Shown here in pieces: positions 1 through 64,000 of a stretch of 64,000 bases of DNA. The notes under the pieces were generated by a model, which was not told where the DNA came from, made no database searches, and saw nothing but the letters and a program-made list of their open reading frames with translations. Position 1 is the stretch's first letter. Each line of letters starts with the position of its first letter. The stretch comes from Vairimorpha ceranae (Eukaryota > Microsporidia > Nosematidae), in assembly GCF_000988165.1 (NCBI RefSeq), contig NW_020169308.1, positions 1 to 64,000 on the forward strand. The letters run 5' to 3'. Position numbers and translations under genes: made by a program.

Positions 1-440
1 TCGTCAGAAAATATAACTTTATGCCATTGACGAGTCCATAAAATTTTATCTAAAGCAAAATCAAACCTTTTTAATTTATGCACTTCCTTTAAATTCGGAC
101 TCTGTCTCATTTTTTTATAAACAAGATTATTATCTTCTTTAATTGCTCTTAAAACATTAGATTTTGATACTGATAAATCTAAATCTGCCTTAATTTTAGA
201 AATAGTTATGGCTTTATTAGAATCCAAACTTTAAATTTTCTTAACTGTTCTAAAAGAAAGAGTTCTTTTTCTTCCTTTTTTGTTAGTAATTATATTTACA
301 TTCTTTAAAGTCAGGTAATTTCTAATTTCGGTCCTTTCTCTTCCAAATCTTACACTAATTTGCTTAATATTTTTTTCCTATTTAAAATAAGCATCAATCT
401 GTCCTTTTTCATACTCATCTAAAGATTTTCCTTTGCTCAT
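1..440 (-). pseudogene. Tc1/mariner-family transposase, decayed and cut by the window edge
   Basis: Reading leftward from an ATG at 440, one frame stays open except for two in-frame stops: TAG at 378-380 (codon 21) and TAA at 231-233 (codon 70). It encodes a short helix-turn-helix-rich N-terminus, with stretches such as SLDEYEKGQIDAYF and ISKIKADLDLSVSKSNVLRAI. It then enters the catalytic domain at W-x-x-x-WHKVIFSD, the hallmark around the first Asp of the Tc1/mariner DDE triad. The remainder lies beyond position 1. Two nonsense codons in an otherwise continuous frame mean an inactive copy. A pair of direct repeats 300-520 bp upstream looks like this element's terminal region. Family assignment rests on the WHKVIFSD block plus the HTH layout. 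Confidence 0.8.
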
Positions 441-737
441 TAGGAGATAAATAATTTTTTTTAAAAAAACCTTAAAATCATCATGGCCCTGAAAAAAGTT
501 AAAAAAATTTAAAATCACTATTCTTAATCAAAAAACATTAAATAACAGATATTATTATTTTAAGCATATGTTTGTATTTTAAAATTTGAGTTAAATGAGA
601 CGTCCCGTTTAATTGTAAGACTAATTATTTTTTATAAGCATTTTTTAGTAGCTTAGATTAGAAAAATAAAATCATGCAGTAGTTTATTGTAATAAAATAA
701 AACGAATTTAATATTTACAATTCTATAAAACGTGTTT

Positions 738-773
738 TTTAGGGGAGGGAGTCTATAGATTTTGATGCACCTC
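738..773 (-). repeat. Inner direct repeat of the Tc1/mariner terminal region
   Basis: On the minus strand this reads GTGCATCAAAATCTATAGAC then TCC and a C/A-rich tail. It matches the repeat at 928-959 at about 19 of 23 core positions in the same orientation. It lies between that repeat and the transposase start. This is the position of an inner repeat in IR/DR-type Tc1 elements. Confidence 0.55.
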
Positions 774-927
774 TTAAGATAAAAAAATTCAAAAACAAGA
801 TTAGACATATATAAAATAAGATTTAATAAAAGGTATTTTTTATATCATTTTAGTTACAATGTTAAACATGAATAATAATTTAAGAATTGTATATTGTTTA
901 ATTTTGCATGGGAAAAAAATTTTTTTT

Positions 928-959
928 TAGGTGTCTTAAGATTTTGACGCACACTGTTC
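928..959 (-). repeat. Outer direct repeat / terminal end of the Tc1/mariner element, flanked by TA
   Basis: On the minus strand the tip reads GAACAGTGTGCGTCAAAATC followed by TTAAGACACC. A TA dinucleotide sits immediately outside at 960-961, as expected for a Tc1/mariner target site. It is the same orientation as 738-773 and about 190 bp away. The opposite element end lies outside the window, so the inverted partner cannot be checked here. Confidence 0.5.
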
Positions 960-1899
960 TACTATTTCATTTTTTAGTTTTACTTTCGTCTAAAGGATTT
1001 AAAAGCGTTTAAAAGTATTTTCATCGAGGCATATAAAAAAATCCTCCTTAAATGCAGTATTTAAACCTTTTTAAAGCAAAATTTTGCATTTAGTCAAAAT
1101 CTTTAATAAAAGCTCGAATTTTCATAATAATTTAGTTTATTGATTCTAATTGCGTTTGAAATAGTCACAAAATTTATATATACAATATTGAAGTACAAAT
1201 TAAAATAAAAAATTAAAGTACTTTTGAAAAATTAATAAAAATTTGGAAATGATTTTTTTTGTTTTTTACTGTTTCTAATAGTTTAATACAAAATTTTTTA
1301 TATTTTGATTTTTCATAGGTAAAAAAATTCTTTTTCAATTATTTTTAACTTTTCATAAAAAATTAATTGTAGTTTTGCATGATTATAAAAGTTTTTCTAT
1401 TTTTTAAAAAAAATAGCTAGATTAATTTACTTTTTACAATATAAATAAACTTTTTTGTACCCATAGATGCAGTTTTTAATAATTAATACGTTAACATAAA
1501 TTATGACAAGTAATAAATAGGGTAATCATTTATGTTTTGTAATATTAATAAAAAAATCATTTTTAGTTGATAAAAAAATTAAGAATAATGTTTTATTTAC
1601 TCTTGAGAACGCTGCTAAAGATTTATGTGCTTGTGTTACAAGAAGAGGCGGGGTGGTATTGACAATATGAACATTATAATTTGTCATGTTTATGAGAGTT
1701 GCAAAAATAATCATGATTATACTTATATAGCTAAAAGGCAGATGTCCTAGATTTATTTAATTTTTTCAATTTTTTTAAAAGTTGAAAAAGCTTTTTTAAG
1801 TATTGATAACAGCTTTTTTGGTACTAATTCAGCCAAATACAGTACGTATATTTTAATTAATCTTCAAATCAACTATCTTTCTAAATGAAGATCCAGAGT

Positions 1900-2370
1900 T
1901 TAGTTATAATGCATTTACTGTGGTAATGAGAATTTCATTGAAATGAACGATGTATTGGTCCATATTGTGATACTATTGCAGAATATAATCAGATTCTTAG
2001 AAAGTTTTATTTTCGTATTACTAACGATAAAAAAAATGGGAAAATGTTTTGCATTGATTTAGAACAACTTAATTGTTCTGATTTATAAAAGAAAAAGTAA
2101 AATTATTGCACAATGACAACTGGCAACAACCACATGAATTTTTGACCAACTTTGATTTGCTTAAACCTGTATGTTTTTTTGGCTTAATTTGTAAAGTTTC
2201 ATGTCTTTTTTATCAACTAGGAAGTGATAATTATTTTATTGATACAACTTTTAGAACAATTGACGAAAAAAGCATAATTTATATGAAATCATTATATATT
2301 AGTTTGATGTAAACGAAACAAGTGGTATCTAAATATATTTTAGCATTTATAAAGATTTTAAACAATTGAG
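1900..2370 (+). pseudogene. Probable MULE-type transposase fragment
   Basis: The frame around 2106-2310 encodes HNDNWQQPHEF and then GSDNYFIDTTFRTIDEKS, followed by an in-frame stop and TKQVVSKYILAFIKIL. Eukaryotic Mutator-like transposases have a YFIDGTFK-type block around the first catalytic Asp. About 30 residues later they have a Y-x-L-M-T/N-K-x-x-x-Y segment. Both are present here in the right order, with the TAA at 2310-2312 falling inside the second. Upstream frames are broken. No start codon context and no terminal repeats were found. The family call is an inference from two short blocks. Confidence 0.4.
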
Positions 2371-2644
2371 GTCACAGTTCTTGCCATTGTCTTATAACGT
2401 GGTAAATTTGCGATGTTTACTCTATTTTCTCTTTCTGGTAAGCTACTTATCAAGTATTTAGTAAAAAGAATACTTTTTTCTAAGTTATTAGCGAAAAAAA
2501 TTTTATTTTTAGAAACGCTTTTTTCTTTACAAATTGTTGAAAGACCAGATATTATTGGATTTTAACTTCCATTTCAGAGAGAAGTCAAAATTATATTTTT
2601 GTAATCTTAAATGATTCTTACGTTACGAAATAATTGAATCTATC

Positions 2645-2878
2645 ATGAACATTGAACTAAAAGACAAAGTATCTTTTAATTATATTTATCTTTATATTAT
2701 TATTTATTTTGAGCTAGAAATATATTTAATTGAATGTGAAAGTTTTAAAGAGAAAAGTTTTAAGTTACTTGAAAGCTATTACAAATTATTAAGAACAAAA
2801 GATGTTTTAAATAGTGTTGAACTTTATTCTGAAACCAACGTTGATAATAGGTATTACATTTATAATAGATTAATGTAA
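2645..2878 (+). other. 77-codon open frame, coding status uncertain
   Basis: An ATG-initiated frame rich in Tyr, Ile, Leu and Glu with no recognised motif. It has no CCC motif upstream and sits in the transposon-rich left end. It could be a scrap of a degraded element. Confidence 0.2.
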
Positions 2879-4001
2879 AATCTAAATATGTTATACAAAA
2901 TTGTTATAATACCGTGTCAGGTAGCCAAAATGAAAGCTAATTTCTAGTAAAGAATTTTATTGTTTTAAATTGTTTAAGGTTTTGCTTTGAGTAACCTGAT
3001 TTTGGTAGTTCTATTTCTCAGATAATTTTTCATTACACTTCTTTTCAAATTTTTTATTTATAAAAAAATTATAAAATTGATGGGAAAATGGGTGGGTAAT
3101 AATTTTAATAAAAATGTGTTGGATACCACAAAAATATATGGAACTTCTTTTTATGAGTTTTACTATTTAGTTAAAATTGTTTTTGGTAATTAATCATATG
3201 ATAAAGATTTTATTAAAAAGTTTGAAAATAATTTAATTTTTTTATAATATTAAGACATGTTATTTTTGAATTAATATTAACCATTAAATTTAAATATTTT
3301 TAAAAGCCGAATATTAAGCTTATTGTGTAATTATGACCTTAACAAATTTAAAACTTTTTAACATCCTACATTACTGTATTATTAAATCACAAACATTATA
3401 AGGATATAAACATTAAAAGTTCGCAATAATAAATATAAACGACTTTTTACAAACTTAATAAATTTTTATTTAATTTAAACCATTAACAAATTTATAATTT
3501 TTTAATAATAAATATTATAAGAAAATATTTAATTTATAAAAAGTCGAAACTATGAAGATGAAACCAAAAAGATCAAAGCGCCGAAGAGACGGTGCCAAAG
3601 AAGGTCTGTGGAATTTAAGGCATAGTGACTTAATGCAACTAAAAAAACATTTGAATGTCATTTTAATGAAATATTAGCTATATTTTTTTAAGTTTTTATT
3701 TGGCTTGTGTTAAAAGTTACAAAATTGTATTTAAAACTGTCACTAGTGATTATCAATAACCTAATGATTAGCCATAAGGTAAAATGTGATAATATGAAGC
3801 TAAACTCTGAAATACAAAGAATTTTAAAATAAAACTAAAAAAAAAGTTTTATCAAAAAAAAATTGTTTAGTAAAAATATTCTTTCAACTTAATAACACCA
3901 TCTTTAGTAAATAAATTTTATGGCATTACTATGCCATAAATTTTTTTGCTTAAAAAATTCCTCTAGTTGTGGTGCTCGACAAAATTCAACATATATAAAT
4001 A
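2879..4001. other. Gene-poor intergenic DNA
   Basis: No convincing gene. A 41-codon plus-strand frame from 3552 encodes a basic start (MKMKPKRSKRRRDGAKEG). It is locally less A+T-rich than its surroundings but too short to support. Nothing else recognisable was seen. Confidence 0.35.
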
Positions 4002-4424
4002 TTATTTATATTTACTAAAAAAGTTTAAATAAAGTTGATCTTCTTTCTCTTTAATTTCATTTAAATCTAAAATATTTACATCAAAATAATCAAATAATTT
4101 AACACCATATCGATTATAAAGATCAGCAACATTTTTTAAAATCTTCCCGAAATTTGTATTAAAATATCCTGGTATTCTATTATCGAATCCTGTACTACAT
4201 CTAGGAATTCTATAAACTCCAATACTATCTTTATAGAATATTTCAGAAGGATCTAGAGGTAAAGTTTTGTTCTGTATATTTATCTTTTCTATATTTTTGT
4301 TGTATTTACATTTTTTAACGTTATAGTATTTGGATACTTTCTTTTTGTCTGCAAATTTACTATTATCTTTTTCTATTATTGATAAATCCAGACTCTTGTC
4401 AATTTTACGGCTGTTATTTGTCAT
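4002..4424 (-). CDS. Hypothetical protein, 140 aa
   Basis: I do not recognise this protein. The longer frame has an ATG at 4445, but CCC (4433-4435 on the minus strand) lies between that ATG and a second one at 4424, eight nucleotides before the latter. By the rule that fits the rest of the window, 4424 is the real start and the product begins MTNNSRKIDKSLDLS. It is basic in the first third and becomes more mixed, with a compact region near LPLDPSEIFYKDSIGVYRIP and FDNRIPGYFNTNFGKI that looks folded. There is no signal peptide, membrane segment or catalytic motif. It is the only intact gene candidate in the first 6.8 kb. Confidence 0.5.
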   Translation of the reverse strand: MTNNSRKIDKSLDLSIIEKDNSKFADKKKVSKYYNVKKCKYNKNIEKINIQNKTLPLDPSEIFYKDSIGVYRIPRCSTGFDNRIPGYFNTNFGKILKNVADLYNRYGVKLFDYFDVNILDLNEIKEKEDQLYLNFFSKYK

Positions 4425-4432
4425 AATGTAAT

Positions 4433-4435
4433 GGG
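4433..4435 (-). promoter_or_regulatory. CCC start-proximal motif that decides the start of the 140-aa gene
   Basis: CCC occurs 8 nt before the ATG at 4424 and downstream of the alternative ATG at 4445. The shorter start is therefore preferred. Confidence 0.5.
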
Positions 4436-5246
4436 TATAAAACATAAATTTTTTTAATTAAATTTTTCAAAATAGTTATATTAAAAATATATATTAAATA
4501 AAACAAATATTAAAAAAATTAATTATCTACTTTTTGTATAGCTAGACTGAAATACATTTATTTTCATATGACAATTTTTATTTAAAATTTTAATTTTACA
4601 ACTTATTATAAAGCTTAGATAATAATAAGTTGTAGTTGAAAAATAAAAAAAATATCTAAACACAAATTACAAATATATTTAAAATTAACCATAATAAACT
4701 TTAAATAAATTGTAAATTAAAACAACAATTCTTTTATTTAATTCTCTACTTTTTTCATTAAATTTTCCGCAGATTAAAGTGTTGGATTTTTACATATTTA
4801 AACGGATTAATTGAATAAATATCAAAATTACGAAATGTAATAATGTCTTAGTAATTAAACTTTTGTTTATAACTGTGAAATTAATTACCACATGTCAACC
4901 ATTTTACTTATTCTACAAAAAATATTAATTTCAGCCCATCTCAATTACAAAAAAAAGAAGAAATATTTTTTATAAATCATTATTTTAAAATATTTTTAAT
5001 ATCTGTAATATTACAGAGTCCTTTATGTAACATAATAAATATTGGTATTATTTATTGGCTCTTTTTACTCCTTATTTTTTATTTGACCCTGCAATTTGAC
5101 ATTAGCACATGTAGAAGGTAAGTTGGGTTGAAATGTTATTCTTGTACTTGTATAAGAGTTTTACTTAGATGTGAATTCAAAGTGTACATAAACACTTGGC
5201 TTTTTTACAAATTGCAAAAAACTGTTGAACATGATTCCAGAATTTT
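4436..5246. other. Intergenic DNA left of the Merlin element
   Basis: A+T-rich sequence without a supported gene. Nothing recognisable until the left terminal repeat of the Merlin element. Confidence 0.4.
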
Positions 5247-5302
5247 TTTGCTTTGTGGTGCTCAAAAGTGGTATTGGCAAAATTTTTGTCTTTGCCCTAA
5301 AT
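5247..5302 (+). repeat. Left terminal inverted repeat of the Merlin element
   Basis: Pairs with 6214-6269 on the opposite strand. The outer 35 bp differ at only about two positions (G/A transitions). Identity drops in the inner poly-A/T part. Confidence 0.85.
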
Positions 5303-5410
5303 ATTGATTTTTATAAAAAAAATGGTCTCAAGATCTTTTGAAAATATGGTTTTTTTATTAAAAAACGTAAAATAAATTTTTTAATTATATGAAAAATTTT
5401 AATAAATATT

Positions 5411-6160
5411 TTAATTTATTTTTTCCTTCATTCTTTTTAGCATAAACCTTAAAAGATGTAAGTCAATTAACTTCTTAGTTCTATATCTAACAGGTGCTGT
5501 TTTCTTAACACCATTCCAATTCCCTTCAATTGTGTCAGTATACGTATTTGTTTCTTTATCTATAAGCTGCTTAGAATGATTAACAGTTCTATGCTCGTTA
5601 AAAGAATTGGCTAGCTTGATATAACCTTTCCAACAATCACTAAATATAGCTGGTTGTTTATAAATATATTGATTACAAAATGAAATAAGAATACACCTGT
5701 CGCGCTTGTCAACACTTGCTAAAATAATTCTTCTTAACAATCTTCCTACTGCCCCTATACCTAAACACCACCTACTCTATGACATTCGTGGTATATATAT
5801 ATATTTTCTTTTCCCAATTTGCTTTCATCAACCTCATCTATGCTATCTTCCCCACCAATCCTAATAAATTTGTTTAAATACTTGTTAAACGTTCCTATAT
5901 CTCTTAGTTTATAGCATAAATCTGAAACAGTTGAACGATGAGTATTAGCTATTCTGGCAATTTAACTAAAAGGCACACCTTCTACTACATATCTAAAACT
6001 TGACCACTGTGAGAATTGAGAGGCGTGTGTTTTCGAAAATCATGTCTTTAAACATTGAAAGCCTACATCTACACATAAAAATTTATATATGACAAGGTAT
6101 TCATGCTTTAATTTTTCGGTTTCATAACCGCATTCATTGCAAAATCTGTTTAAAAAAGTA
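5411..6160 (-). pseudogene. IS1595/Merlin transposase, frameshifted
   Basis: Reading leftward, fragments appear in the order expected for a DDE_Tnp_IS1595 protein. First comes an N-terminal zinc-ribbon piece (CNECGYE near 6140). Then a helix-turn-helix (IARIANTHRSTVSDL). Then the catalytic block DEVDESKLGK followed by HRVGG. After a frameshift near 5755-5770 comes WCLGIGAVGR, continuing into an intact final 109 codons. Those contain SDCWKGY, HRTVNHSKQ and TDTIEGNWNGVKK, which match the family's second half (D-x-WKGY, VNHS, N/D-x-IEG-x-W). At least two stops plus the frameshift disable it. The translated last part is well preserved, so decay is fairly recent. Confidence 0.85.
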
Positions 6161-6213
6161 TTTATAACAAAATTAGTTATTTTTTGTATTCTTCATAGTC
6201 CTTCAAAACAAAA

Positions 6214-6269
6214 ATTTTAGGGATTAAAAAAAAATTTGCCAATATCACTTTTGAGCACTACAAAGCAAA
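6214..6269 (-). repeat. Right terminal inverted repeat of the Merlin element
   Basis: Inverted partner of 5247-5302. It lies just upstream (5') of the transposase relic. Confidence 0.85.
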
Positions 6270-6799
6270 TATAACCAATATTTCTACTTAAAATTAATGT
6301 TTTTTTTTCTTTACATTTAATCTTATTGTTATAATCGAAGGAGAATTTTTATTTGGCCGCGAACTATATGTCAATTAAAAGTACGCTTTCAAATGTTTTT
6401 TATTTATGTTCTTTTTTCTGTAAAGTGAAATATTGCTTTGTTTTTTAAAATAAAATATTTAATAAAGCAAAAATTCAATTTAATAAAATCAAACAAATAA
6501 AAGAAATGTAAAGTTCTCGTTTATTTTATAATCTGTTTTTATTAGTTCATATTATATAATGTTTAATTTAACTCCTTAATTATATGTAAATTTTTTTACA
6601 ATACAGCACTGTCAAAAATAAATTATTTATACAAAAAAGCCTTAATTTTTATTAATTGTCAATTCCTTTTACAAAAAACAAGAACAAGACATGTAATTTA
6701 TTATTAAAGATAAATTATTTGTCATATTTTAACACAAAGAATCAAATTTCTTACATGTTTCATCGTTGTTTAAAATAAAAAAGATTTTTTGTAAACACT
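6270..6799. other. Intergenic DNA right of the Merlin element
   Basis: No gene or repeat structure seen beyond A/T runs. Confidence 0.4.
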
Positions 6800-7414
6800 A
6801 TGTTTTTTTACATTTCTCTATTAAAAGCTATAGTACCATTATTTGACAATGACTCGTATGATATACATGAACCGTACGATCTAGATGAAGAAATGGGCTA
6901 TAACACCCCCAGCACTACATCAGAAATGTTAAATGACAATACAGTTTTAAATACTACACAAGATTTCCAACCACTGAACGTAAAAATACCGAAAAATGCA
7001 TTTCGGTCAATACGTTACGGCAAAATAAAAACAAATCCCGAGAACCTTGAAACACTTATACAGCACGAGATGGAAGACATAAGCCCCGATTTACATAATA
7101 AAATAAGAAAAAGGCTTGCTAAAAGCAATGTCGACAGAAGTAGGTATAAAGATCTTTTTTTTATAAAAAAAAGGATTATTCAGGATGGTGACAGAAAGAT
7201 AGTAAGTTTTGATATAAAAGAGAAAATTATACCTAAAAATCCTGACAGTGAACATATAAATAAAGATGTAAGTTTAAGGGTAATATTAGCAGGAATACTC
7301 TTCTTACTAGCTGGTCTTGTTTTTACTACAACTATGAAAATGTATCAAAATATTTTTAAAAAAAATGTGTTTAATTACGACGGGAAAAAAGAACAAAACA
7401 AGGAAAGCGTATAA
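6800..7414 (+). CDS. Single-pass membrane protein of unknown function, 204 aa
   Basis: I do not recognise the family. The N-terminal 160 residues are soluble and mixed-charge, with an acidic Asp/Glu/Tyr-rich segment at about 15-35. A basic middle follows (IRKRLAKSNVDRSRYKDLFFIKKRI). One hydrophobic span at about 160-182 (VILAGILFLLAGLVFTTT) is followed by a short basic tail. This layout suggests a type II or C-tail-anchored protein with the N-terminus in the cytosol. No CCC motif lies close to the ATG, unlike most genes here. That lowers confidence in the exact start but not in the frame, which runs on without repeats. Confidence 0.6.
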   Translation: MFFYISLLKAIVPLFDNDSYDIHEPYDLDEEMGYNTPSTTSEMLNDNTVLNTTQDFQPLNVKIPKNAFRSIRYGKIKTNPENLETLIQHEMEDISPDLHNKIRKRLAKSNVDRSRYKDLFFIKKRIIQDGDRKIVSFDIKEKIIPKNPDSEHINKDVSLRVILAGILFLLAGLVFTTTMKMYQNIFKKNVFNYDGKKEQNKESV

Positions 7415-7545
7415 TAAAAAATGCAATTTATAAAAATTTTATATTAGTTTTTTTAATCTAAAAATTAGGTGCCTTTAAATAAAAACATTAAAAATTTTTA
7501 CAATATAATAAGAATATACTATAAAAAACCAGAATTTTATATACA

Positions 7546-8991
7546 TCATTTATTTTCTATTAAGTTCTTATTTAGATTTTGTTCCTTTTTTTTCTCCTCT
7601 TGTTCTTTTTCGCTGTACATTTCTAACTTCTTCTCTGCATTCTCTCTGTTAAACAGTACATTCTCGACAATTCCGTACATGTAAAAGAAAAGACCAAGAG
7701 TTAGTGCTGTAAATAACATATTTACGATAAAAAATACATTAAATACACTAGCTCTTTTAGATCTAGGGAGATTTTTGTTTTTCATTGTATCCCCAGAAAA
7801 TACCACACTACATATTAAACCTGCCAGTACAGATCCCAATCCTGTAAAAGTTCCTTGGTAAACCATCTGAGAAGTAGATTTCAAATGTGGTGGACACAAT
7901 CTCTGGGCCAATTGTACCGCAGAGCAATGTGTAAGTCCAAAGTTTAATCCTTTAAAAAGTTCAATACCACATACCGCTGCATAAGAATAATCACTATCAT
8001 ACGGTAGCATCCAGTAAAATACAAATCTTAGCATTTGAGCACCCTGTGCCAAGAACAAAGGCCAGAAATATCCTAAATGTTCTATAATAGTCTGCGCTGT
8101 AAAAAATGTCACAATTTCAAATAATATACCAAATAAATTGGCAGTACTAGTAGTGTTATTATTAAAAATACTAAGTGGACCCGATATTACACCAGGAAAT
8201 CCCGATAAATCGAAAGGTTTCATTTTAATTACATCTTTCCAGTATATTGTAAGAAATATAGTCATAGACGCTCTAGTAAGTCCATTTAATAAAATGATAA
8301 AAATAAAGAACATGTAGTCCCAATTAGTAATTAATTCTTTAAAACTCTTCCACATGTCTTGTCTACCTGTTTCACGCCTAGAGGTATCCCAGTTTATAAA
8401 ATAAAAACACATGCCTACAGTGGCAAGTGCTACTAGTAGATTGTAAATCCTTAAATTAGTCCACTGTGTCGCTTCATTTTTGCTATCCGTTACTATAAAT
8501 TCTACCACATAATTACACACTGCGTATCCTACAGTCCCCCATAATCTCTGTGTACCATAAGTCTTTGCCCCTATGTTAGGAATTTTACTTAAATATTCCA
8601 ATATAACTTTATCCATTAACGGTGTAGTACACAAATTAGCTCCAAGATAAAATAACATATTAAACCAAAATACACCTGGTATAATATTTTCAACGTATTC
8701 AGTAAAAAAGAATAACTGAAAGAAAAAAGCACTCAAACACAGAAACACTATTAAAAACCATTTACTTGCACCCCATTTATCATTTAAAGATCCTATGTAG
8801 ATATTCGTGAAGAATGTAATAAACATTAAAACACCAAATCCTGTTCCTACAGCACTCTCAGACACCCCAAATTTATCTTTTGCAAACACACTTTTAAAAG
8901 TGTGTAACGTATAAAACAACATTGCAATTGAGAAGAATAATACTTTAGGAATTAATAAGTATTTTTTGTTTAATGATCTAATTGTATCCAT
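7546..8991 (-). CDS. NupG-like major facilitator superfamily transporter, 481 aa
   Basis: A polytopic protein with about 12 hydrophobic spans and the MFS_1_like/nucleoside:H+ symporter organisation. An MFS loop-2/3-type motif (NIYIGSLNDKWGASKW) follows TM2. Large loops connect the halves, and a charged Lys/Glu-rich tail (about 455-481) ends the protein. Microsporidia use NupG-type MFS carriers to import host nucleosides and nucleotides, because they cannot make purines. That substrate is an inference from family and biology. The start is well supported: the minus strand reads ACCCCAAAATGG. The protein would sit in the parasite plasma membrane, facing the host cytoplasm. Confidence 0.8.
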   Translation of the reverse strand: MDTIRSLNKKYLLIPKVLFFSIAMLFYTLHTFKSVFAKDKFGVSESAVGTGFGVLMFITFFTNIYIGSLNDKWGASKWFLIVFLCLSAFFFQLFFFTEYVENIIPGVFWFNMLFYLGANLCTTPLMDKVILEYLSKIPNIGAKTYGTQRLWGTVGYAVCNYVVEFIVTDSKNEATQWTNLRIYNLLVALATVGMCFYFINWDTSRRETGRQDMWKSFKELITNWDYMFFIFIILLNGLTRASMTIFLTIYWKDVIKMKPFDLSGFPGVISGPLSIFNNNTTSTANLFGILFEIVTFFTAQTIIEHLGYFWPLFLAQGAQMLRFVFYWMLPYDSDYSYAAVCGIELFKGLNFGLTHCSAVQLAQRLCPPHLKSTSQMVYQGTFTGLGSVLAGLICSVVFSGDTMKNKNLPRSKRASVFNVFFIVNMLFTALTLGLFFYMYGIVENVLFNRENAEKKLEMYSEKEQEEKKKEQNLNKNLIENK

Positions 8992-9548
8992 TTTGGGGTA
9001 AAAAATTTAAAGGAAAAAAAGCTATTTGTTTGTTGATACAAATTTTGAAGTAAAAAAAAATGTTGTTATAAAGGAGAAACATTTATTTTTTACATGAATA
9101 GTTTCTAATTAACAACCAAAAAACATTTGTGTAAAAAATAAACAAATTAAATCATAAATTACATTATAATTTAATTTTTACTGTAATAATTAAAAAATTT
9201 ACAAAAGCAAAAATTGATGGAAGTTTTTTTGTAAGAAAACTAGAGATAATATTTTGAAAATTTATTATTTTTAATAGTCTTGTTAAGTAAAATAATTGAG
9301 GAAATAAAAGGAGACTAGTGTTAGACAACACACCTTATAAAATTTCAAAAAAATATATGCTTATAAACAATACATAATGAAAGTTAGTAGTAAACATACT
9401 AATAGCTTACTTTTTCAAAAATTATTTAAAACTTAATATGTCTTAATCATAAAATTAATTTACAAAAAGAAAATAATTTTTTAAGCATTTAATTTATAAA
9501 ACAAAAACAATAGCATATTAAAACAAAAAAAATAATATAAAAAAACAT
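8992..9548. other. Intergenic DNA between two minus-strand genes
   Basis: A+T-rich, no open frame or repeat of note. Confidence 0.4.
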
Positions 9549-12500
9549 TTATTTAACTCTTACCACACCAATATTAATATCATCATCATTCAATATTTTA
9601 TCAATTATTTTCTTAATATACTTTCCCAAATTAAATCTCCCAATTTTATCTTGAAAATACACACAACATTCTCTTAAATGTAAAATTGATATCTTAAAAG
9701 TTGTTGTATTTTCTAATATTTCAGTAAAAACAGCCTTTTTAAAGAATTCTTCTAGGATTTGAAACATTCTTTGTATTTCTTCTGTATTCTTAAAATCTAT
9801 AGATTTTGAATGTCGCCAGATTAATTTCAGTGGTATATCATTTTTTACCACAGAAGAAGAATCTAACAATCGGAAATATACCTCTAAAATAACACTCATC
9901 TTACAATTAAGACACAAATTTGTAAGAATATCACTAACAACATCGGATAAATCTTCATTCTTTATAATATTTATTAAATCTACATTTACACTTTCTAATA
10001 TTTCTTTTCGTATTTGTTCACAAAATATTCTGCTTTGACTTAATTTTAGTAAAACGTTTAAAATTAACTTTGCATACAAAGGTCTATGTAAAACATCTAG
10101 AAGCTGTATTGATATACTTGAAACAATAGAATTGGCAGAAAATAGTACAACATTAATGTCATTATTAATAATTTCAGATAACCTTTTAAAAGCTTCCTCA
10201 CTTTTATTTTGATCTGAGTCAATAATGTTATCAAGAATGTCTTCTAAATTTTCTACATTTTTTCTGGGACTGAAAAATTCCTTTCTGAACTTTTTAGCAT
10301 TTGGAGTCAAACGTGCTCCTCCTGATAAATTTAAACAATCTAGTGATGTTTCAATGTCAATATTTAAATCATTAGCTTCAAATACAGAAGGTGCTATAAG
10401 ATTCAATGGAATAGAATTACATTTAGGTTCTTTAAGTTTATTGAATGTTTTTGTGTCTGCCAGATTACCTTTTATTTTTGTTTCTGTCATAATATTTTTT
10501 GTGTCTGGTAAATTATTCTCATCTTTTGCGTCTGTCATATTATTTTTTATTTTTGTTTCTGTCATATTATTTTTTGTATCTGGTAAATTATTCTCATCTT
10601 TTGAGTCTGTCATATTATTTGTTATTTTTGTTATATTATTTATAACTTTTACGTCTTTAACAGGTGTTCCAAAAACACAAGTATTAAACTTAGGTGCATC
10701 TTTGTAAATTGTTGATTTATTATTACATTTATCTAAAAAATCTAAAAAATTTTCACTATTTTTAATATTCTCTTTAATTATCTCTGAGTTGGAATCTGTT
10801 ACATATCTTTTTAGTAAAGACACTATACAATGCTCTGATTTCTCAGATATAGTGTCTACTAAAATATTTTTAAGTATTAAAAATAATTTTGTTAAAGGAT
10901 AAACTCTGTCAATCATATTTAACTCTTCATAAAAACCTTTAGAAAGATAATGTTTTACAAGTGTCTGGCACTCTTCTTTAGATAAAATATATTTTTTAGA
11001 TACAAAATGTATCATTAATGTATTGAAAAAGGTAGATTGTACATCTTTGTAAATAGACATTTCTATAATCTTAGAAGAGTGACTAATAAGATCTAATGAA
11101 TCCAGAAGACTAAAAATAGTATCTACGTTTTTTTCATTTATCAAATTTATAATATCAATTGCAGAATTGGAAGCTGGTGATGGTTCAAACAAATTAACAT
11201 TTGTTGTTTTACTTGAGTGATCAGAACATTTTGAATCATTTTGTACCCTTGAATTTTCATTAGGTTCATGTAAAAATGAGCTATTTTGTTCTTTACTTTC
11301 ACAAGATATATTAACACTTTTGCCTTCTTCATTTTTTACATCTAAAATAAAACTACTATCTTGTACTTTAAATGTATTTTTTAGACCCTCTACTGCTTTT
11401 TTTTCTTGTAATCCCGTAACTCCAACTTTAAACACATCTTCTATTTCCCTTTCATTTTTGTGGTACTCAGACAGTAATTTTACTAACTCTACAAATTTTT
11501 TACCTTTCTTTACAAGACAAATTACTTCTACTAATATTTCTATAACAAGAGATCTGTTAAAAACACCGAATAATTCAAGTATTTTACTTTTCATTTTAGC
11601 TTCTGTGCACTTATCAACACAATAGTAAATTAACACTTCTTGTACATCTAAAAATGTAACAAGCTCAGCTTTTCTTTCTATAATTAAATTTAAGTATAAA
11701 ATATTTACCTGGAAATTTGGATCTTTTACGCTAAACAAAAAACGTGCAAAATCTAAAAGATCTTCTTTAAGTAGATATTTCTTATTTGCATTAATTCCTT
11801 CAATTCTCACTGTCCAGGTTTTATCTAAAATAAATGGATATTTTGACTGAAATGATTCTAAAATTTCTTTATTTATAGCTGGTTGTCCTTTTTTTGTATA
11901 TTTTTTCGTGAAATTCTGTTTACTGGGTGTAACAATTTTCTTAATGGGTGTTATACTCTTCTTAATAGGTGTTATGCTCTTTTTTGTAAATTGTACAGGT
12001 GCAATTTTATTTCCTACTATTACATTTGTACTGGTTTCATTTGGATTAATTTTTTTTCTTAGATCGCTACTAAGTAAATTTTTATCATAATCAAGCATTC
12101 TTAAAGCTTCAAAAGCTTTATTTCTTACCATACTACTAGAATCTTCAGTACATTTAATTATACATTTTATTACTTCTTTATCAATAATTTTACATTCTGT
12201 ACACACTTCAATTAAATTAGCTTTTAACTCAGGACTTTTTAACATAAAATATTGTGTATTTATATGCTCTACACCCACATGTATAAGTGTTTTCTTTATT
12301 TTATCTGTTATACACATTTTCTTATCTTTAAGTCTTTCTATAAGACCATTTATTATTTTTTTATCTTTAACTTTAAATTTATAAATAACGTCTAATACCA
12401 AAAAAAATACTTGATTATTTGGATCATTAATTCTCTGAAATAGCACATCTACAATATTATCGTTATAAGGACTATTCAATAATTGTGTCAATCCTTCTAC

Positions 12501-13136
12501 TCTTATATTCCATTTAGAATCATTAATTTTACTATAGTCCAAATCAACAGAAATACTTTCCGATTGCGGCGAAATTTTATTAAATTCTTCTTCTAACTCT
12601 TTCAGTAGTATTGGTTTTATATTTAAATATTTCTTAACTTCATTTCCCACAATTTTATATAATAAAACAGTAAATTTTAATCCTTCACTTCTAACAACAC
12701 TGTCAGAATGTCCTAATACAAGATTTAAAGCTTCCAATGAATCTTGTGTAGGCAGGTTTTTGTTATTTTCATACAATCTATTTAATGATATAAGTGTATT
12801 ACTTACTATCTTAGGATTTTTATTGCTTAACAATTGTACAAGTGTAGGTACCAAATCAGAATCTTTAATATTATCAATTAAATTAAATATTCTATTTTTT
12901 ATTGTTGTCTTACTATTTCCTATTTGTAAAAATATTTTACTTACAGCAGAAGTAGAAATTATAGGTGCCTTTAAAATAGAATCTATCGCAGATTCCAATG
13001 CAGGTATATTAGTTTCATTTTGCAGTAAATGTAAAAATTCAAGGTTTTTACCCTCTTTAAAATGATTTCCTAGTTCTAAATAAACTTCTTGCCTTTCTTT
13101 CCAATTTTTAGATTTTATTCTTTCTATGTAGTCCAT
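9549..13136 (-). CDS. XMAP215/Stu2-type microtubule polymerase (TOG domains), 1195 aa
   Basis: The open frame extends to a TTG at 13148, but the first ATG is at 13136, 12 nt after a CCC at 13149-13151. I take that as the start. Three HEAT/TOG-like arrays begin with the diagnostic Trp-containing helix: KNWKERQEVYLEL near residue 10, SKWNIRVEGLTQLL near 205 and KTWTVRIEGINA near 435. These Trp-x-x-R-x-E helices mark tubulin-binding TOG domains. A basic linker with KKSITPIKK repeats precedes the third. Between about 800 and 930 lies an in-frame minisatellite (NNMTDAKDENNLPDTK-like units), followed by a helical C-terminus. The predicted role is tubulin polymerisation at spindle poles and plus ends. 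Stu2/Alp14/XMAP215 members usually have two or more TOGs and a basic linker, as here. Confidence 0.85.
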   Translation of the reverse strand: MDYIERIKSKNWKERQEVYLELGNHFKEGKNLEFLHLLQNETNIPALESAIDSILKAPIISTSAVSKIFLQIGNSKTTIKNRIFNLIDNIKDSDLVPTLVQLLSNKNPKIVSNTLISLNRLYENNKNLPTQDSLEALNLVLGHSDSVVRSEGLKFTVLLYKIVGNEVKKYLNIKPILLKELEEEFNKISPQSESISVDLDYSKINDSKWNIRVEGLTQLLNSPYNDNIVDVLFQRINDPNNQVFFLVLDVIYKFKVKDKKIINGLIERLKDKKMCITDKIKKTLIHVGVEHINTQYFMLKSPELKANLIEVCTECKIIDKEVIKCIIKCTEDSSSMVRNKAFEALRMLDYDKNLLSSDLRKKINPNETSTNVIVGNKIAPVQFTKKSITPIKKSITPIKKIVTPSKQNFTKKYTKKGQPAINKEILESFQSKYPFILDKTWTVRIEGINANKKYLLKEDLLDFARFLFSVKDPNFQVNILYLNLIIERKAELVTFLDVQEVLIYYCVDKCTEAKMKSKILELFGVFNRSLVIEILVEVICLVKKGKKFVELVKLLSEYHKNEREIEDVFKVGVTGLQEKKAVEGLKNTFKVQDSSFILDVKNEEGKSVNISCESKEQNSSFLHEPNENSRVQNDSKCSDHSSKTTNVNLFEPSPASNSAIDIINLINEKNVDTIFSLLDSLDLISHSSKIIEMSIYKDVQSTFFNTLMIHFVSKKYILSKEECQTLVKHYLSKGFYEELNMIDRVYPLTKLFLILKNILVDTISEKSEHCIVSLLKRYVTDSNSEIIKENIKNSENFLDFLDKCNNKSTIYKDAPKFNTCVFGTPVKDVKVINNITKITNNMTDSKDENNLPDTKNNMTETKIKNNMTDAKDENNLPDTKNIMTETKIKGNLADTKTFNKLKEPKCNSIPLNLIAPSVFEANDLNIDIETSLDCLNLSGGARLTPNAKKFRKEFFSPRKNVENLEDILDNIIDSDQNKSEEAFKRLSEIINNDINVVLFSANSIVSSISIQLLDVLHRPLYAKLILNVLLKLSQSRIFCEQIRKEILESVNVDLINIIKNEDLSDVVSDILTNLCLNCKMSVILEVYFRLLDSSSVVKNDIPLKLIWRHSKSIDFKNTEEIQRMFQILEEFFKKAVFTEILENTTTFKISILHLRECCVYFQDKIGRFNLGKYIKKIIDKILNDDDINIGVVRVK

Positions 13137-13148
13137 GTTTTTATGCAA

Positions 13149-13151
13149 GGG
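13149..13151 (-). promoter_or_regulatory. CCC motif upstream of the TOG-protein gene
   Basis: CCC 12 nt before the ATG at 13136. It supports rejecting the TTG at 13148 as the start. It is close to the divergent neighbour's own CCC at about 13227, so the two promoters share roughly 80 bp. Confidence 0.5.
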
Positions 13152-13231
13152 AAAATAAATTTATATAAAATATTTACAATACAAACAAATTGTTAATAAA
13201 AATTATTTAAACTTTTTTATTTTTGACCCTT

Positions 13232-13636
13232 ATGAATATTAATAATCTTCTTGACAAACTAATAAAGTCTAGGAATTTTACAGAATATGCCTTTGCTTAT
13301 AACACACATCCTACGCCTTCTCCATATTATAAGTCTATTATGCTTCTGCATCTTTTAACTACTAATATAAAAGAATATTACAAGGCTTTACAGACTATTT
13401 CTGTAGAAGAAGCCAATTCACAAGAAATAAATTTTATTATACAACTTGATCTATTAATTAATACATGTAACTTGAAGAAGATTAAAGAAATTAAAGCTAG
13501 TGATGATATTCAATATTTTATAGATAAGATTATTAGTATTTCTACTGAAAATCAAAATATAAAAGAAAAAAAACTTTCAAGTAAAGATTATTATAAAGAT
13601 ATTATAAAAGATTGTATGTTTGTGTCGCGAAATTAA
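13232..13636 (+). CDS. Possible 26S proteasome lid subunit Rpn12-like (PCI) protein, 134 aa
   Basis: The ATG at 13232 directly follows GACCCTT, fixing the start. The middle of the protein (LHLLTTNIKEYYKALQTI, then INFIIQLDLLINTCNLKKIKEIK) has the pattern of the CSN8/PSMD8/eIF3K PCI family. In that pattern a helix ends LL-x(3)-I-x-E/Y-[FY], then comes a long helix ending in the segment that precedes the winged helix. Rpn12 is normally about 270 aa, so this would be a severely shortened form lacking most of the winged helix. The match is a pattern judgement without residue-level proof. Otherwise it is a small helical protein of unknown function. It is divergent from the TOG gene. Confidence 0.4.
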   Translation: MNINNLLDKLIKSRNFTEYAFAYNTHPTPSPYYKSIMLLHLLTTNIKEYYKALQTISVEEANSQEINFIIQLDLLINTCNLKKIKEIKASDDIQYFIDKIISISTENQNIKEKKLSSKDYYKDIIKDCMFVSRN

Positions 13637-13660
13637 ATATTATTGTCTAGTTGTAGTTAT

Positions 13661-13828
13661 CCACTAATTTTTAACAATTTTGTATTTAATCATTTTTTTA
13701 TACATCCACTAATTTTTAACAATTTTGTATTTAATCATTTTTTTATACATCCACTAATTTTTAACAATTTTGTATTTAATCATTTTTTTATACATCCACT
13801 AATTTTTAAAATATTTTTTTTCAACTAT
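13661..13828 (+). repeat. 45-bp tandem repeat, three identical copies plus a partial one
   Basis: The unit starts CCACTAATTTTTAACAATTT and occupies 13661-13705, 13706-13750 and 13751-13795 without visible difference. A diverged partial copy follows from 13796. It fills the gap before eS17 and ends only a few bases from that gene's CCC motif. Confidence 0.9.
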
Positions 13829-13842
13829 TTTTACCCTTCAAA

Positions 13843-14230
13843 ATGGTAAGTGAATTTCTAATAATTTTAGGGAAATATTCGTAATCGAGTTATTAAAAGA
13901 GCAGCTAGACAGATTGTTGAAAAACACTTTTTAAGTCTTGATAAGACATTTGAAGATAACTTACTAGTTGTACAAGATGTAGCACTTGTTCAATCTAAAA
14001 AAGTAAGAAACCAGATTGCTGGATATGTAACTCACTTGTACAAGTGCATTCTTAAAGGAACAGCTAAGAAGTTATACATTAAGAGCCATGAAGATGAAAG
14101 AGAAAAAAAAGAAAATGTCATGCCTAAAGACTCAATTATGGATTGCGATACCATAGAAGTAGATGCTGTTACTATGGACATGCTTAATAAAAATGAGTAT
14201 AGGGGAAATTTCAAGCTTATAACTTATTAA
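13843..14230 (+). CDS. Ribosomal protein eS17, 120 aa, spliced
   Basis: The gene is join(13843..13845, 13871..14230). The first exon is only the ATG, preceded by CCC at 13834-13836. A 25-nt intron follows, and exon 2 starts GGAAATATTCG. The product begins [20 protein letters not shown] and continues with [25 protein letters not shown] and an [11 protein letters not shown] tail. These are the conserved blocks of eukaryotic eS17 in order, and the length is close to the fungal one. Without splicing the open frame starts only at 14036, which hides two-thirds of the protein. It is a component of the small ribosomal subunit, acting in the cytoplasm. Confidence 0.95.
13846..13870 (+). other. 25-nt spliceosomal intron directly after the eS17 ATG
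   Basis: It begins GTAAGT and ends TTTTAG, with CTAAT next to the 3' end as the probable branch-site region. Removing it joins ATG to GGA and restores the canonical Met-Gly start of eS17. Its place at the extreme 5' end of a ribosomal-protein gene and its very short length are typical of microsporidian introns. Confidence 0.93.
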
Positions 14231-14282
14231 ATGATTTTAATTTATTTTTTAAAAAACTAAAAATTTTATATAATTTTATATT

Positions 14283-14462
14283 TTAATTATTGAATGGAAA
14301 GTGTGGTATAATAAAATCTTTTCCTTCATGGTGATGATGCATGCTAGAATCTAGTTCTGAAGAAGAACTTTCGCTTGATGGTCCATATGATTTTCTTACT
14401 CTTCTTCCGTATACAAATGTTATAAAAAGCAAGCAAAGAATTTTTTGATAGAACCAAGACAT
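14283..14462 (-). CDS. Small putative secreted protein, 59 aa
   Basis: A short ATG-to-TAA frame whose first 19 residues (MSWFYQKILCLLFITFVYG) form a clear signal peptide. After it comes a basic RRVRK segment, a Ser/Glu cluster (SSESSSSE), a His run (MHHHH) and the end IIPHFPFNN. No family is recognised. The composition is unlike random A+T-rich translation. No CCC motif precedes the ATG, so expression is uncertain. It could be a small effector or spore-coat-related peptide, but that is speculation. It converges on eS17. Confidence 0.45.
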   Translation of the reverse strand: MSWFYQKILCLLFITFVYGRRVRKSYGPSSESSSSELDSSMHHHHEGKDFIIPHFPFNN

Positions 14463-14711
14463 AATATTTTTGTTCTAGAAATTTTTATAAAGTAGTGTTT
14501 ACTGTTTCAAATGTGACAAATAGATCAATAATATAAAACTTTACACGTTAAGTGGTTTTATGAATTAATTATTTATATAACAGTGTATATTAATAGTTGA
14601 TAACTATAGAATAATAAATAAGTCGTAAAAAAATTTATTATTGTAAGTCTTTTGGTTGTTGTAATTTTTATAATTTATGAAATACCTTAACATGATGTTA
14701 AACTGCCTTAA
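14463..14711. other. Intergenic DNA
   Basis: Nothing recognisable between the small secreted ORF and the tandem repeat upstream of eL8. Confidence 0.35.
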
Positions 14712-14826
14712 TGTTTTCGGCTTAAAAATATTTATTATATATTTATTTTTGTCCTTGGCTTAAAAATTTTTATCATAAATTTACTTTTGTCCTTGGCTTA
14801 AAAATTTTATCATAAATTTATTTTTC
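14712..14826 (+). repeat. 38-bp tandem repeat upstream of eL8, three copies
   Basis: GGCTTAAAAAT recurs at 14719, 14757 and 14795. The two later copies also share GTCCTTGGCTTAAAAATTTT and ATCATAAATTTA. The array runs up to the CCCCC motif of eL8, so each unit could carry a copy of a promoter element. Confidence 0.85.
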
Positions 14827-14837
14827 TACCCCCAAAA

Positions 14838-15443
14838 ATGGTACTTGGTAAACCAAAACAGAAAAAGTCATTTAAACCGAAATTGACCAAGGAACAAAAA
14901 GAAGAGAAAGAACTTCTTATTACTAAAAAGATTACTAAACTTGCTAATGCCATCAAGATACCGCCAGCTATTAATCAGTTTAAGACTCGACTTGGTGAAG
15001 AAGATTTTAAAAAGGCATTAGAGTTATTTTCTAAATACAGACCCGAGACCCATGATGAGAGACTTGAAAGATTAAAGAAAAGTGATCCTAAAGAGGGACC
15101 TAAGCCAATTATTGCAAAAATGGGAATAAGACATGTTACTAGACTTATAGAAACCAAAAAGGCTAAATTTGTGTTAGTAGCAGCAGATGTTGATCCAATT
15201 GAAGTTGTTTTATTTGTTCCTACTCTCTGCAAGAAAATGAATATTCCTTATGCGATAGTAGAAAGTAAAGAAATGCTTGGTAGTGTTGTTAACTTAAAGA
15301 AGACAGCTATACTTGCCTTATGTGATGTTAAATCTGAGGATAAGAAAGATTTTGACGCGCTTATTAAAGCTAGTAATGAGTTATTTAGTGATCAATATGA
15401 GACACATTTGACTAGATGGGGTGGAGCAGCTATTAAGAATTAA
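14838..15443 (+). CDS. Ribosomal protein eL8 (L7a), 201 aa
   Basis: The ATG follows TACCCCCAAAA. A basic N-terminus (about 1-60) carrying [23 protein letters not shown] precedes the L7Ae RNA-binding domain. That domain runs through [39 protein letters not shown] and VPY-like [14 protein letters not shown]. The C-terminus ends [10 protein letters not shown], matching the RWGG segment of eukaryotic eL8. The protein is shorter than the approximately 260 aa of yeast or human, mainly at the N-terminus, as is usual in microsporidia. It is a large-subunit protein that binds kink-turns. Confidence 0.95.
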
Positions 15444-17269
<1,826 letters not shown>

Positions 17270-17324
17270 ACTATTTGTTTGCATAAATTTTAATTAACAT
17301 TTTTTACTATTTAAATAGAATGAA

Positions 17325-17405
17325 TTATGCATAAATTATAAATCCATGCATAAATCATAAAAATATAAATAAAATATAAAAATCCATGCATAAAATATAA
17401 AAACA
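17325..17405 (+). repeat. Short imperfect repeats ATCCATGCATAAA upstream of poly(A) polymerase
   Basis: ATGCATAAA occurs three times with ATAAAATATAAAAA spacers. It fills the short gap between ubiquitin and the next CCC motif. Confidence 0.6.
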
Positions 17406-17429
17406 TGAAGATTTTTATTCCCTAAAATA

Positions 17430-18902
17430 ATGGAAAAAAATTCTAGATATGGTATCACTGGACCATTGTCACTACAAGAAAGTACTTTAAAAGAAAAACA
17501 ATGTAGTGAAGAGATGGATAAATTTATACAAGATTGTGGATTTTTTGAGGATGAATCAGAAGGTCAGACACGTGAACGTGTTTTAGGAAAATTAAATTCT
17601 TTACTGAAACAATTTGTACAGAAGACATCAGAAAATAAAAATATTTATTTGAATGATAAAAATAATAATAACGGTAAAATATTTACTTTTGGTAGTTACA
17701 GACTTGGAGTGCACAGTAAAGGTGCAGATATTGATGTCTTATGTGTAGTACCAAAGCACATTACCAGAAAAGATTTTTTTACAGATTTTTTTGAACTTTT
17801 ATCACAAGACTCAGATGTAAAAGAAATTACAAAAATAGAAGAAGCTTATGTACCACTTATTAAATTAATTATACAAGGTATACCTATAGATCTTACATTT
17901 GCTAGATTGAACATAGGAATAGTAAATGATAATGTTAATTTATTAAATAACACATATTTAAAAAATATGGATGATAAATGTGTGTTAAGTATTAATGGAA
18001 GTAGAGTGACAGATGAAATATTAAATCTAATTCCTAATGTTAAGACATTTCATTCAGCTTTGCGATGTATTAAATATTGGGCCAAGCGAAGATGCATTTA
18101 TGGAAATTCGTATGGTTATTATGGGGGTGTAGCTTTTTCTATTTCTGTGGGTAGAATCTGTCAACTATTTCCAAATGCTTCTTCTTACACTATTGTTAGT
18201 AAATTTTTTGAATTATATTCCTTCTGGAAGTGGCCATCTCCTGTCTTGTTAAAACCTGTTATTGATTTAAGTTATAATATGAAAGTTTGGGATCCTAAGT
18301 TGTATCCGGCAGATAAATATCATAAAATGCCTGTTATAACACCTGCTTATCCTTCTATATGTTCAACACATAACATAATTGCTAGCACACAGCAACTTAT
18401 TATTAATGAGTTTACTAGAGGACATGAAATATTTTGTAATGAAAAAGGAACAACAAAAGATATTTTAAAAAAGCTGTGTAGTCTATCAGATTTTTTTTAT
18501 AAATATAAATCTTATATACAAATTAACGCTATATCACAAGATGAAACAAATCATAAATTGTGGTTGGGATTTGTAGAATCTAAAATTCGTATTTTGGCTC
18601 TTAAAATTGAATCTCTCGATGATGTTTTGTATGCTGTTCCTTTTCCTAGATCTTTTAATATAACTAAAGAAAAATTATCTTTTTTTACTTTTAAAACTAA
18701 ACATATTAAAATTTGTACTTCTTTTTTTATTGGACTAGAATGTCCTAGTACTAAAGCTAAAAAAGTCTTTATTGATCATCCAATAAAAGAATTTATAGAG
18801 TTTATTAATAATTATGACAAAAAAGATGAAAATATGAAATTAGAAATAAATAGCATGAAGAAGAGAGACGTTCATGCATTTTTTTCCGTAATATATAAAT
18901 AA
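17430..18902 (+). CDS. Poly(A) polymerase, 490 aa
   Basis: Canonical nuclear PAP (nucleotidyltransferase plus central and RNA-binding domains). The helix-turn motif FGSYRLGVHSKGADIDVL carries catalytic Asp100 and Asp102. The third carboxylate is Asp154 in IPIDLTFARL. The central domain follows (FHSALRCIKYWAKRR, YGNSYGYYGGVAFSI), with WDPK and the MPVITPAYPS block typical of PAP1 around 300. The C-terminal domain is shorter than in yeast Pap1 (568 aa). The start follows TTCCCTAAAATA. It adds poly(A) tails to mRNA 3' ends together with the CPSF complex. A degenerate CPSF-like protein lies at 61220-62707. Confidence 0.95.
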   Translation: MEKNSRYGITGPLSLQESTLKEKQCSEEMDKFIQDCGFFEDESEGQTRERVLGKLNSLLKQFVQKTSENKNIYLNDKNNNNGKIFTFGSYRLGVHSKGADIDVLCVVPKHITRKDFFTDFFELLSQDSDVKEITKIEEAYVPLIKLIIQGIPIDLTFARLNIGIVNDNVNLLNNTYLKNMDDKCVLSINGSRVTDEILNLIPNVKTFHSALRCIKYWAKRRCIYGNSYGYYGGVAFSISVGRICQLFPNASSYTIVSKFFELYSFWKWPSPVLLKPVIDLSYNMKVWDPKLYPADKYHKMPVITPAYPSICSTHNIIASTQQLIINEFTRGHEIFCNEKGTTKDILKKLCSLSDFFYKYKSYIQINAISQDETNHKLWLGFVESKIRILALKIESLDDVLYAVPFPRSFNITKEKLSFFTFKTKHIKICTSFFIGLECPSTKAKKVFIDHPIKEFIEFINNYDKKDENMKLEINSMKKRDVHAFFSVIYK

Positions 18903-19007
18903 ATTTTTATTTGTAGCACTTTTTTAAAAAAAAATAATGGTAAATTATAATGCTTGTAATATATCACTAAATGTGTATAAGCGATACATAATTTTTATGT
19001 TCTTTAA

Positions 19008-19079
19008 GGGGAATTAGCTCAGTGGCAGAGCGCTTCCTTAGCAAGGAAGAGGTCATGGGTTCGATCCCCATATTCTCCA
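19008..19079 (+). tRNA. tRNA-Ala (AGC)
   Basis: A full cloverleaf. The acceptor stem pairs GGGGAAT with ATTCTCC and is followed by discriminator A. The D arm is TAGCTCAGTGGCAGAGC. The anticodon arm is CTTCC-TTAGCAA-GGAAG, giving anticodon AGC at 19040-19042. The T arm is ATGGG-TTCGATC-CCCAT. It is 72 nt, with no intron and no encoded CCA. Confidence 0.97.
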
Positions 19080-19984
19080 TTTTATTGTTAAAGTTATATA
19101 AGTTTTGCTTGTAAACAATAATTACCATATAGTGTAAAATTTTGTTCTGTATAAACAGCATTTTATCAGAAAAATAATATTCTACACAAAACAGATTGTA
19201 TTTACAATTTGAAGACACAAAAAAAAACATTATTTAAAATTTACTTTTAAAAAAAAATAATATCTTTAAGAACTATATCGATGTTCCTAAAGAATAGACC
19301 TCTAGTCAATGCTAAATTTAATTATTCAAAATAAATTTATAATTAATATTATGGAAAAAAAAGTTAAGTTAAGAAAAAATGAGTAAAGTTAATAAATTTC
19401 TAAATTTAAATAATCGTTTTAAACCCGATTTTTATGTATTAAACACAAAATTTACTTACATTTTAACAATAAAGTATTGTTACTACAATTAAACATGTAT
19501 TTTCGCTTTATTATAGTTGTGCACAGTACAGCTAAAAAACTTAGAGAAAGATGAAACTCTCTTCCCTTTCGTTCATCATGTAATACTACTGATTTTAAAA
19601 TGATACATTTAAGTTACTCATTATTCATTCGTGTAAAATAAGGAAGAAAAGGTATCTAAGATAAGTTACATCAATAAATATGGTTTTTACTAAAAAGCGT
19701 TTTTTTTATGGGCCAGTCTATAATATTTTTGTCTGAAACAAGCATCTTTTCGACCTAGGTTCCATCAATTATGTTTTAAATTTTCAAACATTCTTTTTAA
19801 ATTAATCCTTAAAAATGGAACAAAATATGCATTCAACAATTGCATATTTTTTACAAATTGTTTGTACATTTTGTGCATTTTTTTATGTAATTTTTTTTAT
19901 AAATTTATGTTTTGTTTTAGGCGGCATTTTTTCCCTCCTTTTCATCAGCTTAAAATATAAAATAAAAAAAATTACAGCCCTTAA
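19080..19984. other. Intergenic DNA between tRNA-Ala and H2A
   Basis: No supported gene. A hydrophobic 91-codon frame from 19815 runs into H2A in another frame and is treated as noise. On the minus strand near 19690-19780, IDGT followed by a stop and VEKMLVSDKNIIDWPIKK might be a transposase scrap, but it is too short to call. Confidence 0.3.
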
Positions 19985-20350
19985 ATGGCATCAGGCAAAG
20001 GAGGAAAAAAAGATCCACAATCTCAATCACACATGGACGATAATTCATCAGCAGGAGTTTTTAAATCATCACAAATTAAGAAAATTTTAAAAAATTGTAG
20101 TAAACAAAGAATTTCTAAGGATGCTTGTAAAGCAGTCTCTGCTGTATTAATATACATTATGAGTGAAATAATGGATGGAGCTAGGAACACTGCAAATGCA
20201 GACGGAAAGAAAAAAATATTACCTAAACATATAAATAGTGCTATATGTAAAGATGTGGAATTAAATCATATAGGACATAATTGGATTATAAAAAGCGGAG
20301 GTGTAAAATCAGGGGCGTTGCCACAAGAAATGTCTAAAAAATCTGATTAA
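19985..20350 (+). CDS. Histone H2A, divergent, 121 aa
   Basis: The N-terminus MASGKGGKK is H2A-like. The fold region follows AGVFKSSQIKKILKNC (helix 1 region), RISKDACKAVSAVLIYIMSEI (helix 2) and ARNTANADGKKKILPKHI. Then comes NSAICKDVELNHI, the counterpart of the H2A acidic-patch helix. The tail contains a GGV...LPQ segment near the end. Canonical residues such as the AGLQFPVGR loop are strongly changed, so this is a fast-evolving H2A. The CCC motif sits four to five bases before the ATG. It lies beside a forkhead factor and the histone chaperone HIRA on the same strand. Confidence 0.85.
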   Translation: MASGKGGKKDPQSQSHMDDNSSAGVFKSSQIKKILKNCSKQRISKDACKAVSAVLIYIMSEIMDGARNTANADGKKKILPKHINSAICKDVELNHIGHNWIIKSGGVKSGALPQEMSKKSD

Positions 20351-20447
20351 AAGTTAATAAAACTTTTATGTTATTTTTTTAGAATGACAGTTTGTTCGTT
20401 AATAAACAAACTTTTTTTTACATTTAATTTGAAAAAAAATTGGCATA

Positions 20448-21986
20448 ATGACAAAAAAAATTCGGGTGTGTAAAAATTTTACTTATTATTCGATAATCAA
20501 AGAAGCAATTCTAGCACAAAAAGGACAAAAGGCCACATCAACACAAATTTTTAATTATATAACAAATAAACATCCTCATTTATTTAAACAAAGTAACTCT
20601 ATGACTTGGAAGGGAAATATTAGGCAACTGTTAAGTAAAAATCCGGAATTTGTTAAGCTTCAAAAAGATGAAATTTCAAAATTACACTATTGGAGATTTG
20701 TTCCAATTGAAGAAATTATTGAAAATGAGAAAGAGATGAGCTATGAACATAATTTTATGCAATTTAGAAATGATCATGCCAATTATTTTAACTATTATCA
20801 AAGTTCACATAGATGTCCTATGCAAAATTCTGTTTATAATTATTATCCTGAATATCCATCTTACACGTCACAATTCCAAGAGCAATTCTTTGGATATAAG
20901 CATCACTCTTCTGGATTTACTAATCATATGGCAAATCGTAATAATACAGATTTTTATTCTATGGGAAAAAATTGTTATGTGGATAATTTATTTAATAATA
21001 ATACTCAGTTTAATGATCCTTATTTAGTATATAATTATAACACATTTATGCCCTCAAATAGAAAAGATTATGAATGTAATAAAGAAGATATTAAAAGTAA
21101 AATAATGGCCGCAAATGTTCTTAATGAACTAAGGGATTATCAGGAAGACTTTCATAAAAATAGTAGAAAAACGTACCGAGATTTTAATGAAAAACCATTT
21201 AATTGTTCTGAAGCATTTGCAGATATACAAAATAATGAATTTTTATCAGAAAATAAAATATTTAAAAATTGTGAACCTGATAATAACGATCCTGTGAAAA
21301 ATAAAGCTACTGTTAATGGTAACATAAAAAATGAATATCAAGATAAAAGTATTACTACCCATTCAGATCAGGTATATGAATCATTTGACAAGAAATGTAC
21401 ACTAAATAATAATAATGATGAAAATTTACAAAAATACAAAATAGCCAATCTAGAAAGTTATGAAAACTTTTACAATACAAATAAAAGTTTTAAAAATAAA
21501 ATGAGTACAGAAAAAACCTTAAATTCAAACATAGAATATCATAATAAAAAAAATGTCATTTATGATAATTTTTTACAAGAAAAAAACAATTGTGAAAAAG
21601 ATAAAATTGATGTGTTTATCGATCTACGAAATAATACAACTTCTGGCAAATTTAAAAACAATAATACAGCCTCTTTAAGCTTATCAGATATTGTAGATAA
21701 TTTAGATTTTGCTAATAAAGAATCTTTGAGTGTAATTGAACTTCCCGATGTAAAAGTATGCAGTGAAAAGATATGTAGTAAATCGGAAGATCAAGCACAA
21801 ATACTAATTAGAAGAAGGAAGTGTACAAGTAAGCCTATAAATTCTAAACAAAGTACCCTTGATAAAAATTTAAGTTTAAGTAGGGAAGAAAGTAAAAGTG
21901 TTGCTTTAGAAACCAAAACTCAACAGAATTCTTCCAAACATAAAACTAAAGGTTCTGAGAAAGTGTGTAAAAAATTTAAAAAATAA
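20448..21986 (+). CDS. Forkhead-domain transcription factor, 512 aa
   Basis: Residues about 9-92 form a winged-helix forkhead domain. It contains FTYYSIIKEAILAQKGQKAT (helix 1 and turn), STQIFNYITNKHPHL (helix 2) and MTWKGNIRQLLSKNPEFVKL, the recognition helix corresponding to W-x-N-S-I-R-H-N-L-S-x-N. KLHYWRFVP is the wing 2 entry. The usual Asn-Ser-Ile-Arg-His is here GNIRQ, so the His that contacts DNA is replaced by Gln. The remaining 420 residues are Asn/Lys/Ser-rich and low in complexity, with a Tyr/His/Asn-rich stretch at about 100-210. It has no CCC motif near the ATG, in contrast to both neighbours, which may mean different regulation. Nuclear. Confidence 0.85.
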   Translation: MTKKIRVCKNFTYYSIIKEAILAQKGQKATSTQIFNYITNKHPHLFKQSNSMTWKGNIRQLLSKNPEFVKLQKDEISKLHYWRFVPIEEIIENEKEMSYEHNFMQFRNDHANYFNYYQSSHRCPMQNSVYNYYPEYPSYTSQFQEQFFGYKHHSSGFTNHMANRNNTDFYSMGKNCYVDNLFNNNTQFNDPYLVYNYNTFMPSNRKDYECNKEDIKSKIMAANVLNELRDYQEDFHKNSRKTYRDFNEKPFNCSEAFADIQNNEFLSENKIFKNCEPDNNDPVKNKATVNGNIKNEYQDKSITTHSDQVYESFDKKCTLNNNNDENLQKYKIANLESYENFYNTNKSFKNKMSTEKTLNSNIEYHNKKNVIYDNFLQEKNNCEKDKIDVFIDLRNNTTSGKFKNNNTASLSLSDIVDNLDFANKESLSVIELPDVKVCSEKICSKSEDQAQILIRRRKCTSKPINSKQSTLDKNLSLSREESKSVALETKTQQNSSKHKTKGSEKVCKKFKK

Positions 21987-22033
21987 ATTGTTTCGAATTA
22001 ATTTATATTTTTTACAAATAGTTTATCCCTCAT

Positions 22034-24844
22034 ATGAAAATTTATAACTTATTTACAAAGACAGAGTCAAAAAAGCCTGTATCAATTTTTAGTTTAGATA
22101 TATTTGAAAATTTTTTGATTATTGCAAGCACGAATGGTGACATAGACTTATACAAAGATAAATATACTATTTATAAAACTGTCAGGAAACACGCTGGTGC
22201 TGTATTGTGTGTAAGATTTAATCAGCATGGTTCTTTAATTGCTTCATGTGGTGATGATGGTGCAGTAATAGTCTACGATATAGATTTAAATGTTATTAAT
22301 TTTTTTAAATTTCATTCTGGTGATGTTACTAATGTTTTTTGGACCAACAAGTATTTAATAAGTGTTGGTCACGATGGGTGCATAATTTTTTATGATGAAA
22401 AACATTTTAATGTTATAGCAAAAATAAAATCGCATGAAAATAAAATTACAGGAATCGGAGGAAACAAAAAAAATAATTTTATCTGTACACAAGGAGATGA
22501 TGGTATTGTGTTGTATAAAGATCATTCTGTCTATAAAAAGATTCCACCTAACGAAGGTGTAATTCTAGAATCATTTTTTTCTAGAATGAGTTGGTCTCCT
22601 GATGGATCTATTTTTTCGTGTGGTCTATCTTTTAATCAAAAAGTCAATTCAATAGAAATCTACAACCTAGAAATGGAATCAAAGTATTCTTTACTAGGAC
22701 ATGTTGCACCTTGTGAAGTAACATGTTTTAATCCCAAGACATTTATTAATGGTGTAAAACAATATTATATTTTAGCAGTAGGCTCACAAGATTTGTCTAT
22801 AAGTTTATGGACAACACTTTCTCCTTATCCTTTTTTATTAATTAAAAATGTTTGTGAGATGCCAATATTAGACTTAGCTTGGTCTCTTGATGGTACAAAT
22901 TTATATTATTGTTCTTATGATGGTACAGTAGGGAAATTGGAGTTTGATTTGAAAGAGTTGGGAAATATTTCTACAGTTGAACATACAACAGAAAATTCTG
23001 ATTTATTTTTGACGCTTTTGAATGCAGAACTTTATGATAAAAAAATACAAAAATTAATTAACAACAGGATTAATAATACGAGAATGATAAAAAAAAATAT
23101 AAATAATTTAGAATTACCACAAATATCGAATCAAAATAAAATACATAAAGAACATAATGATAAACTATACAAAGAATCTTTTTTACATGAAAAATCCGAA
23201 ATTAAAGCGAAAAATAAAAATTTTAAGCATTTAAATATACCTTCAGAGATAAAAAATATACAATATTACATTAATAACGAGAATAATAAATCAGATGTAG
23301 ATTTTAGATATAAAAGTCAAAATGTTTCTATGGAAGAAAAATTAAAAAAAAATAATAATTTGATAAAAATACAAGATAATGATAGAAATACAAAAACGAG
23401 CTTTTTTGACGAATCTGTTTTTTCTAGCAGTGATAATTTTAATTATAAAAAAGAAACTCCTCCTTCAACGTATAAATCAAATGATCAGTATTTTGATAGT
23501 TTAAATCCTTCTCTTCGTAATCAGCACATGCAAAATTATTCAGAAGGTATTAGACAAAATTTTAATCCATTTCATAATAATTATGAAATGCATAGAAGAC
23601 CATTTATTCCACCGCCTGGTCATTTTAATATGGATGGTATGCCTATGTATCCACCTTATATGCATAATAATAGAATGATGCATATGCAGAATTATGATCT
23701 TAATATGACGATGAAACCTAATTTTATGCAACACACACAAAGAAATGATATTAGAACATTAAGAGATCACGAACAATCACGTTGTGATAAAATTTCAGAA
23801 GACAAATTGCAAAAACTTGAACCATTAAACACTGAGGATGTAGGATTAAGAAAAAAAGATATAATTGAACAAGTAGAAAATAATGAGAAATGTAAAACAG
23901 AACCCGAATTATCTGTTAATGAAAAAAGCAATAATTTACCGACAAAAAATGAACAGCCCAATTTAACTACAAAAGTTATAAAACGAAAAGTTGTTAAGCC
24001 TGTTCTTTTAGATGATAAAAAAGAAGCACCAGTTGAGGTTTCGATGTTTAATTATAAACAATCTGTTAGAATTGAAAATGGAGTAATTGAAGAATTTTAT
24101 AAAGATTTTGGAGATTATTCTATTGAACTAAATTCAGAAAAAACAAAATTAACAATAAAAAGATGTAAAAAAGATTTTTTTGAAATTTACGGAAAGTTTA
24201 ATTTTCTGTGTGCATCCAAAAGATACATTTGTGTTTACACCACAAATATTGAAATATACGATTTAAGAACTGGTACGCTTGTATGTCCATTCATTGGTGC
24301 AGGTTCAGTAATTTATATGGATATTTGTGACACCAACCTTTTATTTTTAGAAGGAGATGGTACTGTTGGTATTTTTGATATAAAACGCAATTCCCTGTTA
24401 AATACACGTGTTCCACGGTATGAAACAGTAGTGCGAATTAGATTTAGTAAATTGTATTTTATAATTTGTGAATACAAAGATTCTGAATATATATTAGATA
24501 AAAATACTAAATTATGGTATTTATTACGTAAAGATTGGAATGACTTGTCTACTACAAATATAGATTACGAAAATACGGTAGATGAGACCATTAAAAAATT
24601 AGAAAACAAATTTTTAATCAATTTCAAAAATAAAAGACACGATAAGCTTAAAAAAATTACAAAAAAAATGATAAAAATATTAATGAACATAAAATTAACT
24701 GATCAATATGAAAATATTATAAAAAAAGTTTTTATAGATTTAATTAAATTAGGACATAAAAAATTTGTTATAAGATGTTTAGAAAAATTAAGTAAAAAAT
24801 TCAATCTACAATATTTTATTGTAGATGTTATGAAAAATATGTGA
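22034..24844 (+). CDS. HIRA/Hir1-type histone chaperone, 936 aa
   Basis: The N-terminal 320 residues are a WD40 propeller whose first blades match Hir1/HIRA. KPVSIFSLDIFENFLIIAS is followed by HAGAVLCVRFNQHGSLIASC and GDDGAVIVYD. The middle (about 330-650) is Asn/Lys-rich and disordered, with a Met/Pro/His/Tyr-rich patch at about 500-570. From about 690 the conserved HIRA C-terminal domain follows (FGDYSIELNSEKTKLTIK, IYGKFNFLCASKRYICVY, DLRTGTLVCPFIGAGSV, GDGTVGIFDIKRNSLLNTRV). HIRA deposits H3-H4 outside replication, and it lies close to H2A here. The CCC motif (TATCCCTCAT) abuts the ATG. Confidence 0.9.
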   Translation: MKIYNLFTKTESKKPVSIFSLDIFENFLIIASTNGDIDLYKDKYTIYKTVRKHAGAVLCVRFNQHGSLIASCGDDGAVIVYDIDLNVINFFKFHSGDVTNVFWTNKYLISVGHDGCIIFYDEKHFNVIAKIKSHENKITGIGGNKKNNFICTQGDDGIVLYKDHSVYKKIPPNEGVILESFFSRMSWSPDGSIFSCGLSFNQKVNSIEIYNLEMESKYSLLGHVAPCEVTCFNPKTFINGVKQYYILAVGSQDLSISLWTTLSPYPFLLIKNVCEMPILDLAWSLDGTNLYYCSYDGTVGKLEFDLKELGNISTVEHTTENSDLFLTLLNAELYDKKIQKLINNRINNTRMIKKNINNLELPQISNQNKIHKEHNDKLYKESFLHEKSEIKAKNKNFKHLNIPSEIKNIQYYINNENNKSDVDFRYKSQNVSMEEKLKKNNNLIKIQDNDRNTKTSFFDESVFSSSDNFNYKKETPPSTYKSNDQYFDSLNPSLRNQHMQNYSEGIRQNFNPFHNNYEMHRRPFIPPPGHFNMDGMPMYPPYMHNNRMMHMQNYDLNMTMKPNFMQHTQRNDIRTLRDHEQSRCDKISEDKLQKLEPLNTEDVGLRKKDIIEQVENNEKCKTEPELSVNEKSNNLPTKNEQPNLTTKVIKRKVVKPVLLDDKKEAPVEVSMFNYKQSVRIENGVIEEFYKDFGDYSIELNSEKTKLTIKRCKKDFFEIYGKFNFLCASKRYICVYTTNIEIYDLRTGTLVCPFIGAGSVIYMDICDTNLLFLEGDGTVGIFDIKRNSLLNTRVPRYETVVRIRFSKLYFIICEYKDSEYILDKNTKLWYLLRKDWNDLSTTNIDYENTVDETIKKLENKFLINFKNKRHDKLKKITKKMIKILMNIKLTDQYENIIKKVFIDLIKLGHKKFVIRCLEKLSKKFNLQYFIVDVMKNM

Positions 24845-25815
24845 AATACATTTATAAATAAATTTAATTTGCAATATAAATCTTTTTTATGTCTTTTAAT
24901 AAAAGTTTAACTTGTACAAGTAGTTGTGGACATAATTGGTTAGCTTAAACGGTATTTAATACATAACAAAAGACTGCTTTTATCGCTTACTGCTATATAC
25001 AAATGGTTATAAATTATAATTGGTTAGTTTAAACGATTTAAATACATAACAAAAGACTGCTTTTATCGCTTAATGCTGCATACAAATGATTATAAGTAAA
25101 GATGGGTGTTATTTTGATATATAAATATTGATTTTCTAAAAACAAAAAAGGAACACAGTAAACCATTGAACTTTGGTACAAATAATATAAAAGACGTGTA
25201 CAGATGTATTGTATTTATGAAGTTGTTATACCCGATTATTTTATATTTATTAACTAACCTCTACAATTACAAGCATTAACTTTTATAAGTAAGTAAATAA
25301 TACTATTTACAGTCTTACAAGCACTTTTTTTAAAATATATTGCTTTATACATATGTATTTTTTATTGATAAAAAATCATTTTAATTTAAAAATTTTAACT
25401 AACAAAAAATATGTTGTATTTTTAAAAGTAAAAACTTCTTATTTTAACATTAATGTAAAATTCTATTAAATAATATATGTAAAAAAATTTATCAAAGCTT
25501 AGAAGGGATAAACTGAGAATTAAAGAAATATTATGTTGTGATTTAATAAGTAATCTGAAAATTTTGTAATTAAGAACGCTACGGGAATCTGATCAACTAA
25601 CATTCCTTCAAAAATAATCAATCAATAAATAGATTATATTAAAAATAAATTTAATTGTATGTATATGTCAACACATACGAATATTACACCTTAAAATTAA
25701 ATACATTAATTTATTTTATATAATTCCTTTATGTTTTGTTTATTAAAGATATTAATTAGATTAAAAAGGGGGGGAAGGTATTAATTCCATTTAAAAAAAA
25801 GATTTTTACCCCAAT
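24845..25815. other. Intergenic region containing an 84-bp tandem duplication
   Basis: No gene seen. Apart from the duplication at 24933-25097, the rest is A/T-rich. A G-run (GGGGGGGAAGG) lies near 25770, shortly before the ABC gene. Confidence 0.4.
24933..25097 (+). repeat. 84-bp direct tandem duplication
   Basis: Two adjacent copies (24933-25016 and 25017-25097) share TAATTGGTTAG, TTTAATACATAACAAAAGAC and TGCTTTTATCGCTTA in order. They differ at only a handful of positions. Confidence 0.9.
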
Positions 25816-27675
25816 ATGAATACTTCTAAAAAAAACATTTTAGAATTCAATAATTTAACATATTATGGAGACCCTTACAAAGAAGACAATTTAGATATTC
25901 CTTCTATTAAAATATCCGCTGTTTCTGGTAAATTCGTTTCCGGTGAAATTTATTACGCACTTTTTAATTTTTGGGAAAATCAATATAAGTTTTTAGAATT
26001 TTTTAGTGGTAGAATGAATAGACATGTAAAAACATACGGAGAAGTTTTGTACAACGGTGAAGAAAGAGAATGGGATGATTGGTCTAAGAAAAGTTGTTTT
26101 ATTATTCTTGACTCTTCATTCAATAAATATAATAATATTATATTATATTTAGAAGCCAATTTAAAAATGATTTATCCTGACAGAGTAGATTTTAATGATA
26201 TGATACAAGAAATTATGACTAAATCTTATAATATAATTGAGGAAAGTGGTATAAAAATAAATGATATTAATATTACAAGTTACATAGTGGCGTGTACACT
26301 GTTAAATCCAGATGTATTATTTATCGCAAATTATTTTATTATGACAAGCCCAGAAGACAGAACGTTTTTAGACTTGTATTTAAGACAATATGTAAAAGAT
26401 AATAACACTATTTTGGTTTTATTAGATGCTGTAGATATATATGATAATGCTTTTATTAGTACATTAAAAAGTAATATATTGGTATTTAATTTGGGTGTAC
26501 TGGTGTATAGTGGGTTATCTGAAGAATATTATAACAGTATGTACAATATTGCTAAAAAAATATATCCAAAGATAAACAACGAACAGGATATATTAGATGT
26601 TGCGAATGACGCCATTTGCGAAGAAAATAACAAATGTTTACAAGATCTACAGTTAGAAACAAAAAGTAAATCTTCTAATAACATCTACATTACAACGGCA
26701 GAAATTAATCGTAAAGATGTAATTGACATCATAAAAATTAGATTGTTATATTCATTTTACTTTCCTCAGCTCCATATAACCACAACAGCAGCTTTATTTT
26801 TTATTTTCAATTTTGCGCTTTATTTAAGTAATGATGCTACTAATTTACAAGCGCATAGTTTAACATCTGATCCACGAAAATGTGGATTTATAGATTCATT
26901 TTATATTGCGCTTCTTCTTTTTAAAAAATATTATATTTTTTTAAGTACATCTGTCATTGTGTTTACATTCACTGATGCTATGATTCGCAGAGATTATAGC
27001 GATTTTTTATATTCAAAACTTTTATCACCGAGTTCTGTCATTTTAGCTAAATACTTGTTTTATAATGCACCTGGTTATTTGATTTTTGCTCTAATTATGT
27101 TTTTAAACTTACTTTATAATCAAAGTAATATTAATTTATACAGTACAGTTTTCTTGATTATTTTAGGATTTTTTCATTTATTTTTAATAGAACGCTTTAG
27201 TCTTCTACTTGAATCATTATGTAGTATTAAAACTTCTAAAATAATTTCAATGATTTATTTAATAATCTCTGTATTTATGATGAATTTTAATTTATATTAT
27301 GATGATTTCGTAAGGTTTGTTTATTTATTTTTGTGCTTTTTAGATCCGTCATTTCTTCTTATTTTTATATCAGAATATTTTTTGTTAAAATACGCTCTTA
27401 AGTCAACTGCGTCATTGATTTTTAAAAAATTTTATATTGACAATCAATCAAATCTGATCAATGCGCTAAAAAGTAAGAATGGATATTTTTTAGCTGATGT
27501 TATAAATAAAAAAGAAACAATAAAATGTGAAGATGTTTTGGAATTGGTTGGTCTACCTAAAAATATTTTTTTAGTTATATTATTATTTGTTAGTGTACTT
27601 AGTACAGTGACTGTAGTGGGATTTTTTTTATGGAGAAAAAAAATTTTACCAAATATACGGCTAAAATACAGCTAA
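25816..27675 (+). CDS. ABCG-like half-transporter with a degenerate nucleotide-binding domain, 619 aa
   Basis: The layout is that of an ABCG/White half-transporter: NBD first (about 1-240), then a six-span ABC2-type membrane domain (about 305-540) and a final TM near 590-612 with a basic tail. The NBD keeps the frame of the family (VSGKFVSGEIYYALFNFWEN where the Walker A region should be, FSGRMNRHVKTYGEVLYNG next). However, the GxxGxGKS/T loop is absent. The LSGGE signature is replaced by INDINITSYIVAC, and Walker B reads VLFIANYFIM, without Asp-Glu. It therefore should not hydrolyse ATP by itself. It may pair with an active half-transporter or act as a channel or regulator. The start follows TACCCCAAT. 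Confidence 0.75.
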   Translation: MNTSKKNILEFNNLTYYGDPYKEDNLDIPSIKISAVSGKFVSGEIYYALFNFWENQYKFLEFFSGRMNRHVKTYGEVLYNGEEREWDDWSKKSCFIILDSSFNKYNNIILYLEANLKMIYPDRVDFNDMIQEIMTKSYNIIEESGIKINDINITSYIVACTLLNPDVLFIANYFIMTSPEDRTFLDLYLRQYVKDNNTILVLLDAVDIYDNAFISTLKSNILVFNLGVLVYSGLSEEYYNSMYNIAKKIYPKINNEQDILDVANDAICEENNKCLQDLQLETKSKSSNNIYITTAEINRKDVIDIIKIRLLYSFYFPQLHITTTAALFFIFNFALYLSNDATNLQAHSLTSDPRKCGFIDSFYIALLLFKKYYIFLSTSVIVFTFTDAMIRRDYSDFLYSKLLSPSSVILAKYLFYNAPGYLIFALIMFLNLLYNQSNINLYSTVFLIILGFFHLFLIERFSLLLESLCSIKTSKIISMIYLIISVFMMNFNLYYDDFVRFVYLFLCFLDPSFLLIFISEYFLLKYALKSTASLIFKKFYIDNQSNLINALKSKNGYFLADVINKKETIKCEDVLELVGLPKNIFLVILLFVSVLSTVTVVGFFLWRKKILPNIRLKYS

Positions 27676-27973
27676 TTATTTATTATAAAATAAATTATGT
27701 GATGTCATAACATTGCTTAAATAAATAATTTGTTTTTTTAGGAGTATTAAATTAATTTATTATTGATTTTAAAATCGTAAACTGGTTGACTAAATAATTT
27801 AATATTATTAAGGTTCTAATGTTGATTTTAAGCATCATGCTTTTAAATTTTTTTAAGGTTTGATTTCCAAAATTTGTTCAAAATTATTAAGGCGTTTTTT
27901 AACATTTATACCTTATATTTTATTAAATGAGATAAATATAACAACCAAACTGTTATTAAAAATTATTTTATTT

Positions 27974-29395
27974 TTAATTATTTTCTGTTCTGTTTATCAA
28001 TTTTGTCTTAAGATATTTTTCTGTTTCTTTTTCATCATTCCACAACTTTTCATAATGCTTTGTTTTAGGTGCATTTAGAGGCCTTATTTTACCGGTAATA
28101 TCTCTATCTTTGTAACCCCGATCCATTGTTCCACATATGCACCACATAACACCCGTATATCCATTAGGATCATTACCATCAATAGAATATTTATCATTAA
28201 GTTCAATACCAATTTTAACTGCTTCTTCTGGTGTTTTAGTCCATTTTACAAGCTGCTTGGCCCAGTACATTCTTACATATCCATGAATTTTATTCAATTT
28301 TAATAGTTGATTTTCCGCAGCATTCCAGAAACTATCATTCGTTTTACCGAACTCTAATTCTTCTTTTGTGTACAAATGCTCCCTTTCATCTTTTGCATGT
28401 TCGTGTAAGCTATCTCTTGCCCACTCAAGTGCACCCATAATGTTATCATAATCTTTATTGTGATAACAAAAATGTTCTGATGTTTCTCTCCATATAAATA
28501 TTTCTGCTACATACCCGTCAAGATTGTCTTTATCTTTTTTGTAAAATTTTTCATAAGCCAATTTAATAATTTTTTGCGGGCTTAAAATCCCAAGGTGTAT
28601 GTACGGCGATAGATTACTTAAGCCATCTACATCTGGATTATTGCGACATTCGTTATAAATATGAAACTTGTTATTAAAAAAATCATCCATAACTTTCAGA
28701 CCTGCTGAATATGTTCCTTGATAGTACTTTGCAGGTTCATATTTTGGAATATTGCATTTAAAACTCGACACCTTTTTTTTATCGTTAAATTTATGAGGTT
28801 CAAGAGTGTCCCAGGCATTTATTATAAATTTCATATTTTTGCTTGTAAAATTCGAATCATTTACGCTTTTTTCAAGTTGTAGATCGTCATATTCGTTCAG
28901 GTATTCGAAAAAATGTTTAAAAAGCTGAATTTTTACAGAACTGCTTGTTCTTTTGTAAACATCAAGAATTTTACACGGAACAATGTTATGACTGTCTATT
29001 TGAATACAAAACAGTTTATCTTTTGTACACAAATCCTTTATATTATTACAAAACGCAATATGCTCTCGTAAAGGAGACCAATCAAGAATTATATTTTTTA
29101 TTTTATTGGTTTTAACAAATGTGTTAACATTATCAAGGATTGTTAAATATAAGTTTTGTTTTATAGATTCTTTTCTTAGGTCTTCAATATTTTCAAGTAT
29201 TAAACTGTACTGTACATCATTACATTTAATATCTTTAATAGGGACACCTATAAACATTTGTGATTGATAGTGATATGATAAGTTATAAGCATAGTGAATA
29301 CAATGGTTGTTAAGTAGCCTTAAATCCCTCATAGAAATATATAGAACATTGCCTTTTATTGGAGAATTTGCTAATACTGTTAAACGATCTTTCAT
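27974..29395 (-). CDS. Class II CPD photolyase, 473 aa
   Basis: The N-terminal alpha/beta domain starts with NVLYISMRDLRLLNNHCIHYA, the class II counterpart of VLYWMSRDQR. The C-terminal FAD-binding domain has FIWRETSEHFCYHNKDYDN, then LEWARDSLHEHAKDEREHLY. Next come SFWNAAENQLLKLNKIHGYV, RMYWAKQLVKWT and DGNDPNGYTGVMWCICGTMD. The last block is diagnostic for class II enzymes. It reverses UV-induced cyclobutane pyrimidine dimers using FADH- and light. Photolyases of this class are known from insect-infecting microsporidia and protect spores outside the host. The upstream signal is a weak ACCTTA rather than CCC. Confidence 0.95.
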   Translation of the reverse strand: MKDRLTVLANSPIKGNVLYISMRDLRLLNNHCIHYAYNLSYHYQSQMFIGVPIKDIKCNDVQYSLILENIEDLRKESIKQNLYLTILDNVNTFVKTNKIKNIILDWSPLREHIAFCNNIKDLCTKDKLFCIQIDSHNIVPCKILDVYKRTSSSVKIQLFKHFFEYLNEYDDLQLEKSVNDSNFTSKNMKFIINAWDTLEPHKFNDKKKVSSFKCNIPKYEPAKYYQGTYSAGLKVMDDFFNNKFHIYNECRNNPDVDGLSNLSPYIHLGILSPQKIIKLAYEKFYKKDKDNLDGYVAEIFIWRETSEHFCYHNKDYDNIMGALEWARDSLHEHAKDEREHLYTKEELEFGKTNDSFWNAAENQLLKLNKIHGYVRMYWAKQLVKWTKTPEEAVKIGIELNDKYSIDGNDPNGYTGVMWCICGTMDRGYKDRDITGKIRPLNAPKTKHYEKLWNDEKETEKYLKTKLINRTENN

Positions 29396-29581
29396 AAAAA
29401 AATAAGGTAAAAATTATTAAATACAAACAATGATATCACAAAACAAATTGGTGACATATAAACAAAAAAAAATTAATCGTTTTATTGATTTTTTGCATTC
29501 ATTTTTGATACAAAATTATAATTTATCCCTTAGATTGACATGTAGCAAGTATTTGTTTTAATAATTTTTTATATTTACACC

Positions 29582-29806
29582 ATGGGTCGTTTACAAACAT
29601 ATCAAAAATTTCCTCTAAATATTTACTACAGAATATCAGTAGAGCTTGGGTTGCCTTTGCTTACAAGAACAGAAAGAATCTTTATTTATTTCTATTTAGC
29701 TCTTCTTTTACATTCATTTGTTAAAAGTATTTACAATATGCTAATGTATATCTATAATATTAAACCTATAGATATATTAGACTATCTATCAACTTTCTAT
29801 AAATAA
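29582..29806 (+). CDS. Possible small subunit of serine palmitoyltransferase (ssSPT-like), 74 aa
   Basis: A short protein with one hydrophobic helix. The order of features resembles ssSPT/SPTSS proteins: a Tyr-Tyr pair (NIYYRISVEL), 13-14 residues later an Glu-Arg (LTRTERI) at the helix entrance, then a roughly 23-residue membrane helix (FIYFYLALLLHSFVKSIYNML) ending in Tyr. Those proteins bind and activate the LCB1/LCB2 heterodimer in the ER, the first step of sphingolipid synthesis. The match is at pattern level only. No CCC motif lies adjacent to the ATG (the nearest is about 55 nt upstream). It might otherwise be an unrelated small membrane protein. Confidence 0.45.
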   Translation: MGRLQTYQKFPLNIYYRISVELGLPLLTRTERIFIYFYLALLLHSFVKSIYNMLMYIYNIKPIDILDYLSTFYK

Positions 29807-29956
29807 AAATTTACATTTTATAAGTACATCAATATATCTTAAAAATAAGTGGTTTTTAAAACATAAGTGATTACATAATATTTTATTAAAACTTAGCAAT
29901 GTGTTCTAAAGAAATATTTTATCATTTTTTTTAAGTGTTAAAAAGTATACCCTCAA

Positions 29957-30838
29957 ATGACTGTTTTATGGACTGAAAAGTATCGACCTCAAAATATTTC
30001 GACATTTGAATCACTCCCACACATCAAAAACTTCTTAAATATGTCTTCTCCAAATGACTTTCCAAATTTACTGTTATATGGACCACCTGGTACGGGAAAA
30101 ACAACATTTGCTCATCTTTTGGCCTCAACTAATAAATTAGAACTCAATGCGAGTGACGAACGAGGTATAAATGTAATTAGAGATAAAATAAAATCATATT
30201 CTCAAACTCTAAAAAAAAACAAAACTATTATTTTAGATGAATGCGAAAATTTAACAGAGGATGCGCAACATTGTCTTAGACGTATTATCGAAGATAGTGT
30301 TAATACAAGGTTTATTTTTACTACTAATTACCTTTCAAAGGTAATTTCGCCCTTAAAAAGCAGATTAGTTAAATTGAAATTTGAAATACGATTTAGTAAC
30401 ACGCTAAATAAAATAGGTAAGGCTGAAAATCTCACTTACGATGAAGATTTCTACAAAAAATTGTTTTATAAGTGCAACTGTGATCTAAGAAGATCTATTA
30501 ATGTACTACAAGCACTCGCGCCTTTGCAAAGCATAAATAATAATACTAAGAATGATTTAATAGACGACATTATAGGAATTATACCAGAAGAAATTTTTAT
30601 AAAATTTAAAAGCATTACAAAAAATAGCTACAATTCATTTATAAATGACTTTTTATTTGAAGGATATTCAGTTATTCAGTTTATACACCAATTAAGCGAT
30701 TTTGAAATTTTTAGTAAAGAGATATTAAAAGCCAAATTCAATTTATTGTTGTGCGAAATTGAAGAAAAACTTATTGTTGGGTGTTCTGATGAAATTACAT
30801 TAACCAAGGTGTGTTTATACAAGATATCATTAGAATAA
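29957..30838 (+). CDS. Replication factor C small subunit (Rfc2-5 class), 293 aa
   Basis: An AAA+ clamp-loader subunit. WTEKYRPQNISTF comes at the start. Walker A is GPPGTGKTT (42-50). NASDERGINVIRDKIK is the RFC box typical of small subunits. Walker B is DECE (94-97) instead of DEAD. LTEDAQHCLRRIIED and TRFIFTTNY follow, and the arginine finger motif reads SRL (135-137) in place of SRC. The Arg is retained while the Cys is lost. The collar domain is shortened (family usually 315-355 aa). It helps load PCNA onto primer ends. The ATG follows TACCCTCAA. It ends two bases before the stop codon of the convergent HscB gene. Confidence 0.9.
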   Translation: MTVLWTEKYRPQNISTFESLPHIKNFLNMSSPNDFPNLLLYGPPGTGKTTFAHLLASTNKLELNASDERGINVIRDKIKSYSQTLKKNKTIILDECENLTEDAQHCLRRIIEDSVNTRFIFTTNYLSKVISPLKSRLVKLKFEIRFSNTLNKIGKAENLTYDEDFYKKLFYKCNCDLRRSINVLQALAPLQSINNNTKNDLIDDIIGIIPEEIFIKFKSITKNSYNSFINDFLFEGYSVIQFIHQLSDFEIFSKEILKAKFNLLLCEIEEKLIVGCSDEITLTKVCLYKISLE

Positions 30839-30840
30839 AT

Positions 30841-31278
30841 CTATTTAAAGTTAAATGCTTTCTTTTTCTGTATCATTCGTTTTAATCGTCTATAATAGCC
30901 CCATTTTGCCAAACTTTCGCTATCAAAATATTTTTCTTTACAATCTTGTATTTTTAAATCTATTTTACTTTCTAAATCAAATAAGTTTTGTTCTGTTGCG
31001 TCAGTAATTTGTTCCTCTAATTCTAGTATCTCCAATAAGAATTTTTGGTCCAAACTATCTTTAACGTCTGAATTATAAAGATATTTAGCTCTAAGATAAT
31101 CATCTTTTAATGTTTTATATGCCATATTTAGCTGTTGTACCAAATTTGGATCATTATTTGTAATATCAGGGTGATACTTTCTGTTAAGATCGTAGTAAGC
31201 AGTTTTTAATGCGTTTGTATCAATGTTGTATGATTGGTTTAAATTAAAAAGAGAAAAGTAATTTTTTGAAGGAAGCAT
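30841..31278 (-). CDS. HscB/Jac1 co-chaperone for Fe-S cluster assembly, 145 aa
   Basis: The open frame extends upstream to a TTG at 31365 with a hydrophobic stretch. However, CCC at 31283-31285 sits four nucleotides before the ATG at 31278, so I take that as the start. The product begins MLPSKNYFSLFNL, a J domain opening, with the HPD triad at 36-38 (LNRKYHPDI). The HscB C-terminal helical bundle follows (FLLEILELEEQITDATEQN). This second domain separates HscB/Jac1 from other J proteins. It delivers the ISU scaffold to mitochondrial Hsp70, in microsporidia in the mitosome. The zinc-finger N-terminal extension of animal HSCB is absent, as in yeast Jac1. Confidence 0.88.
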   Translation of the reverse strand: MLPSKNYFSLFNLNQSYNIDTNALKTAYYDLNRKYHPDITNNDPNLVQQLNMAYKTLKDDYLRAKYLYNSDVKDSLDQKFLLEILELEEQITDATEQNLFDLESKIDLKIQDCKEKYFDSESLAKWGYYRRLKRMIQKKKAFNFK

Positions 31279-31282
31279 TTTA

Positions 31283-31285
31283 GGG
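31283..31285 (-). promoter_or_regulatory. CCC motif that fixes the HscB start
   Basis: CCCTAAAATG lies inside the longer open frame, so the longer N-terminus would be upstream of the transcription start. The neighbouring Mak21 gene has its own CCC at 31462-31464 on the other strand. Confidence 0.6.
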
Positions 31286-31467
31286 ATGAAATGTAAAATT
31301 TTTATAAGAATCAAAGTAAAAAATAAGATTATTAAGTATTTATATTTAAACACTTCTATAAACAAATTAAAATATATTATAGCTTCTAAAAAAACTTGAT
31401 TTAAATATTATCATTGAATGTATTGTATGCCTGTACGATTTAAAAAAAAATATTTTCTTGACCCATT

Positions 31468-33174
31468 ATGAAGAAAAAAATAGTTGAACAAAAAAGATCA
31501 ATTTTTTATCAAGAACAGATACAAGAAGAAAATTCATCATTAAATAACTTTAAAATACCGGAGTCCTGTAAAAATGCAAAAATGACGGAACCACATAAAA
31601 AGACAAAAACGACGGAACCACATAAAAATACAAAAACGACGGAACCACATAAAAATACAAAAATGACGGAGCCACATAAAAATACTGCATCTTTAAAAGA
31701 ACCACGTAAAAGTGCAAAAATGACGGAGCCACATAAAAATACTGCATCTTTTAAAGAACCACGTAAAAGTGCAAAATTAACGGAACAATCTGAAAATAAA
31801 AAAATTACGGAATCACATAAAAATAAAAAAATGACGGAACCACATAAAAATATTGCATCTTTAAAAGAATCACATAGAAATAAAAAGCTTATAAAAAAAC
31901 AAAAGCGAAATGCTGATATAAAAGCTGGAATAAAAAAAAAGAAAATTGAAGATAATACAAAAGAACAAAATAACAATTCCCTTACAAAAACAGGACAAAT
32001 ACAAAAAACCAGTACAGATGCTTTGTCGAAAAAAAATAAATCAGAAGGTATTGGTGTCAAATTGTCAAAGCTGGAAAAAGAACTTCTACACAAAGGAACT
32101 ATTAAAGATAAAATTAATCTTTTAACACTTCTTGTGGAGAAAAATCCATCAGAATTTAATTATAAAAATTTATTATTTTACACAGAGAACCAAAGAAATG
32201 ATATTATTTATCTAACTCTAAAAAATATTAAAGACTTATTACTTTCTAAGGGTGTCCCGGAGAGTAATTATATAAAACAAAGAATTACAAAATGTTTTGA
32301 GATAAATGTTAAAAATACTTTTATAAAGACAAAGGTTATAAGATTAGTTTATGATTTACTTAAAAATGATATCCTTTTTTTAGATTTAATATATTCGTTT
32401 ATAAATAAAATTGGTGATAAAAAAGAAATAGAAGCATATATTTGCGAAAATCTTAGGCCATTGTTTTTCATTAACGAAGAGGCCATATTATATAATATCG
32501 AAGATTTTATTTGTAAAAATATGAATTTTAAGTGTATTAATTCTATATTAAAATTTTTAAGATGTGTATCGCCAACTGATAAATGTAAAATGATCGAAAT
32601 TTATAAATTGATCTTAGATCACATTTCTGAATTTAAGGATGAACAAAAAAATATTATTTTAGAGCGTAGTCTTGAGCAGTTTAGTGCTCTATTAGAGGAA
32701 ATTGATGATCCTACCATTTTTGTTAACAAAGAAATCGAAGATCTTATAAAAGTATCTTATGCAACAGATAAGATGGCCTTTAGTGGTGTAAAAATATTAT
32801 TTAGATGTCAATGTAAGATTTTGAAGCCTTTTATTGTTCAACTGTTAAAAAATCACATATTTTTTAATTTTAAAGATATTAGAAATGTATTTCAATTTAT
32901 TTTACAAATTTATAAAAAAGATAAAGATAATGAATTTATAAAAAATATACTTAGTAGTATTATATTTTATAAAAAAGATTTATTAATAGCAATTCTACTT
33001 TTGTGCGCAAAAAATAGAATATCTAATGTTAGTGTATTAGAAATATTAAAAAATCATTATTCCAATATTGTGCGAAAAATGGTAAATTCAATTCTAACAA
33101 AAGAATACAATGTGATAGAAATCAATCCATTTGATAAATTACAATTAGAAGCATACGAAGAAGTTTATAAATAA
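31468..33174 (+). CDS. Mak21/Noc1 (CBF/CEBPZ family) ribosome-biogenesis protein, 568 aa
   Basis: After GACCCATT the ATG opens a Lys-rich N-terminus containing an in-frame repeat (TEPHKN-T-K and SLKEPRKSAKM units, about residues 40-140). The conserved part starts at about 195 with LSKLEKELLHKGTIKDKINL, then LTLLVEKNPSEF and ENQRNDIIYLTLKNIKDLLL. This is the Noc1 signature (QGT-x-SDK-x-x-ALTLL...NP and a KK-R-A/L-x-AL-x-LKDLF helix). The rest is helical HEAT-like and shorter than yeast Mak21 (1025 aa), with the CBF core much reduced. It acts in early nucleolar large-subunit maturation. It runs convergently towards the DEAD-box gene, 55 bp apart. Confidence 0.8.
   Translation: MKKKIVEQKRSIFYQEQIQEENSSLNNFKIPESCKNAKMTEPHKKTKTTEPHKNTKTTEPHKNTKMTEPHKNTASLKEPRKSAKMTEPHKNTASFKEPRKSAKLTEQSENKKITESHKNKKMTEPHKNIASLKESHRNKKLIKKQKRNADIKAGIKKKKIEDNTKEQNNNSLTKTGQIQKTSTDALSKKNKSEGIGVKLSKLEKELLHKGTIKDKINLLTLLVEKNPSEFNYKNLLFYTENQRNDIIYLTLKNIKDLLLSKGVPESNYIKQRITKCFEINVKNTFIKTKVIRLVYDLLKNDILFLDLIYSFINKIGDKKEIEAYICENLRPLFFINEEAILYNIEDFICKNMNFKCINSILKFLRCVSPTDKCKMIEIYKLILDHISEFKDEQKNIILERSLEQFSALLEEIDDPTIFVNKEIEDLIKVSYATDKMAFSGVKILFRCQCKILKPFIVQLLKNHIFFNFKDIRNVFQFILQIYKKDKDNEFIKNILSSIIFYKKDLLIAILLLCAKNRISNVSVLEILKNHYSNIVRKMVNSILTKEYNVIEINPFDKLQLEAYEEVYK
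31575..31890 (+). repeat. In-frame minisatellite in Mak21 (TEPHKN units)
   Basis: Blocks of ACGGAACCACATAAAAATAC type (6-8 codons) and a longer unit with SLKEPRKSAK recur about eight times. The frame is preserved throughout. Confidence 0.85.
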
Positions 33175-33229
33175 ATATTAATTTAATACATTAGAAATAA
33201 TTTAAATAAGTTTAATAAATAATTGTTTT

Positions 33230-34702
33230 TTACCAAGCACCTAACTCTTCATCACTGGACTCACAGGTGTTTGTAATCTTTAAGTCTTCAAGCTGCGATT
33301 CAATAGGTTGTTCTTGTGATTTACTAGATGTATTAATATATTGCATATTTTTTACAGTTTTTTTATATTTATAAATATTCTCGTTTTTTCGAGGCTTAAA
33401 AGCCTTGTTTACTGATGTAAATTCTTTTTTACTGGCATCAGCATTCCGTTGTAATAAAACTTTCGGAATTTCTTTTTTGTTGTCACTAAAAATTTTTATA
33501 AGACCATCTACAATATTGGAATTATATTTCCAATCAAAAAATGATATAGCTCTGCCTTCTTCTCCTGCACGACCAGTTCTTCCAATTCTATGTATATATT
33601 CATCGATCGTCCTAGGTAGATCATAATTAATAACTAATTTAACTTCTCTGATATCAAGTCCTCTAGCAGCAACATTTGTCGCAATTAAAATAGATGATAA
33701 TCCCGATTTAAATTTAGAAATAGCTTCATTTCTCTCGTATTGACTTTTATCACCGTGCAAAGTAACAGAATTATACCCTTTAGAATTTAGTAAGTTTGCT
33801 ACTTTAAGGCAATCTACTTTTCGTTCTACAAAAATCATCACTTTTTCACTTTCTACTGTCTCTCTCCAATTTCCGACAAGAGTTAGACTTTTCAAAACTT
33901 CTACTATTTTATCTATTTTTTTAAAGTTTGGATATATTTCCTGTTTTACATTAGTTTTTATTTCAAAATCTGCCTCAAAATACACCCTATCGGGTTTTGT
34001 AATTAAATTAAATATGTCTCGTATCTCCTTACAATATGTTGCGGAAAACATACATGTCTGTACATCTTTTTTAATAAAACTTTTTATGGTATCTATTTGT
34101 CTTTTAAAGGTTGAATCGTATAGTTTATCTGCCTCATCAAATACAATTGTATCTAAATTATCAAAATTGATAAATTTCTTTTCAAGATTAAAAATTAATC
34201 TTCCCGGTGTAGCTATAATAATATTAGCATCACTATAATCAACAAGTTCCTGTTTATCGCTACGTATTGTCATAACAGAAATTGGTTGATTTGCTGTTTT
34301 AGGATTGTAGTATAAATCACAATTTTCATTTTTTTTATTAACAAATAATTTTTTTGTAAGTTCTAAACATACGCTTTTTATTTGATCGCACAGTTCTCTA
34401 ACAGGACATATTATTACTGCTTTACTGTTAGGATTTTTTAAAATTTTTTGTATCACAGGAATAATATAACAAAGGGTTTTACCTGACCCAGTAGGTGCTT
34501 TACATATTAAATCCACTCCTTGTGATATTAATGGAAGTATGTATTGCTGAATAGTGTTTAGCTTTTTTATTTTTAGATTTATGTTTTTAGCTAGTGGTTT
34601 GTTAAGAGTTGAAAAATCAACTAAAGGATTAATCTTTTTTGTAGAAGATATTTTTATGTTGTCTATCGTTAATTCTATTTCTTTATTCTCTTTTGTAAAC
34701 AT
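33230..34702 (-). CDS. DEAD-box RNA helicase, Ded1/DDX3-like, 490 aa
   Basis: All core motifs are present in order: Q-motif region (KKLNTIQQYILP), motif I APTGSGKT (69-76), Ia PVREL, Ib TPGR, II DEAD (189-192) and III SAT. In the second RecA domain there follow VMIFVERK, ATNVAARGLDI (V) and HRIGRTGRAG (VI). VINYDLPRTIDEYIHRIG and SFFDWKYN are most like the Ded1/DDX3/Vasa branch. The classical isolated aromatic upstream of the Q motif is not evident, so assignment to that branch is tentative. It likely acts in translation initiation or ribosome assembly. CCC directly abuts the ATG (AACCCATG). Confidence 0.9.
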   Translation of the reverse strand: MFTKENKEIELTIDNIKISSTKKINPLVDFSTLNKPLAKNINLKIKKLNTIQQYILPLISQGVDLICKAPTGSGKTLCYIIPVIQKILKNPNSKAVIICPVRELCDQIKSVCLELTKKLFVNKKNENCDLYYNPKTANQPISVMTIRSDKQELVDYSDANIIIATPGRLIFNLEKKFINFDNLDTIVFDEADKLYDSTFKRQIDTIKSFIKKDVQTCMFSATYCKEIRDIFNLITKPDRVYFEADFEIKTNVKQEIYPNFKKIDKIVEVLKSLTLVGNWRETVESEKVMIFVERKVDCLKVANLLNSKGYNSVTLHGDKSQYERNEAISKFKSGLSSILIATNVAARGLDIREVKLVINYDLPRTIDEYIHRIGRTGRAGEEGRAISFFDWKYNSNIVDGLIKIFSDNKKEIPKVLLQRNADASKKEFTSVNKAFKPRKNENIYKYKKTVKNMQYINTSSKSQEQPIESQLEDLKITNTCESSDEELGAW

Positions 34703-35164
34703 GGGTTAGAAATTTTAAAAAATTTTATTAATAGAAGTTAGTTATTTATAGAAATAAAATAAATTGATCATAGATTTATTTAATAAATATTATTTAATAG
34801 GTACTATAAAGTTTTTATAAGAATTTTTAATAATTTTGATAATTAAATTTATATAAATTTTTAACATATTTATGTGTGACAATATACAGCTGAGGTATAC
34901 TTTAATATAAACATACATAATATTGTATATATTTTTATTATTTACAATGTGATATATTGACTATAAAATTTACATATGTAATAAAATTAATTTACAAATA
35001 TTCCCTAAATGTTTTTATTTTAGTATTTACAGTAAAAACTCGTTAACTTTGTTAGTTGTGTTTTTTTGGTTACTAAAAAATAAAATAGTTTTAATTACTC
35101 AGTGATACAAAAAATCAATATATGATAAATTAACATTAAAAAATAACGAAATACTATCTAAATA
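34703..35164. other. Intergenic DNA
   Basis: Nothing recognisable. A CCCTAAATG at about 35003 is followed by a stop after four codons. Confidence 0.35.
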
Positions 35165-36493
35165 TTATTTTTTATTTTTTCTAATTCGTTTTTTTGATAA
35201 TTTAAACTTCCTTTTACTTTTTCGTGTAAAAAGTTCTTTCCTCTCTTCTTTTGTATATTTTTTAGCATACATTTCTCGTTTTTCTTCTTTTGATAATTTT
35301 TTGTGAATGTATGCTAATTCTTTGCCGTTATTTTTTTTATTTTTTAAAACATTAATAACTGACCGATAAGCGTATGCTATACTTTTATTTTTCAGTCCTT
35401 TAAAACATTCTACATAATTTAAAATACATTCTTTGAGTGTCTCGCAGAATAAATTATTTTCATCATTCGATTTACATTTAATTGTATCTTCATCATCAAT
35501 TGTATCTTCATCATCAAATGTATCCTCATCATCAAATGCATCCTCATCATCAATTGTATCTTCATCATCAAAATTACTAGAAATTACTTTTTTATCAAAT
35601 TTAATATAAATTCCTCGCATCAATCCAAGCCCATAACAAATCATATCATCATCTTTAAAAGGACTACAAAATGTCTCAGATATAATTTTAACAACATTCA
35701 TAACCTCTTCTTTGTTAACTGAATCAACTATTACATTCATAAGATCTTTAACATCAGGCTTTTCAGGATCAATCATAGACAAAGCTAAAGGCATCACACT
35801 ATTTTTAATATTAAACCTTGTTCTAAATAACACAAACACCTTCATTTTATAAACAAGAAATTCTCGTTCATCTTTCCTGCCTACTATTTCTTTATACAAC
35901 TTATCTCCATATTTTTTACAGTCTTCAGATAACAAAGACATGTCCTTAGTTTCTAAAAAGTATGTATAACAGTATTTGCGCACTTTAGGATTGTCAAAAA
36001 GACCAGTACATATAAATTTATCTAAATTTAATTTATATTTAGACGATAAAAAACATATAAAAAAATAACAGAAAAGCTTTTGTTTCTCGTTGCCGGTATT
36101 ATAATATTCTAATATAATATCTTGATCTGATTCTTGTATAATAGTTTTAATTTTATAGATAAACTTAGGGCAATCAGTTACTTCATCAAGCACAAGTTTA
36201 ATAAAATCTCGGCTTTTTATTAATTTTTTATATGTAAGTGTAAGATTAGCAGCAATCAATGCATTTTTAAGTTTCATAGTCTTAGATTTACGTACGCTTT
36301 CTAAGAATACTGATGGTATAGACGAATCCAGATTAGAATACCTAAGTAAAAAATCCATTGTCTGTCGTATTAATTTTTCTGGTTGTTTGTTTAAATTAAG
36401 TAAATGTTCAAAAGAAGAAATTTGTTTTCTAAATTCGTTTATATACGGAGATGGATCTTTATCCATATTTATTGAAAGTGTAGCTATATCCAT
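35165..36493 (-). CDS. Sda1-like ribosome-biogenesis protein, 442 aa
   Basis: CCCC immediately precedes the ATG. The N-terminus (PYINEFRKQISSFEHLL, then LIRQTMDFLLRYSNLDSSIP and MKLKNALIAANLTLTYKKLI) follows the Sda1/NUC130 pattern. There FLSQ-x-S...YP is followed by LR-x-x-L-x-x-ALILLRNK. Further blocks are LGLMRGIYIKF (GLNTIREIC-like) and FKGLKNKSIAYAYRSVINVL, matching KDK-x-V-x-x-AARSLI. A Lys-rich tail follows (KEEKREMYAKKYTKEERKEL). An Asp/Glu minisatellite (DDEDTI units, about 310-345) is inserted before the AARS-like block. Sda1 acts in 60S subunit maturation and export. Yeast Sda1 is 767 aa, so this is heavily reduced. Confidence 0.8.
   Translation of the reverse strand: MDIATLSINMDKDPSPYINEFRKQISSFEHLLNLNKQPEKLIRQTMDFLLRYSNLDSSIPSVFLESVRKSKTMKLKNALIAANLTLTYKKLIKSRDFIKLVLDEVTDCPKFIYKIKTIIQESDQDIILEYYNTGNEKQKLFCYFFICFLSSKYKLNLDKFICTGLFDNPKVRKYCYTYFLETKDMSLLSEDCKKYGDKLYKEIVGRKDEREFLVYKMKVFVLFRTRFNIKNSVMPLALSMIDPEKPDVKDLMNVIVDSVNKEEVMNVVKIISETFCSPFKDDDMICYGLGLMRGIYIKFDKKVISSNFDDEDTIDDEDAFDDEDTFDDEDTIDDEDTIKCKSNDENNLFCETLKECILNYVECFKGLKNKSIAYAYRSVINVLKNKKNNGKELAYIHKKLSKEEKREMYAKKYTKEERKELFTRKSKRKFKLSKKRIRKNKK
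35475..35575 (-). repeat. In-frame DDEDTI minisatellite in Sda1
   Basis: The 18-bp unit (ATTGTATCTTCATCATCA on the plus strand) occurs about five times with T/A and I/F exchanges (DDEDTI, DDEDAF, DDEDTF). Confidence 0.9.
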
Positions 36494-36554
36494 GGGGTTA
36501 AAAATAATAACGTATTATTTAATAAGTAGCGATTTGTTATATAATACCAAAAAA

Positions 36555-36626
36555 TGCCAGATACGGGAATCGAACCCGTGACCAAGCGGCCACAACGCTA
36601 CGCTCTACCACTAAGCTAATCCAGCC
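36555..36626 (-). tRNA. tRNA-His (GTG)
   Basis: On the minus strand the acceptor pairs GCTGGAT with ATCTGGC and ends with discriminator A. An encoded G precedes it at 36626, in the place of the characteristic G-1 of tRNA-His. The D arm is TAGCTTAGTGGTAGAGC. The anticodon loop TTGTGGC gives GTG. The T arm is ACGGG-TTCGATT-CCCGT. No intron. It lies about 60 bp upstream of Sda1 on the same strand. Confidence 0.95.
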
Positions 36627-36878
36627 GTTTTAGATAAAAAGATTAAAATATGTTTGTAAGTATTATGTTAATCCAATGTTATAAATCTTTTTAATATTTT
36701 AAAAGGAATGTTGATAACGAATTGTTGGATAATTTGTTTATTTAATACAAATTTATTAAAATAAGACATTGAAAATTGTTACTAACTTTTATCATTTAAG
36801 TCAGCTAAAAATTAATATAACTTAAAATATAACATTTAATTTACAAAATACATTTATATTAGTACTTTTTTCTAATTT

Positions 36879-37766
36879 TTAGTTCTTCTGATTCATAGTA
36901 AATCTTATTGTTAATATTGAAATTACAATTAAAATAAAAATAAGCACTTTTACATTTACTCCAAAAATATAACGCTCTTCTTTTTTCGCATGTTTATCTT
37001 TATAATCATCTTTAAAAACATAATATTTAATAGTTTTCAGTCCTAATTCACATTCTCTTACATCTAAAGTTATTAGATTTATGTCTTCAAAAACGTCTTT
37101 TATATCAAATCTATGTTTTTCTATTTCCTCTTCTGTCCCAATAATATCCCGTAACTGATAATTTTCTTCTACAAATTTTTTTAATTTATTAGAAGTAATT
37201 GCTATCTGTTTTGTTATTTGATTTATGTCCGATCGTAAATCATTAACTTTTATCATTGTATTACCTTCATCACTAGATCTTACTATTCTTTTTATTATAT
37301 CTGTAATTTTTTTTAGCCTTTCTTCCGCATCTCTCAACCTTACCTCATTATTTTTTAAATAAATAAATATTGTTTCCAAATCGTTTAAATCATTTTTACT
37401 ACAATCAACTATAAGTGGATCATAAGTTTTAACTGGTCCGCATTTTTTTTTATATGTAAAGTCAACAACATCCATTTCTTGGGTAGGTGAATAAGATAAA
37501 TTAACAACTTTATAAACATCAAAGTTTATATTTTCTATCTTAGATTTATCGATAATTTTACCTTCATTTATAAGTTTAAATTTATCCCTTTCAGGTATTA
37601 AATTGGTTTTATAAATTTTATTATTAATTTGAACCCCGGTAATCTCATACCTTATTTTAAATAAAGGAGGAACAACAAGATATCCTTCAAATTCTCTATC
37701 TTTTTTTAATATAAAGAAACTACAACAATCTGATATTTTAATTAAAGATATAAAGGTATTAAACAT
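36879..37766 (-). CDS. Single-pass membrane protein with coiled coil, possibly p24/TMED-like, 295 aa
   Basis: A soluble, beta-rich N-terminal part (about 1-110) contains Cys pairs (DCCSFFIL, then KKCGP and IVDC). A long helical segment (about 125-250, NNEVRLRDAEERLKKITDII onwards) follows, then one membrane helix (VLIFILIVISILTIRF, 270-288) and a short tail RFTMNQKN. The lumenal-domain, coiled-coil, TM, short-tail layout resembles p24 cargo receptors of ER-Golgi traffic. I see no clear GOLD-domain match and only a weak signal sequence, so a SNARE-like or lineage-specific protein is equally possible. GCCCTTATT lies before the ATG. Confidence 0.6.
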   Translation of the reverse strand: MFNTFISLIKISDCCSFFILKKDREFEGYLVVPPLFKIRYEITGVQINNKIYKTNLIPERDKFKLINEGKIIDKSKIENINFDVYKVVNLSYSPTQEMDVVDFTYKKKCGPVKTYDPLIVDCSKNDLNDLETIFIYLKNNEVRLRDAEERLKKITDIIKRIVRSSDEGNTMIKVNDLRSDINQITKQIAITSNKLKKFVEENYQLRDIIGTEEEIEKHRFDIKDVFEDINLITLDVRECELGLKTIKYYVFKDDYKDKHAKKEERYIFGVNVKVLIFILIVISILTIRFTMNQKN

Positions 37767-38580
37767 AATAATAAGGGCTAAAAATATTAAATTATAATAG
37801 TTTATTAAGTCATATAATCCATAATTGATGAACTGTAATACAGAAATATTATCATAAATTTTACACTTTTTTTGTTAATAAAATATACTTTAAATTTTAA
37901 AATTAATTTTTCAGTTTGACATTTAATTTATTTTAAAGATAAGAACAAGTTTATTTACATTTAGTTTTAGATTGATGTAAAATAACGAGTTGAAAGTTAC
38001 TGTATTAAATATTTAACGAATATTGGTTTATAGAAAATAATATTTAACTAATTATAATGATAATATTTTAAAGAAACCTGATAATTAATTTTACAATAAA
38101 TAAGAAATTGATTTGACTTAAAATGTGAATTTAATTAAATTATTAATATTTTAAAAAATAATATTTTATATTTTTGCATAAAGTTTAAAATAACGAAATT
38201 GATAAAAATTAGATAGAAATATAATAGTTATAAAATTATGTTATGTACAAGGTTAGAAATATACTATTTATATTTATTACAAATTATGTCTTCCTTTATT
38301 TATAAATTAAAAAGAGCACTCTCTAAGCTTTAAAAATTAAAAAGTAATACAAAAAGATGTATTATTATAAAATGGTAATAGAAGAGTAAATATAGAAAAT
38401 ATAAATTTAAATAGTATTTAAACACGACTAAGTAAATCTTAATAATTCGTATATTCATTAATGCAAGTTATTTTATAATGTAACGTGAGAATAATTGATA
38501 AATGTAAATATTATTTATTTAACTACCTTTGTAGAAGGAATGTTTTATAAGTTGTTGTTAAAGTTTTAGAAAGTGACATT
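37767..38580. other. Intergenic DNA, no gene seen
   Basis: A+T-rich with no open frame, repeat array or RNA gene recognised. Confidence 0.4.
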
Positions 38581-39480
38581 TTACAACGAAATAGAAAAAA
38601 AGTAATTATGGAAAGTTTTTTATTAACCAAAGGGAATGAATCACCTAGCATTGAGGACTTTCCTAAGTGACTAGTAAAAGGAAACTACAAGGTAAGATTC
38701 AAAGCAATTTATTATTCTTAAAGGTTAGAAATATATTTTATAAACAAGGAGACATTGTCCCCACTGTAAATCTCATAGAAAGACGTGGATCATTTAGCTC
38801 TCAAGTATCATTAAATTCTAGCTTTTGATTTTGAAAAGACACAACGAGGTGGGCAGGTGTATTCATTTCAAGCTATTTTTTAAATACGGGCTAAAAGGGA
38901 TAAAGAAGGTATTGGGACATACAATATAGGAGATCATAGAAAATGATAAAGCTGAAATAAAAATTAAACAAAATTAACAAATATAAAATTAATTATAATA
39001 TGTATGGTATTCTTTTACTTTAAAAAATTTATAATGGAAGTTGTTATTGTCAACCAAGACCAACTTACCATAGTCGAGAATGAAAAGCTAATAAAAAACG
39101 ATCTTCTTTCAAATAAACTGTGACTAATCTATAAATGTTAGATAAAAATGGTTTTTTATACAATGACATGGGATGATTTTGTAACCAAATATTACAAAGT
39201 GTATGAGAGATTTGAAAATTAAATCTTCTAAAAGCATACATTCAGCTTATTATATTGAAGAAGACCTTATAGTTATCTTTTTAAAACAAAAGCGAGGATA
39301 TTACCAGGAAGAAGTGGCTAAAGCTGTAACTGCACTAGCTGAGAAAATAATTGCAGAAAATGAGGTAACTATTAAAAAAAAGCTAAAATTAATATAATAA
39401 ACCTGAGAGGTATAAAACAACAATAACTAAGGTATACGAAGTACTACTTTGCTAACTTATGCAAAGATGAAAAAACTAAT
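38581..39480 (+). pseudogene. Decayed coding region of unknown origin
   Basis: Base composition rises in G+C here, and short open stretches in different frames look protein-like: MESFLLTKGNESPSIEDFPK then a stop, HCPHCKSHRKTWII (a zinc-ribbon-like piece) and TWDDFVTKYYKVYERFEN. A 64-codon frame at 39203-39397 ends QEEVAKAVTALAEKIIAEN. Frames are interrupted repeatedly. The pieces suggest one or more broken genes, perhaps a mobile element, but I cannot name a family. Confidence 0.35.
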
Positions 39481-39822
39481 ATAGTTCAACATGTTATTTT
39501 ATATTTAATTTAAAGGTACAAAAAGAAACGATTTTAAATTAAAAATCTTTTTAAAACTGCCAATTTTTAAAGCGTGTTTTTACAAAAATAAAATTTTTGT
39601 AAAACGATCAATAGAATATAATAAAATAAAAAAGATAAATATAGCAATATCTCCCAAATAGATATTTTATAAATATAATAACGTTTAATTTTATAAAATT
39701 GATTATCGAAGATAAACACCGATATATTAATTTTCGACATTCACTATAAATAAAAAAGTCTACAAAAAATATGCGAAATAAATAGACATTACGTTTTAAA
39801 AAAAAATACATTTATTTTTTTT

Positions 39823-40443
39823 TCAATCGTTTACATCATAATTTCTAACGTCGTTAATAAATTTTATATAAGCCTCTCTCAAATATTCAGCTCTCAAATA
39901 AATATCTCGTAAATAGCAAATAGAATTTTTGAATTCATAAATTGTTTTTGGGACGGGGAAGTTGATACAAATATGGTCAAGATGATTTAGTGATCGCAAA
40001 CATTTTGCAATATAATAATTAATCAGTAGCCTCTTATCAGAAAATGTATAATAACGAGAAGATGCAAAATCTTGACCAATAATCAACCGTTCAATTTCAA
40101 CTAAATGAAATCTTAACGGTATAAATAACAGAGATGTACTTATTATAGGAATTTTAGTTGAAATGTAGTCTGAGATTCTCATGACATAGTCATCAGGATT
40201 AAATACAGGTTTAAAAAACATCTTTGCAACTTTTTCATAGAAATACATTTTGTTACCGTCATTTAAATAGAGCGGTTTTTTATTAATTTTATATTTTCCA
40301 TCTTTTATCTTTAGACTTATATCATAATCACCATAAATATCTTTATGAATAAATAAAAGAATATAGGCCCTGTTTCTTTCTTTTATTGTATACAAAAATA
40401 AATTTTCAATACATTTGCATCCTAAGATAAAGAATAATAACAT
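39823..40443 (-). CDS. Hypothetical, putatively secreted protein, 206 aa
   Basis: The ATG comes three nucleotides after CTCCC. The first 13 residues (MLLFFILGCKCIE) could be a short signal peptide. The mature part is rich in Tyr, Ile and Arg with no repeats: SLKIKDGKYKINKKPLYLND, FHLVEIERLIIGQDFASSRY and YLREAYIKFINDVRNYD. No family recognised. The even composition and good start signal argue for a real, folded, lineage-specific protein. Confidence 0.6.
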   Translation of the reverse strand: MLLFFILGCKCIENLFLYTIKERNRAYILLFIHKDIYGDYDISLKIKDGKYKINKKPLYLNDGNKMYFYEKVAKMFFKPVFNPDDYVMRISDYISTKIPIISTSLLFIPLRFHLVEIERLIIGQDFASSRYYTFSDKRLLINYYIAKCLRSLNHLDHICINFPVPKTIYEFKNSICYLRDIYLRAEYLREAYIKFINDVRNYDVND

Positions 40444-41456
40444 TAAGGGAGTAAAATTTACAAAATTTAAAGTTTAAAAAATTTTAATAAAATGTTAAAA
40501 GGTGTGTTAGTAAAAATAAAGTTATTATTTAAAATTATGTTTTGATGTTTTTTAATAAACAAAGACAATAGTCATTAAAAATATTTTTTAATTTATTTTA
40601 TAAAGAATTTTAAAAATTATTTAATGAATAGGTTTTTATAATAATTTATAAAATAAAATTTACAGGTTATTCTTATATAATAATCATGCTATTAAATAAT
40701 GTAAATAAAGATAATAAAGAAATATCAAATTTTGTAAATGTTCTTGCATTAAACAAACTTCTGATTTTTTATCTTAATTTTAATTAAACTGCGTAGTAAA
40801 ATTTATAAGAAAATAATATGAATATAAGTAGATTATTAATAAGCTTTGATCATTTTTTTAAATTATAATTAAATTCGTGTTTAATTAAAGGTTGGTTTTA
40901 ATTTTTATAAAAGTTTTTAAGAACAATAAATAAAATTTGACTCATAAATTATGCTTTCTGCTTGAGAATTAAATCTTTTGTTATTAAGTTTTCTTAAATC
41001 ATTATTTTTTTAATTATTTAATTAACGTAAGCAGGATTCTTAAACAACAAAATCATAGCTTTACAAATAAAACTTGAATTTCAAATTATTCGAAGACCAG
41101 TTAAATTACAAAAATTAAGAGGTTAATTTATACAAAAACAGTACTATTCTAAAAAGAAAATAGGACTTAGATTTAATAATTTTTATAGATAAAAAACGTA
41201 GTAAATTAATAAATATAACTGTACAAGAAAAGTAAAGCTTTGTATTTGAAACATTATTTTTACTACCATATTCGTGATTTACAGTATGATAAACCTACAC
41301 TAGTATTCTATTACTTATAATATTACTAAAGATAATACATTGATTAAAATAAAAATGTACAGCCTTATTGTCAGTTACAACGGACTGACAAAAAAAATTG
41401 TCTTAAATGAATCGTTAAAATTTTTATTCTTTCATTTTAAAAAAAACTATTAAAAT
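40444..41456. other. 1-kb intergenic DNA
   Basis: Nothing recognisable beyond A/T runs. Confidence 0.4.
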
Positions 41457-43529
41457 CTATTTATTAATATATTGTTCAATATCTTCCAGCGCATCACTTT
41501 TTCTTTTAAATATCTCGTAACAAGTATCTTCAAATATCCTTTTTGTGTATCTGTCTACAACACATTCTTTTACTTTACTTCTTAAATACTTTAAACCTTC
41601 CTGTGTATCATTTTTATAAATCTCGAAAAACTTATGTTTTCTAACAGTCATAAAAGCCATCCGTCTTGCATCTTTATAAGTCCTTTTCTTTAATTCTAAC
41701 ATCCATAAATCACTTTGTCTAGTGTCAACTACATTTCCGCCGAATAAATAAAAAATATTGTTCCATAGCACAAATTGATGTGCCGTTCTCGGCATAGGCC
41801 CGGCCGAATCCAGTTCTATTTCTGTCCATTTTCTAAATACAAGACTGTATGAATATAGTGCTGATATGTCAAGTCTGCTTTCTTTATCTTTTCCGTATGT
41901 AAAAAGAATAAGAATATCAGTGTTATATAAAATACTTCTTTGTAGTACACGACCATCAGTATAAATAGGAAAGGGAATAGTTTCATACACTGTGTTAGTA
42001 TCTAAAGAATACAAAGATATAGATTTAAAGTATTCTTTTCCCCTCTGTCCACCTACCACAGCAAGTGTATTGGGATATTCGGGAAGATTTATATGTAACA
42101 AGACATGTCCAAGTCTACCTTTTAAAACGGGAGAATCGTGCGATTGAATCGTAGAATCGAGAAGACGTGTCCATTTGGCCGACGATAATTTGTCATCGAT
42201 TTGAATTTTGTACAGTCCACCAAATGAATCATCAAAATTAGTAGTCTTACCACCAAACATATAAATTAAATTGTGCATGTAAACTAAATAGTGATCATAC
42301 ATGTTTGAGGCAACATCCCCTGTACTATTGTATTTTACCCATTTACCGTTATAAACCCATATATCTGAGCTACTAATTTCACCCGTTCTTTCTGATGTCG
42401 GTATATATTTACCTGATAAATATAACCTTTGTCCATCAGTACACATTTTATGACATGATCTTTTTCCAGGGGTATCCTGTAATGTAGTGGTAATGTCTTC
42501 TACATATGTAATAGTATTAGCACCACAGTGTTCTTTTTCTATTTCACTTTGTCGTGTTATATTAATTTCTTCTTCGAATGTGGACTGTCCTAATCTCACA
42601 CTACAGTTCATATTTTTATCACTTACTACATCCTTCTCTATTGTATCATCTTTATACGTATCTCTTTTATTTAAATCTTGGTATAAACACTTCCAACTTC
42701 CATTGTAATGCCACATATCACCTAATTCTTCGAGTCCATCCCACCCACCATACAAATAGATTCCTTTACTTGTACATACCATTTGATGTCCACCCCTGGG
42801 ACAAGGCCAATCTTTATTTTCATTGTTTTTAATTTCAGTCCAGTTACCGTAATACGCCGATTTTTTAACGTACACATCAAATTTATCATCATTTAGATTT
42901 AAAATGTAATTTTCTAACTTGTCAAAATCTTTATATTTTATTAACCTTTCTATTTCACTTTCACTATCAAGTATACATTCATTATACTTTTTTAAAATTT
43001 TTTTAACTGTCTTTATATCTTGTGTGCGCTGCCTTTCGTACATTATATCATTAAACCTCGTATTACTGATACCTTTAAGTTGTATAAACCATATCGAATA
43101 ATTAAAATTCATTCCCCAGGCAGCTAAAGGTTCAATTTTCATATATCTACTAATAATTAATTCATCTTGTATATATAAAAGATTATGTGTCTCATTTGTT
43201 GTATCATTCTTTAATCCACCATAAAATACTTCTATCCACGATTTTTTATCGTAAGATACACTTATTTTCATCTCTTTTATATTACAAACGTGTATTTTAC
43301 TAAATTTACCGAATGTTATTGTAGATACAACGGATGATTTATATTCTAGTATTATGTACTGTCTATGATCATTCGTAGTAGTAGACCACCGAGAATTCGC
43401 ATCGGATGGATTGTCAACTAATATGTTAGAAGGTTTATATGTAGAAGCGTATGAAGAATAACAATCTATTTTATATGGGATAGTCCAAAGAGTATTCTTA
43501 TTTCTTAGTGTTTCTAAAGTAATATACAT
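41457..43529 (-). CDS. Muskelin homologue (discoidin-like, LisH/CTLH, kelch), 690 aa
   Basis: Strong, collinear similarity to muskelin. The N-terminal discoidin-like domain (about 15-155) has YSSYASTYKPSNILVD, NSRWSTT, ITFGKFSKIHVCNIKEMKIS, GLKNDTTNETHNL and GMNFNYSIWFIQLKGI. The helical LisH/CTLH part spans about 165-225. A kelch propeller starts with PCPRGGHQMVCTSKGIYLYG and GWDGLEELGDMWHY. It continues with RSCHKMC, YDHYLVYMHNLIYMFGG, GRLGHVLLHI, PRTAHQFVLWNNIFYLFGG and a muskelin-type end (DLWMLELKKRTYKDARRMAF, VRKHKFFEIYKND, GLKYLRS). Muskelin is a substrate-linked subunit of the CTLH/GID E3 ubiquitin ligase. ACCC lies 14 nt before the ATG. An acidic low-complexity insert separates the first two kelch units. 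Confidence 0.93.
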   Translation of the reverse strand: MYITLETLRNKNTLWTIPYKIDCYSSYASTYKPSNILVDNPSDANSRWSTTTNDHRQYIILEYKSSVVSTITFGKFSKIHVCNIKEMKISVSYDKKSWIEVFYGGLKNDTTNETHNLLYIQDELIISRYMKIEPLAAWGMNFNYSIWFIQLKGISNTRFNDIMYERQRTQDIKTVKKILKKYNECILDSESEIERLIKYKDFDKLENYILNLNDDKFDVYVKKSAYYGNWTEIKNNENKDWPCPRGGHQMVCTSKGIYLYGGWDGLEELGDMWHYNGSWKCLYQDLNKRDTYKDDTIEKDVVSDKNMNCSVRLGQSTFEEEINITRQSEIEKEHCGANTITYVEDITTTLQDTPGKRSCHKMCTDGQRLYLSGKYIPTSERTGEISSSDIWVYNGKWVKYNSTGDVASNMYDHYLVYMHNLIYMFGGKTTNFDDSFGGLYKIQIDDKLSSAKWTRLLDSTIQSHDSPVLKGRLGHVLLHINLPEYPNTLAVVGGQRGKEYFKSISLYSLDTNTVYETIPFPIYTDGRVLQRSILYNTDILILFTYGKDKESRLDISALYSYSLVFRKWTEIELDSAGPMPRTAHQFVLWNNIFYLFGGNVVDTRQSDLWMLELKKRTYKDARRMAFMTVRKHKFFEIYKNDTQEGLKYLRSKVKECVVDRYTKRIFEDTCYEIFKRKSDALEDIEQYINK

Positions 43530-45334
43530 ATTGTATGAAGGGTAATTGCGTATTATATTTATAGGTACAAAATTCTTAAAAGGGGTAAAATGATTAATTT
43601 AAGTTTTTTACTATAAAGTACCAATCATTTTGTTTATTTAAACAAACAAATTATAAATCTTAACAACTAATTTACTATAAATAAATTTGCGATGAAAGAA
43701 GCATAAAGAAAAAACCAAACATTAATTACATATTAATTTTTAATACAATTATAGTCCCTTAATCTAAAAAAAATAAAGGTACTACTGATACTAAATTATG
43801 TTATATTATGTCTCTTTTAAATCTAATTTAATGATCAAATAATTTTTTTTAGTTTAATTATTAGGCTAGTTAAACAATAATAAGTGATAAATTATTTAGG
43901 TTAAAAAGAAATCTATTAAGTTATGTATATAATTATGATATTTTTTAACTTTTAAAAATTAAGCGCTTTATATCATTCTATTAGAAATGTAAATTATTAT
44001 TTGTGATAATTGATAGAAGGGCTGATAAAATTAAAGTTATTAGAACGCATTTTTAACTTATTTAAGTAGTTTTTTAATGAAACTGCTATAAGTTATGATG
44101 TTTTGAAGTGAGAAAAGTACGATATGGAACAAAATGATAGTAGGTTACTACACTATTAAATGTCTTTGCTAATTTCAGGTAAACTGTTGCGATGGAGAAA
44201 TATTTTTAAAAATGTTATTTAGGCATCTTTATTTATTTTACTTTTAGTTATCAATATACTTGGTTTAACATCTAAACCCACTACAGAAAATAAATTTACA
44301 ATTCTGTAGATTACAACGTGTAGCTTAACCTTTTTTTAAAATTTTTTATTAATAGTCAAATTTTATGAAATTTTAAAGCGTAATTTAAAATCTTCTAAAT
44401 CTTTACATTTATTTTACAAGACTTCACACATTTATAAATGTTGTGTTTAATTATTTCTAAAATCATGTAAATAAGAATAGCACAAATATTTATTTTTATC
44501 CAATGATAGTGTGTAAATAATGCTTTTATCGAGTTATTATCTTATATAATTTTACAAGTACAATGCATTCGTAATATTCAACAAGATATTAAATAATAGT
44601 ATTTACCCTTAAATATTGAAATAAAAAATTTTTATTTCGTATTGTAAATAAATGCAGTTGTCACTACCTTTACACTCAAAAGGTAGAGATGGTTTTAAGA
44701 AGACTTAGGCTTAATAGATAACATTGTTTATTGATGTTATTAATTATATACTTCTTCTCTCACTCTGAAACATTACGTGTTTCAGGATAGGTCCTGTTCC
44801 ATACTATCAAATTTGAGTCTTTAATTTTATAACTGAAAAGTTTCTTGTTATTGGTGACAGTAGTTTTATTTAAATAGAATTTTATCTTTGTATTGTTTAA
44901 AAAAATCACTTTAGTTTTTATATTTTAATGATTATCTGTTAAATTGTTACAAGTAAACATTTGTCCCTAATATATAAAATAGTAAATTTATGTGTAATCA
45001 ACCTTTTTCTTAAAATTACTATATTTTTTTCTGTGAGTTTTGCGCAATGCTTATATCAGTTCATTTTTATCAATATATATAAAAAGTTTGAATCCAAATA
45101 AATTAATAATATTAACTAATTTTATAATAATTAATTTGTTTTATTGATTAATTCTTATTTAAGAAACGTCAATTTGTCAAATTATTTAAGTATCACATAT
45201 TATTTTCAGATTACATATACATCACATTTTCTTCTTTTAATAATCTGTTAATTTTATGCATAAACATAAATACATTTCTTTTCTACCTTTTTAAAATTTT
45301 TTATGTTTGTTTTTAAACATTTTTTCCCCTTAAA
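43530..45334. other. 1.8-kb intergenic region
   Basis: No gene found. The only structure noted is a pair of adjacent small hairpins at 44765-44797 (see findings). Confidence 0.35.
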
Positions 45335-46756
45335 ATGGACAACTACAAAAAGAAAGATTTGTTATCATCTCCCAAGTCTGTAAAAACGATAAGTATGAAA
45401 AGCAATCTAAAGGACTTGTATACAAAAACGAATGCAGAAGTATATGATTTTTCAAGAAATGAATATATTAAATCATCCAGTAAGGTACAAGATTTAATTA
45501 ATAAGTATAATAAACCTTTCTCTTCTACTAAAAAGTTAAGTAGTACATTTCATGCTATGAATCCTATAAATGTGCTTTATGTTCCCAGGTCAATTCCTAC
45601 GAAGAGTTATAATGATCCAGGATGTTTTTCTTACAGCAGTAGTCTTAGAGATTCTTATTCAGTTTCGGAGAAGAGTGCGTATTTTAAAAATAATAATAGT
45701 CAGTTATTATCATCTGCAAAATCTTGTAGAGATACAAATAATTCAGGATTATTTAATAGTATTAATTTAAGTGAAAAAACATTTACTGATAGATCTAGTA
45801 CATTTTCTTCTTTTTATAATAAACGTAATATACCTACGCCATTTAATAAGGGACTAACTAAAGGGTTAGAAGTACAAGCTTGTAAAAGTGAACCGATGAA
45901 TGGTAGAAAAGGAGATATGTATAAAATTAATGATAGAAAGGAAAACGTGTATAAAATTAATGATATAAAAGAAGATTTGCATAAAATTAATGATACAAAA
46001 GAAGATGTTTATAAAATTAATGATAGAATTGAAGATGTTGATAAAGTAAATAGTAGATATGAGTACAATACATTTAATGTAATAAAAGATACTATAAAGC
46101 CTTCTTATACCACTCAACAAAGTTGGTCAAGTCCCCAGAATGGAAAATATGTAACATTTAGCAGACCTTCTACACCTAACAAACAGTTATCACATTCTCT
46201 TTATGGGCCTGGTGAAGAACTAACTGTACCGTTATCTTTTAAGATATTAAATACTGTTTATTCCTTTGACATGAATTATGAAACTACTACCTACTACATA
46301 GAAATATCATCTAATATATCTTGGATAATAAAAAAAGATCTTAAAAGTATATTAAATCTATTAGACTCTTCTATACTGAAAAATAAAGATATTACTAAAC
46401 CTGTAAGAGATAATATGATTATTACTATGTTAAATACAGCTAAAATATCACCATCTCTACAATATTTTATATTAACAGATATTACTAAAAATATAATAGC
46501 AAGAGGTGAATACCTTCTTCTATATAATATTCCTTATATATTTAAATTAGTAGGTAAGGCTCTTGTGTCTTATAATATGCATAAAAGAGTTCATAGGATA
46601 TTTTTACTGGAAGAGTGTTATATTGAAGATGGAGAAAATGATTACTGTTTCTTAATACGAAATAAAAATGAAAGCGTAGAATTGTATGCTAGTTGTAAAA
46701 TGGAAAGAGATGAATGGGTTAAAGATATAAATAATTTTATCGAGACTCGGTTGTAA
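45335..46756 (+). CDS. PH-domain protein with repetitive N-terminus, 473 aa
   Basis: The start follows TTCCCCTTAAA. The N-terminal 280 residues are Ser/Asn/Lys-rich and disordered, with an in-frame decapeptide repeat (MYKINDRKEN, VYKINDIKED and similar, about 197-235). From about 295 a globular part begins (LSFKILNTVYSFDMNYETTT). The last 90 residues have the strand pattern of a pleckstrin-homology domain, ending in VELYASCKMERDEWVKDINNF, the Trp-containing C-terminal helix. The preceding helical region could be a remnant Dbl-homology (RhoGEF) domain, but I cannot show its conserved regions. Probably membrane-associated through phosphoinositides. Confidence 0.65.
   Translation: MDNYKKKDLLSSPKSVKTISMKSNLKDLYTKTNAEVYDFSRNEYIKSSSKVQDLINKYNKPFSSTKKLSSTFHAMNPINVLYVPRSIPTKSYNDPGCFSYSSSLRDSYSVSEKSAYFKNNNSQLLSSAKSCRDTNNSGLFNSINLSEKTFTDRSSTFSSFYNKRNIPTPFNKGLTKGLEVQACKSEPMNGRKGDMYKINDRKENVYKINDIKEDLHKINDTKEDVYKINDRIEDVDKVNSRYEYNTFNVIKDTIKPSYTTQQSWSSPQNGKYVTFSRPSTPNKQLSHSLYGPGEELTVPLSFKILNTVYSFDMNYETTTYYIEISSNISWIIKKDLKSILNLLDSSILKNKDITKPVRDNMIITMLNTAKISPSLQYFILTDITKNIIARGEYLLLYNIPYIFKLVGKALVSYNMHKRVHRIFLLEECYIEDGENDYCFLIRNKNESVELYASCKMERDEWVKDINNFIETRL
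45905..46050 (+). repeat. In-frame 30-bp minisatellite (YKINDRKED units)
   Basis: About five copies of a TATAAAATTAATGATA-containing unit with point differences, all in frame with the PH protein. Confidence 0.85.
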
Positions 46757-46831
46757 TAAAATTATTATATATATTGTATTTGTGTTTAATAAAATATTTA
46801 AAGTAATTAAAAAATTTTAAATTAAATACTT

Positions 46832-47126
46832 GTGGGTAATTAAAAAAACTTTAATTCCAATTGGTGATTAAAAAGACTTTTATTCAAAAACTAGTTGGTA
46901 AAACAAGCTGTAATTCCAATTGGTGATTAAAAAGACTTTAATTCAAAGACTGGTTGGTAAAACAAGCTTTAATTCTAATTAGTGATTAAAAAGACTTTTA
47001 TTAAAAAACTAGTTGGTAAAACAAGCTTTAATTCTAATTAGTGATTAAAAAGACTTTTATTAAAAAACTAGTTGGTAAAACAAGCTTTAATTCCAATTGG
47101 TGATTAAAAAGACTTTTATTAAAAAA
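46832..47126 (+). repeat. 59-bp tandem array downstream of the PH-protein gene
   Basis: GTGATTAAAAAGACTTT recurs at 59-bp spacing (from about 46863, 46922, 46981, 47040 and 47099). The unit also contains CTAGTTGGTAAAACAAGCTT. There are about four full copies and partial ends. It lies between two convergent genes. Confidence 0.92.
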
Positions 47127-47176
47127 TTAATAAATTATCAAAATTTTTAATTTATCATTGATAAATGATTAAAACT

Positions 47177-47265
47177 TATAAAACAAACAAACTGTATTTT
47201 CATAAAACAAACAAACTATATTTTTATAAAACAAACAAAATATATTTTTTTATAAATTAAACAAA
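47177..47265 (+). repeat. Short AAACAAACAAA-type repeats
   Basis: ATAAAACAAACAAACTATAT and close variants occur three to four times at about 28-bp spacing, after the 59-bp array. Confidence 0.7.
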
Positions 47266-47316
47266 CTATAATCTTAAATATATCTTACTAAAAATTCTTT
47301 ATTAATTTTTTATAAT

Positions 47317-48375
47317 TTAATAAAATTGATAAACTCTAATCATATTTTGTCCTTCTACTAGTATATTACTCTTGCAACTACTAACATTTAGTATCTCCGC
47401 ATCTCTAATCTTTAAATACATCTTCTTCATACTATTATGATCATATATTACAAGAGCATTATTATTTCCAATTAATATATATTTATCTATAACATTCATG
47501 AATTTGACTTCCTCATCTATCTCTATTTCTTTTACCTCCTGAGATACATCATCATAAGAATACAGTGTTATACCTTTTAATAAAATTAAATTATCAATAT
47601 TATAAATACGTTTTATATCCCCATTTATATTTAAATTGACTGTCTTTACTGTTTTATTTTGTATATCAAAAATTACTAAATTATTTCTTACTGTAATAGA
47701 ATACCCGATATTATTTATAAGTAGCAGATTAGATCTTATTTCTTCTGATGAATGTAATAATAATACTAATTTATCATTATCATACACCCTAAAAGATTTA
47801 TCATAACATGTCAAATATATCAATTTATTCTTCACTTTTATGCCAATATGATTAGGCATATTAAGTGTACTTAATAATATAAATGTATTAAGATCATATT
47901 TTTTTAAAAAATTATTACTAAAAATGTATAAAAAATCTTCATCATCTAAAAAATATCTTACATATGGACTGTCATATGAATATTTATACTTTTTTATATT
48001 ATCATCATATTCTATAAATCTATCATTTACTAACATAAACAATTTATTATTAATAAGTATATGTATTATATTCTGAGATAAGAATACAATAATACCACTA
48101 GCACTTATTGATGAAAAATAAAGATCTTTAAAATAGAACTTTTTTGTCTGTGAAAGACTAAAATATTTATGTCCTTCAAGTGACCAATCAGATCCAATCT
48201 TAAGTAAATTGGTGGTTTTATATATGTTCTTGTAATAGTTAACTTTCCTTTTGTATTCTATGTTACACTCTATAAGTTTCTTATTTTCTATTTTTAGTTT
48301 TTTATTCTCTTGTAACAGTACATCATACTGTTGTTTAATGGCTTCTAAATATGTGTTGATATCTGGTTGATACAT
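47317..48375 (-). CDS. Coiled-coil plus beta-propeller-like protein, 352 aa
   Basis: ACCCTTTT precedes the ATG. Residues about 8-55 form a coiled coil (IKQQYDVLLQENKKLKIENK). The following 290 residues consist of regularly spaced strand-turn units (IKVKNKLIYLTCYDKSFRVY, LLLINNIGYSITVRNNLVIF, NVIDKYILIGNNNALVIYDH), consistent with a divergent seven-bladed propeller. The coiled-coil/propeller order recalls Tup1, Atg16 or RING-less RFWD3-like proteins. No WD dipeptides or DWD boxes allow a choice. It is a structural call only. Confidence 0.55.
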   Translation of the reverse strand: MYQPDINTYLEAIKQQYDVLLQENKKLKIENKKLIECNIEYKRKVNYYKNIYKTTNLLKIGSDWSLEGHKYFSLSQTKKFYFKDLYFSSISASGIIVFLSQNIIHILINNKLFMLVNDRFIEYDDNIKKYKYSYDSPYVRYFLDDEDFLYIFSNNFLKKYDLNTFILLSTLNMPNHIGIKVKNKLIYLTCYDKSFRVYDNDKLVLLLHSSEEIRSNLLLINNIGYSITVRNNLVIFDIQNKTVKTVNLNINGDIKRIYNIDNLILLKGITLYSYDDVSQEVKEIEIDEEVKFMNVIDKYILIGNNNALVIYDHNSMKKMYLKIRDAEILNVSSCKSNILVEGQNMIRVYQFY

Positions 48376-49210
48376 AAAAGGGTAAAAATTATTAATATTT
48401 CTTTAATTTATATTAAAGAATAAAATAGATAATAAATTATTGTAAAAATAATTAGATAAAAATCAACAAATAAAAAAGGTAAATGTATAGAATATTTTCT
48501 GATAAATGTAAAATTAAAAAATTAATTTACAAACAAAATCTCAAAATTTAATTTATAAAACAAAAAAAATGATAAATATTTAAAACATTTATATTTTTTT
48601 ATAAAATAAGAAATTATAAAAAATAATTATTTAAATGGCTTATTTATCATTAAATTCACAAAACATTAACTATTTATGGAATTTTTAACAATTCTTTTCT
48701 TTTTTAAACTTTTTATTCATTCTAAAAATTTCAATAGCATAAAAAACCAATACTAAACCTTTTTTTGATATCAATGTAATAAAAAAGAATAAATTTCTTT
48801 TTACTAAGGAACATATTGGATTGTAATAAATTAATATGTTTTATATAGTTTTACTGTGCTATTTGTGATATATTCTTCTGATTGATAATTTTATTGTTAT
48901 TTATTTTTAAAGTGATAAAATTATATAGTTTCGACTTAAACTAATAAATAAGTTACAATTTTAGGATTCTTCTATGTTTACAAATTTTATATGTTAAACT
49001 TTTTATCTGAGCTATTGCTTATTAAAATTTTTAATAAATAATTTATATTTAAATTACAAAAAATTATAATTTAATCAAGTATATTAAAGTGTCAATATAT
49101 TGTATTACAAGAATAATCCTACTAATTTATATAACATAAATAAATAATAGAGTGTAGATTGTATTAAAAGGTGTTAACATCATTCTTTGGCTGTAAAAAT
49201 TTTTATTAAA
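48376..49210. other. Intergenic DNA
   Basis: No gene or repeat recognised. Confidence 0.4.
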
Positions 49211-49627
49211 TTATTTTTTGTCATCAATCTTTTTGTACAAGTATAAACACAATTTCTGTATTTTATCAATATCGTCACACAAATCATTAAGACAAATACT
49301 ATTAATCGAATCTGACACGCCTCCTCCAAGTAAATATGTGTATACATCATCTTTATTAAAAAAGTACATACCACTATACCCATTTAAATCTACAGATGTA
49401 CTAATATATTTTCTACCAACCACTAAATGGCATCTACATTTCATTAAGTAATAAATTGAATCTTCCTCTGTAATCTTTTTTTTATCTATAATAACTGTTG
49501 TACTAACTGATGAATGTATTAAAAACCTATTTTTGTAATTTAATAGTGAAAAGGAATCAGCAAGTGGAAGGTTACAATTCTTACAATTTACAGTAAAAGG
49601 ATTCTTGAGGGGTTTGGTAGATGTCAT
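49211..49627 (-). CDS. Mis18-like centromere protein (Yippee/Mis18 fold), 138 aa
   Basis: TACCCCTCAA precedes the ATG. The first zinc knuckle is C15-K-N-C18 (FTVNCKNCNLPLADSFS). About 45 residues later YYLMKCRCHLVVGRKYISTS matches the second half of the Mis18 domain, where the usual form is C-x-x-C-G-x-x-x-G-R-x-Y. Here the spacing is C64-R-C66, one residue short. G71-R-x-Y and the following FFNKDDVYTYLLGG also fit Mis18, whose domain ends Y-x-L-G. A short helical tail follows, as in Mis18 oligomerisation helices. Mis18 licenses CENP-A deposition at centromeres. It is divergent from the first methyltransferase gene, with about 45 bp between starts. Confidence 0.75.
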   Translation of the reverse strand: MTSTKPLKNPFTVNCKNCNLPLADSFSLLNYKNRFLIHSSVSTTVIIDKKKITEEDSIYYLMKCRCHLVVGRKYISTSVDLNGYSGMYFFNKDDVYTYLLGGGVSDSINSICLNDLCDDIDKIQKLCLYLYKKIDDKK

Positions 49628-49667
49628 TTGAGGGGTAAAAAAATAAAAATATTTTTTTAAAATGTAT

Positions 49668-49670
49668 CCC
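49668..49670 (+). promoter_or_regulatory. CCC motif that selects the second ATG of the first Trm4-like gene
   Basis: The longer frame begins at 49662, but CCC lies downstream of that ATG and three nucleotides before the ATG at 49674. The paralogue at 51967 begins MGFEEF, aligning with MGREEF at 49674, which supports the shorter start independently. Confidence 0.7.
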
Positions 49671-49673
49671 TTA

Positions 49674-51086
49674 ATGGGCCGTGAAGAATTTATAAGTTTT
49701 TATAAGCCACTGCTTAATTTTACAGATGATGAATGGACAAGATTTATAAATACAATGGAATCAAGATTACCGTCTGCTCTACGTATAACTAATACTAAAT
49801 TTAAAAATAAAATTGAAATTTTTTTTTTAAAAGAAAAACTTATTTCTAAAAATAAATTTTTTAGAGATGTGTACGATACAGTACATAAAGGAACAAGTCA
49901 TAAAGATTTTATTATTAATCAGACCAGTGTAGGACACATACAAAAACAAGAGATTGTAAGTATGTTACCAGTTCTTCTTATGGGCCTTAAAGAGAATCAC
50001 TCTGTTTTAGATATGTGTGCGGCGCCTGGTTCAAAAACGAAACAATTACTAGAGAAGGCTTCTCTGGTAGTAGCGAATGACTGCAGCAGTAAGCGATTAA
50101 ATATACTGATATCGGAAACTTGTAAAATTCCTCATGCATCGTATTTAGTTGTAAAACACGATGCGTCGGCTTTGCCTGTTTTTAAAACTGATTTCGATCG
50201 TGTGTTGTGTGATGTGCCATGTTCGGGCGACGGCACTGCACGAAAAAATCCTCAAATTCTCAACAATTGGAATATTGGTAGTGCTGCAAATTTATCAAAT
50301 TTACAGTACAGAATTCTTAAACATGCTATTAATTTTGTTAAAAGTGATGGTCTTATTATTTATAGCACTTGTTCGTTAAATCCTATAGAAAACGAACAGG
50401 TAGTATTAAAAGCCATTATGCAAGATGATCTTGAGATAGTAGATCTTAGAAAATTTATAGACCATAACATTAGTAAAGACTTTGTTATGAGAGATGGAAT
50501 AATAATTAAAGATGAAAATGGTTTAAGAACAAATTTTGAAGATTTAAAAAAGTGTATTAGGATTTATCCCCATGATAATGACACAGGTGGGTTTTTTATT
50601 GTAGGTCTTAAGAAAAAAAGCGTACAAGAAAAAGACTTTAGGCCTAAAATATGCAAAAATAATTTTTGTGAAATAACTGACGAATGTCGCAGTAAACTTG
50701 AGAAAGAATATTCCTTGGAGAAAAAAACACTAATTTGCAGAGGTAAAAATATGAATACGATTTATGAAACTACACCTGAAATTTTAAGTACTATTAATAA
50801 TAGTAAGTTAAATATCATGCACGTAGGTTATAAAATATTTGAACAATGTAATTTGAACTTGTCTGGTTATAGAATGAAAAATGTGTTTAATAAGAATTTT
50901 GATGTAGAGATTTCTGGAAGTGAACCGATTAGAGCTAAAATGGTGTATAAAGAATTTAGAAAGGGGAGTGTTGTAGTTAGGTTGGTAGATTTTGATGTGC
51001 TTATAGGAGGTTTTTCCTATGGAAACAAGATTAGTTTGTATATATCTAATAACTTACAAAAAGCTTTATTAGATTTTTTTAATTGA
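49674..51086 (+). CDS. tRNA cytosine-5 methyltransferase, Trm4/NSUN2 type, copy 1, 470 aa
   Basis: An RsmF/NOL1/NSUN-family enzyme. The N-terminal part has LPSALRITNT. The SAM-binding motif I is VLDMCAAPGSKTKQLLE and motif II-III is VVANDCSSKRLNILISE. Motif IV is FDRVLCDVPCSGDGTARKN with the PC cysteine, and motif VI is IYSTCSLNPIENE with the TC nucleophile. LPS-x-x-RIT at the start and DVPCSGDGT-x-RKN are typical of Trm4/NSUN2 rather than Nop2. The C-terminal 150 residues contain the PUA-like end (FRKGSVVVRLVDFDVLIGG). It methylates cytosines in tRNA. A second copy lies 880 bp downstream. Confidence 0.92.
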   Translation: MGREEFISFYKPLLNFTDDEWTRFINTMESRLPSALRITNTKFKNKIEIFFLKEKLISKNKFFRDVYDTVHKGTSHKDFIINQTSVGHIQKQEIVSMLPVLLMGLKENHSVLDMCAAPGSKTKQLLEKASLVVANDCSSKRLNILISETCKIPHASYLVVKHDASALPVFKTDFDRVLCDVPCSGDGTARKNPQILNNWNIGSAANLSNLQYRILKHAINFVKSDGLIIYSTCSLNPIENEQVVLKAIMQDDLEIVDLRKFIDHNISKDFVMRDGIIIKDENGLRTNFEDLKKCIRIYPHDNDTGGFFIVGLKKKSVQEKDFRPKICKNNFCEITDECRSKLEKEYSLEKKTLICRGKNMNTIYETTPEILSTINNSKLNIMHVGYKIFEQCNLNLSGYRMKNVFNKNFDVEISGSEPIRAKMVYKEFRKGSVVVRLVDFDVLIGGFSYGNKISLYISNNLQKALLDFFN

Positions 51087-51966
51087 AGACCTGAGAATGT
51101 TTATTAATATATTGCAAGCAATTAAATTAATAAAAAATATTCGATATAACATTGTATCTTTTAAATATCGATTGCTTTAAATATTTTACAATATTGAAAA
51201 AAATTTAATAGATTATATATAAGTTTATAATATAAATTAAAAAATTGTCGAATTTTTATAAAATTCTTTTAAATCAATAGGTTTAGACATTTTTTTTACA
51301 AATATATTTAATAAAGTACAGTAAGTAAACTACAATATTTTGTGCACCAAATTATAAAAGGATTTGATTTGTATATAAAGCTTTTACAAATATATAATTA
51401 AATATAATATTCAAGTCTTATAGCTGATTTAAAGATAAAATCATAATAAGAAATATCTAATTAACAAATTAAATTTTTAAAAAAAATTAAATATCAATTT
51501 AACTAATATAACCCTTCTCATAAAAATTTCATTTGTCTATAAATGTTAAGTAAGAACTTGCCTTTTTTAGGCTTTGTAATTTTTATTTAAAAAACTTTAA
51601 TTTAATATTTATAACTTTAATATTAGCAATAAAATAGTAAATTACATAAATACATATAAAATATATGTAATGAGTAACTTAAGCTTAAACTATTTTGAAA
51701 TTGTTAATTTTTATAGCTGTACACTTTTTTTTAAATAATTTACATTTACTTTATTTGAAATGTTTGACACTTTATAATAATAATAATCTTAAAACACAAT
51801 TTATCATAAATATATTGATTTTTTCAAAGTATTAAAAATCTTGTTTTTTTAATAATAGGCGGGAAAAAATAATTTAAAAAAGTCAAACAAAAACACAGCA
51901 TTTATTTAAAAAAAGACTAATTTTTATTAGTTAATTTATATATAAAAAAATTAATATTTTAAGCCC
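51087..51966. other. Intergenic DNA between the two methyltransferase copies
   Basis: No open frame or repeat seen. The two copies are not linked as an operon; the second has its own CCC. Confidence 0.4.
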
Positions 51967-53682
51967 ATGGGTTTTGAAGAATTTGCTCTATTTTATCGAC
52001 AAACTTTAAATTTTACTGAACAAGACTTTTTCAATTTACTTTCTATTTTAGAAAAACCTCTACCTTCGAGTTTAAGAATAACTGATACACCTTTTAAACA
52101 TTTAATCGAAAAAAGATTAAGTAAAATGAGAAAATCGCAGTTTTTTACTAATGTCTACGAAGCACCTAGACACAGAATTCCTAATAAAAAGTTTATTATC
52201 AACCAGACAAAAGCAGGGCACATACAGAGGCAAGAAGTTGTTTCTATGTTACCTGTTTTATTAATGGGAATGGAACCGTCTTTTAGCGTTCTTGATATGT
52301 GTGCCGCTCCTGGATCCAAAACAAAACAGCTGTTAGAGATTATTAATGATAAAGGATTGGTAGTATGTAATGAAGTAAAGTTTAAAAGGATGCGAATTCT
52401 TGTTTCTGAAACGTGCAAAATACCACGGCGGGGGTTTATGGTTCTAAGGCATGATGCATCTACGCTTCCTGTATTTAAAAAAGATTTTGACCGTGTTTTG
52501 TGTGATGTACCATGTTCGGGTGACGGTACAACAAGAAAAAATTATGGTGTAGTTCCTAATTGGTGTATAAATAATGCGCTATCTCTATGTGAATTACAAT
52601 TTAGTATATTAAAGAATGCAATTAATTTTGTTAAAGATGATGGTCTTATAGTTTACAGTACCTGCTCGTTAAATCCAATTGAGAATGAGTGTATTATTCA
52701 AAAAGCTGTTTTAGAATTGGATTTAGAGATCGTAGATTTAAGAAATAATATAAATGAAAAATTTTTATCTAAAAAGTTTAAATTTAGAGAAGGATTAACA
52801 AAATGGAATATAAATATTAAAAATTATAATGGAATTAATTTTGAGCCTGTTAATGATAATATAGGATTGTCTAAGTGTATAAGGGTACTCCCACATGATC
52901 AAAATACAGGAGGATTTTTTATTACTGGATTAAAAAAAAAGATTAAAAGTTTAAGTGTATTGGATGGTAAAAATGTAAGTGAAAGTATAAATATATATTT
53001 ATCGGAAATTAATAATTATATAACAGAAAATACTAATAATCTATTAGAAAATACTAATAATCTATTGAAAAATGATATGGAAGCAATAAAAAACAATATA
53101 AATTCAATAGAAAATGATATAATAAATGTAGCAGGAAATAATATTAAAATTAATGAAATAGATATTCAATTTAATGAATTAGAAGAATGCATTTCAGATC
53201 TTAAATTTAATAAAATTGATACAATAAAAAATAAAAAAGCACGGGGATTTTCTATAATTAGTGATGAACTAAGAGAAGCACTGTCTAAAGAATATAACAT
53301 TAAAGATAAAATTCTTGTACAAAAAAAAGAAGGAAGTATGTTTATATATGAAGTAAGTCAAGAAGTACTAGAAATAATGAATAATAAAAATCTAACAATT
53401 GACTTTTACGGGTATAAATTATTCGAAAAAAATAATTTAAATGAATCAGGTTACATGTTAAAGGCAGTACCAAAAGAAAGCAGTCCTGATTTTGAGATTT
53501 CGCAAAAACAACTAGCAGATATTTTATATAATGGTGAGTTACAATATGAATACAAAAAAGGATCAATCATTGTACTATTGAAAGATTTTAATATTATGGT
53601 TAGTGGACATTCAAATGGTGATCATATCACTTTAAATATAAATTATAAATTACAAAGAGCACTAAAAGATTATATTAAATAA
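51967..53682 (+). CDS. tRNA cytosine-5 methyltransferase, Trm4/NSUN2 type, copy 2, 571 aa
   Basis: CCC abuts the ATG (AAGCCCATGG). It is collinear with copy 1 over its whole length and keeps all motifs: VLDMCAAPGSKTKQLLEI, FDRVLCDVPCSGDGTTRKN (PC cysteine) and VYSTCSLNPIENE (TC cysteine). Both enzymes should thus be active. Copy 2 is about 100 residues longer, because of an Asn/Ile-rich insertion after the catalytic domain (about 335-430, with NTNNLLENTNNLLKND) placed before the C-terminal PUA-like domain. Fungi normally have one Trm4, while animals split activities among NSUN2, NSUN3 and NSUN6. Specialisation of the two copies is plausible but unproven. Confidence 0.92.
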   Translation: MGFEEFALFYRQTLNFTEQDFFNLLSILEKPLPSSLRITDTPFKHLIEKRLSKMRKSQFFTNVYEAPRHRIPNKKFIINQTKAGHIQRQEVVSMLPVLLMGMEPSFSVLDMCAAPGSKTKQLLEIINDKGLVVCNEVKFKRMRILVSETCKIPRRGFMVLRHDASTLPVFKKDFDRVLCDVPCSGDGTTRKNYGVVPNWCINNALSLCELQFSILKNAINFVKDDGLIVYSTCSLNPIENECIIQKAVLELDLEIVDLRNNINEKFLSKKFKFREGLTKWNINIKNYNGINFEPVNDNIGLSKCIRVLPHDQNTGGFFITGLKKKIKSLSVLDGKNVSESINIYLSEINNYITENTNNLLENTNNLLKNDMEAIKNNINSIENDIINVAGNNIKINEIDIQFNELEECISDLKFNKIDTIKNKKARGFSIISDELREALSKEYNIKDKILVQKKEGSMFIYEVSQEVLEIMNNKNLTIDFYGYKLFEKNNLNESGYMLKAVPKESSPDFEISQKQLADILYNGELQYEYKKGSIIVLLKDFNIMVSGHSNGDHITLNINYKLQRALKDYIK

Positions 53683-53941
53683 ATAATTGTCTAAACTTTT
53701 TTGATAATTTGTAATTTTTTTTAAAATCATGGTTAATAAAAAATTTGAATTTATATAATTCAATGTTTATAAAAAAATGTATTTTTTTTGTAATTTGTGT
53801 TATTATTACAAAAATATAAACTTTCTACTTAAGTTAATTAACGATTCTTAAAATGATGAAAGTTTCTTTAAATATTTATAACATTTTTTAAATTAAATTT
53901 TTAAATTAAACCTATAAATAAAATATCAAAATTTACCCCAC

Positions 53942-55090
53942 ATGCTATCCAACATCAAATCTATCTTACGATTTTCTTGTAATTTGTACAACGTTATAAA
54001 TATTTGTAACTTTAACAGTAGCTTTGTAGTATCTCCTTTAGCAATCCCAGGTGCTCTAAAAAATTATTCTTTTTCTGCAGATAAATGTGTAGCATTAAAT
54101 ATTGATAGCTTTTTAGGATGTAAAGACAATGGCAAAAAATTTGAACTAGAATATAAAGGTCTTATGGAACATTTGGTATTTGAAATTTATTCTAGATCTG
54201 CGAATTTAAGATTCAAGTCTTTGTTTGAAGTTTGTATATTCTTTAGAAACAAAAATGAATGTACTAAGAGTAAAAAGATTCCGTTTTCGAACACATTCTC
54301 TTTTCTTGTTTTGTTCGGTGATTTATCTTCTTCTAAACCTCTTTTGACTACTTTTAATGGTGTGCCGTACCGTGGTGCTGGAAATTTTTATGAAAATTGT
54401 TTTAAATCTCTTGATCCTAATGTCAATATATTTTTGGCTAGCAATTGCTTTATTTCTGGATATTGGTTAAATTCATTTGTAAAATCATTAGTACCTGAAG
54501 AATTTATTGGTTGTACTACAAAAATCGATGTGCATATGCTTCACAGGCAGGATGTATTTAATGTTTATCAAAACGAATATTTTACAAGTGTACAGATACG
54601 TTTTATGAAAAAAGAATTTTCTTTTATTGGTATACTTCCTCAAGAGGGTGTATCACTAAGTGAAGTTAATAACTATTTGCTTGAATCGAGATTTATTGAA
54701 AATATTACAAGTTTAATGAAACCTACTAAGTTAGATTTAAAAATTCCTCAATTTGCAATAAAATCTAATATTGATATTAAGAATGTACTTTTAGAAGTAG
54801 ATCAGAATAATACAAATAGTGATCTTAAAAGCATGTTGGAGAATTGTGATTTAAAAAATTTTCCTGGTTTATTTCAAGTTTTAGAATTCAGGTTTTGTAA
54901 AGACGGCGTAAATATCTCTGATATGAATACATGTAGTACAGGCATGAAGGAATCTTTAGAAGATGAAGACTTATTAGTACACTTTAATCGTTCATTTTTA
55001 TTTGTAGTTGTTAGAGAGTCCAGATACAATGAAAAAAATTATCATCTTCCTCTTATTATGGGAACGTATACAGGTTCTATAAATGAATGA
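53942..55090 (+). CDS. Serpin-fold protein, 382 aa
   Basis: TACCCC precedes the ATG by two bases. It starts like a serpin at helices A-B (ILRFSCNLYNVI, then SSFVVSPLAIPGALKNY, corresponding to N-x-x-x-SP-x-S-I). The middle has VQIRFMKKEFSFIGILPQEG (s3C and the M-x-x-I-LP segment) and LDLKIPQFAIKSNIDIKNVL (the v-x-LPKF strand). The end is FNRSFLFVVVRE...PLIMGTYTG, which is strand s4B/s5B with L-F-x-G. The reactive-centre region (about 325-350) lacks the small-residue hinge (E-G-T-E-A-A) of inhibitory serpins: it reads CKDGVNISDMNTCSTGMKES. No signal peptide is obvious. Serpins in insect-infecting microsporidia are thought to act on host proteases, which is only an inference for this copy. Confidence 0.82.
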   Translation: MLSNIKSILRFSCNLYNVINICNFNSSFVVSPLAIPGALKNYSFSADKCVALNIDSFLGCKDNGKKFELEYKGLMEHLVFEIYSRSANLRFKSLFEVCIFFRNKNECTKSKKIPFSNTFSFLVLFGDLSSSKPLLTTFNGVPYRGAGNFYENCFKSLDPNVNIFLASNCFISGYWLNSFVKSLVPEEFIGCTTKIDVHMLHRQDVFNVYQNEYFTSVQIRFMKKEFSFIGILPQEGVSLSEVNNYLLESRFIENITSLMKPTKLDLKIPQFAIKSNIDIKNVLLEVDQNNTNSDLKSMLENCDLKNFPGLFQVLEFRFCKDGVNISDMNTCSTGMKESLEDEDLLVHFNRSFLFVVVRESRYNEKNYHLPLIMGTYTGSINE

Positions 55091-56076
55091 TTAAGACATT
55101 AAAAGGTTCTTTTCTTTATATTATAAACAGTATAGTTCTTGTTAAGTTTATTTTTTTTGTACTTTTTAATATAAAAGCTTTAAGAACGAATCTTGTCTTT
55201 TGATATTAATTAAGATACGATCTGTTTTTTTGTTACTATTAATTCATCAATATTAATCATTAATGTTTTAATTATAATGAATAAAGAAATTTTATTAAAC
55301 ACATACTACAACCGTTTAATAAAAATATTTACTTTCATAAGCTATGTATCGTATTTAAAATACAAAAAAGTAGTATACTTTTTGTTAGATAATATCTGTT
55401 TACAAGTTTATGAAATAATTGGTTACGTGTAAGTAAGTTCGTAATTCTGTTTAATTTAATATATAATTATTCATGTTTGTTTTTGTTAAAATAATTGTTA
55501 AATTTTACTAAACAATATTAATTTAAATAATTATTCATGTTTATTAAAATAACTTGTCAAATTTTACCAAACAACATTAATTTATACAATTATTCATGTT
55601 TATTAAAATAACTGTTAAATTTTACCAAACAACATTAATTTAAATAATTATTCATGTTTATTAAAATAACTGTTAAATTTTACCAAACAACATTAATTTA
55701 AATAATTATTCATGTTTGTTTTTGTTAAAATAATTGTTAAATTTTAGTAAACAACATTAATTAAAATAATTAGTCAAGTTGTCTTTTTGTTAGAACAACG
55801 TGTTAAATTTTACTAAATAAAATTGATTTTTCTTCTGTAATAAATACACAGAGTTGACAAATTATGCTTATAACTGTAAATTTATCTAGTATACTTGTTG
55901 TTATCATTTAAACTTCAGTAACCTTTTTTCTGTAAATGTATATTATTTACAAATTCTACCTATAGATACAACTATTTCTAAAATAATAATTTATCTTTAT
56001 TTTTTTACAAATACAAATGTAATTGGTGTACTGTGTTACTTTTTAAAAATAAATAATTTGAATTCTACCCCTTATT
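55091..56076. other. Intergenic region with a 58-64 bp tandem array
   Basis: No gene. The array at 55460-55815 occupies the middle; the remainder is A/T-rich. Confidence 0.5.
55460..55815 (+). repeat. 58-64 bp tandem array, five to six copies
   Basis: TTATTCATGTTT recurs near 55468, 55532, 55591, 55649 and 55707, each followed by GTTAAATTTTACCAAACAAC and ATTAATTTA. The two outer copies carry an extra TTTGTT. A diverged sixth copy ends the array. Confidence 0.92.
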
Positions 56077-58197
56077 ATGGAATCTCTTCTCTATTATATT
56101 TTAAAGAATCCCAGTGATGCTATAATTAACCAAATAGAATCGTTATTAGACACACAAGACGGTTTCGAAATGTTTATTTCTTTACTTAATAAAAATAATG
56201 TAGTAGCCTATTCTTATATGAAGATGAAAGCAAAAGATTGGATTAACAATCCTATCAGACAAAATTCTATTTTTAAATACAAGAATATGTTTTATAATCT
56301 TATAGAAATTTCTACTAATCAAAATTTTACTTTACTATGTGATTTCTTTGAAATATTATTCTATAACTATTTTTACTGGCCTGATTTTATTAATTTTCTA
56401 GTCTCCTATAAATATCCTGAAAAATCTTTTAAAGTTTTAAATTCTTGTTTTTATAAATTTAGAAAGCTGCATAAATCAGATAAATTATTTTCAGAAATAA
56501 TTTATTGTATTGAAAAAACAAAAGTGATTTTTGAGCAATATTACTTTACTCAACAAAAAAGTGAAATTGTTTACGATATTAATTTATTGAATATTTTTTA
56601 TAGTTTAACTTTTCAAGATATTCATATATTTTTTGAAGAAAATATTGATAAGTTTATATCTACCCTGTGTTTTTTGTTTAAGAAGAAAGAATTACAAGGT
56701 ACAATTTGTGAGATATATAATTTATTTATAATGAAATATTCAGATTTATTAGATTTTACTAAGATATTGGGTTCAGTTCTTATATCAATTGATTCATTTG
56801 ATTATAACAAATATTCAGTACTACTAAATATTATTAAGAAGAGGAATACAGAAGCATGTATTAAATTTGAGGATGCATTAGTTAATGCAATTAAACTTGG
56901 ATCTATTTTAAGTGATAAAGAAAAAGAAGAGATGAATAATTTAGAATATAGTACAAATATATTAAATAATATAGATGTAGAAAGAGGTATTTTAATAGAT
57001 TTATTATTGAATATTACACGTACAAATGATATATGTGGTAATACTACATTTATTCCTAAATTATTGAGTAATCCACTTACAGAAGAGTCAGAAATATTTT
57101 TATATACAGCTCTTAAATTTACTAATGTAGAAATAATGAAGAAGTGTCAGATTATTATAAATAATGCAGATAGTGATAATTATCTATCATTTGCAGCTTT
57201 TAGGTACCTTCTTACTATTAAAGAATATTTTTCATGTGATATTAAATATATTGAAAGAGGGCACATTTCTGCTTATTTGTGCTGTGAAATGTATACAAAA
57301 TATTTACAGAAAATATATCCACTAGAAATACAAATATTAAAAGATACAACACAAGATAGTAATATAGATATTAATATTATATCTAGACTTATGTTATTTT
57401 TAAATGGAAATATAGAAGATCAATTTTCTTGTCATCTACTAAATAGAATTATAAAAGTAGATGTAAATTATATGAGTAATGATTTATATTTATTTCTTAT
57501 AGATTTTTGTAAACTTTACATAAGAAATATAAATAGTCAACTTGCTTTTCAATATATTTTTGACATTTTTGGGATTTTAATAACAAAAGGTAAATTAGAT
57601 GATAAAATACAATATGAAAAAGATTTTATTTATCTTATAAATATTATAACTACTGAAGAAATTTTTGGAATGTATAATCCTGCTTTTTATCTTTTAAGTC
57701 TTGTTATTTTACATGGTACAAATGATTACTCAAGTATATTAAGAATAGTATCACAGAATGCAATATGGACATCTAAAGAACTTTTACTATCAGTGATATG
57801 TCTAACAATATCTTTATATAAAAAAAAACATATGTCTGAAGAACAAGTTAATTATATAATAGATTATTTAAGTAGAGGAAATAAATACTTTCCACTGTTG
57901 TTATCTGATAATACAACATGTTATTTACAGGATTCTGATGATATAGAAGAATATTTTATATTAAAAAGTATAAATATAACAAGTAAAGAAGAATATATAA
58001 AAATCTACAAAAATGCCATTGAATATTTTACAAATAATTTTATAACAAAAAAGAATGCAAGGAGAGTAATAAGATCTTTTTTAAAAGGTAGTGTTATTGT
58101 CAATGATATGATGTATAAAAATATTATAGAAAAAAACATGTCTAATCTTTGTTTTAATAATGTGCCTTATTCTATTTACATTAACTTTGAAATTTAG
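56077..58197 (+). CDS. Importin-beta-like karyopherin, probably Cse1/exportin-2, 706 aa
   Basis: TACCCCTTATT precedes the ATG. It is all-helical, HEAT-type throughout. The N-terminus (INQIESLLDTQDGFEMFISL, then YSYMKMKAKDWI) fits the importin-beta N-terminal domain, where a short helix is followed by A-x-x-x-x-K-x-x-I/W. KVLNSCFYKFRKLHKSDKLF followed by SEIIYCIE resembles the Cse1/CAS segment (I-x-K-x-R-x-x-x-x-SDELF-x-EI). That segment is the main reason for preferring Cse1 over importin-7/8. The length is about 75 percent of yeast Cse1 (960 aa). Cse1 exports importin-alpha from the nucleus in complex with Ran-GTP. Subfamily confidence is moderate. Confidence 0.6.
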   Translation: MESLLYYILKNPSDAIINQIESLLDTQDGFEMFISLLNKNNVVAYSYMKMKAKDWINNPIRQNSIFKYKNMFYNLIEISTNQNFTLLCDFFEILFYNYFYWPDFINFLVSYKYPEKSFKVLNSCFYKFRKLHKSDKLFSEIIYCIEKTKVIFEQYYFTQQKSEIVYDINLLNIFYSLTFQDIHIFFEENIDKFISTLCFLFKKKELQGTICEIYNLFIMKYSDLLDFTKILGSVLISIDSFDYNKYSVLLNIIKKRNTEACIKFEDALVNAIKLGSILSDKEKEEMNNLEYSTNILNNIDVERGILIDLLLNITRTNDICGNTTFIPKLLSNPLTEESEIFLYTALKFTNVEIMKKCQIIINNADSDNYLSFAAFRYLLTIKEYFSCDIKYIERGHISAYLCCEMYTKYLQKIYPLEIQILKDTTQDSNIDINIISRLMLFLNGNIEDQFSCHLLNRIIKVDVNYMSNDLYLFLIDFCKLYIRNINSQLAFQYIFDIFGILITKGKLDDKIQYEKDFIYLINIITTEEIFGMYNPAFYLLSLVILHGTNDYSSILRIVSQNAIWTSKELLLSVICLTISLYKKKHMSEEQVNYIIDYLSRGNKYFPLLLSDNTTCYLQDSDDIEEYFILKSINITSKEEYIKIYKNAIEYFTNNFITKKNARRVIRSFLKGSVIVNDMMYKNIIEKNMSNLCFNNVPYSIYINFEI

Positions 58198-58465
58198 TAA
58201 ATTTTTTTTATTTAAAAAATATTATATTGATTTTTATTGAATAATTTATTATTAAAAAAACATTTATTAAAATTTTTATTAAATAATTTATTATTGATTT
58301 TTATTAAATAATTTATTATATTTATTTTTTATTTAAAAAATATAATATTTTTTTATTATATATTTTTATTTAAAAAACATTTATTATTATCTTTATTAAA
58401 TAATTTACAATTGTTTTTTTATTTTTTTATTTAAAAAACATTTATATTTATTAAATAATTTATTA
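58198..58465. repeat. A/T low-complexity spacer (TTTATTAAATAATTTATTATT units)
   Basis: The entire gap between two convergent genes consists of imperfect TTTATTTAAAAAA and TTTATTAAATAATTTATT repeats, almost without G or C. Confidence 0.85.
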
Positions 58466-59626
58466 TTATTTTTTTAATAAATCACCCAACTTATTTTTAA
58501 TTTTACCTTCACTTGTTTTTACTTCTTGAGTCAACTGATTACTGTATTTATTAATTGTTTCTTGTAATAAAGATAACATAGATTTATTATCTATAATACT
58601 AACTATTTCATTTAAATCACTTATACATAATCTTATAAGTTCTTGTATTTCTATTATATATTCATCTAATACTTCTGTTACTTTATTATAAATAGCTTTT
58701 TTAATATCTTCTGTAATGTTTTTCTCCTGATCGTCAAACTGTGTTGATTTTTCAGTAATTACAACAAGCAATTTTTTAATTGGTTCTTCATTAAGTAATG
58801 AATCTTTTATTACATTTTGTAAATTTGATTCCATAGACTCATAAAGATTCTGGATGATTTCAAATATTTGTAGTTCCTCTTTTTCAATCTCTTCTTCAAT
58901 AACCTGTTGAATATCAGAATTTTGTAAATCTGTTAATTTTACAAGATCGTCTTTATAATTGTGTAAAATCTCTTTAATGTTTTGTATGACTTGTTCGTTG
59001 TTATAAGATGATTTTTTATTTTCCTTTAGTTTATTCTGTATGCTGTTTATAAATACCTTAGATTCTTTTTCAAATATTGTTACATATTCTGAAGAAAAAG
59101 ATAAATTAAAGATTTCTGATAAATTTGTACCAAGATTATTTTTATCTAAAGAAATATTATTATCATTGTTTTCTAGTTGTGTATGGTCATTAATTTCATC
59201 AGATGTCTTAGGTTTTAGTTTACCATTTTCATTATCTCGGTTATCATTTTCTAATATACCATTTTCATTCTCTAGTTTAACATTTTCTATTTTACCATTT
59301 TCATTCTCTAATATACCATTTTCTTTCTCTAGTTTATCATTTTCTAGTTTACCATTTTCTGATATACCATTTTCTTTCTCTAATATATCATTTTCATTAG
59401 CTCGGTTTTCATTTTCTAGTTTACCATTTTTATTATCTCGATTATCTTTTTCTAATATACCATTTTCTTTCTCTAGTTTATCATTTTCTAGTTTACCATT
59501 TTCTAGTTTACCATTTTCATTCTCTAATTTACCATTTTCTAGTTTACCATTTTCATTCTCCAGTGCATCAATACACTTTACAAATAAAATATAATAAATT
59601 AATATTTCAAATAAAATAAATTTCAT
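58466..59626 (-). CDS. Secreted repeat/coiled-coil protein, 386 aa
   Basis: The open frame extends to a GTG at 59674, but the first ATG is at 59626. It begins with a convincing signal peptide (MKFILFEILIYYILFVKCIDA). Residues about 22-145 are an Asn/Glu/Lys/Gly minisatellite built from ENGKLEN, ENGILEN, KLENDKLEK and DNRDNENGK heptads. The rest (about 165-386) is acidic and helical with several coiled-coil-like stretches (EEEIEKEELQIFEIIQNL). No cysteine-rich or membrane segment follows the signal. No CCC motif lies near the ATG. It is likely exported to the spore wall, polar tube compartment or host cell; the destination is unknown. Confidence 0.65.
   Translation of the reverse strand: MKFILFEILIYYILFVKCIDALENENGKLENGKLENENGKLENGKLENDKLEKENGILEKDNRDNKNGKLENENRANENDILEKENGISENGKLENDKLEKENGILENENGKIENVKLENENGILENDNRDNENGKLKPKTSDEINDHTQLENNDNNISLDKNNLGTNLSEIFNLSFSSEYVTIFEKESKVFINSIQNKLKENKKSSYNNEQVIQNIKEILHNYKDDLVKLTDLQNSDIQQVIEEEIEKEELQIFEIIQNLYESMESNLQNVIKDSLLNEEPIKKLLVVITEKSTQFDDQEKNITEDIKKAIYNKVTEVLDEYIIEIQELIRLCISDLNEIVSIIDNKSMLSLLQETINKYSNQLTQEVKTSEGKIKNKLGDLLKK
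59215..59570 (-). repeat. In-frame minisatellite encoding ENGKLEN-type heptads
   Basis: Plus-strand blocks such as TCTAGTTTACCATTTTC and TCTAATATACCATTTTC alternate in 15-21 bp steps across 350 bp, always preserving the frame. Confidence 0.9.
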
Positions 59627-59772
59627 GCTAAATTTTTTTTTTATCTTTTTATATCTTAAAAATGTATAGACCACACTAAAGCAAACAAATTTAATATTTT
59701 GTAGATAATATAAAATGTTTTTTTAACAATAATTAATAAAAAATATTAATTTTCTAACCACTGGTACTTACA

Positions 59773-60858
59773 TCAGTCATAATTTGTTCTATAGCATTTA
59801 ATACATCCTAATATTCTTAATAAAAAATTAGAAGAGTTTTTTGAATTCTTTACTTTTTTATCCTTCTTTATTTTATGCTTATCATTTACTTTCTCTAAAT
59901 GCAATTTTCTTTGACTAAAATATAATTTTTTATAAAAAAAATTATAAGATTCAAAACAATTCTTAATGCATAAATTCTGGTCTTTATGAATATATTTAAG
60001 AGTAGAATTTTTGACAAGCTTATAAATTATCATATATTTCATAATAAAACAAAGCATTTGATAGCTGTTTACATGTAAATGCTCTTTATTATCCAGCTTA
60101 AAATAACATTGTACAATATTAATCATATAGTAAGTAATTTTAAAAAAATTCCATTTTTCCTGTAACTTTAAATCATTTGTAAAGATTTTTAAATTATTTA
60201 ACAATACAATTATCAATACTTTTAAATCATTTGTAAAAATATCAAAATTTTTACATATGCCTGTCAAAACTTTTAAATTTTTAGATGCACCATTTATTTT
60301 TGTAAACCTAAAAATTAAAGTGTAACTTTTAATTTCATTAGAAAAATAAAACTTAAAAGCATTTTTATCTACATTATACAGTTCATAAAATTGTGTAGTA
60401 AGGTTATCATAAAATTGTGTAGTAAGGTTATCATAAAATTGTGTAGTAAGGTTATCATAAAATTGTGTAGTAAGGTTATCATAAAATTGAGTGATAAGGT
60501 TATTAATATTTCTTTCATTTGTTACAATTATCTTATTAAAAATAATAAAATTATATGGTAGATCTTTACTATTAAAAAGTATATGATGTACATTTAATTT
60601 CTTATAAAATTTTTTCTGTACAATTATAAAATTTCTACTTTTAACAGTACAATATTCGGAAGATAGCATAAAATAAAAATAGCTTTTACATTTACAATAT
60701 AGGTCGTCTATTGCTTTTCTTATATAGAAGTTTATTTCTACATTGCCTTTTAATGATGCGTGTGTAGAAGCAGTGTCTTTATCATTCTTTTCTAATTGTT
60801 TCCAAAATATTAAAAGCTTGTTAAAGTTATATGTTCTTTCTATATAATCTGTAAACAT
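59773..60858 (-). CDS. Lineage-specific protein with NLTTQFYD octapeptide repeats, 361 aa
   Basis: I do not recognise it. It is rich in Lys, Asn, Phe and Tyr, with a basic tail (KHKIKKDKKVKNSKNSSNF). Four tandem octapeptides (NLTTQFYD, encoded by a 24-bp unit) occur at about 120-155. No signal peptide or membrane helix. Several Cys occur near the end (LGCIKCYR). There is no CCC motif before the ATG. The frame is open and unbroken, so it is probably a gene, but a fast-evolving one. Confidence 0.5.
   Translation of the reverse strand: MFTDYIERTYNFNKLLIFWKQLEKNDKDTASTHASLKGNVEINFYIRKAIDDLYCKCKSYFYFMLSSEYCTVKSRNFIIVQKKFYKKLNVHHILFNSKDLPYNFIIFNKIIVTNERNINNLITQFYDNLTTQFYDNLTTQFYDNLTTQFYDNLTTQFYELYNVDKNAFKFYFSNEIKSYTLIFRFTKINGASKNLKVLTGICKNFDIFTNDLKVLIIVLLNNLKIFTNDLKLQEKWNFFKITYYMINIVQCYFKLDNKEHLHVNSYQMLCFIMKYMIIYKLVKNSTLKYIHKDQNLCIKNCFESYNFFYKKLYFSQRKLHLEKVNDKHKIKKDKKVKNSKNSSNFLLRILGCIKCYRTNYD
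60383..60500 (-). repeat. 24-bp in-frame tandem repeat (NLTTQFYD)
   Basis: GTTATCATAAAATTGTGTAG followed by TAAG is repeated four times in nearly identical form, with a diverged fifth copy (GAGTGATAAG). Confidence 0.93.
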
Positions 60859-60940
60859 ATAAAAAATACAGTTTTTTTTACTATAAGCTATTTAACAATC
60901 AATCATAAATTATTAAAAATAATTTGTAATTTTATCCCTT

Positions 60941-61219
60941 ATGTTTTTTTACATAAAAAAACCGAGTTTTATAAATTTTTCAAAACAGGACTACGAACAT
61001 GAACAGATAAAAAAATTTACTGTTACTCAACGAAAAGGTATATCTAATACAAAACTTATTATTTATGAAGATAATTCTATTTACTTAAAAAATGGATCAC
61101 AGTATTTCAAATTGTCTGAAACACCAGTTTCTAAGAAAAACTATGTGGCTAAGATTCAAAATGATACAATCACTGTAGAAGAACCAATCACCAAGAAGTT
61201 TTTTATACATAAATTGTAG
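60941..61219 (+). CDS. Small conserved-looking protein of unknown function, 92 aa
   Basis: TATCCCTT directly precedes the ATG, a good start signal. The sequence alternates strands and turns (TKLIIYEDNSIYLKNGSQYF, then KNYVAKIQNDTITVEEP), suggesting a small beta-barrel or SH3/OB-like fold. A weak resemblance to EAF-type elongation factor domains was considered but cannot be substantiated. Its stop codon is immediately adjacent to the stop of the convergent gene (61219/61220, no intervening base). Confidence 0.6.
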   Translation: MFFYIKKPSFINFSKQDYEHEQIKKFTVTQRKGISNTKLIIYEDNSIYLKNGSQYFKLSETPVSKKNYVAKIQNDTITVEEPITKKFFIHKL

Positions 61220-62707
61220 CTAATCTTTAATTTTTTTTATATGAAATCTTTCTTCTTTTTTATAAATTTTTATTCCTAATCTTTTAAAGTAATACACTTC
61301 ATTTATGCATACATAATTTTCATTCTCAAATATAAATTTTATAATATCTTGATTTTCATTTATAAATATTTTTTTAATATAATCATATTTATCTGTATTA
61401 ATACATTTACCTGTAATACATCCTATATTATTATAAATATCTATTTTACTGTCTACATATACATCTTGTACATCATTTGATAAAAAAGAGTAGTAAATAT
61501 TATCTCTAAACTCAAAAATACATCCATTAGTATTCTTTTTAATATCTTTTATGTTTGCTTTAGTATTTATATTAAAATATTTATTTGTACCTCCTATTAT
61601 TTTTATAGTAAAATTATTATTTATATTATCTTTTAATGGTTTTAATATAATATTACTGGTATCACTAATATTTAAATTAACTTTATTATACTTTTCACTA
61701 ATCCAATCAGTGTCAGAAAGTATATTATTTAAATATTGATCGATAAAAATACAATCTAATCTTACAGATCTTTTTAATGTACTATTAATGTGTAATATAA
61801 TATCTATTAAAAAATTTGGAAATTCTACATAAATATTTAAAGATGGTTGTACATTCTTAATAATATTTCTTAAAACATTCTCTTGTTTTTTAATTGACTT
61901 ATTTTCTATACAAAGACTATTTTTTACATAATTATTAAAATCTTCTATATTAGACTTCTCAGTACAGATGTGATAATTGCCCCATAAAAGATATTTAAAA
62001 TCTTTTATAGATTTAATTTCTGTACATATTTTATTAGAAAATGACAAATCACTGAAATATAAAAAGGTGTCATTAATACTAAACATACACCATCCAAAAT
62101 ATAATCCAGAACTAAGAACCTTTATAACACAATTATTAAAATGTATTAATTGATTATAAGTAATAAAGATACAATTTTTTATGAAAAAAGGAGAAATTTC
62201 TTTTTTACGATCTATTTCTTTTTTACAATCTGTTTCTTTTTTACAATCTGTTTCTTTTTTACAATCTATTTCTTTTTTACATTCTGTTTCTTTTTTACAT
62301 TCTGTTTCTTTTTTACAATCTGCTTCTTTTTTACATTCTGTTTCTTTTTTACGATCTATTTTTTGTACATATTTACCTTCTGTGCCTTGTAAAAATATAC
62401 CTTCTTTTTCTTTTTTACAATCTGTTTCTTTTTTACAATCTGCTTCTTTTTTACAACCTGCTTCTTTTTTATCACTGTCTGTTTCTTTTTCATTTTTTAT
62501 CTTATGCTTGTATAATAACTGTTTATACACAGGCTCTGTAATGTAGATAGGAATATCTTCTTTAATGTATAAAATATCTAAATTTAATGAATGTGAAATA
62601 AATATTGTATCTGTAAACAGTACATTACTTGTATTAAAATCAAACAATATTGTATTATAAGACGTTGTAATTGTAAATGATGAATCAAGCTTTTTGATTA
62701 GTAACAT
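61220..62707 (-). CDS. Degenerate metallo-beta-lactamase/beta-CASP protein (CPSF100/INTS9-like), 495 aa
   Basis: The open frame reaches a TTG at 62740, but CCC (62712-62714) lies four nucleotides before the ATG at 62707, which I take as the start. The first 70 residues fit the MBL fold: NTILFDFNTSNVLFTDTIFI, then SHSLNLDILYI and PIYITEPVYKQL. The zinc-binding HxHxDH is missing, as in CPSF100/Cft2 and INTS9. After the repeat insertion, VIKVLSSGLYFGWCMFSIND and FLYFSDLSF match the later MBL strands. FPNFLIDIILHINSTL and IFIDQYLNNILSDTDWISEK match a beta-CASP element. A KKETDC hexapeptide minisatellite (about 85-170) is inserted between the halves. A role in mRNA 3'-end processing beside PAP is an inference. 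Confidence 0.55.
   Translation of the reverse strand: MLLIKKLDSSFTITTSYNTILFDFNTSNVLFTDTIFISHSLNLDILYIKEDIPIYITEPVYKQLLYKHKIKNEKETDSDKKEAGCKKEADCKKETDCKKEKEGIFLQGTEGKYVQKIDRKKETECKKEADCKKETECKKETECKKEIDCKKETDCKKETDCKKEIDRKKEISPFFIKNCIFITYNQLIHFNNCVIKVLSSGLYFGWCMFSINDTFLYFSDLSFSNKICTEIKSIKDFKYLLWGNYHICTEKSNIEDFNNYVKNSLCIENKSIKKQENVLRNIIKNVQPSLNIYVEFPNFLIDIILHINSTLKRSVRLDCIFIDQYLNNILSDTDWISEKYNKVNLNISDTSNIILKPLKDNINNNFTIKIIGGTNKYFNINTKANIKDIKKNTNGCIFEFRDNIYYSFLSNDVQDVYVDSKIDIYNNIGCITGKCINTDKYDYIKKIFINENQDIIKFIFENENYVCINEVYYFKRLGIKIYKKEERFHIKKIKD
62195..62470 (-). repeat. 18-bp in-frame tandem repeat (KKETDC/KKEADC)
   Basis: TTCTTTTTTACAATCTGT-type units recur about a dozen times, interrupted once by a unique KEGIFLQGTEGKYVQK segment. 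Confidence 0.93.
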
Positions 62708-62711
62708 AAGA

Positions 62712-62714
62712 GGG
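62712..62714 (-). promoter_or_regulatory. CCC motif fixing the start of the MBL-fold gene
   Basis: CCCTCTTATG on the minus strand falls inside the longer TTG-initiated frame and selects the ATG at 62707. Confidence 0.6.
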
Positions 62715-62951
62715 TGTTGATGATTTTTTAAAATTGTCAAATAATTTATGTAAAAATAAAAAATATTTATATAAATACTAATATTGCATAAACACAGAAA
62801 TAAATTAATGTTTTTTTACTGTAACTTAAACATTTTGTTTGTAAAAAACAAACAAATTTATGCAAATTAGTATAAATAAAAATAATTCCTGCATAAATTA
62901 TTTATTTTTAAATTTTCTATTCTTTTGGTTTTTTTTCTCCCCTGGGTTTTA

Positions 62952-64000
62952 ATGAAAATTCTCATTACTTCCGATAACCATTTAGGATATAAAGAAACAG
63001 ATACTATACGAAAGAATGATTCATTTATAACCTTTGATGAAGTACTACAAATAGGTGTCAGTAATAATGTAGATCTTATTTTACAAGTAGGTGATCTATT
63101 TCATGATAATAGACCTTCTAGATATTGTATTAATAGAACTATAAATATTATTAGAAAGAATATTGTAGATGAATGTATAGAAAATGAAAATATTCCATCA
63201 CTAGCTACTTATAAACTTAAAATCCCTTTTTTATGTATTCATGGTAATCATGATGATCCTTCCGGTTTAAATAAAATAAGTACCTTAGATATACTTCATT
63301 CTGCTGGACTAGTAAATTATATTGGTAAAGATTCTATATTATGTGATTATGTACAGTATAATAACATAAGAATATACGGTGTAGGATATGTAAAAGGTAA
63401 AAATGTTACAGATATTTTTAAAAAGATAGAATATAAAGATTTAACAACAGATTTTTTTAATATTTTACTTGTACATCAAAATAGAGTGCCTAGAAATAAA
63501 GATTATCTCTGCCCCACTTCTGTACCTGATTCTTTTAATATGTTAATATACGGTCATGAACATGATCCAGTTATAATAAGAAATAAAACATTCTTATTAC
63601 AGTGTGGGTCAACAATTAGAACCAGTCTTTGTGAAGCAGAATGTAACCAAAAGTTCTGTTATATCTTTGAAACAGGTATAAATGTACTTAATAAGATTAA
63701 ATTAAATAGTATTCGACCGTTTATAATGGAAGATACTAATTTATATGAGGAAAAAGAATTAATCAATTATATTAATTTACTTCTAAACAATGAAAATTCT
63801 TTATTGTCTAATGAAAATTTAGAAGAAGAACCAAAGAAACAAAAAATATCTAATGAAGATTTTAATGATGGTTTTTCGCACCATAAACCCATTACTGTAG
63901 TAAATTTAGAAAATAATTTAAAATATCCTACACTTTTACCACTTGTAAGACTTAGAATTTTAACTACGAATGTTTTAAATGTTAATAAAAGCAGATTAAG
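62952..64000 (+). CDS. MRE11 double-strand-break repair nuclease, 5' part (cut by window end)
   Basis: The ATG at 62952 follows CTCCCC. The open frame continues past 64000, giving 349 complete codons here. All five phosphoesterase motifs are visible: ITSDNHLG (D8, H10), VGDLFHDNRPS (D48), IHGNHDDPSG (N99, H100, D101), LLVHQNRVP (H175) and YGHEHDP (H202, H204). HDNRPS and GNHDDP are typical of eukaryotic Mre11. The capping domain begins after about 220. It forms the MRN/MRX complex with Rad50 and resects DNA ends. The segment at about 275-310 is Asn/Glu-rich and less conserved. Confidence 0.95.
   Translation, partial: MKILITSDNHLGYKETDTIRKNDSFITFDEVLQIGVSNNVDLILQVGDLFHDNRPSRYCINRTINIIRKNIVDECIENENIPSLATYKLKIPFLCIHGNHDDPSGLNKISTLDILHSAGLVNYIGKDSILCDYVQYNNIRIYGVGYVKGKNVTDIFKKIEYKDLTTDFFNILLVHQNRVPRNKDYLCPTSVPDSFNMLIYGHEHDPVIIRNKTFLLQCGSTIRTSLCEAECNQKFCYIFETGINVLNKIKLNSIRPFIMEDTNLYEEKELINYINLLLNNENSLLSNENLEEEPKKQKISNEDFNDGFSHHKPITVVNLENNLKYPTLLPLVRLRILTTNVLNVNKSRL

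What the first reader, a model, noticed from the sequence alone, without database searches (positions are those of the whole stretch)
41457..43529. Full-length muskelin in a reduced parasite genome
A collinear muskelin (discoidin-like, LisH/CTLH, kelch) is retained at 690 aa with strongly conserved blocks, while most neighbouring proteins are truncated or divergent. Muskelin works in the CTLH/GID ubiquitin ligase, so a minimal version of that ligase may exist here. The strength of conservation suggests an important and little-studied role in microsporidia.
Basis: partly seen in the sequence, partly recalled or inferred. Interest (0 to 1): 0.75.

Follow-up and report, generated by a model that had tools for sequence, protein, structure and literature searches.

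The report
Muskelin with a probable CTLH ligase
A honey-bee microsporidian parasite keeps muskelin together with genes for several other parts of the ubiquitin ligase that muskelin serves, so a small version of this protein-destroying machine probably survives in a very reduced cell; the protein itself is an ordinary, vertically inherited family member.

Summary
The ORF at 41457-43529 (-) is a real muskelin of 690 aa. The genome is almost certainly Vairimorpha (Nosema) ceranae. Muskelin is not unusual here: Encephalitozoon, Ordospora and other microsporidia have it, and they group together, apart from metazoa with bees, so host transfer is unlikely.

The genome also encodes RMND5/Gid2, MAEA/Gid9, Gid4, a CTLH-domain protein that is probably Gid8/TWA1, and the ligase's dedicated E2, UBE2H. 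RanBP9 and ARMC8 were not found, but the searches were too weak to prove absence.

In muskelin, three residues shown in human cells to read C-degrons are kept, and so is the CTLH-CRA docking module. The LisH dimerization motif is shortened and not recognisable.

Most likely it is a substrate adaptor of a compact CTLH ligase. That microsporidia carry CTLH components but no identified RanBPM was published in 2013. The open point is how muskelin docks if RanBP9 is truly gone.

The parts
41457..43529 (-). muskelin coding sequence, 690 aa plus stop
   Evidence: tree
43059..43484 (-). discoidin-like (Muskelin_N) domain, residues 16-157
   Evidence: Pfam; 62 of 142 aligned positions identical to human
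42957..43058 (-). eroded LisH region, residues 158-191 (single helix in the model; pLDDT under 50 at 179-189)
42861..42956 (-). CTLH helices, residues 192-223
   Evidence: profile 14.1 bits at 194-235; model
41685..42851 (-). kelch beta-propeller, residues 227-615
   Evidence: Pfam; model and structural matches
42480..42665 (-). low-confidence stretch in the kelch domain, residues 289-350, an insert relative to human muskelin
   Evidence: pLDDT under 50; alignment to 8ttq breaks there
42741..42743 (-). W263 = human W291, C-degron pocket
   Evidence: alignment; function of W291 from PMC12871134 passages
42405..42407 (-). Y375 = human Y346, C-degron pocket
41937..41939 (-). R531 = human R517, C-degron pocket
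41475..41678 (-). C-terminal CRA-like helices, residues 618-685; F674 lies where human F686 stacks on RanBP9
   Evidence: profile 26.4 bits; model

Best explanation
The gene encodes an orthologous, vertically inherited muskelin that acts as a substrate adaptor of a compact CTLH/GID ubiquitin ligase. Its kelch propeller reads protein C-termini (inferred from kept pocket residues). Its CTLH helices and C-terminal CRA-like helices plug it into the CTLH scaffold (inferred from kept domains). The scaffold carries the RMND5-MAEA RING pair, which works with the E2 UBE2H; Gid4 provides a second, N-terminal degron reader. Shown here: the genes exist and key residues are kept. Inferred: that the proteins assemble and act together.
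For: Muskelin identity. Same genome: RMND5 (E 1.4e-15; reciprocal best PDB matches RMD5 2.5e-16 and RMND5A 9.4e-15; RING positions C262, C280, H282, C303, C306 identical in 25 of 25 aligned rows; that they bind zinc is recalled). MAEA (E 2.0e-4; reciprocal best PDB match MAEA 7.7e-4; 0 of 300 shuffles as good). Gid4 (109 bits; human Q132, I161, L171, E237, Y258 and Y273 kept, but L164, L240, G251, F254 and R276 changed: 8 of 13 positions looked at are identical; that these lie at the pocket is recalled). A CTLH protein over Pfam's cut-off (28.3 vs 26 bits). UBE2H (E 1.9e-47, 47% identity; next E2 3.9e-23; an acidic, serine-bearing tail is present). C-degron residues W291, Y346 and R517 kept in 20, 19 (one F) and 20 of the 20 rows that I grouped as microsporidian. 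RMND5 relatives are also named in V. necatrix and Encephalitozoon, which have muskelin.
Against: No RanBP9 or ARMC8 was found. In mammals RanBP9/10 is what holds muskelin, and wild-type Twa1 does not bind it (PMC13061415). The Gid8 assignment is weak: 16% identity to human GID8 and to the RANBP9 core, 17% to RMND5A; 12 of 300 shuffles as good against GID8, while MAEA scored better (2 of 300). The three pocket residues may be kept for folding, since those columns are invariant or nearly so in the whole family. Human Q679, which contacts RanBP9, is E in V. ceranae and Q in none of the 20 microsporidian rows. Nosema bombycis, N. granulosis and V. bombi have RMND5 relatives but no muskelin under those names in the 120 of 425 hits listed; I did not test whether they lack it. 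No expression or interaction data.
Confidence: 0.7

Rival explanations
1. The ligase is conventional: a RanBP9/Gid1 homologue (and perhaps ARMC8/Gid5) is present but too divergent to be found, and it holds muskelin in the usual way.
For: LisH-CTLH-CRA proteins of this genome diverge strongly: the one Pfam-recognised CTLH protein scores little above shuffles against human GID8 (12 of 300 as good) and RANBP9 core (30 of 300), and no relative but itself was found among 171 candidates. Single human queries would miss such a RanBP9. The aromatic at human F686, which stacks on a RanBP9 phenylalanine, is F or Y in 15 of 20 microsporidian rows.
Against: The SPRY domain gave no match at E <= 1 (but none of the 14 controls rang either). 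RanBPM was also not identified in microsporidia in 2013.
Confidence: 0.5
2. Muskelin has an independent role (for example cytoskeletal) and no longer works in a ligase.
For: LisH is eroded; RanBP9 not found.
Against: RMND5, MAEA, Gid4, UBE2H and a CTLH protein are all retained, and muskelin's CTLH and CRA docking parts are kept.
Confidence: 0.1
3. The gene was acquired from the insect host.
For: None found; other laterally acquired genes are known in microsporidia (recalled).
Against: The 20 rows that I grouped as microsporidian are one side of a branch with SH-aLRT 100, as are the 13 metazoan rows, two bees and an ant among them (quick method, midpoint root, long branches and odd composition flagged, the window row included in the latter).
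Confidence: 0.02
4. The gene is a decaying remnant.
For: Shortened LisH, reduced C-terminal tail, a 62-residue low-confidence stretch.
Against: Uninterrupted frame, 64% identity over 99% to V. necatrix, 46 columns invariant in the 50 aligned rows, V. ceranae included.
Confidence: 0.03

Closest known systems
Human muskelin (MKLN1; PDB 8ttq, 4oyu, 9snv)
   Same: Collinear discoidin, CTLH, kelch propeller and CRA-like C-terminus; C-degron residues W291, Y346, R517; aromatic at F686.
   Different: LisH shortened and not recognisable; C-terminal tail reduced from 45 to 12 residues; Q679 is E; 62-residue low-confidence insert in the kelch domain.
Vairimorpha necatrix 'muskelin-like protein' and Encephalitozoon/Ordospora muskelins
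   Same: Orthologues; same clade; same C-terminal shortening.
   Different: Encephalitozoon keeps a full-length LisH-like stretch; the two Vairimorpha species do not.
Mammalian CTLH complex
   Same: Muskelin, RMND5, MAEA, GID4, a CTLH-domain protein and UBE2H are encoded.
   Different: RanBP9 and ARMC8 not found; WDR26 and YPEL5 not searched; assembly untested.
Yeast GID complex
   Same: RMND5/Gid2, MAEA/Gid9, Gid4, Ubc8/UBE2H and a probable Gid8.
   Different: S. cerevisiae has no muskelin (Gid7 instead) (PMC3797097) and has Gid1 and Gid5; FBPase, its classical target, is said to be lacking in microsporidia.
Drosophila embryonic CTLH complex
   Same: Muskelin is the substrate adaptor; Gid5 absent there and not found here.
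   Different: Flies lack Gid4 and have RanBPM (PMC11933467, passages); V. ceranae has Gid4.

Membership tests
Muskelin | Muskelin_N discoidin-like domain | tested here: met
   200.4 bits vs cut-off 27
Muskelin | Kelch beta-propeller following CTLH | tested here: met
Muskelin | CTLH helices and CRA-like C-terminal helices | tested here: met
   profile scores 14.1 and 26.4 bits in place; model; Pfam's own CTLH model does not match
Muskelin | LisH motif | tested here: inconclusive
   No match in place, 25 vs 33 residues, one low-confidence helix; the profile is also weak in Encephalitozoon, so its sensitivity is low
Muskelin | Orthology: groups with other muskelins of its lineage, not with host | tested here: met
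CTLH/GID ligase | RING subunit RMND5/Gid2 | tested here: met
CTLH/GID ligase | RING-like subunit MAEA/Gid9 | tested here: met
   (weak E-values, but best match each way)
CTLH/GID ligase | Scaffold subunit TWA1/Gid8 | tested here: inconclusive
   One CTLH/CRA protein over Pfam cut-off; subfamily not resolved; unusable model, pLDDT 45.7; no PDB match at E <= 10
CTLH/GID ligase | Scaffold subunit RanBP9/Gid1 | tested here: inconclusive
   No match to SPRY or to human RANBP9; neither search had a positive control
CTLH/GID ligase | ARMC8/Gid5 | tested here: inconclusive
   No match to human ARMC8; Arm-repeat search unanswered
CTLH/GID ligase | Dedicated E2 UBE2H/Ubc8 | tested here: met
   alignment
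CTLH/GID ligase | WDR26/Gid7 | not tested
   not searched
CTLH/GID ligase | Physical complex with ubiquitin ligase activity | not testable with these tools
   needs biochemistry
Gid4 (Pro/N-degron receptor) | Vac_ImportDeg fold and pocket residues | tested here: met
   109.5 bits vs 27; 46 of 141 aligned residues identical to human, 8 of 13 positions printed identical, E237 and Y258 among them (choice of positions recalled)

The most novel reading that the evidence does not exclude
V. ceranae has a CTLH ligase without RanBP9: a Gid8-like protein pairs with itself through LisH, one copy holding MAEA-RMND5 and the other holding muskelin directly. It would be a natural counterpart of the engineered dual-specificity Twa1_14, and muskelin would sit as a single adaptor (LisH eroded) instead of a dimer or tetramer. 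The hints are few: Twa1 homodimerizes without RanBP9 (PMC9932110); in one alignment the CTLH protein has Y where Twa1 has F152 and RanBP9 has Y (RMND5A also has Y), and L where Twa1 has bulky F160, but I, not RanBP9's F, at L147.
Probability: 0.2. Interest if true: 0.65.

Novelty: new member of a known kind. Interest (0 to 1): 0.42.

Why it matters
A substantial part of the CTLH gene set in a 4.6 Mb parasite genome suggests that the ligase does something that host supply cannot replace, and it cannot be the classical gluconeogenic switch if FBPase is lacking, as stated for microsporidia in PMC3797097. It gives a small natural system in which to ask which subunits are dispensable and what the ancestral job is. 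It also bears on the distribution given in print: muskelin is called metazoan-specific in PMC13061415 and opisthokont-restricted in PMC3797097, yet microsporidian and chytrid muskelins, and one from a jakobid (Andalucia), are in the databases.

Tried and rejected
Host transfer: rejected by the tree. Independent function with no other subunit: rejected. RMND5 or MAEA among the 15 RING_UBOX hits: I read ORFs at all 15 places and saw no LisH-CTLH-RING protein. The two RING subunits found are not in that list and were not among the CTLH hits (one hit at E <= 1), so Pfam's RING_UBOX and CTLH models miss diverged members here. Subfamily of the CTLH protein by pairwise scores: unresolved. Its single-sequence model (pLDDT 45.7) was not used for a fold search. 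Muskelin N114, a dimer-interface residue named in PMC9932110: my human sequence has T at 114, so I drew nothing from it. The whole-model fold match to 8ttq has a large rmsd (8.5), so I quote Z and rank only. The CCC signal upstream of start codons is present for 3 of the 6 genes (muskelin, Gid8-like, RMND5) and is not used as evidence. The controls of the family searches are 14 genomes in which eukaryotic families are hardly expected; CTLH and RING_UBOX rang in Methanosarcina, so control silence says little.

Sampling: one search listed 120 of 425 muskelin hits; I aligned 49 of the 120 with the window ORF and added three for the tree. The '20 microsporidian rows' are the window, 8 with microsporidian names, 1 labelled a louse contaminant and 10 unnamed rows that I put there by score rank before the tree; the tree then grouped all 20.

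Not in print as far as searched: 'microsporidia' with 'muskelin' gave only PMC3797097, with 'GID complex' only the same; 'Nosema ceranae' with 'muskelin' gave none; broader term sets listed no other microsporidian CTLH paper among the rows shown (15 of 670, 3 of 3, 1 of 1). This covers open-licence PMC only. Papers: passages of PMC3797097, PMC12871134, PMC9932110 and PMC11933467; abstract, Introduction part 1 of 2, Results part 1 of 3, section 9 and Discussion part 1 of 2 of PMC13061415. Others were seen as search listings only.

Full report

What the anatomy says. Against human, the discoidin domain is identical at 62 of 142 aligned positions, the kelch part at 97 of 309, the CTLH stretch at 14 of 48, the post-kelch helices at 16 of 63, the LisH stretch at 4 of 25. 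CTLH (14.1 bits) and post-kelch helices (26.4 bits) are recognised by profiles from the other muskelins; LisH is not. In V. ceranae and V. necatrix the LisH stretch is 8 residues shorter than in human, whereas E. cuniculi keeps its length, and the model has a single helix there with pLDDT under 50 at 179-189. The human C-terminal tail is largely gone, as in Encephalitozoon and Ordospora, but is partly kept in Astathelohania and in rows P0015-P0018. In human cells muskelin's kelch propeller reads C-terminal degrons through W291, Y346 and R517 (PMC12871134, a preprint, passages). All three are kept in V. ceranae (W263, Y375, R531). Among the 20 rows that I grouped as microsporidian they are W in 20, Y in 19 (F in one) and R in 20; among 30 other rows W in 30, Y in 27 (F in 3), R in 29 (K in one). 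Human F686, which stacks on RanBP9 (PMC13061415), is F or Y in 15 of the 20 rows and F in V. ceranae; Q679, the other contact, is E in V. ceranae and never Q in the 20 rows, but among the 30 other rows it is R in 17 and Q in only 9. So the reading pocket and the docking module look selected for, and the LisH dimerization module looks released; this is inference from sequence.

The rest of the ligase. Human RMND5A finds one frame at C48:11629-12009 (-), E 1.4e-15; the 322 aa ORF finds yeast RMD5 and human RMND5A best in return. Of 28 relatives at E <= 1 the top 19 are the protein itself, 8 named microsporidian proteins (Vairimorpha, Nosema, Encephalitozoon) and 10 unnamed ones; the other 9 are six Pneumocystis proteins, a chytrid, a grass and one unnamed. 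Five RING Cys/His positions (C262, C280, H282, C303, C306) are identical in 25 of 25 aligned rows (the ORF itself, 23 of the other 27 hits, and human). Human MAEA finds C13:54950-55174 (-), E 2.0e-4; the 309 aa ORF has MAEA as its best PDB match (E 7.7e-4), and 0 of 300 shuffles scored as high. Gid4 is clear: C81:7039-7491 (-), E 5.2e-31, with Q132, I161, L171, A252, S253, E237, Y258 and Y273 of human kept and L164, L240, G251, F254 and R276 changed (that these lie at the pocket is recalled). UBE2H is clear: C29:37824-38315 (-), 47% identity, E 1.9e-47, against 3.9e-23 for the next E2; it has an acidic tail with serines. One CTLH protein, C57:24769-25062 (-), 176 aa, passes Pfam's cut-off at 28.3 bits; by size, lack of other domains and elimination it is probably Gid8/TWA1, but pairwise scores do not decide.

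What is missing. SPRY, human RANBP9 and human ARMC8 gave nothing. These are weak negatives: no control rang for SPRY, and the CTLH protein that does exist would hardly be found with human GID8 (12 of 300 shuffles as good). A search with the CTLH protein itself and one for Arm repeats did not complete by the server. WDR26 was not searched. A 2013 survey likewise did not identify RanBPM in microsporidia, which is independent support for its absence.

Mechanism. Established work: muskelin is a CTLH subunit that binds RanBP9 with nanomolar affinity (PMC9932110) and serves as substrate adaptor in flies (PMC11933467) and humans. Inferred for V. ceranae: muskelin presents substrates by their C-termini and Gid4 by their N-termini to an RMND5-MAEA/UBE2H core. 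If RanBP9 is really gone, the only CTLH protein seen besides RMND5, MAEA and muskelin would have to hold both MAEA and muskelin. Wild-type mammalian Twa1 binds Maea only, but an engineered variant, Twa1_14, binds both, and Twa1 forms homodimers when RanBP9 is absent. The V. ceranae protein's interface letters are mixed: Y at the F152 position as in RanBP9 (and RMND5A), L at F160, I at L147. That is a lead, not evidence.

Origin. In a tree of 53 muskelins the 20 rows that I had grouped as microsporidian (the window, 8 named, 1 louse-labelled contaminant, 10 unnamed) are one side of a branch (SH-aLRT 100) and the 13 metazoan rows, with two bees and an ant, another (midpoint root, quick method; long branches such as Conglomerata, and an unusual letter make-up of 11 rows including the window's, are flagged). 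V. ceranae pairs with V. necatrix (100). Vertical inheritance is the simple reading. The louse-labelled row (Menopon gallinae 'UNVERIFIED_CONTAM', P0017) groups with microsporidia, so that louse assembly seems to contain a microsporidian contig.

Co-occurrence. V. necatrix and Encephalitozoon have both muskelin and RMND5 in the lists. Nosema bombycis, N. granulosis and V. bombi have RMND5 but no muskelin under their names in the 120 of 425 hits shown; whether they lack it was not tested, and it would count against a tight link if they do.

Verdict. What deserves follow-up is the composition of the complex and the missing RanBP9.

Noticed in passing
window 27974-29395 (-): 473 aa ORF with a weak DNA photolyase match (PF00875, 23.3 bits, below the cut-off of 26.6).
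   Followed up: no
window 53942-55090 (+): 382 aa serpin (PF00079, E 2.2e-23) in a microsporidian genome.
   Followed up: no
window 49662-51086 (+) and 51967-53682 (+): Two RsmB/F-type methyltransferase genes close together on one strand.
   Followed up: no
window 19008-19079 (+) and 36555-36625 (-): tRNA-Ala(AGC) and tRNA-His(GTG).
   Followed up: no
P0038 (Andalucia godoyi): A muskelin from a jakobid, outside opisthokonts, against the published restriction to opisthokonts or metazoa; it branches outside fungi and metazoa in the tree; contamination not excluded.
   Followed up: partly
P0017 (Menopon gallinae, UNVERIFIED_CONTAM): A muskelin on a 1.9 Mb contig of a louse assembly falls inside the microsporidian clade, while another Menopon muskelin (P0096) falls in metazoa: the assembly seems to hold a microsporidian genome.
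   Followed up: partly
G000:C36:24600-24884 (+): A ubiquitin-conjugating enzyme match with one in-frame TAA; described only.
   Followed up: no
window 43540-43542 (-): CCC 11-13 bases before the muskelin ATG; also near the starts of the Gid8-like and RMND5 genes but not Gid4, MAEA or UBE2H. A CCC start signal in microsporidia is recalled from the literature.
   Followed up: partly
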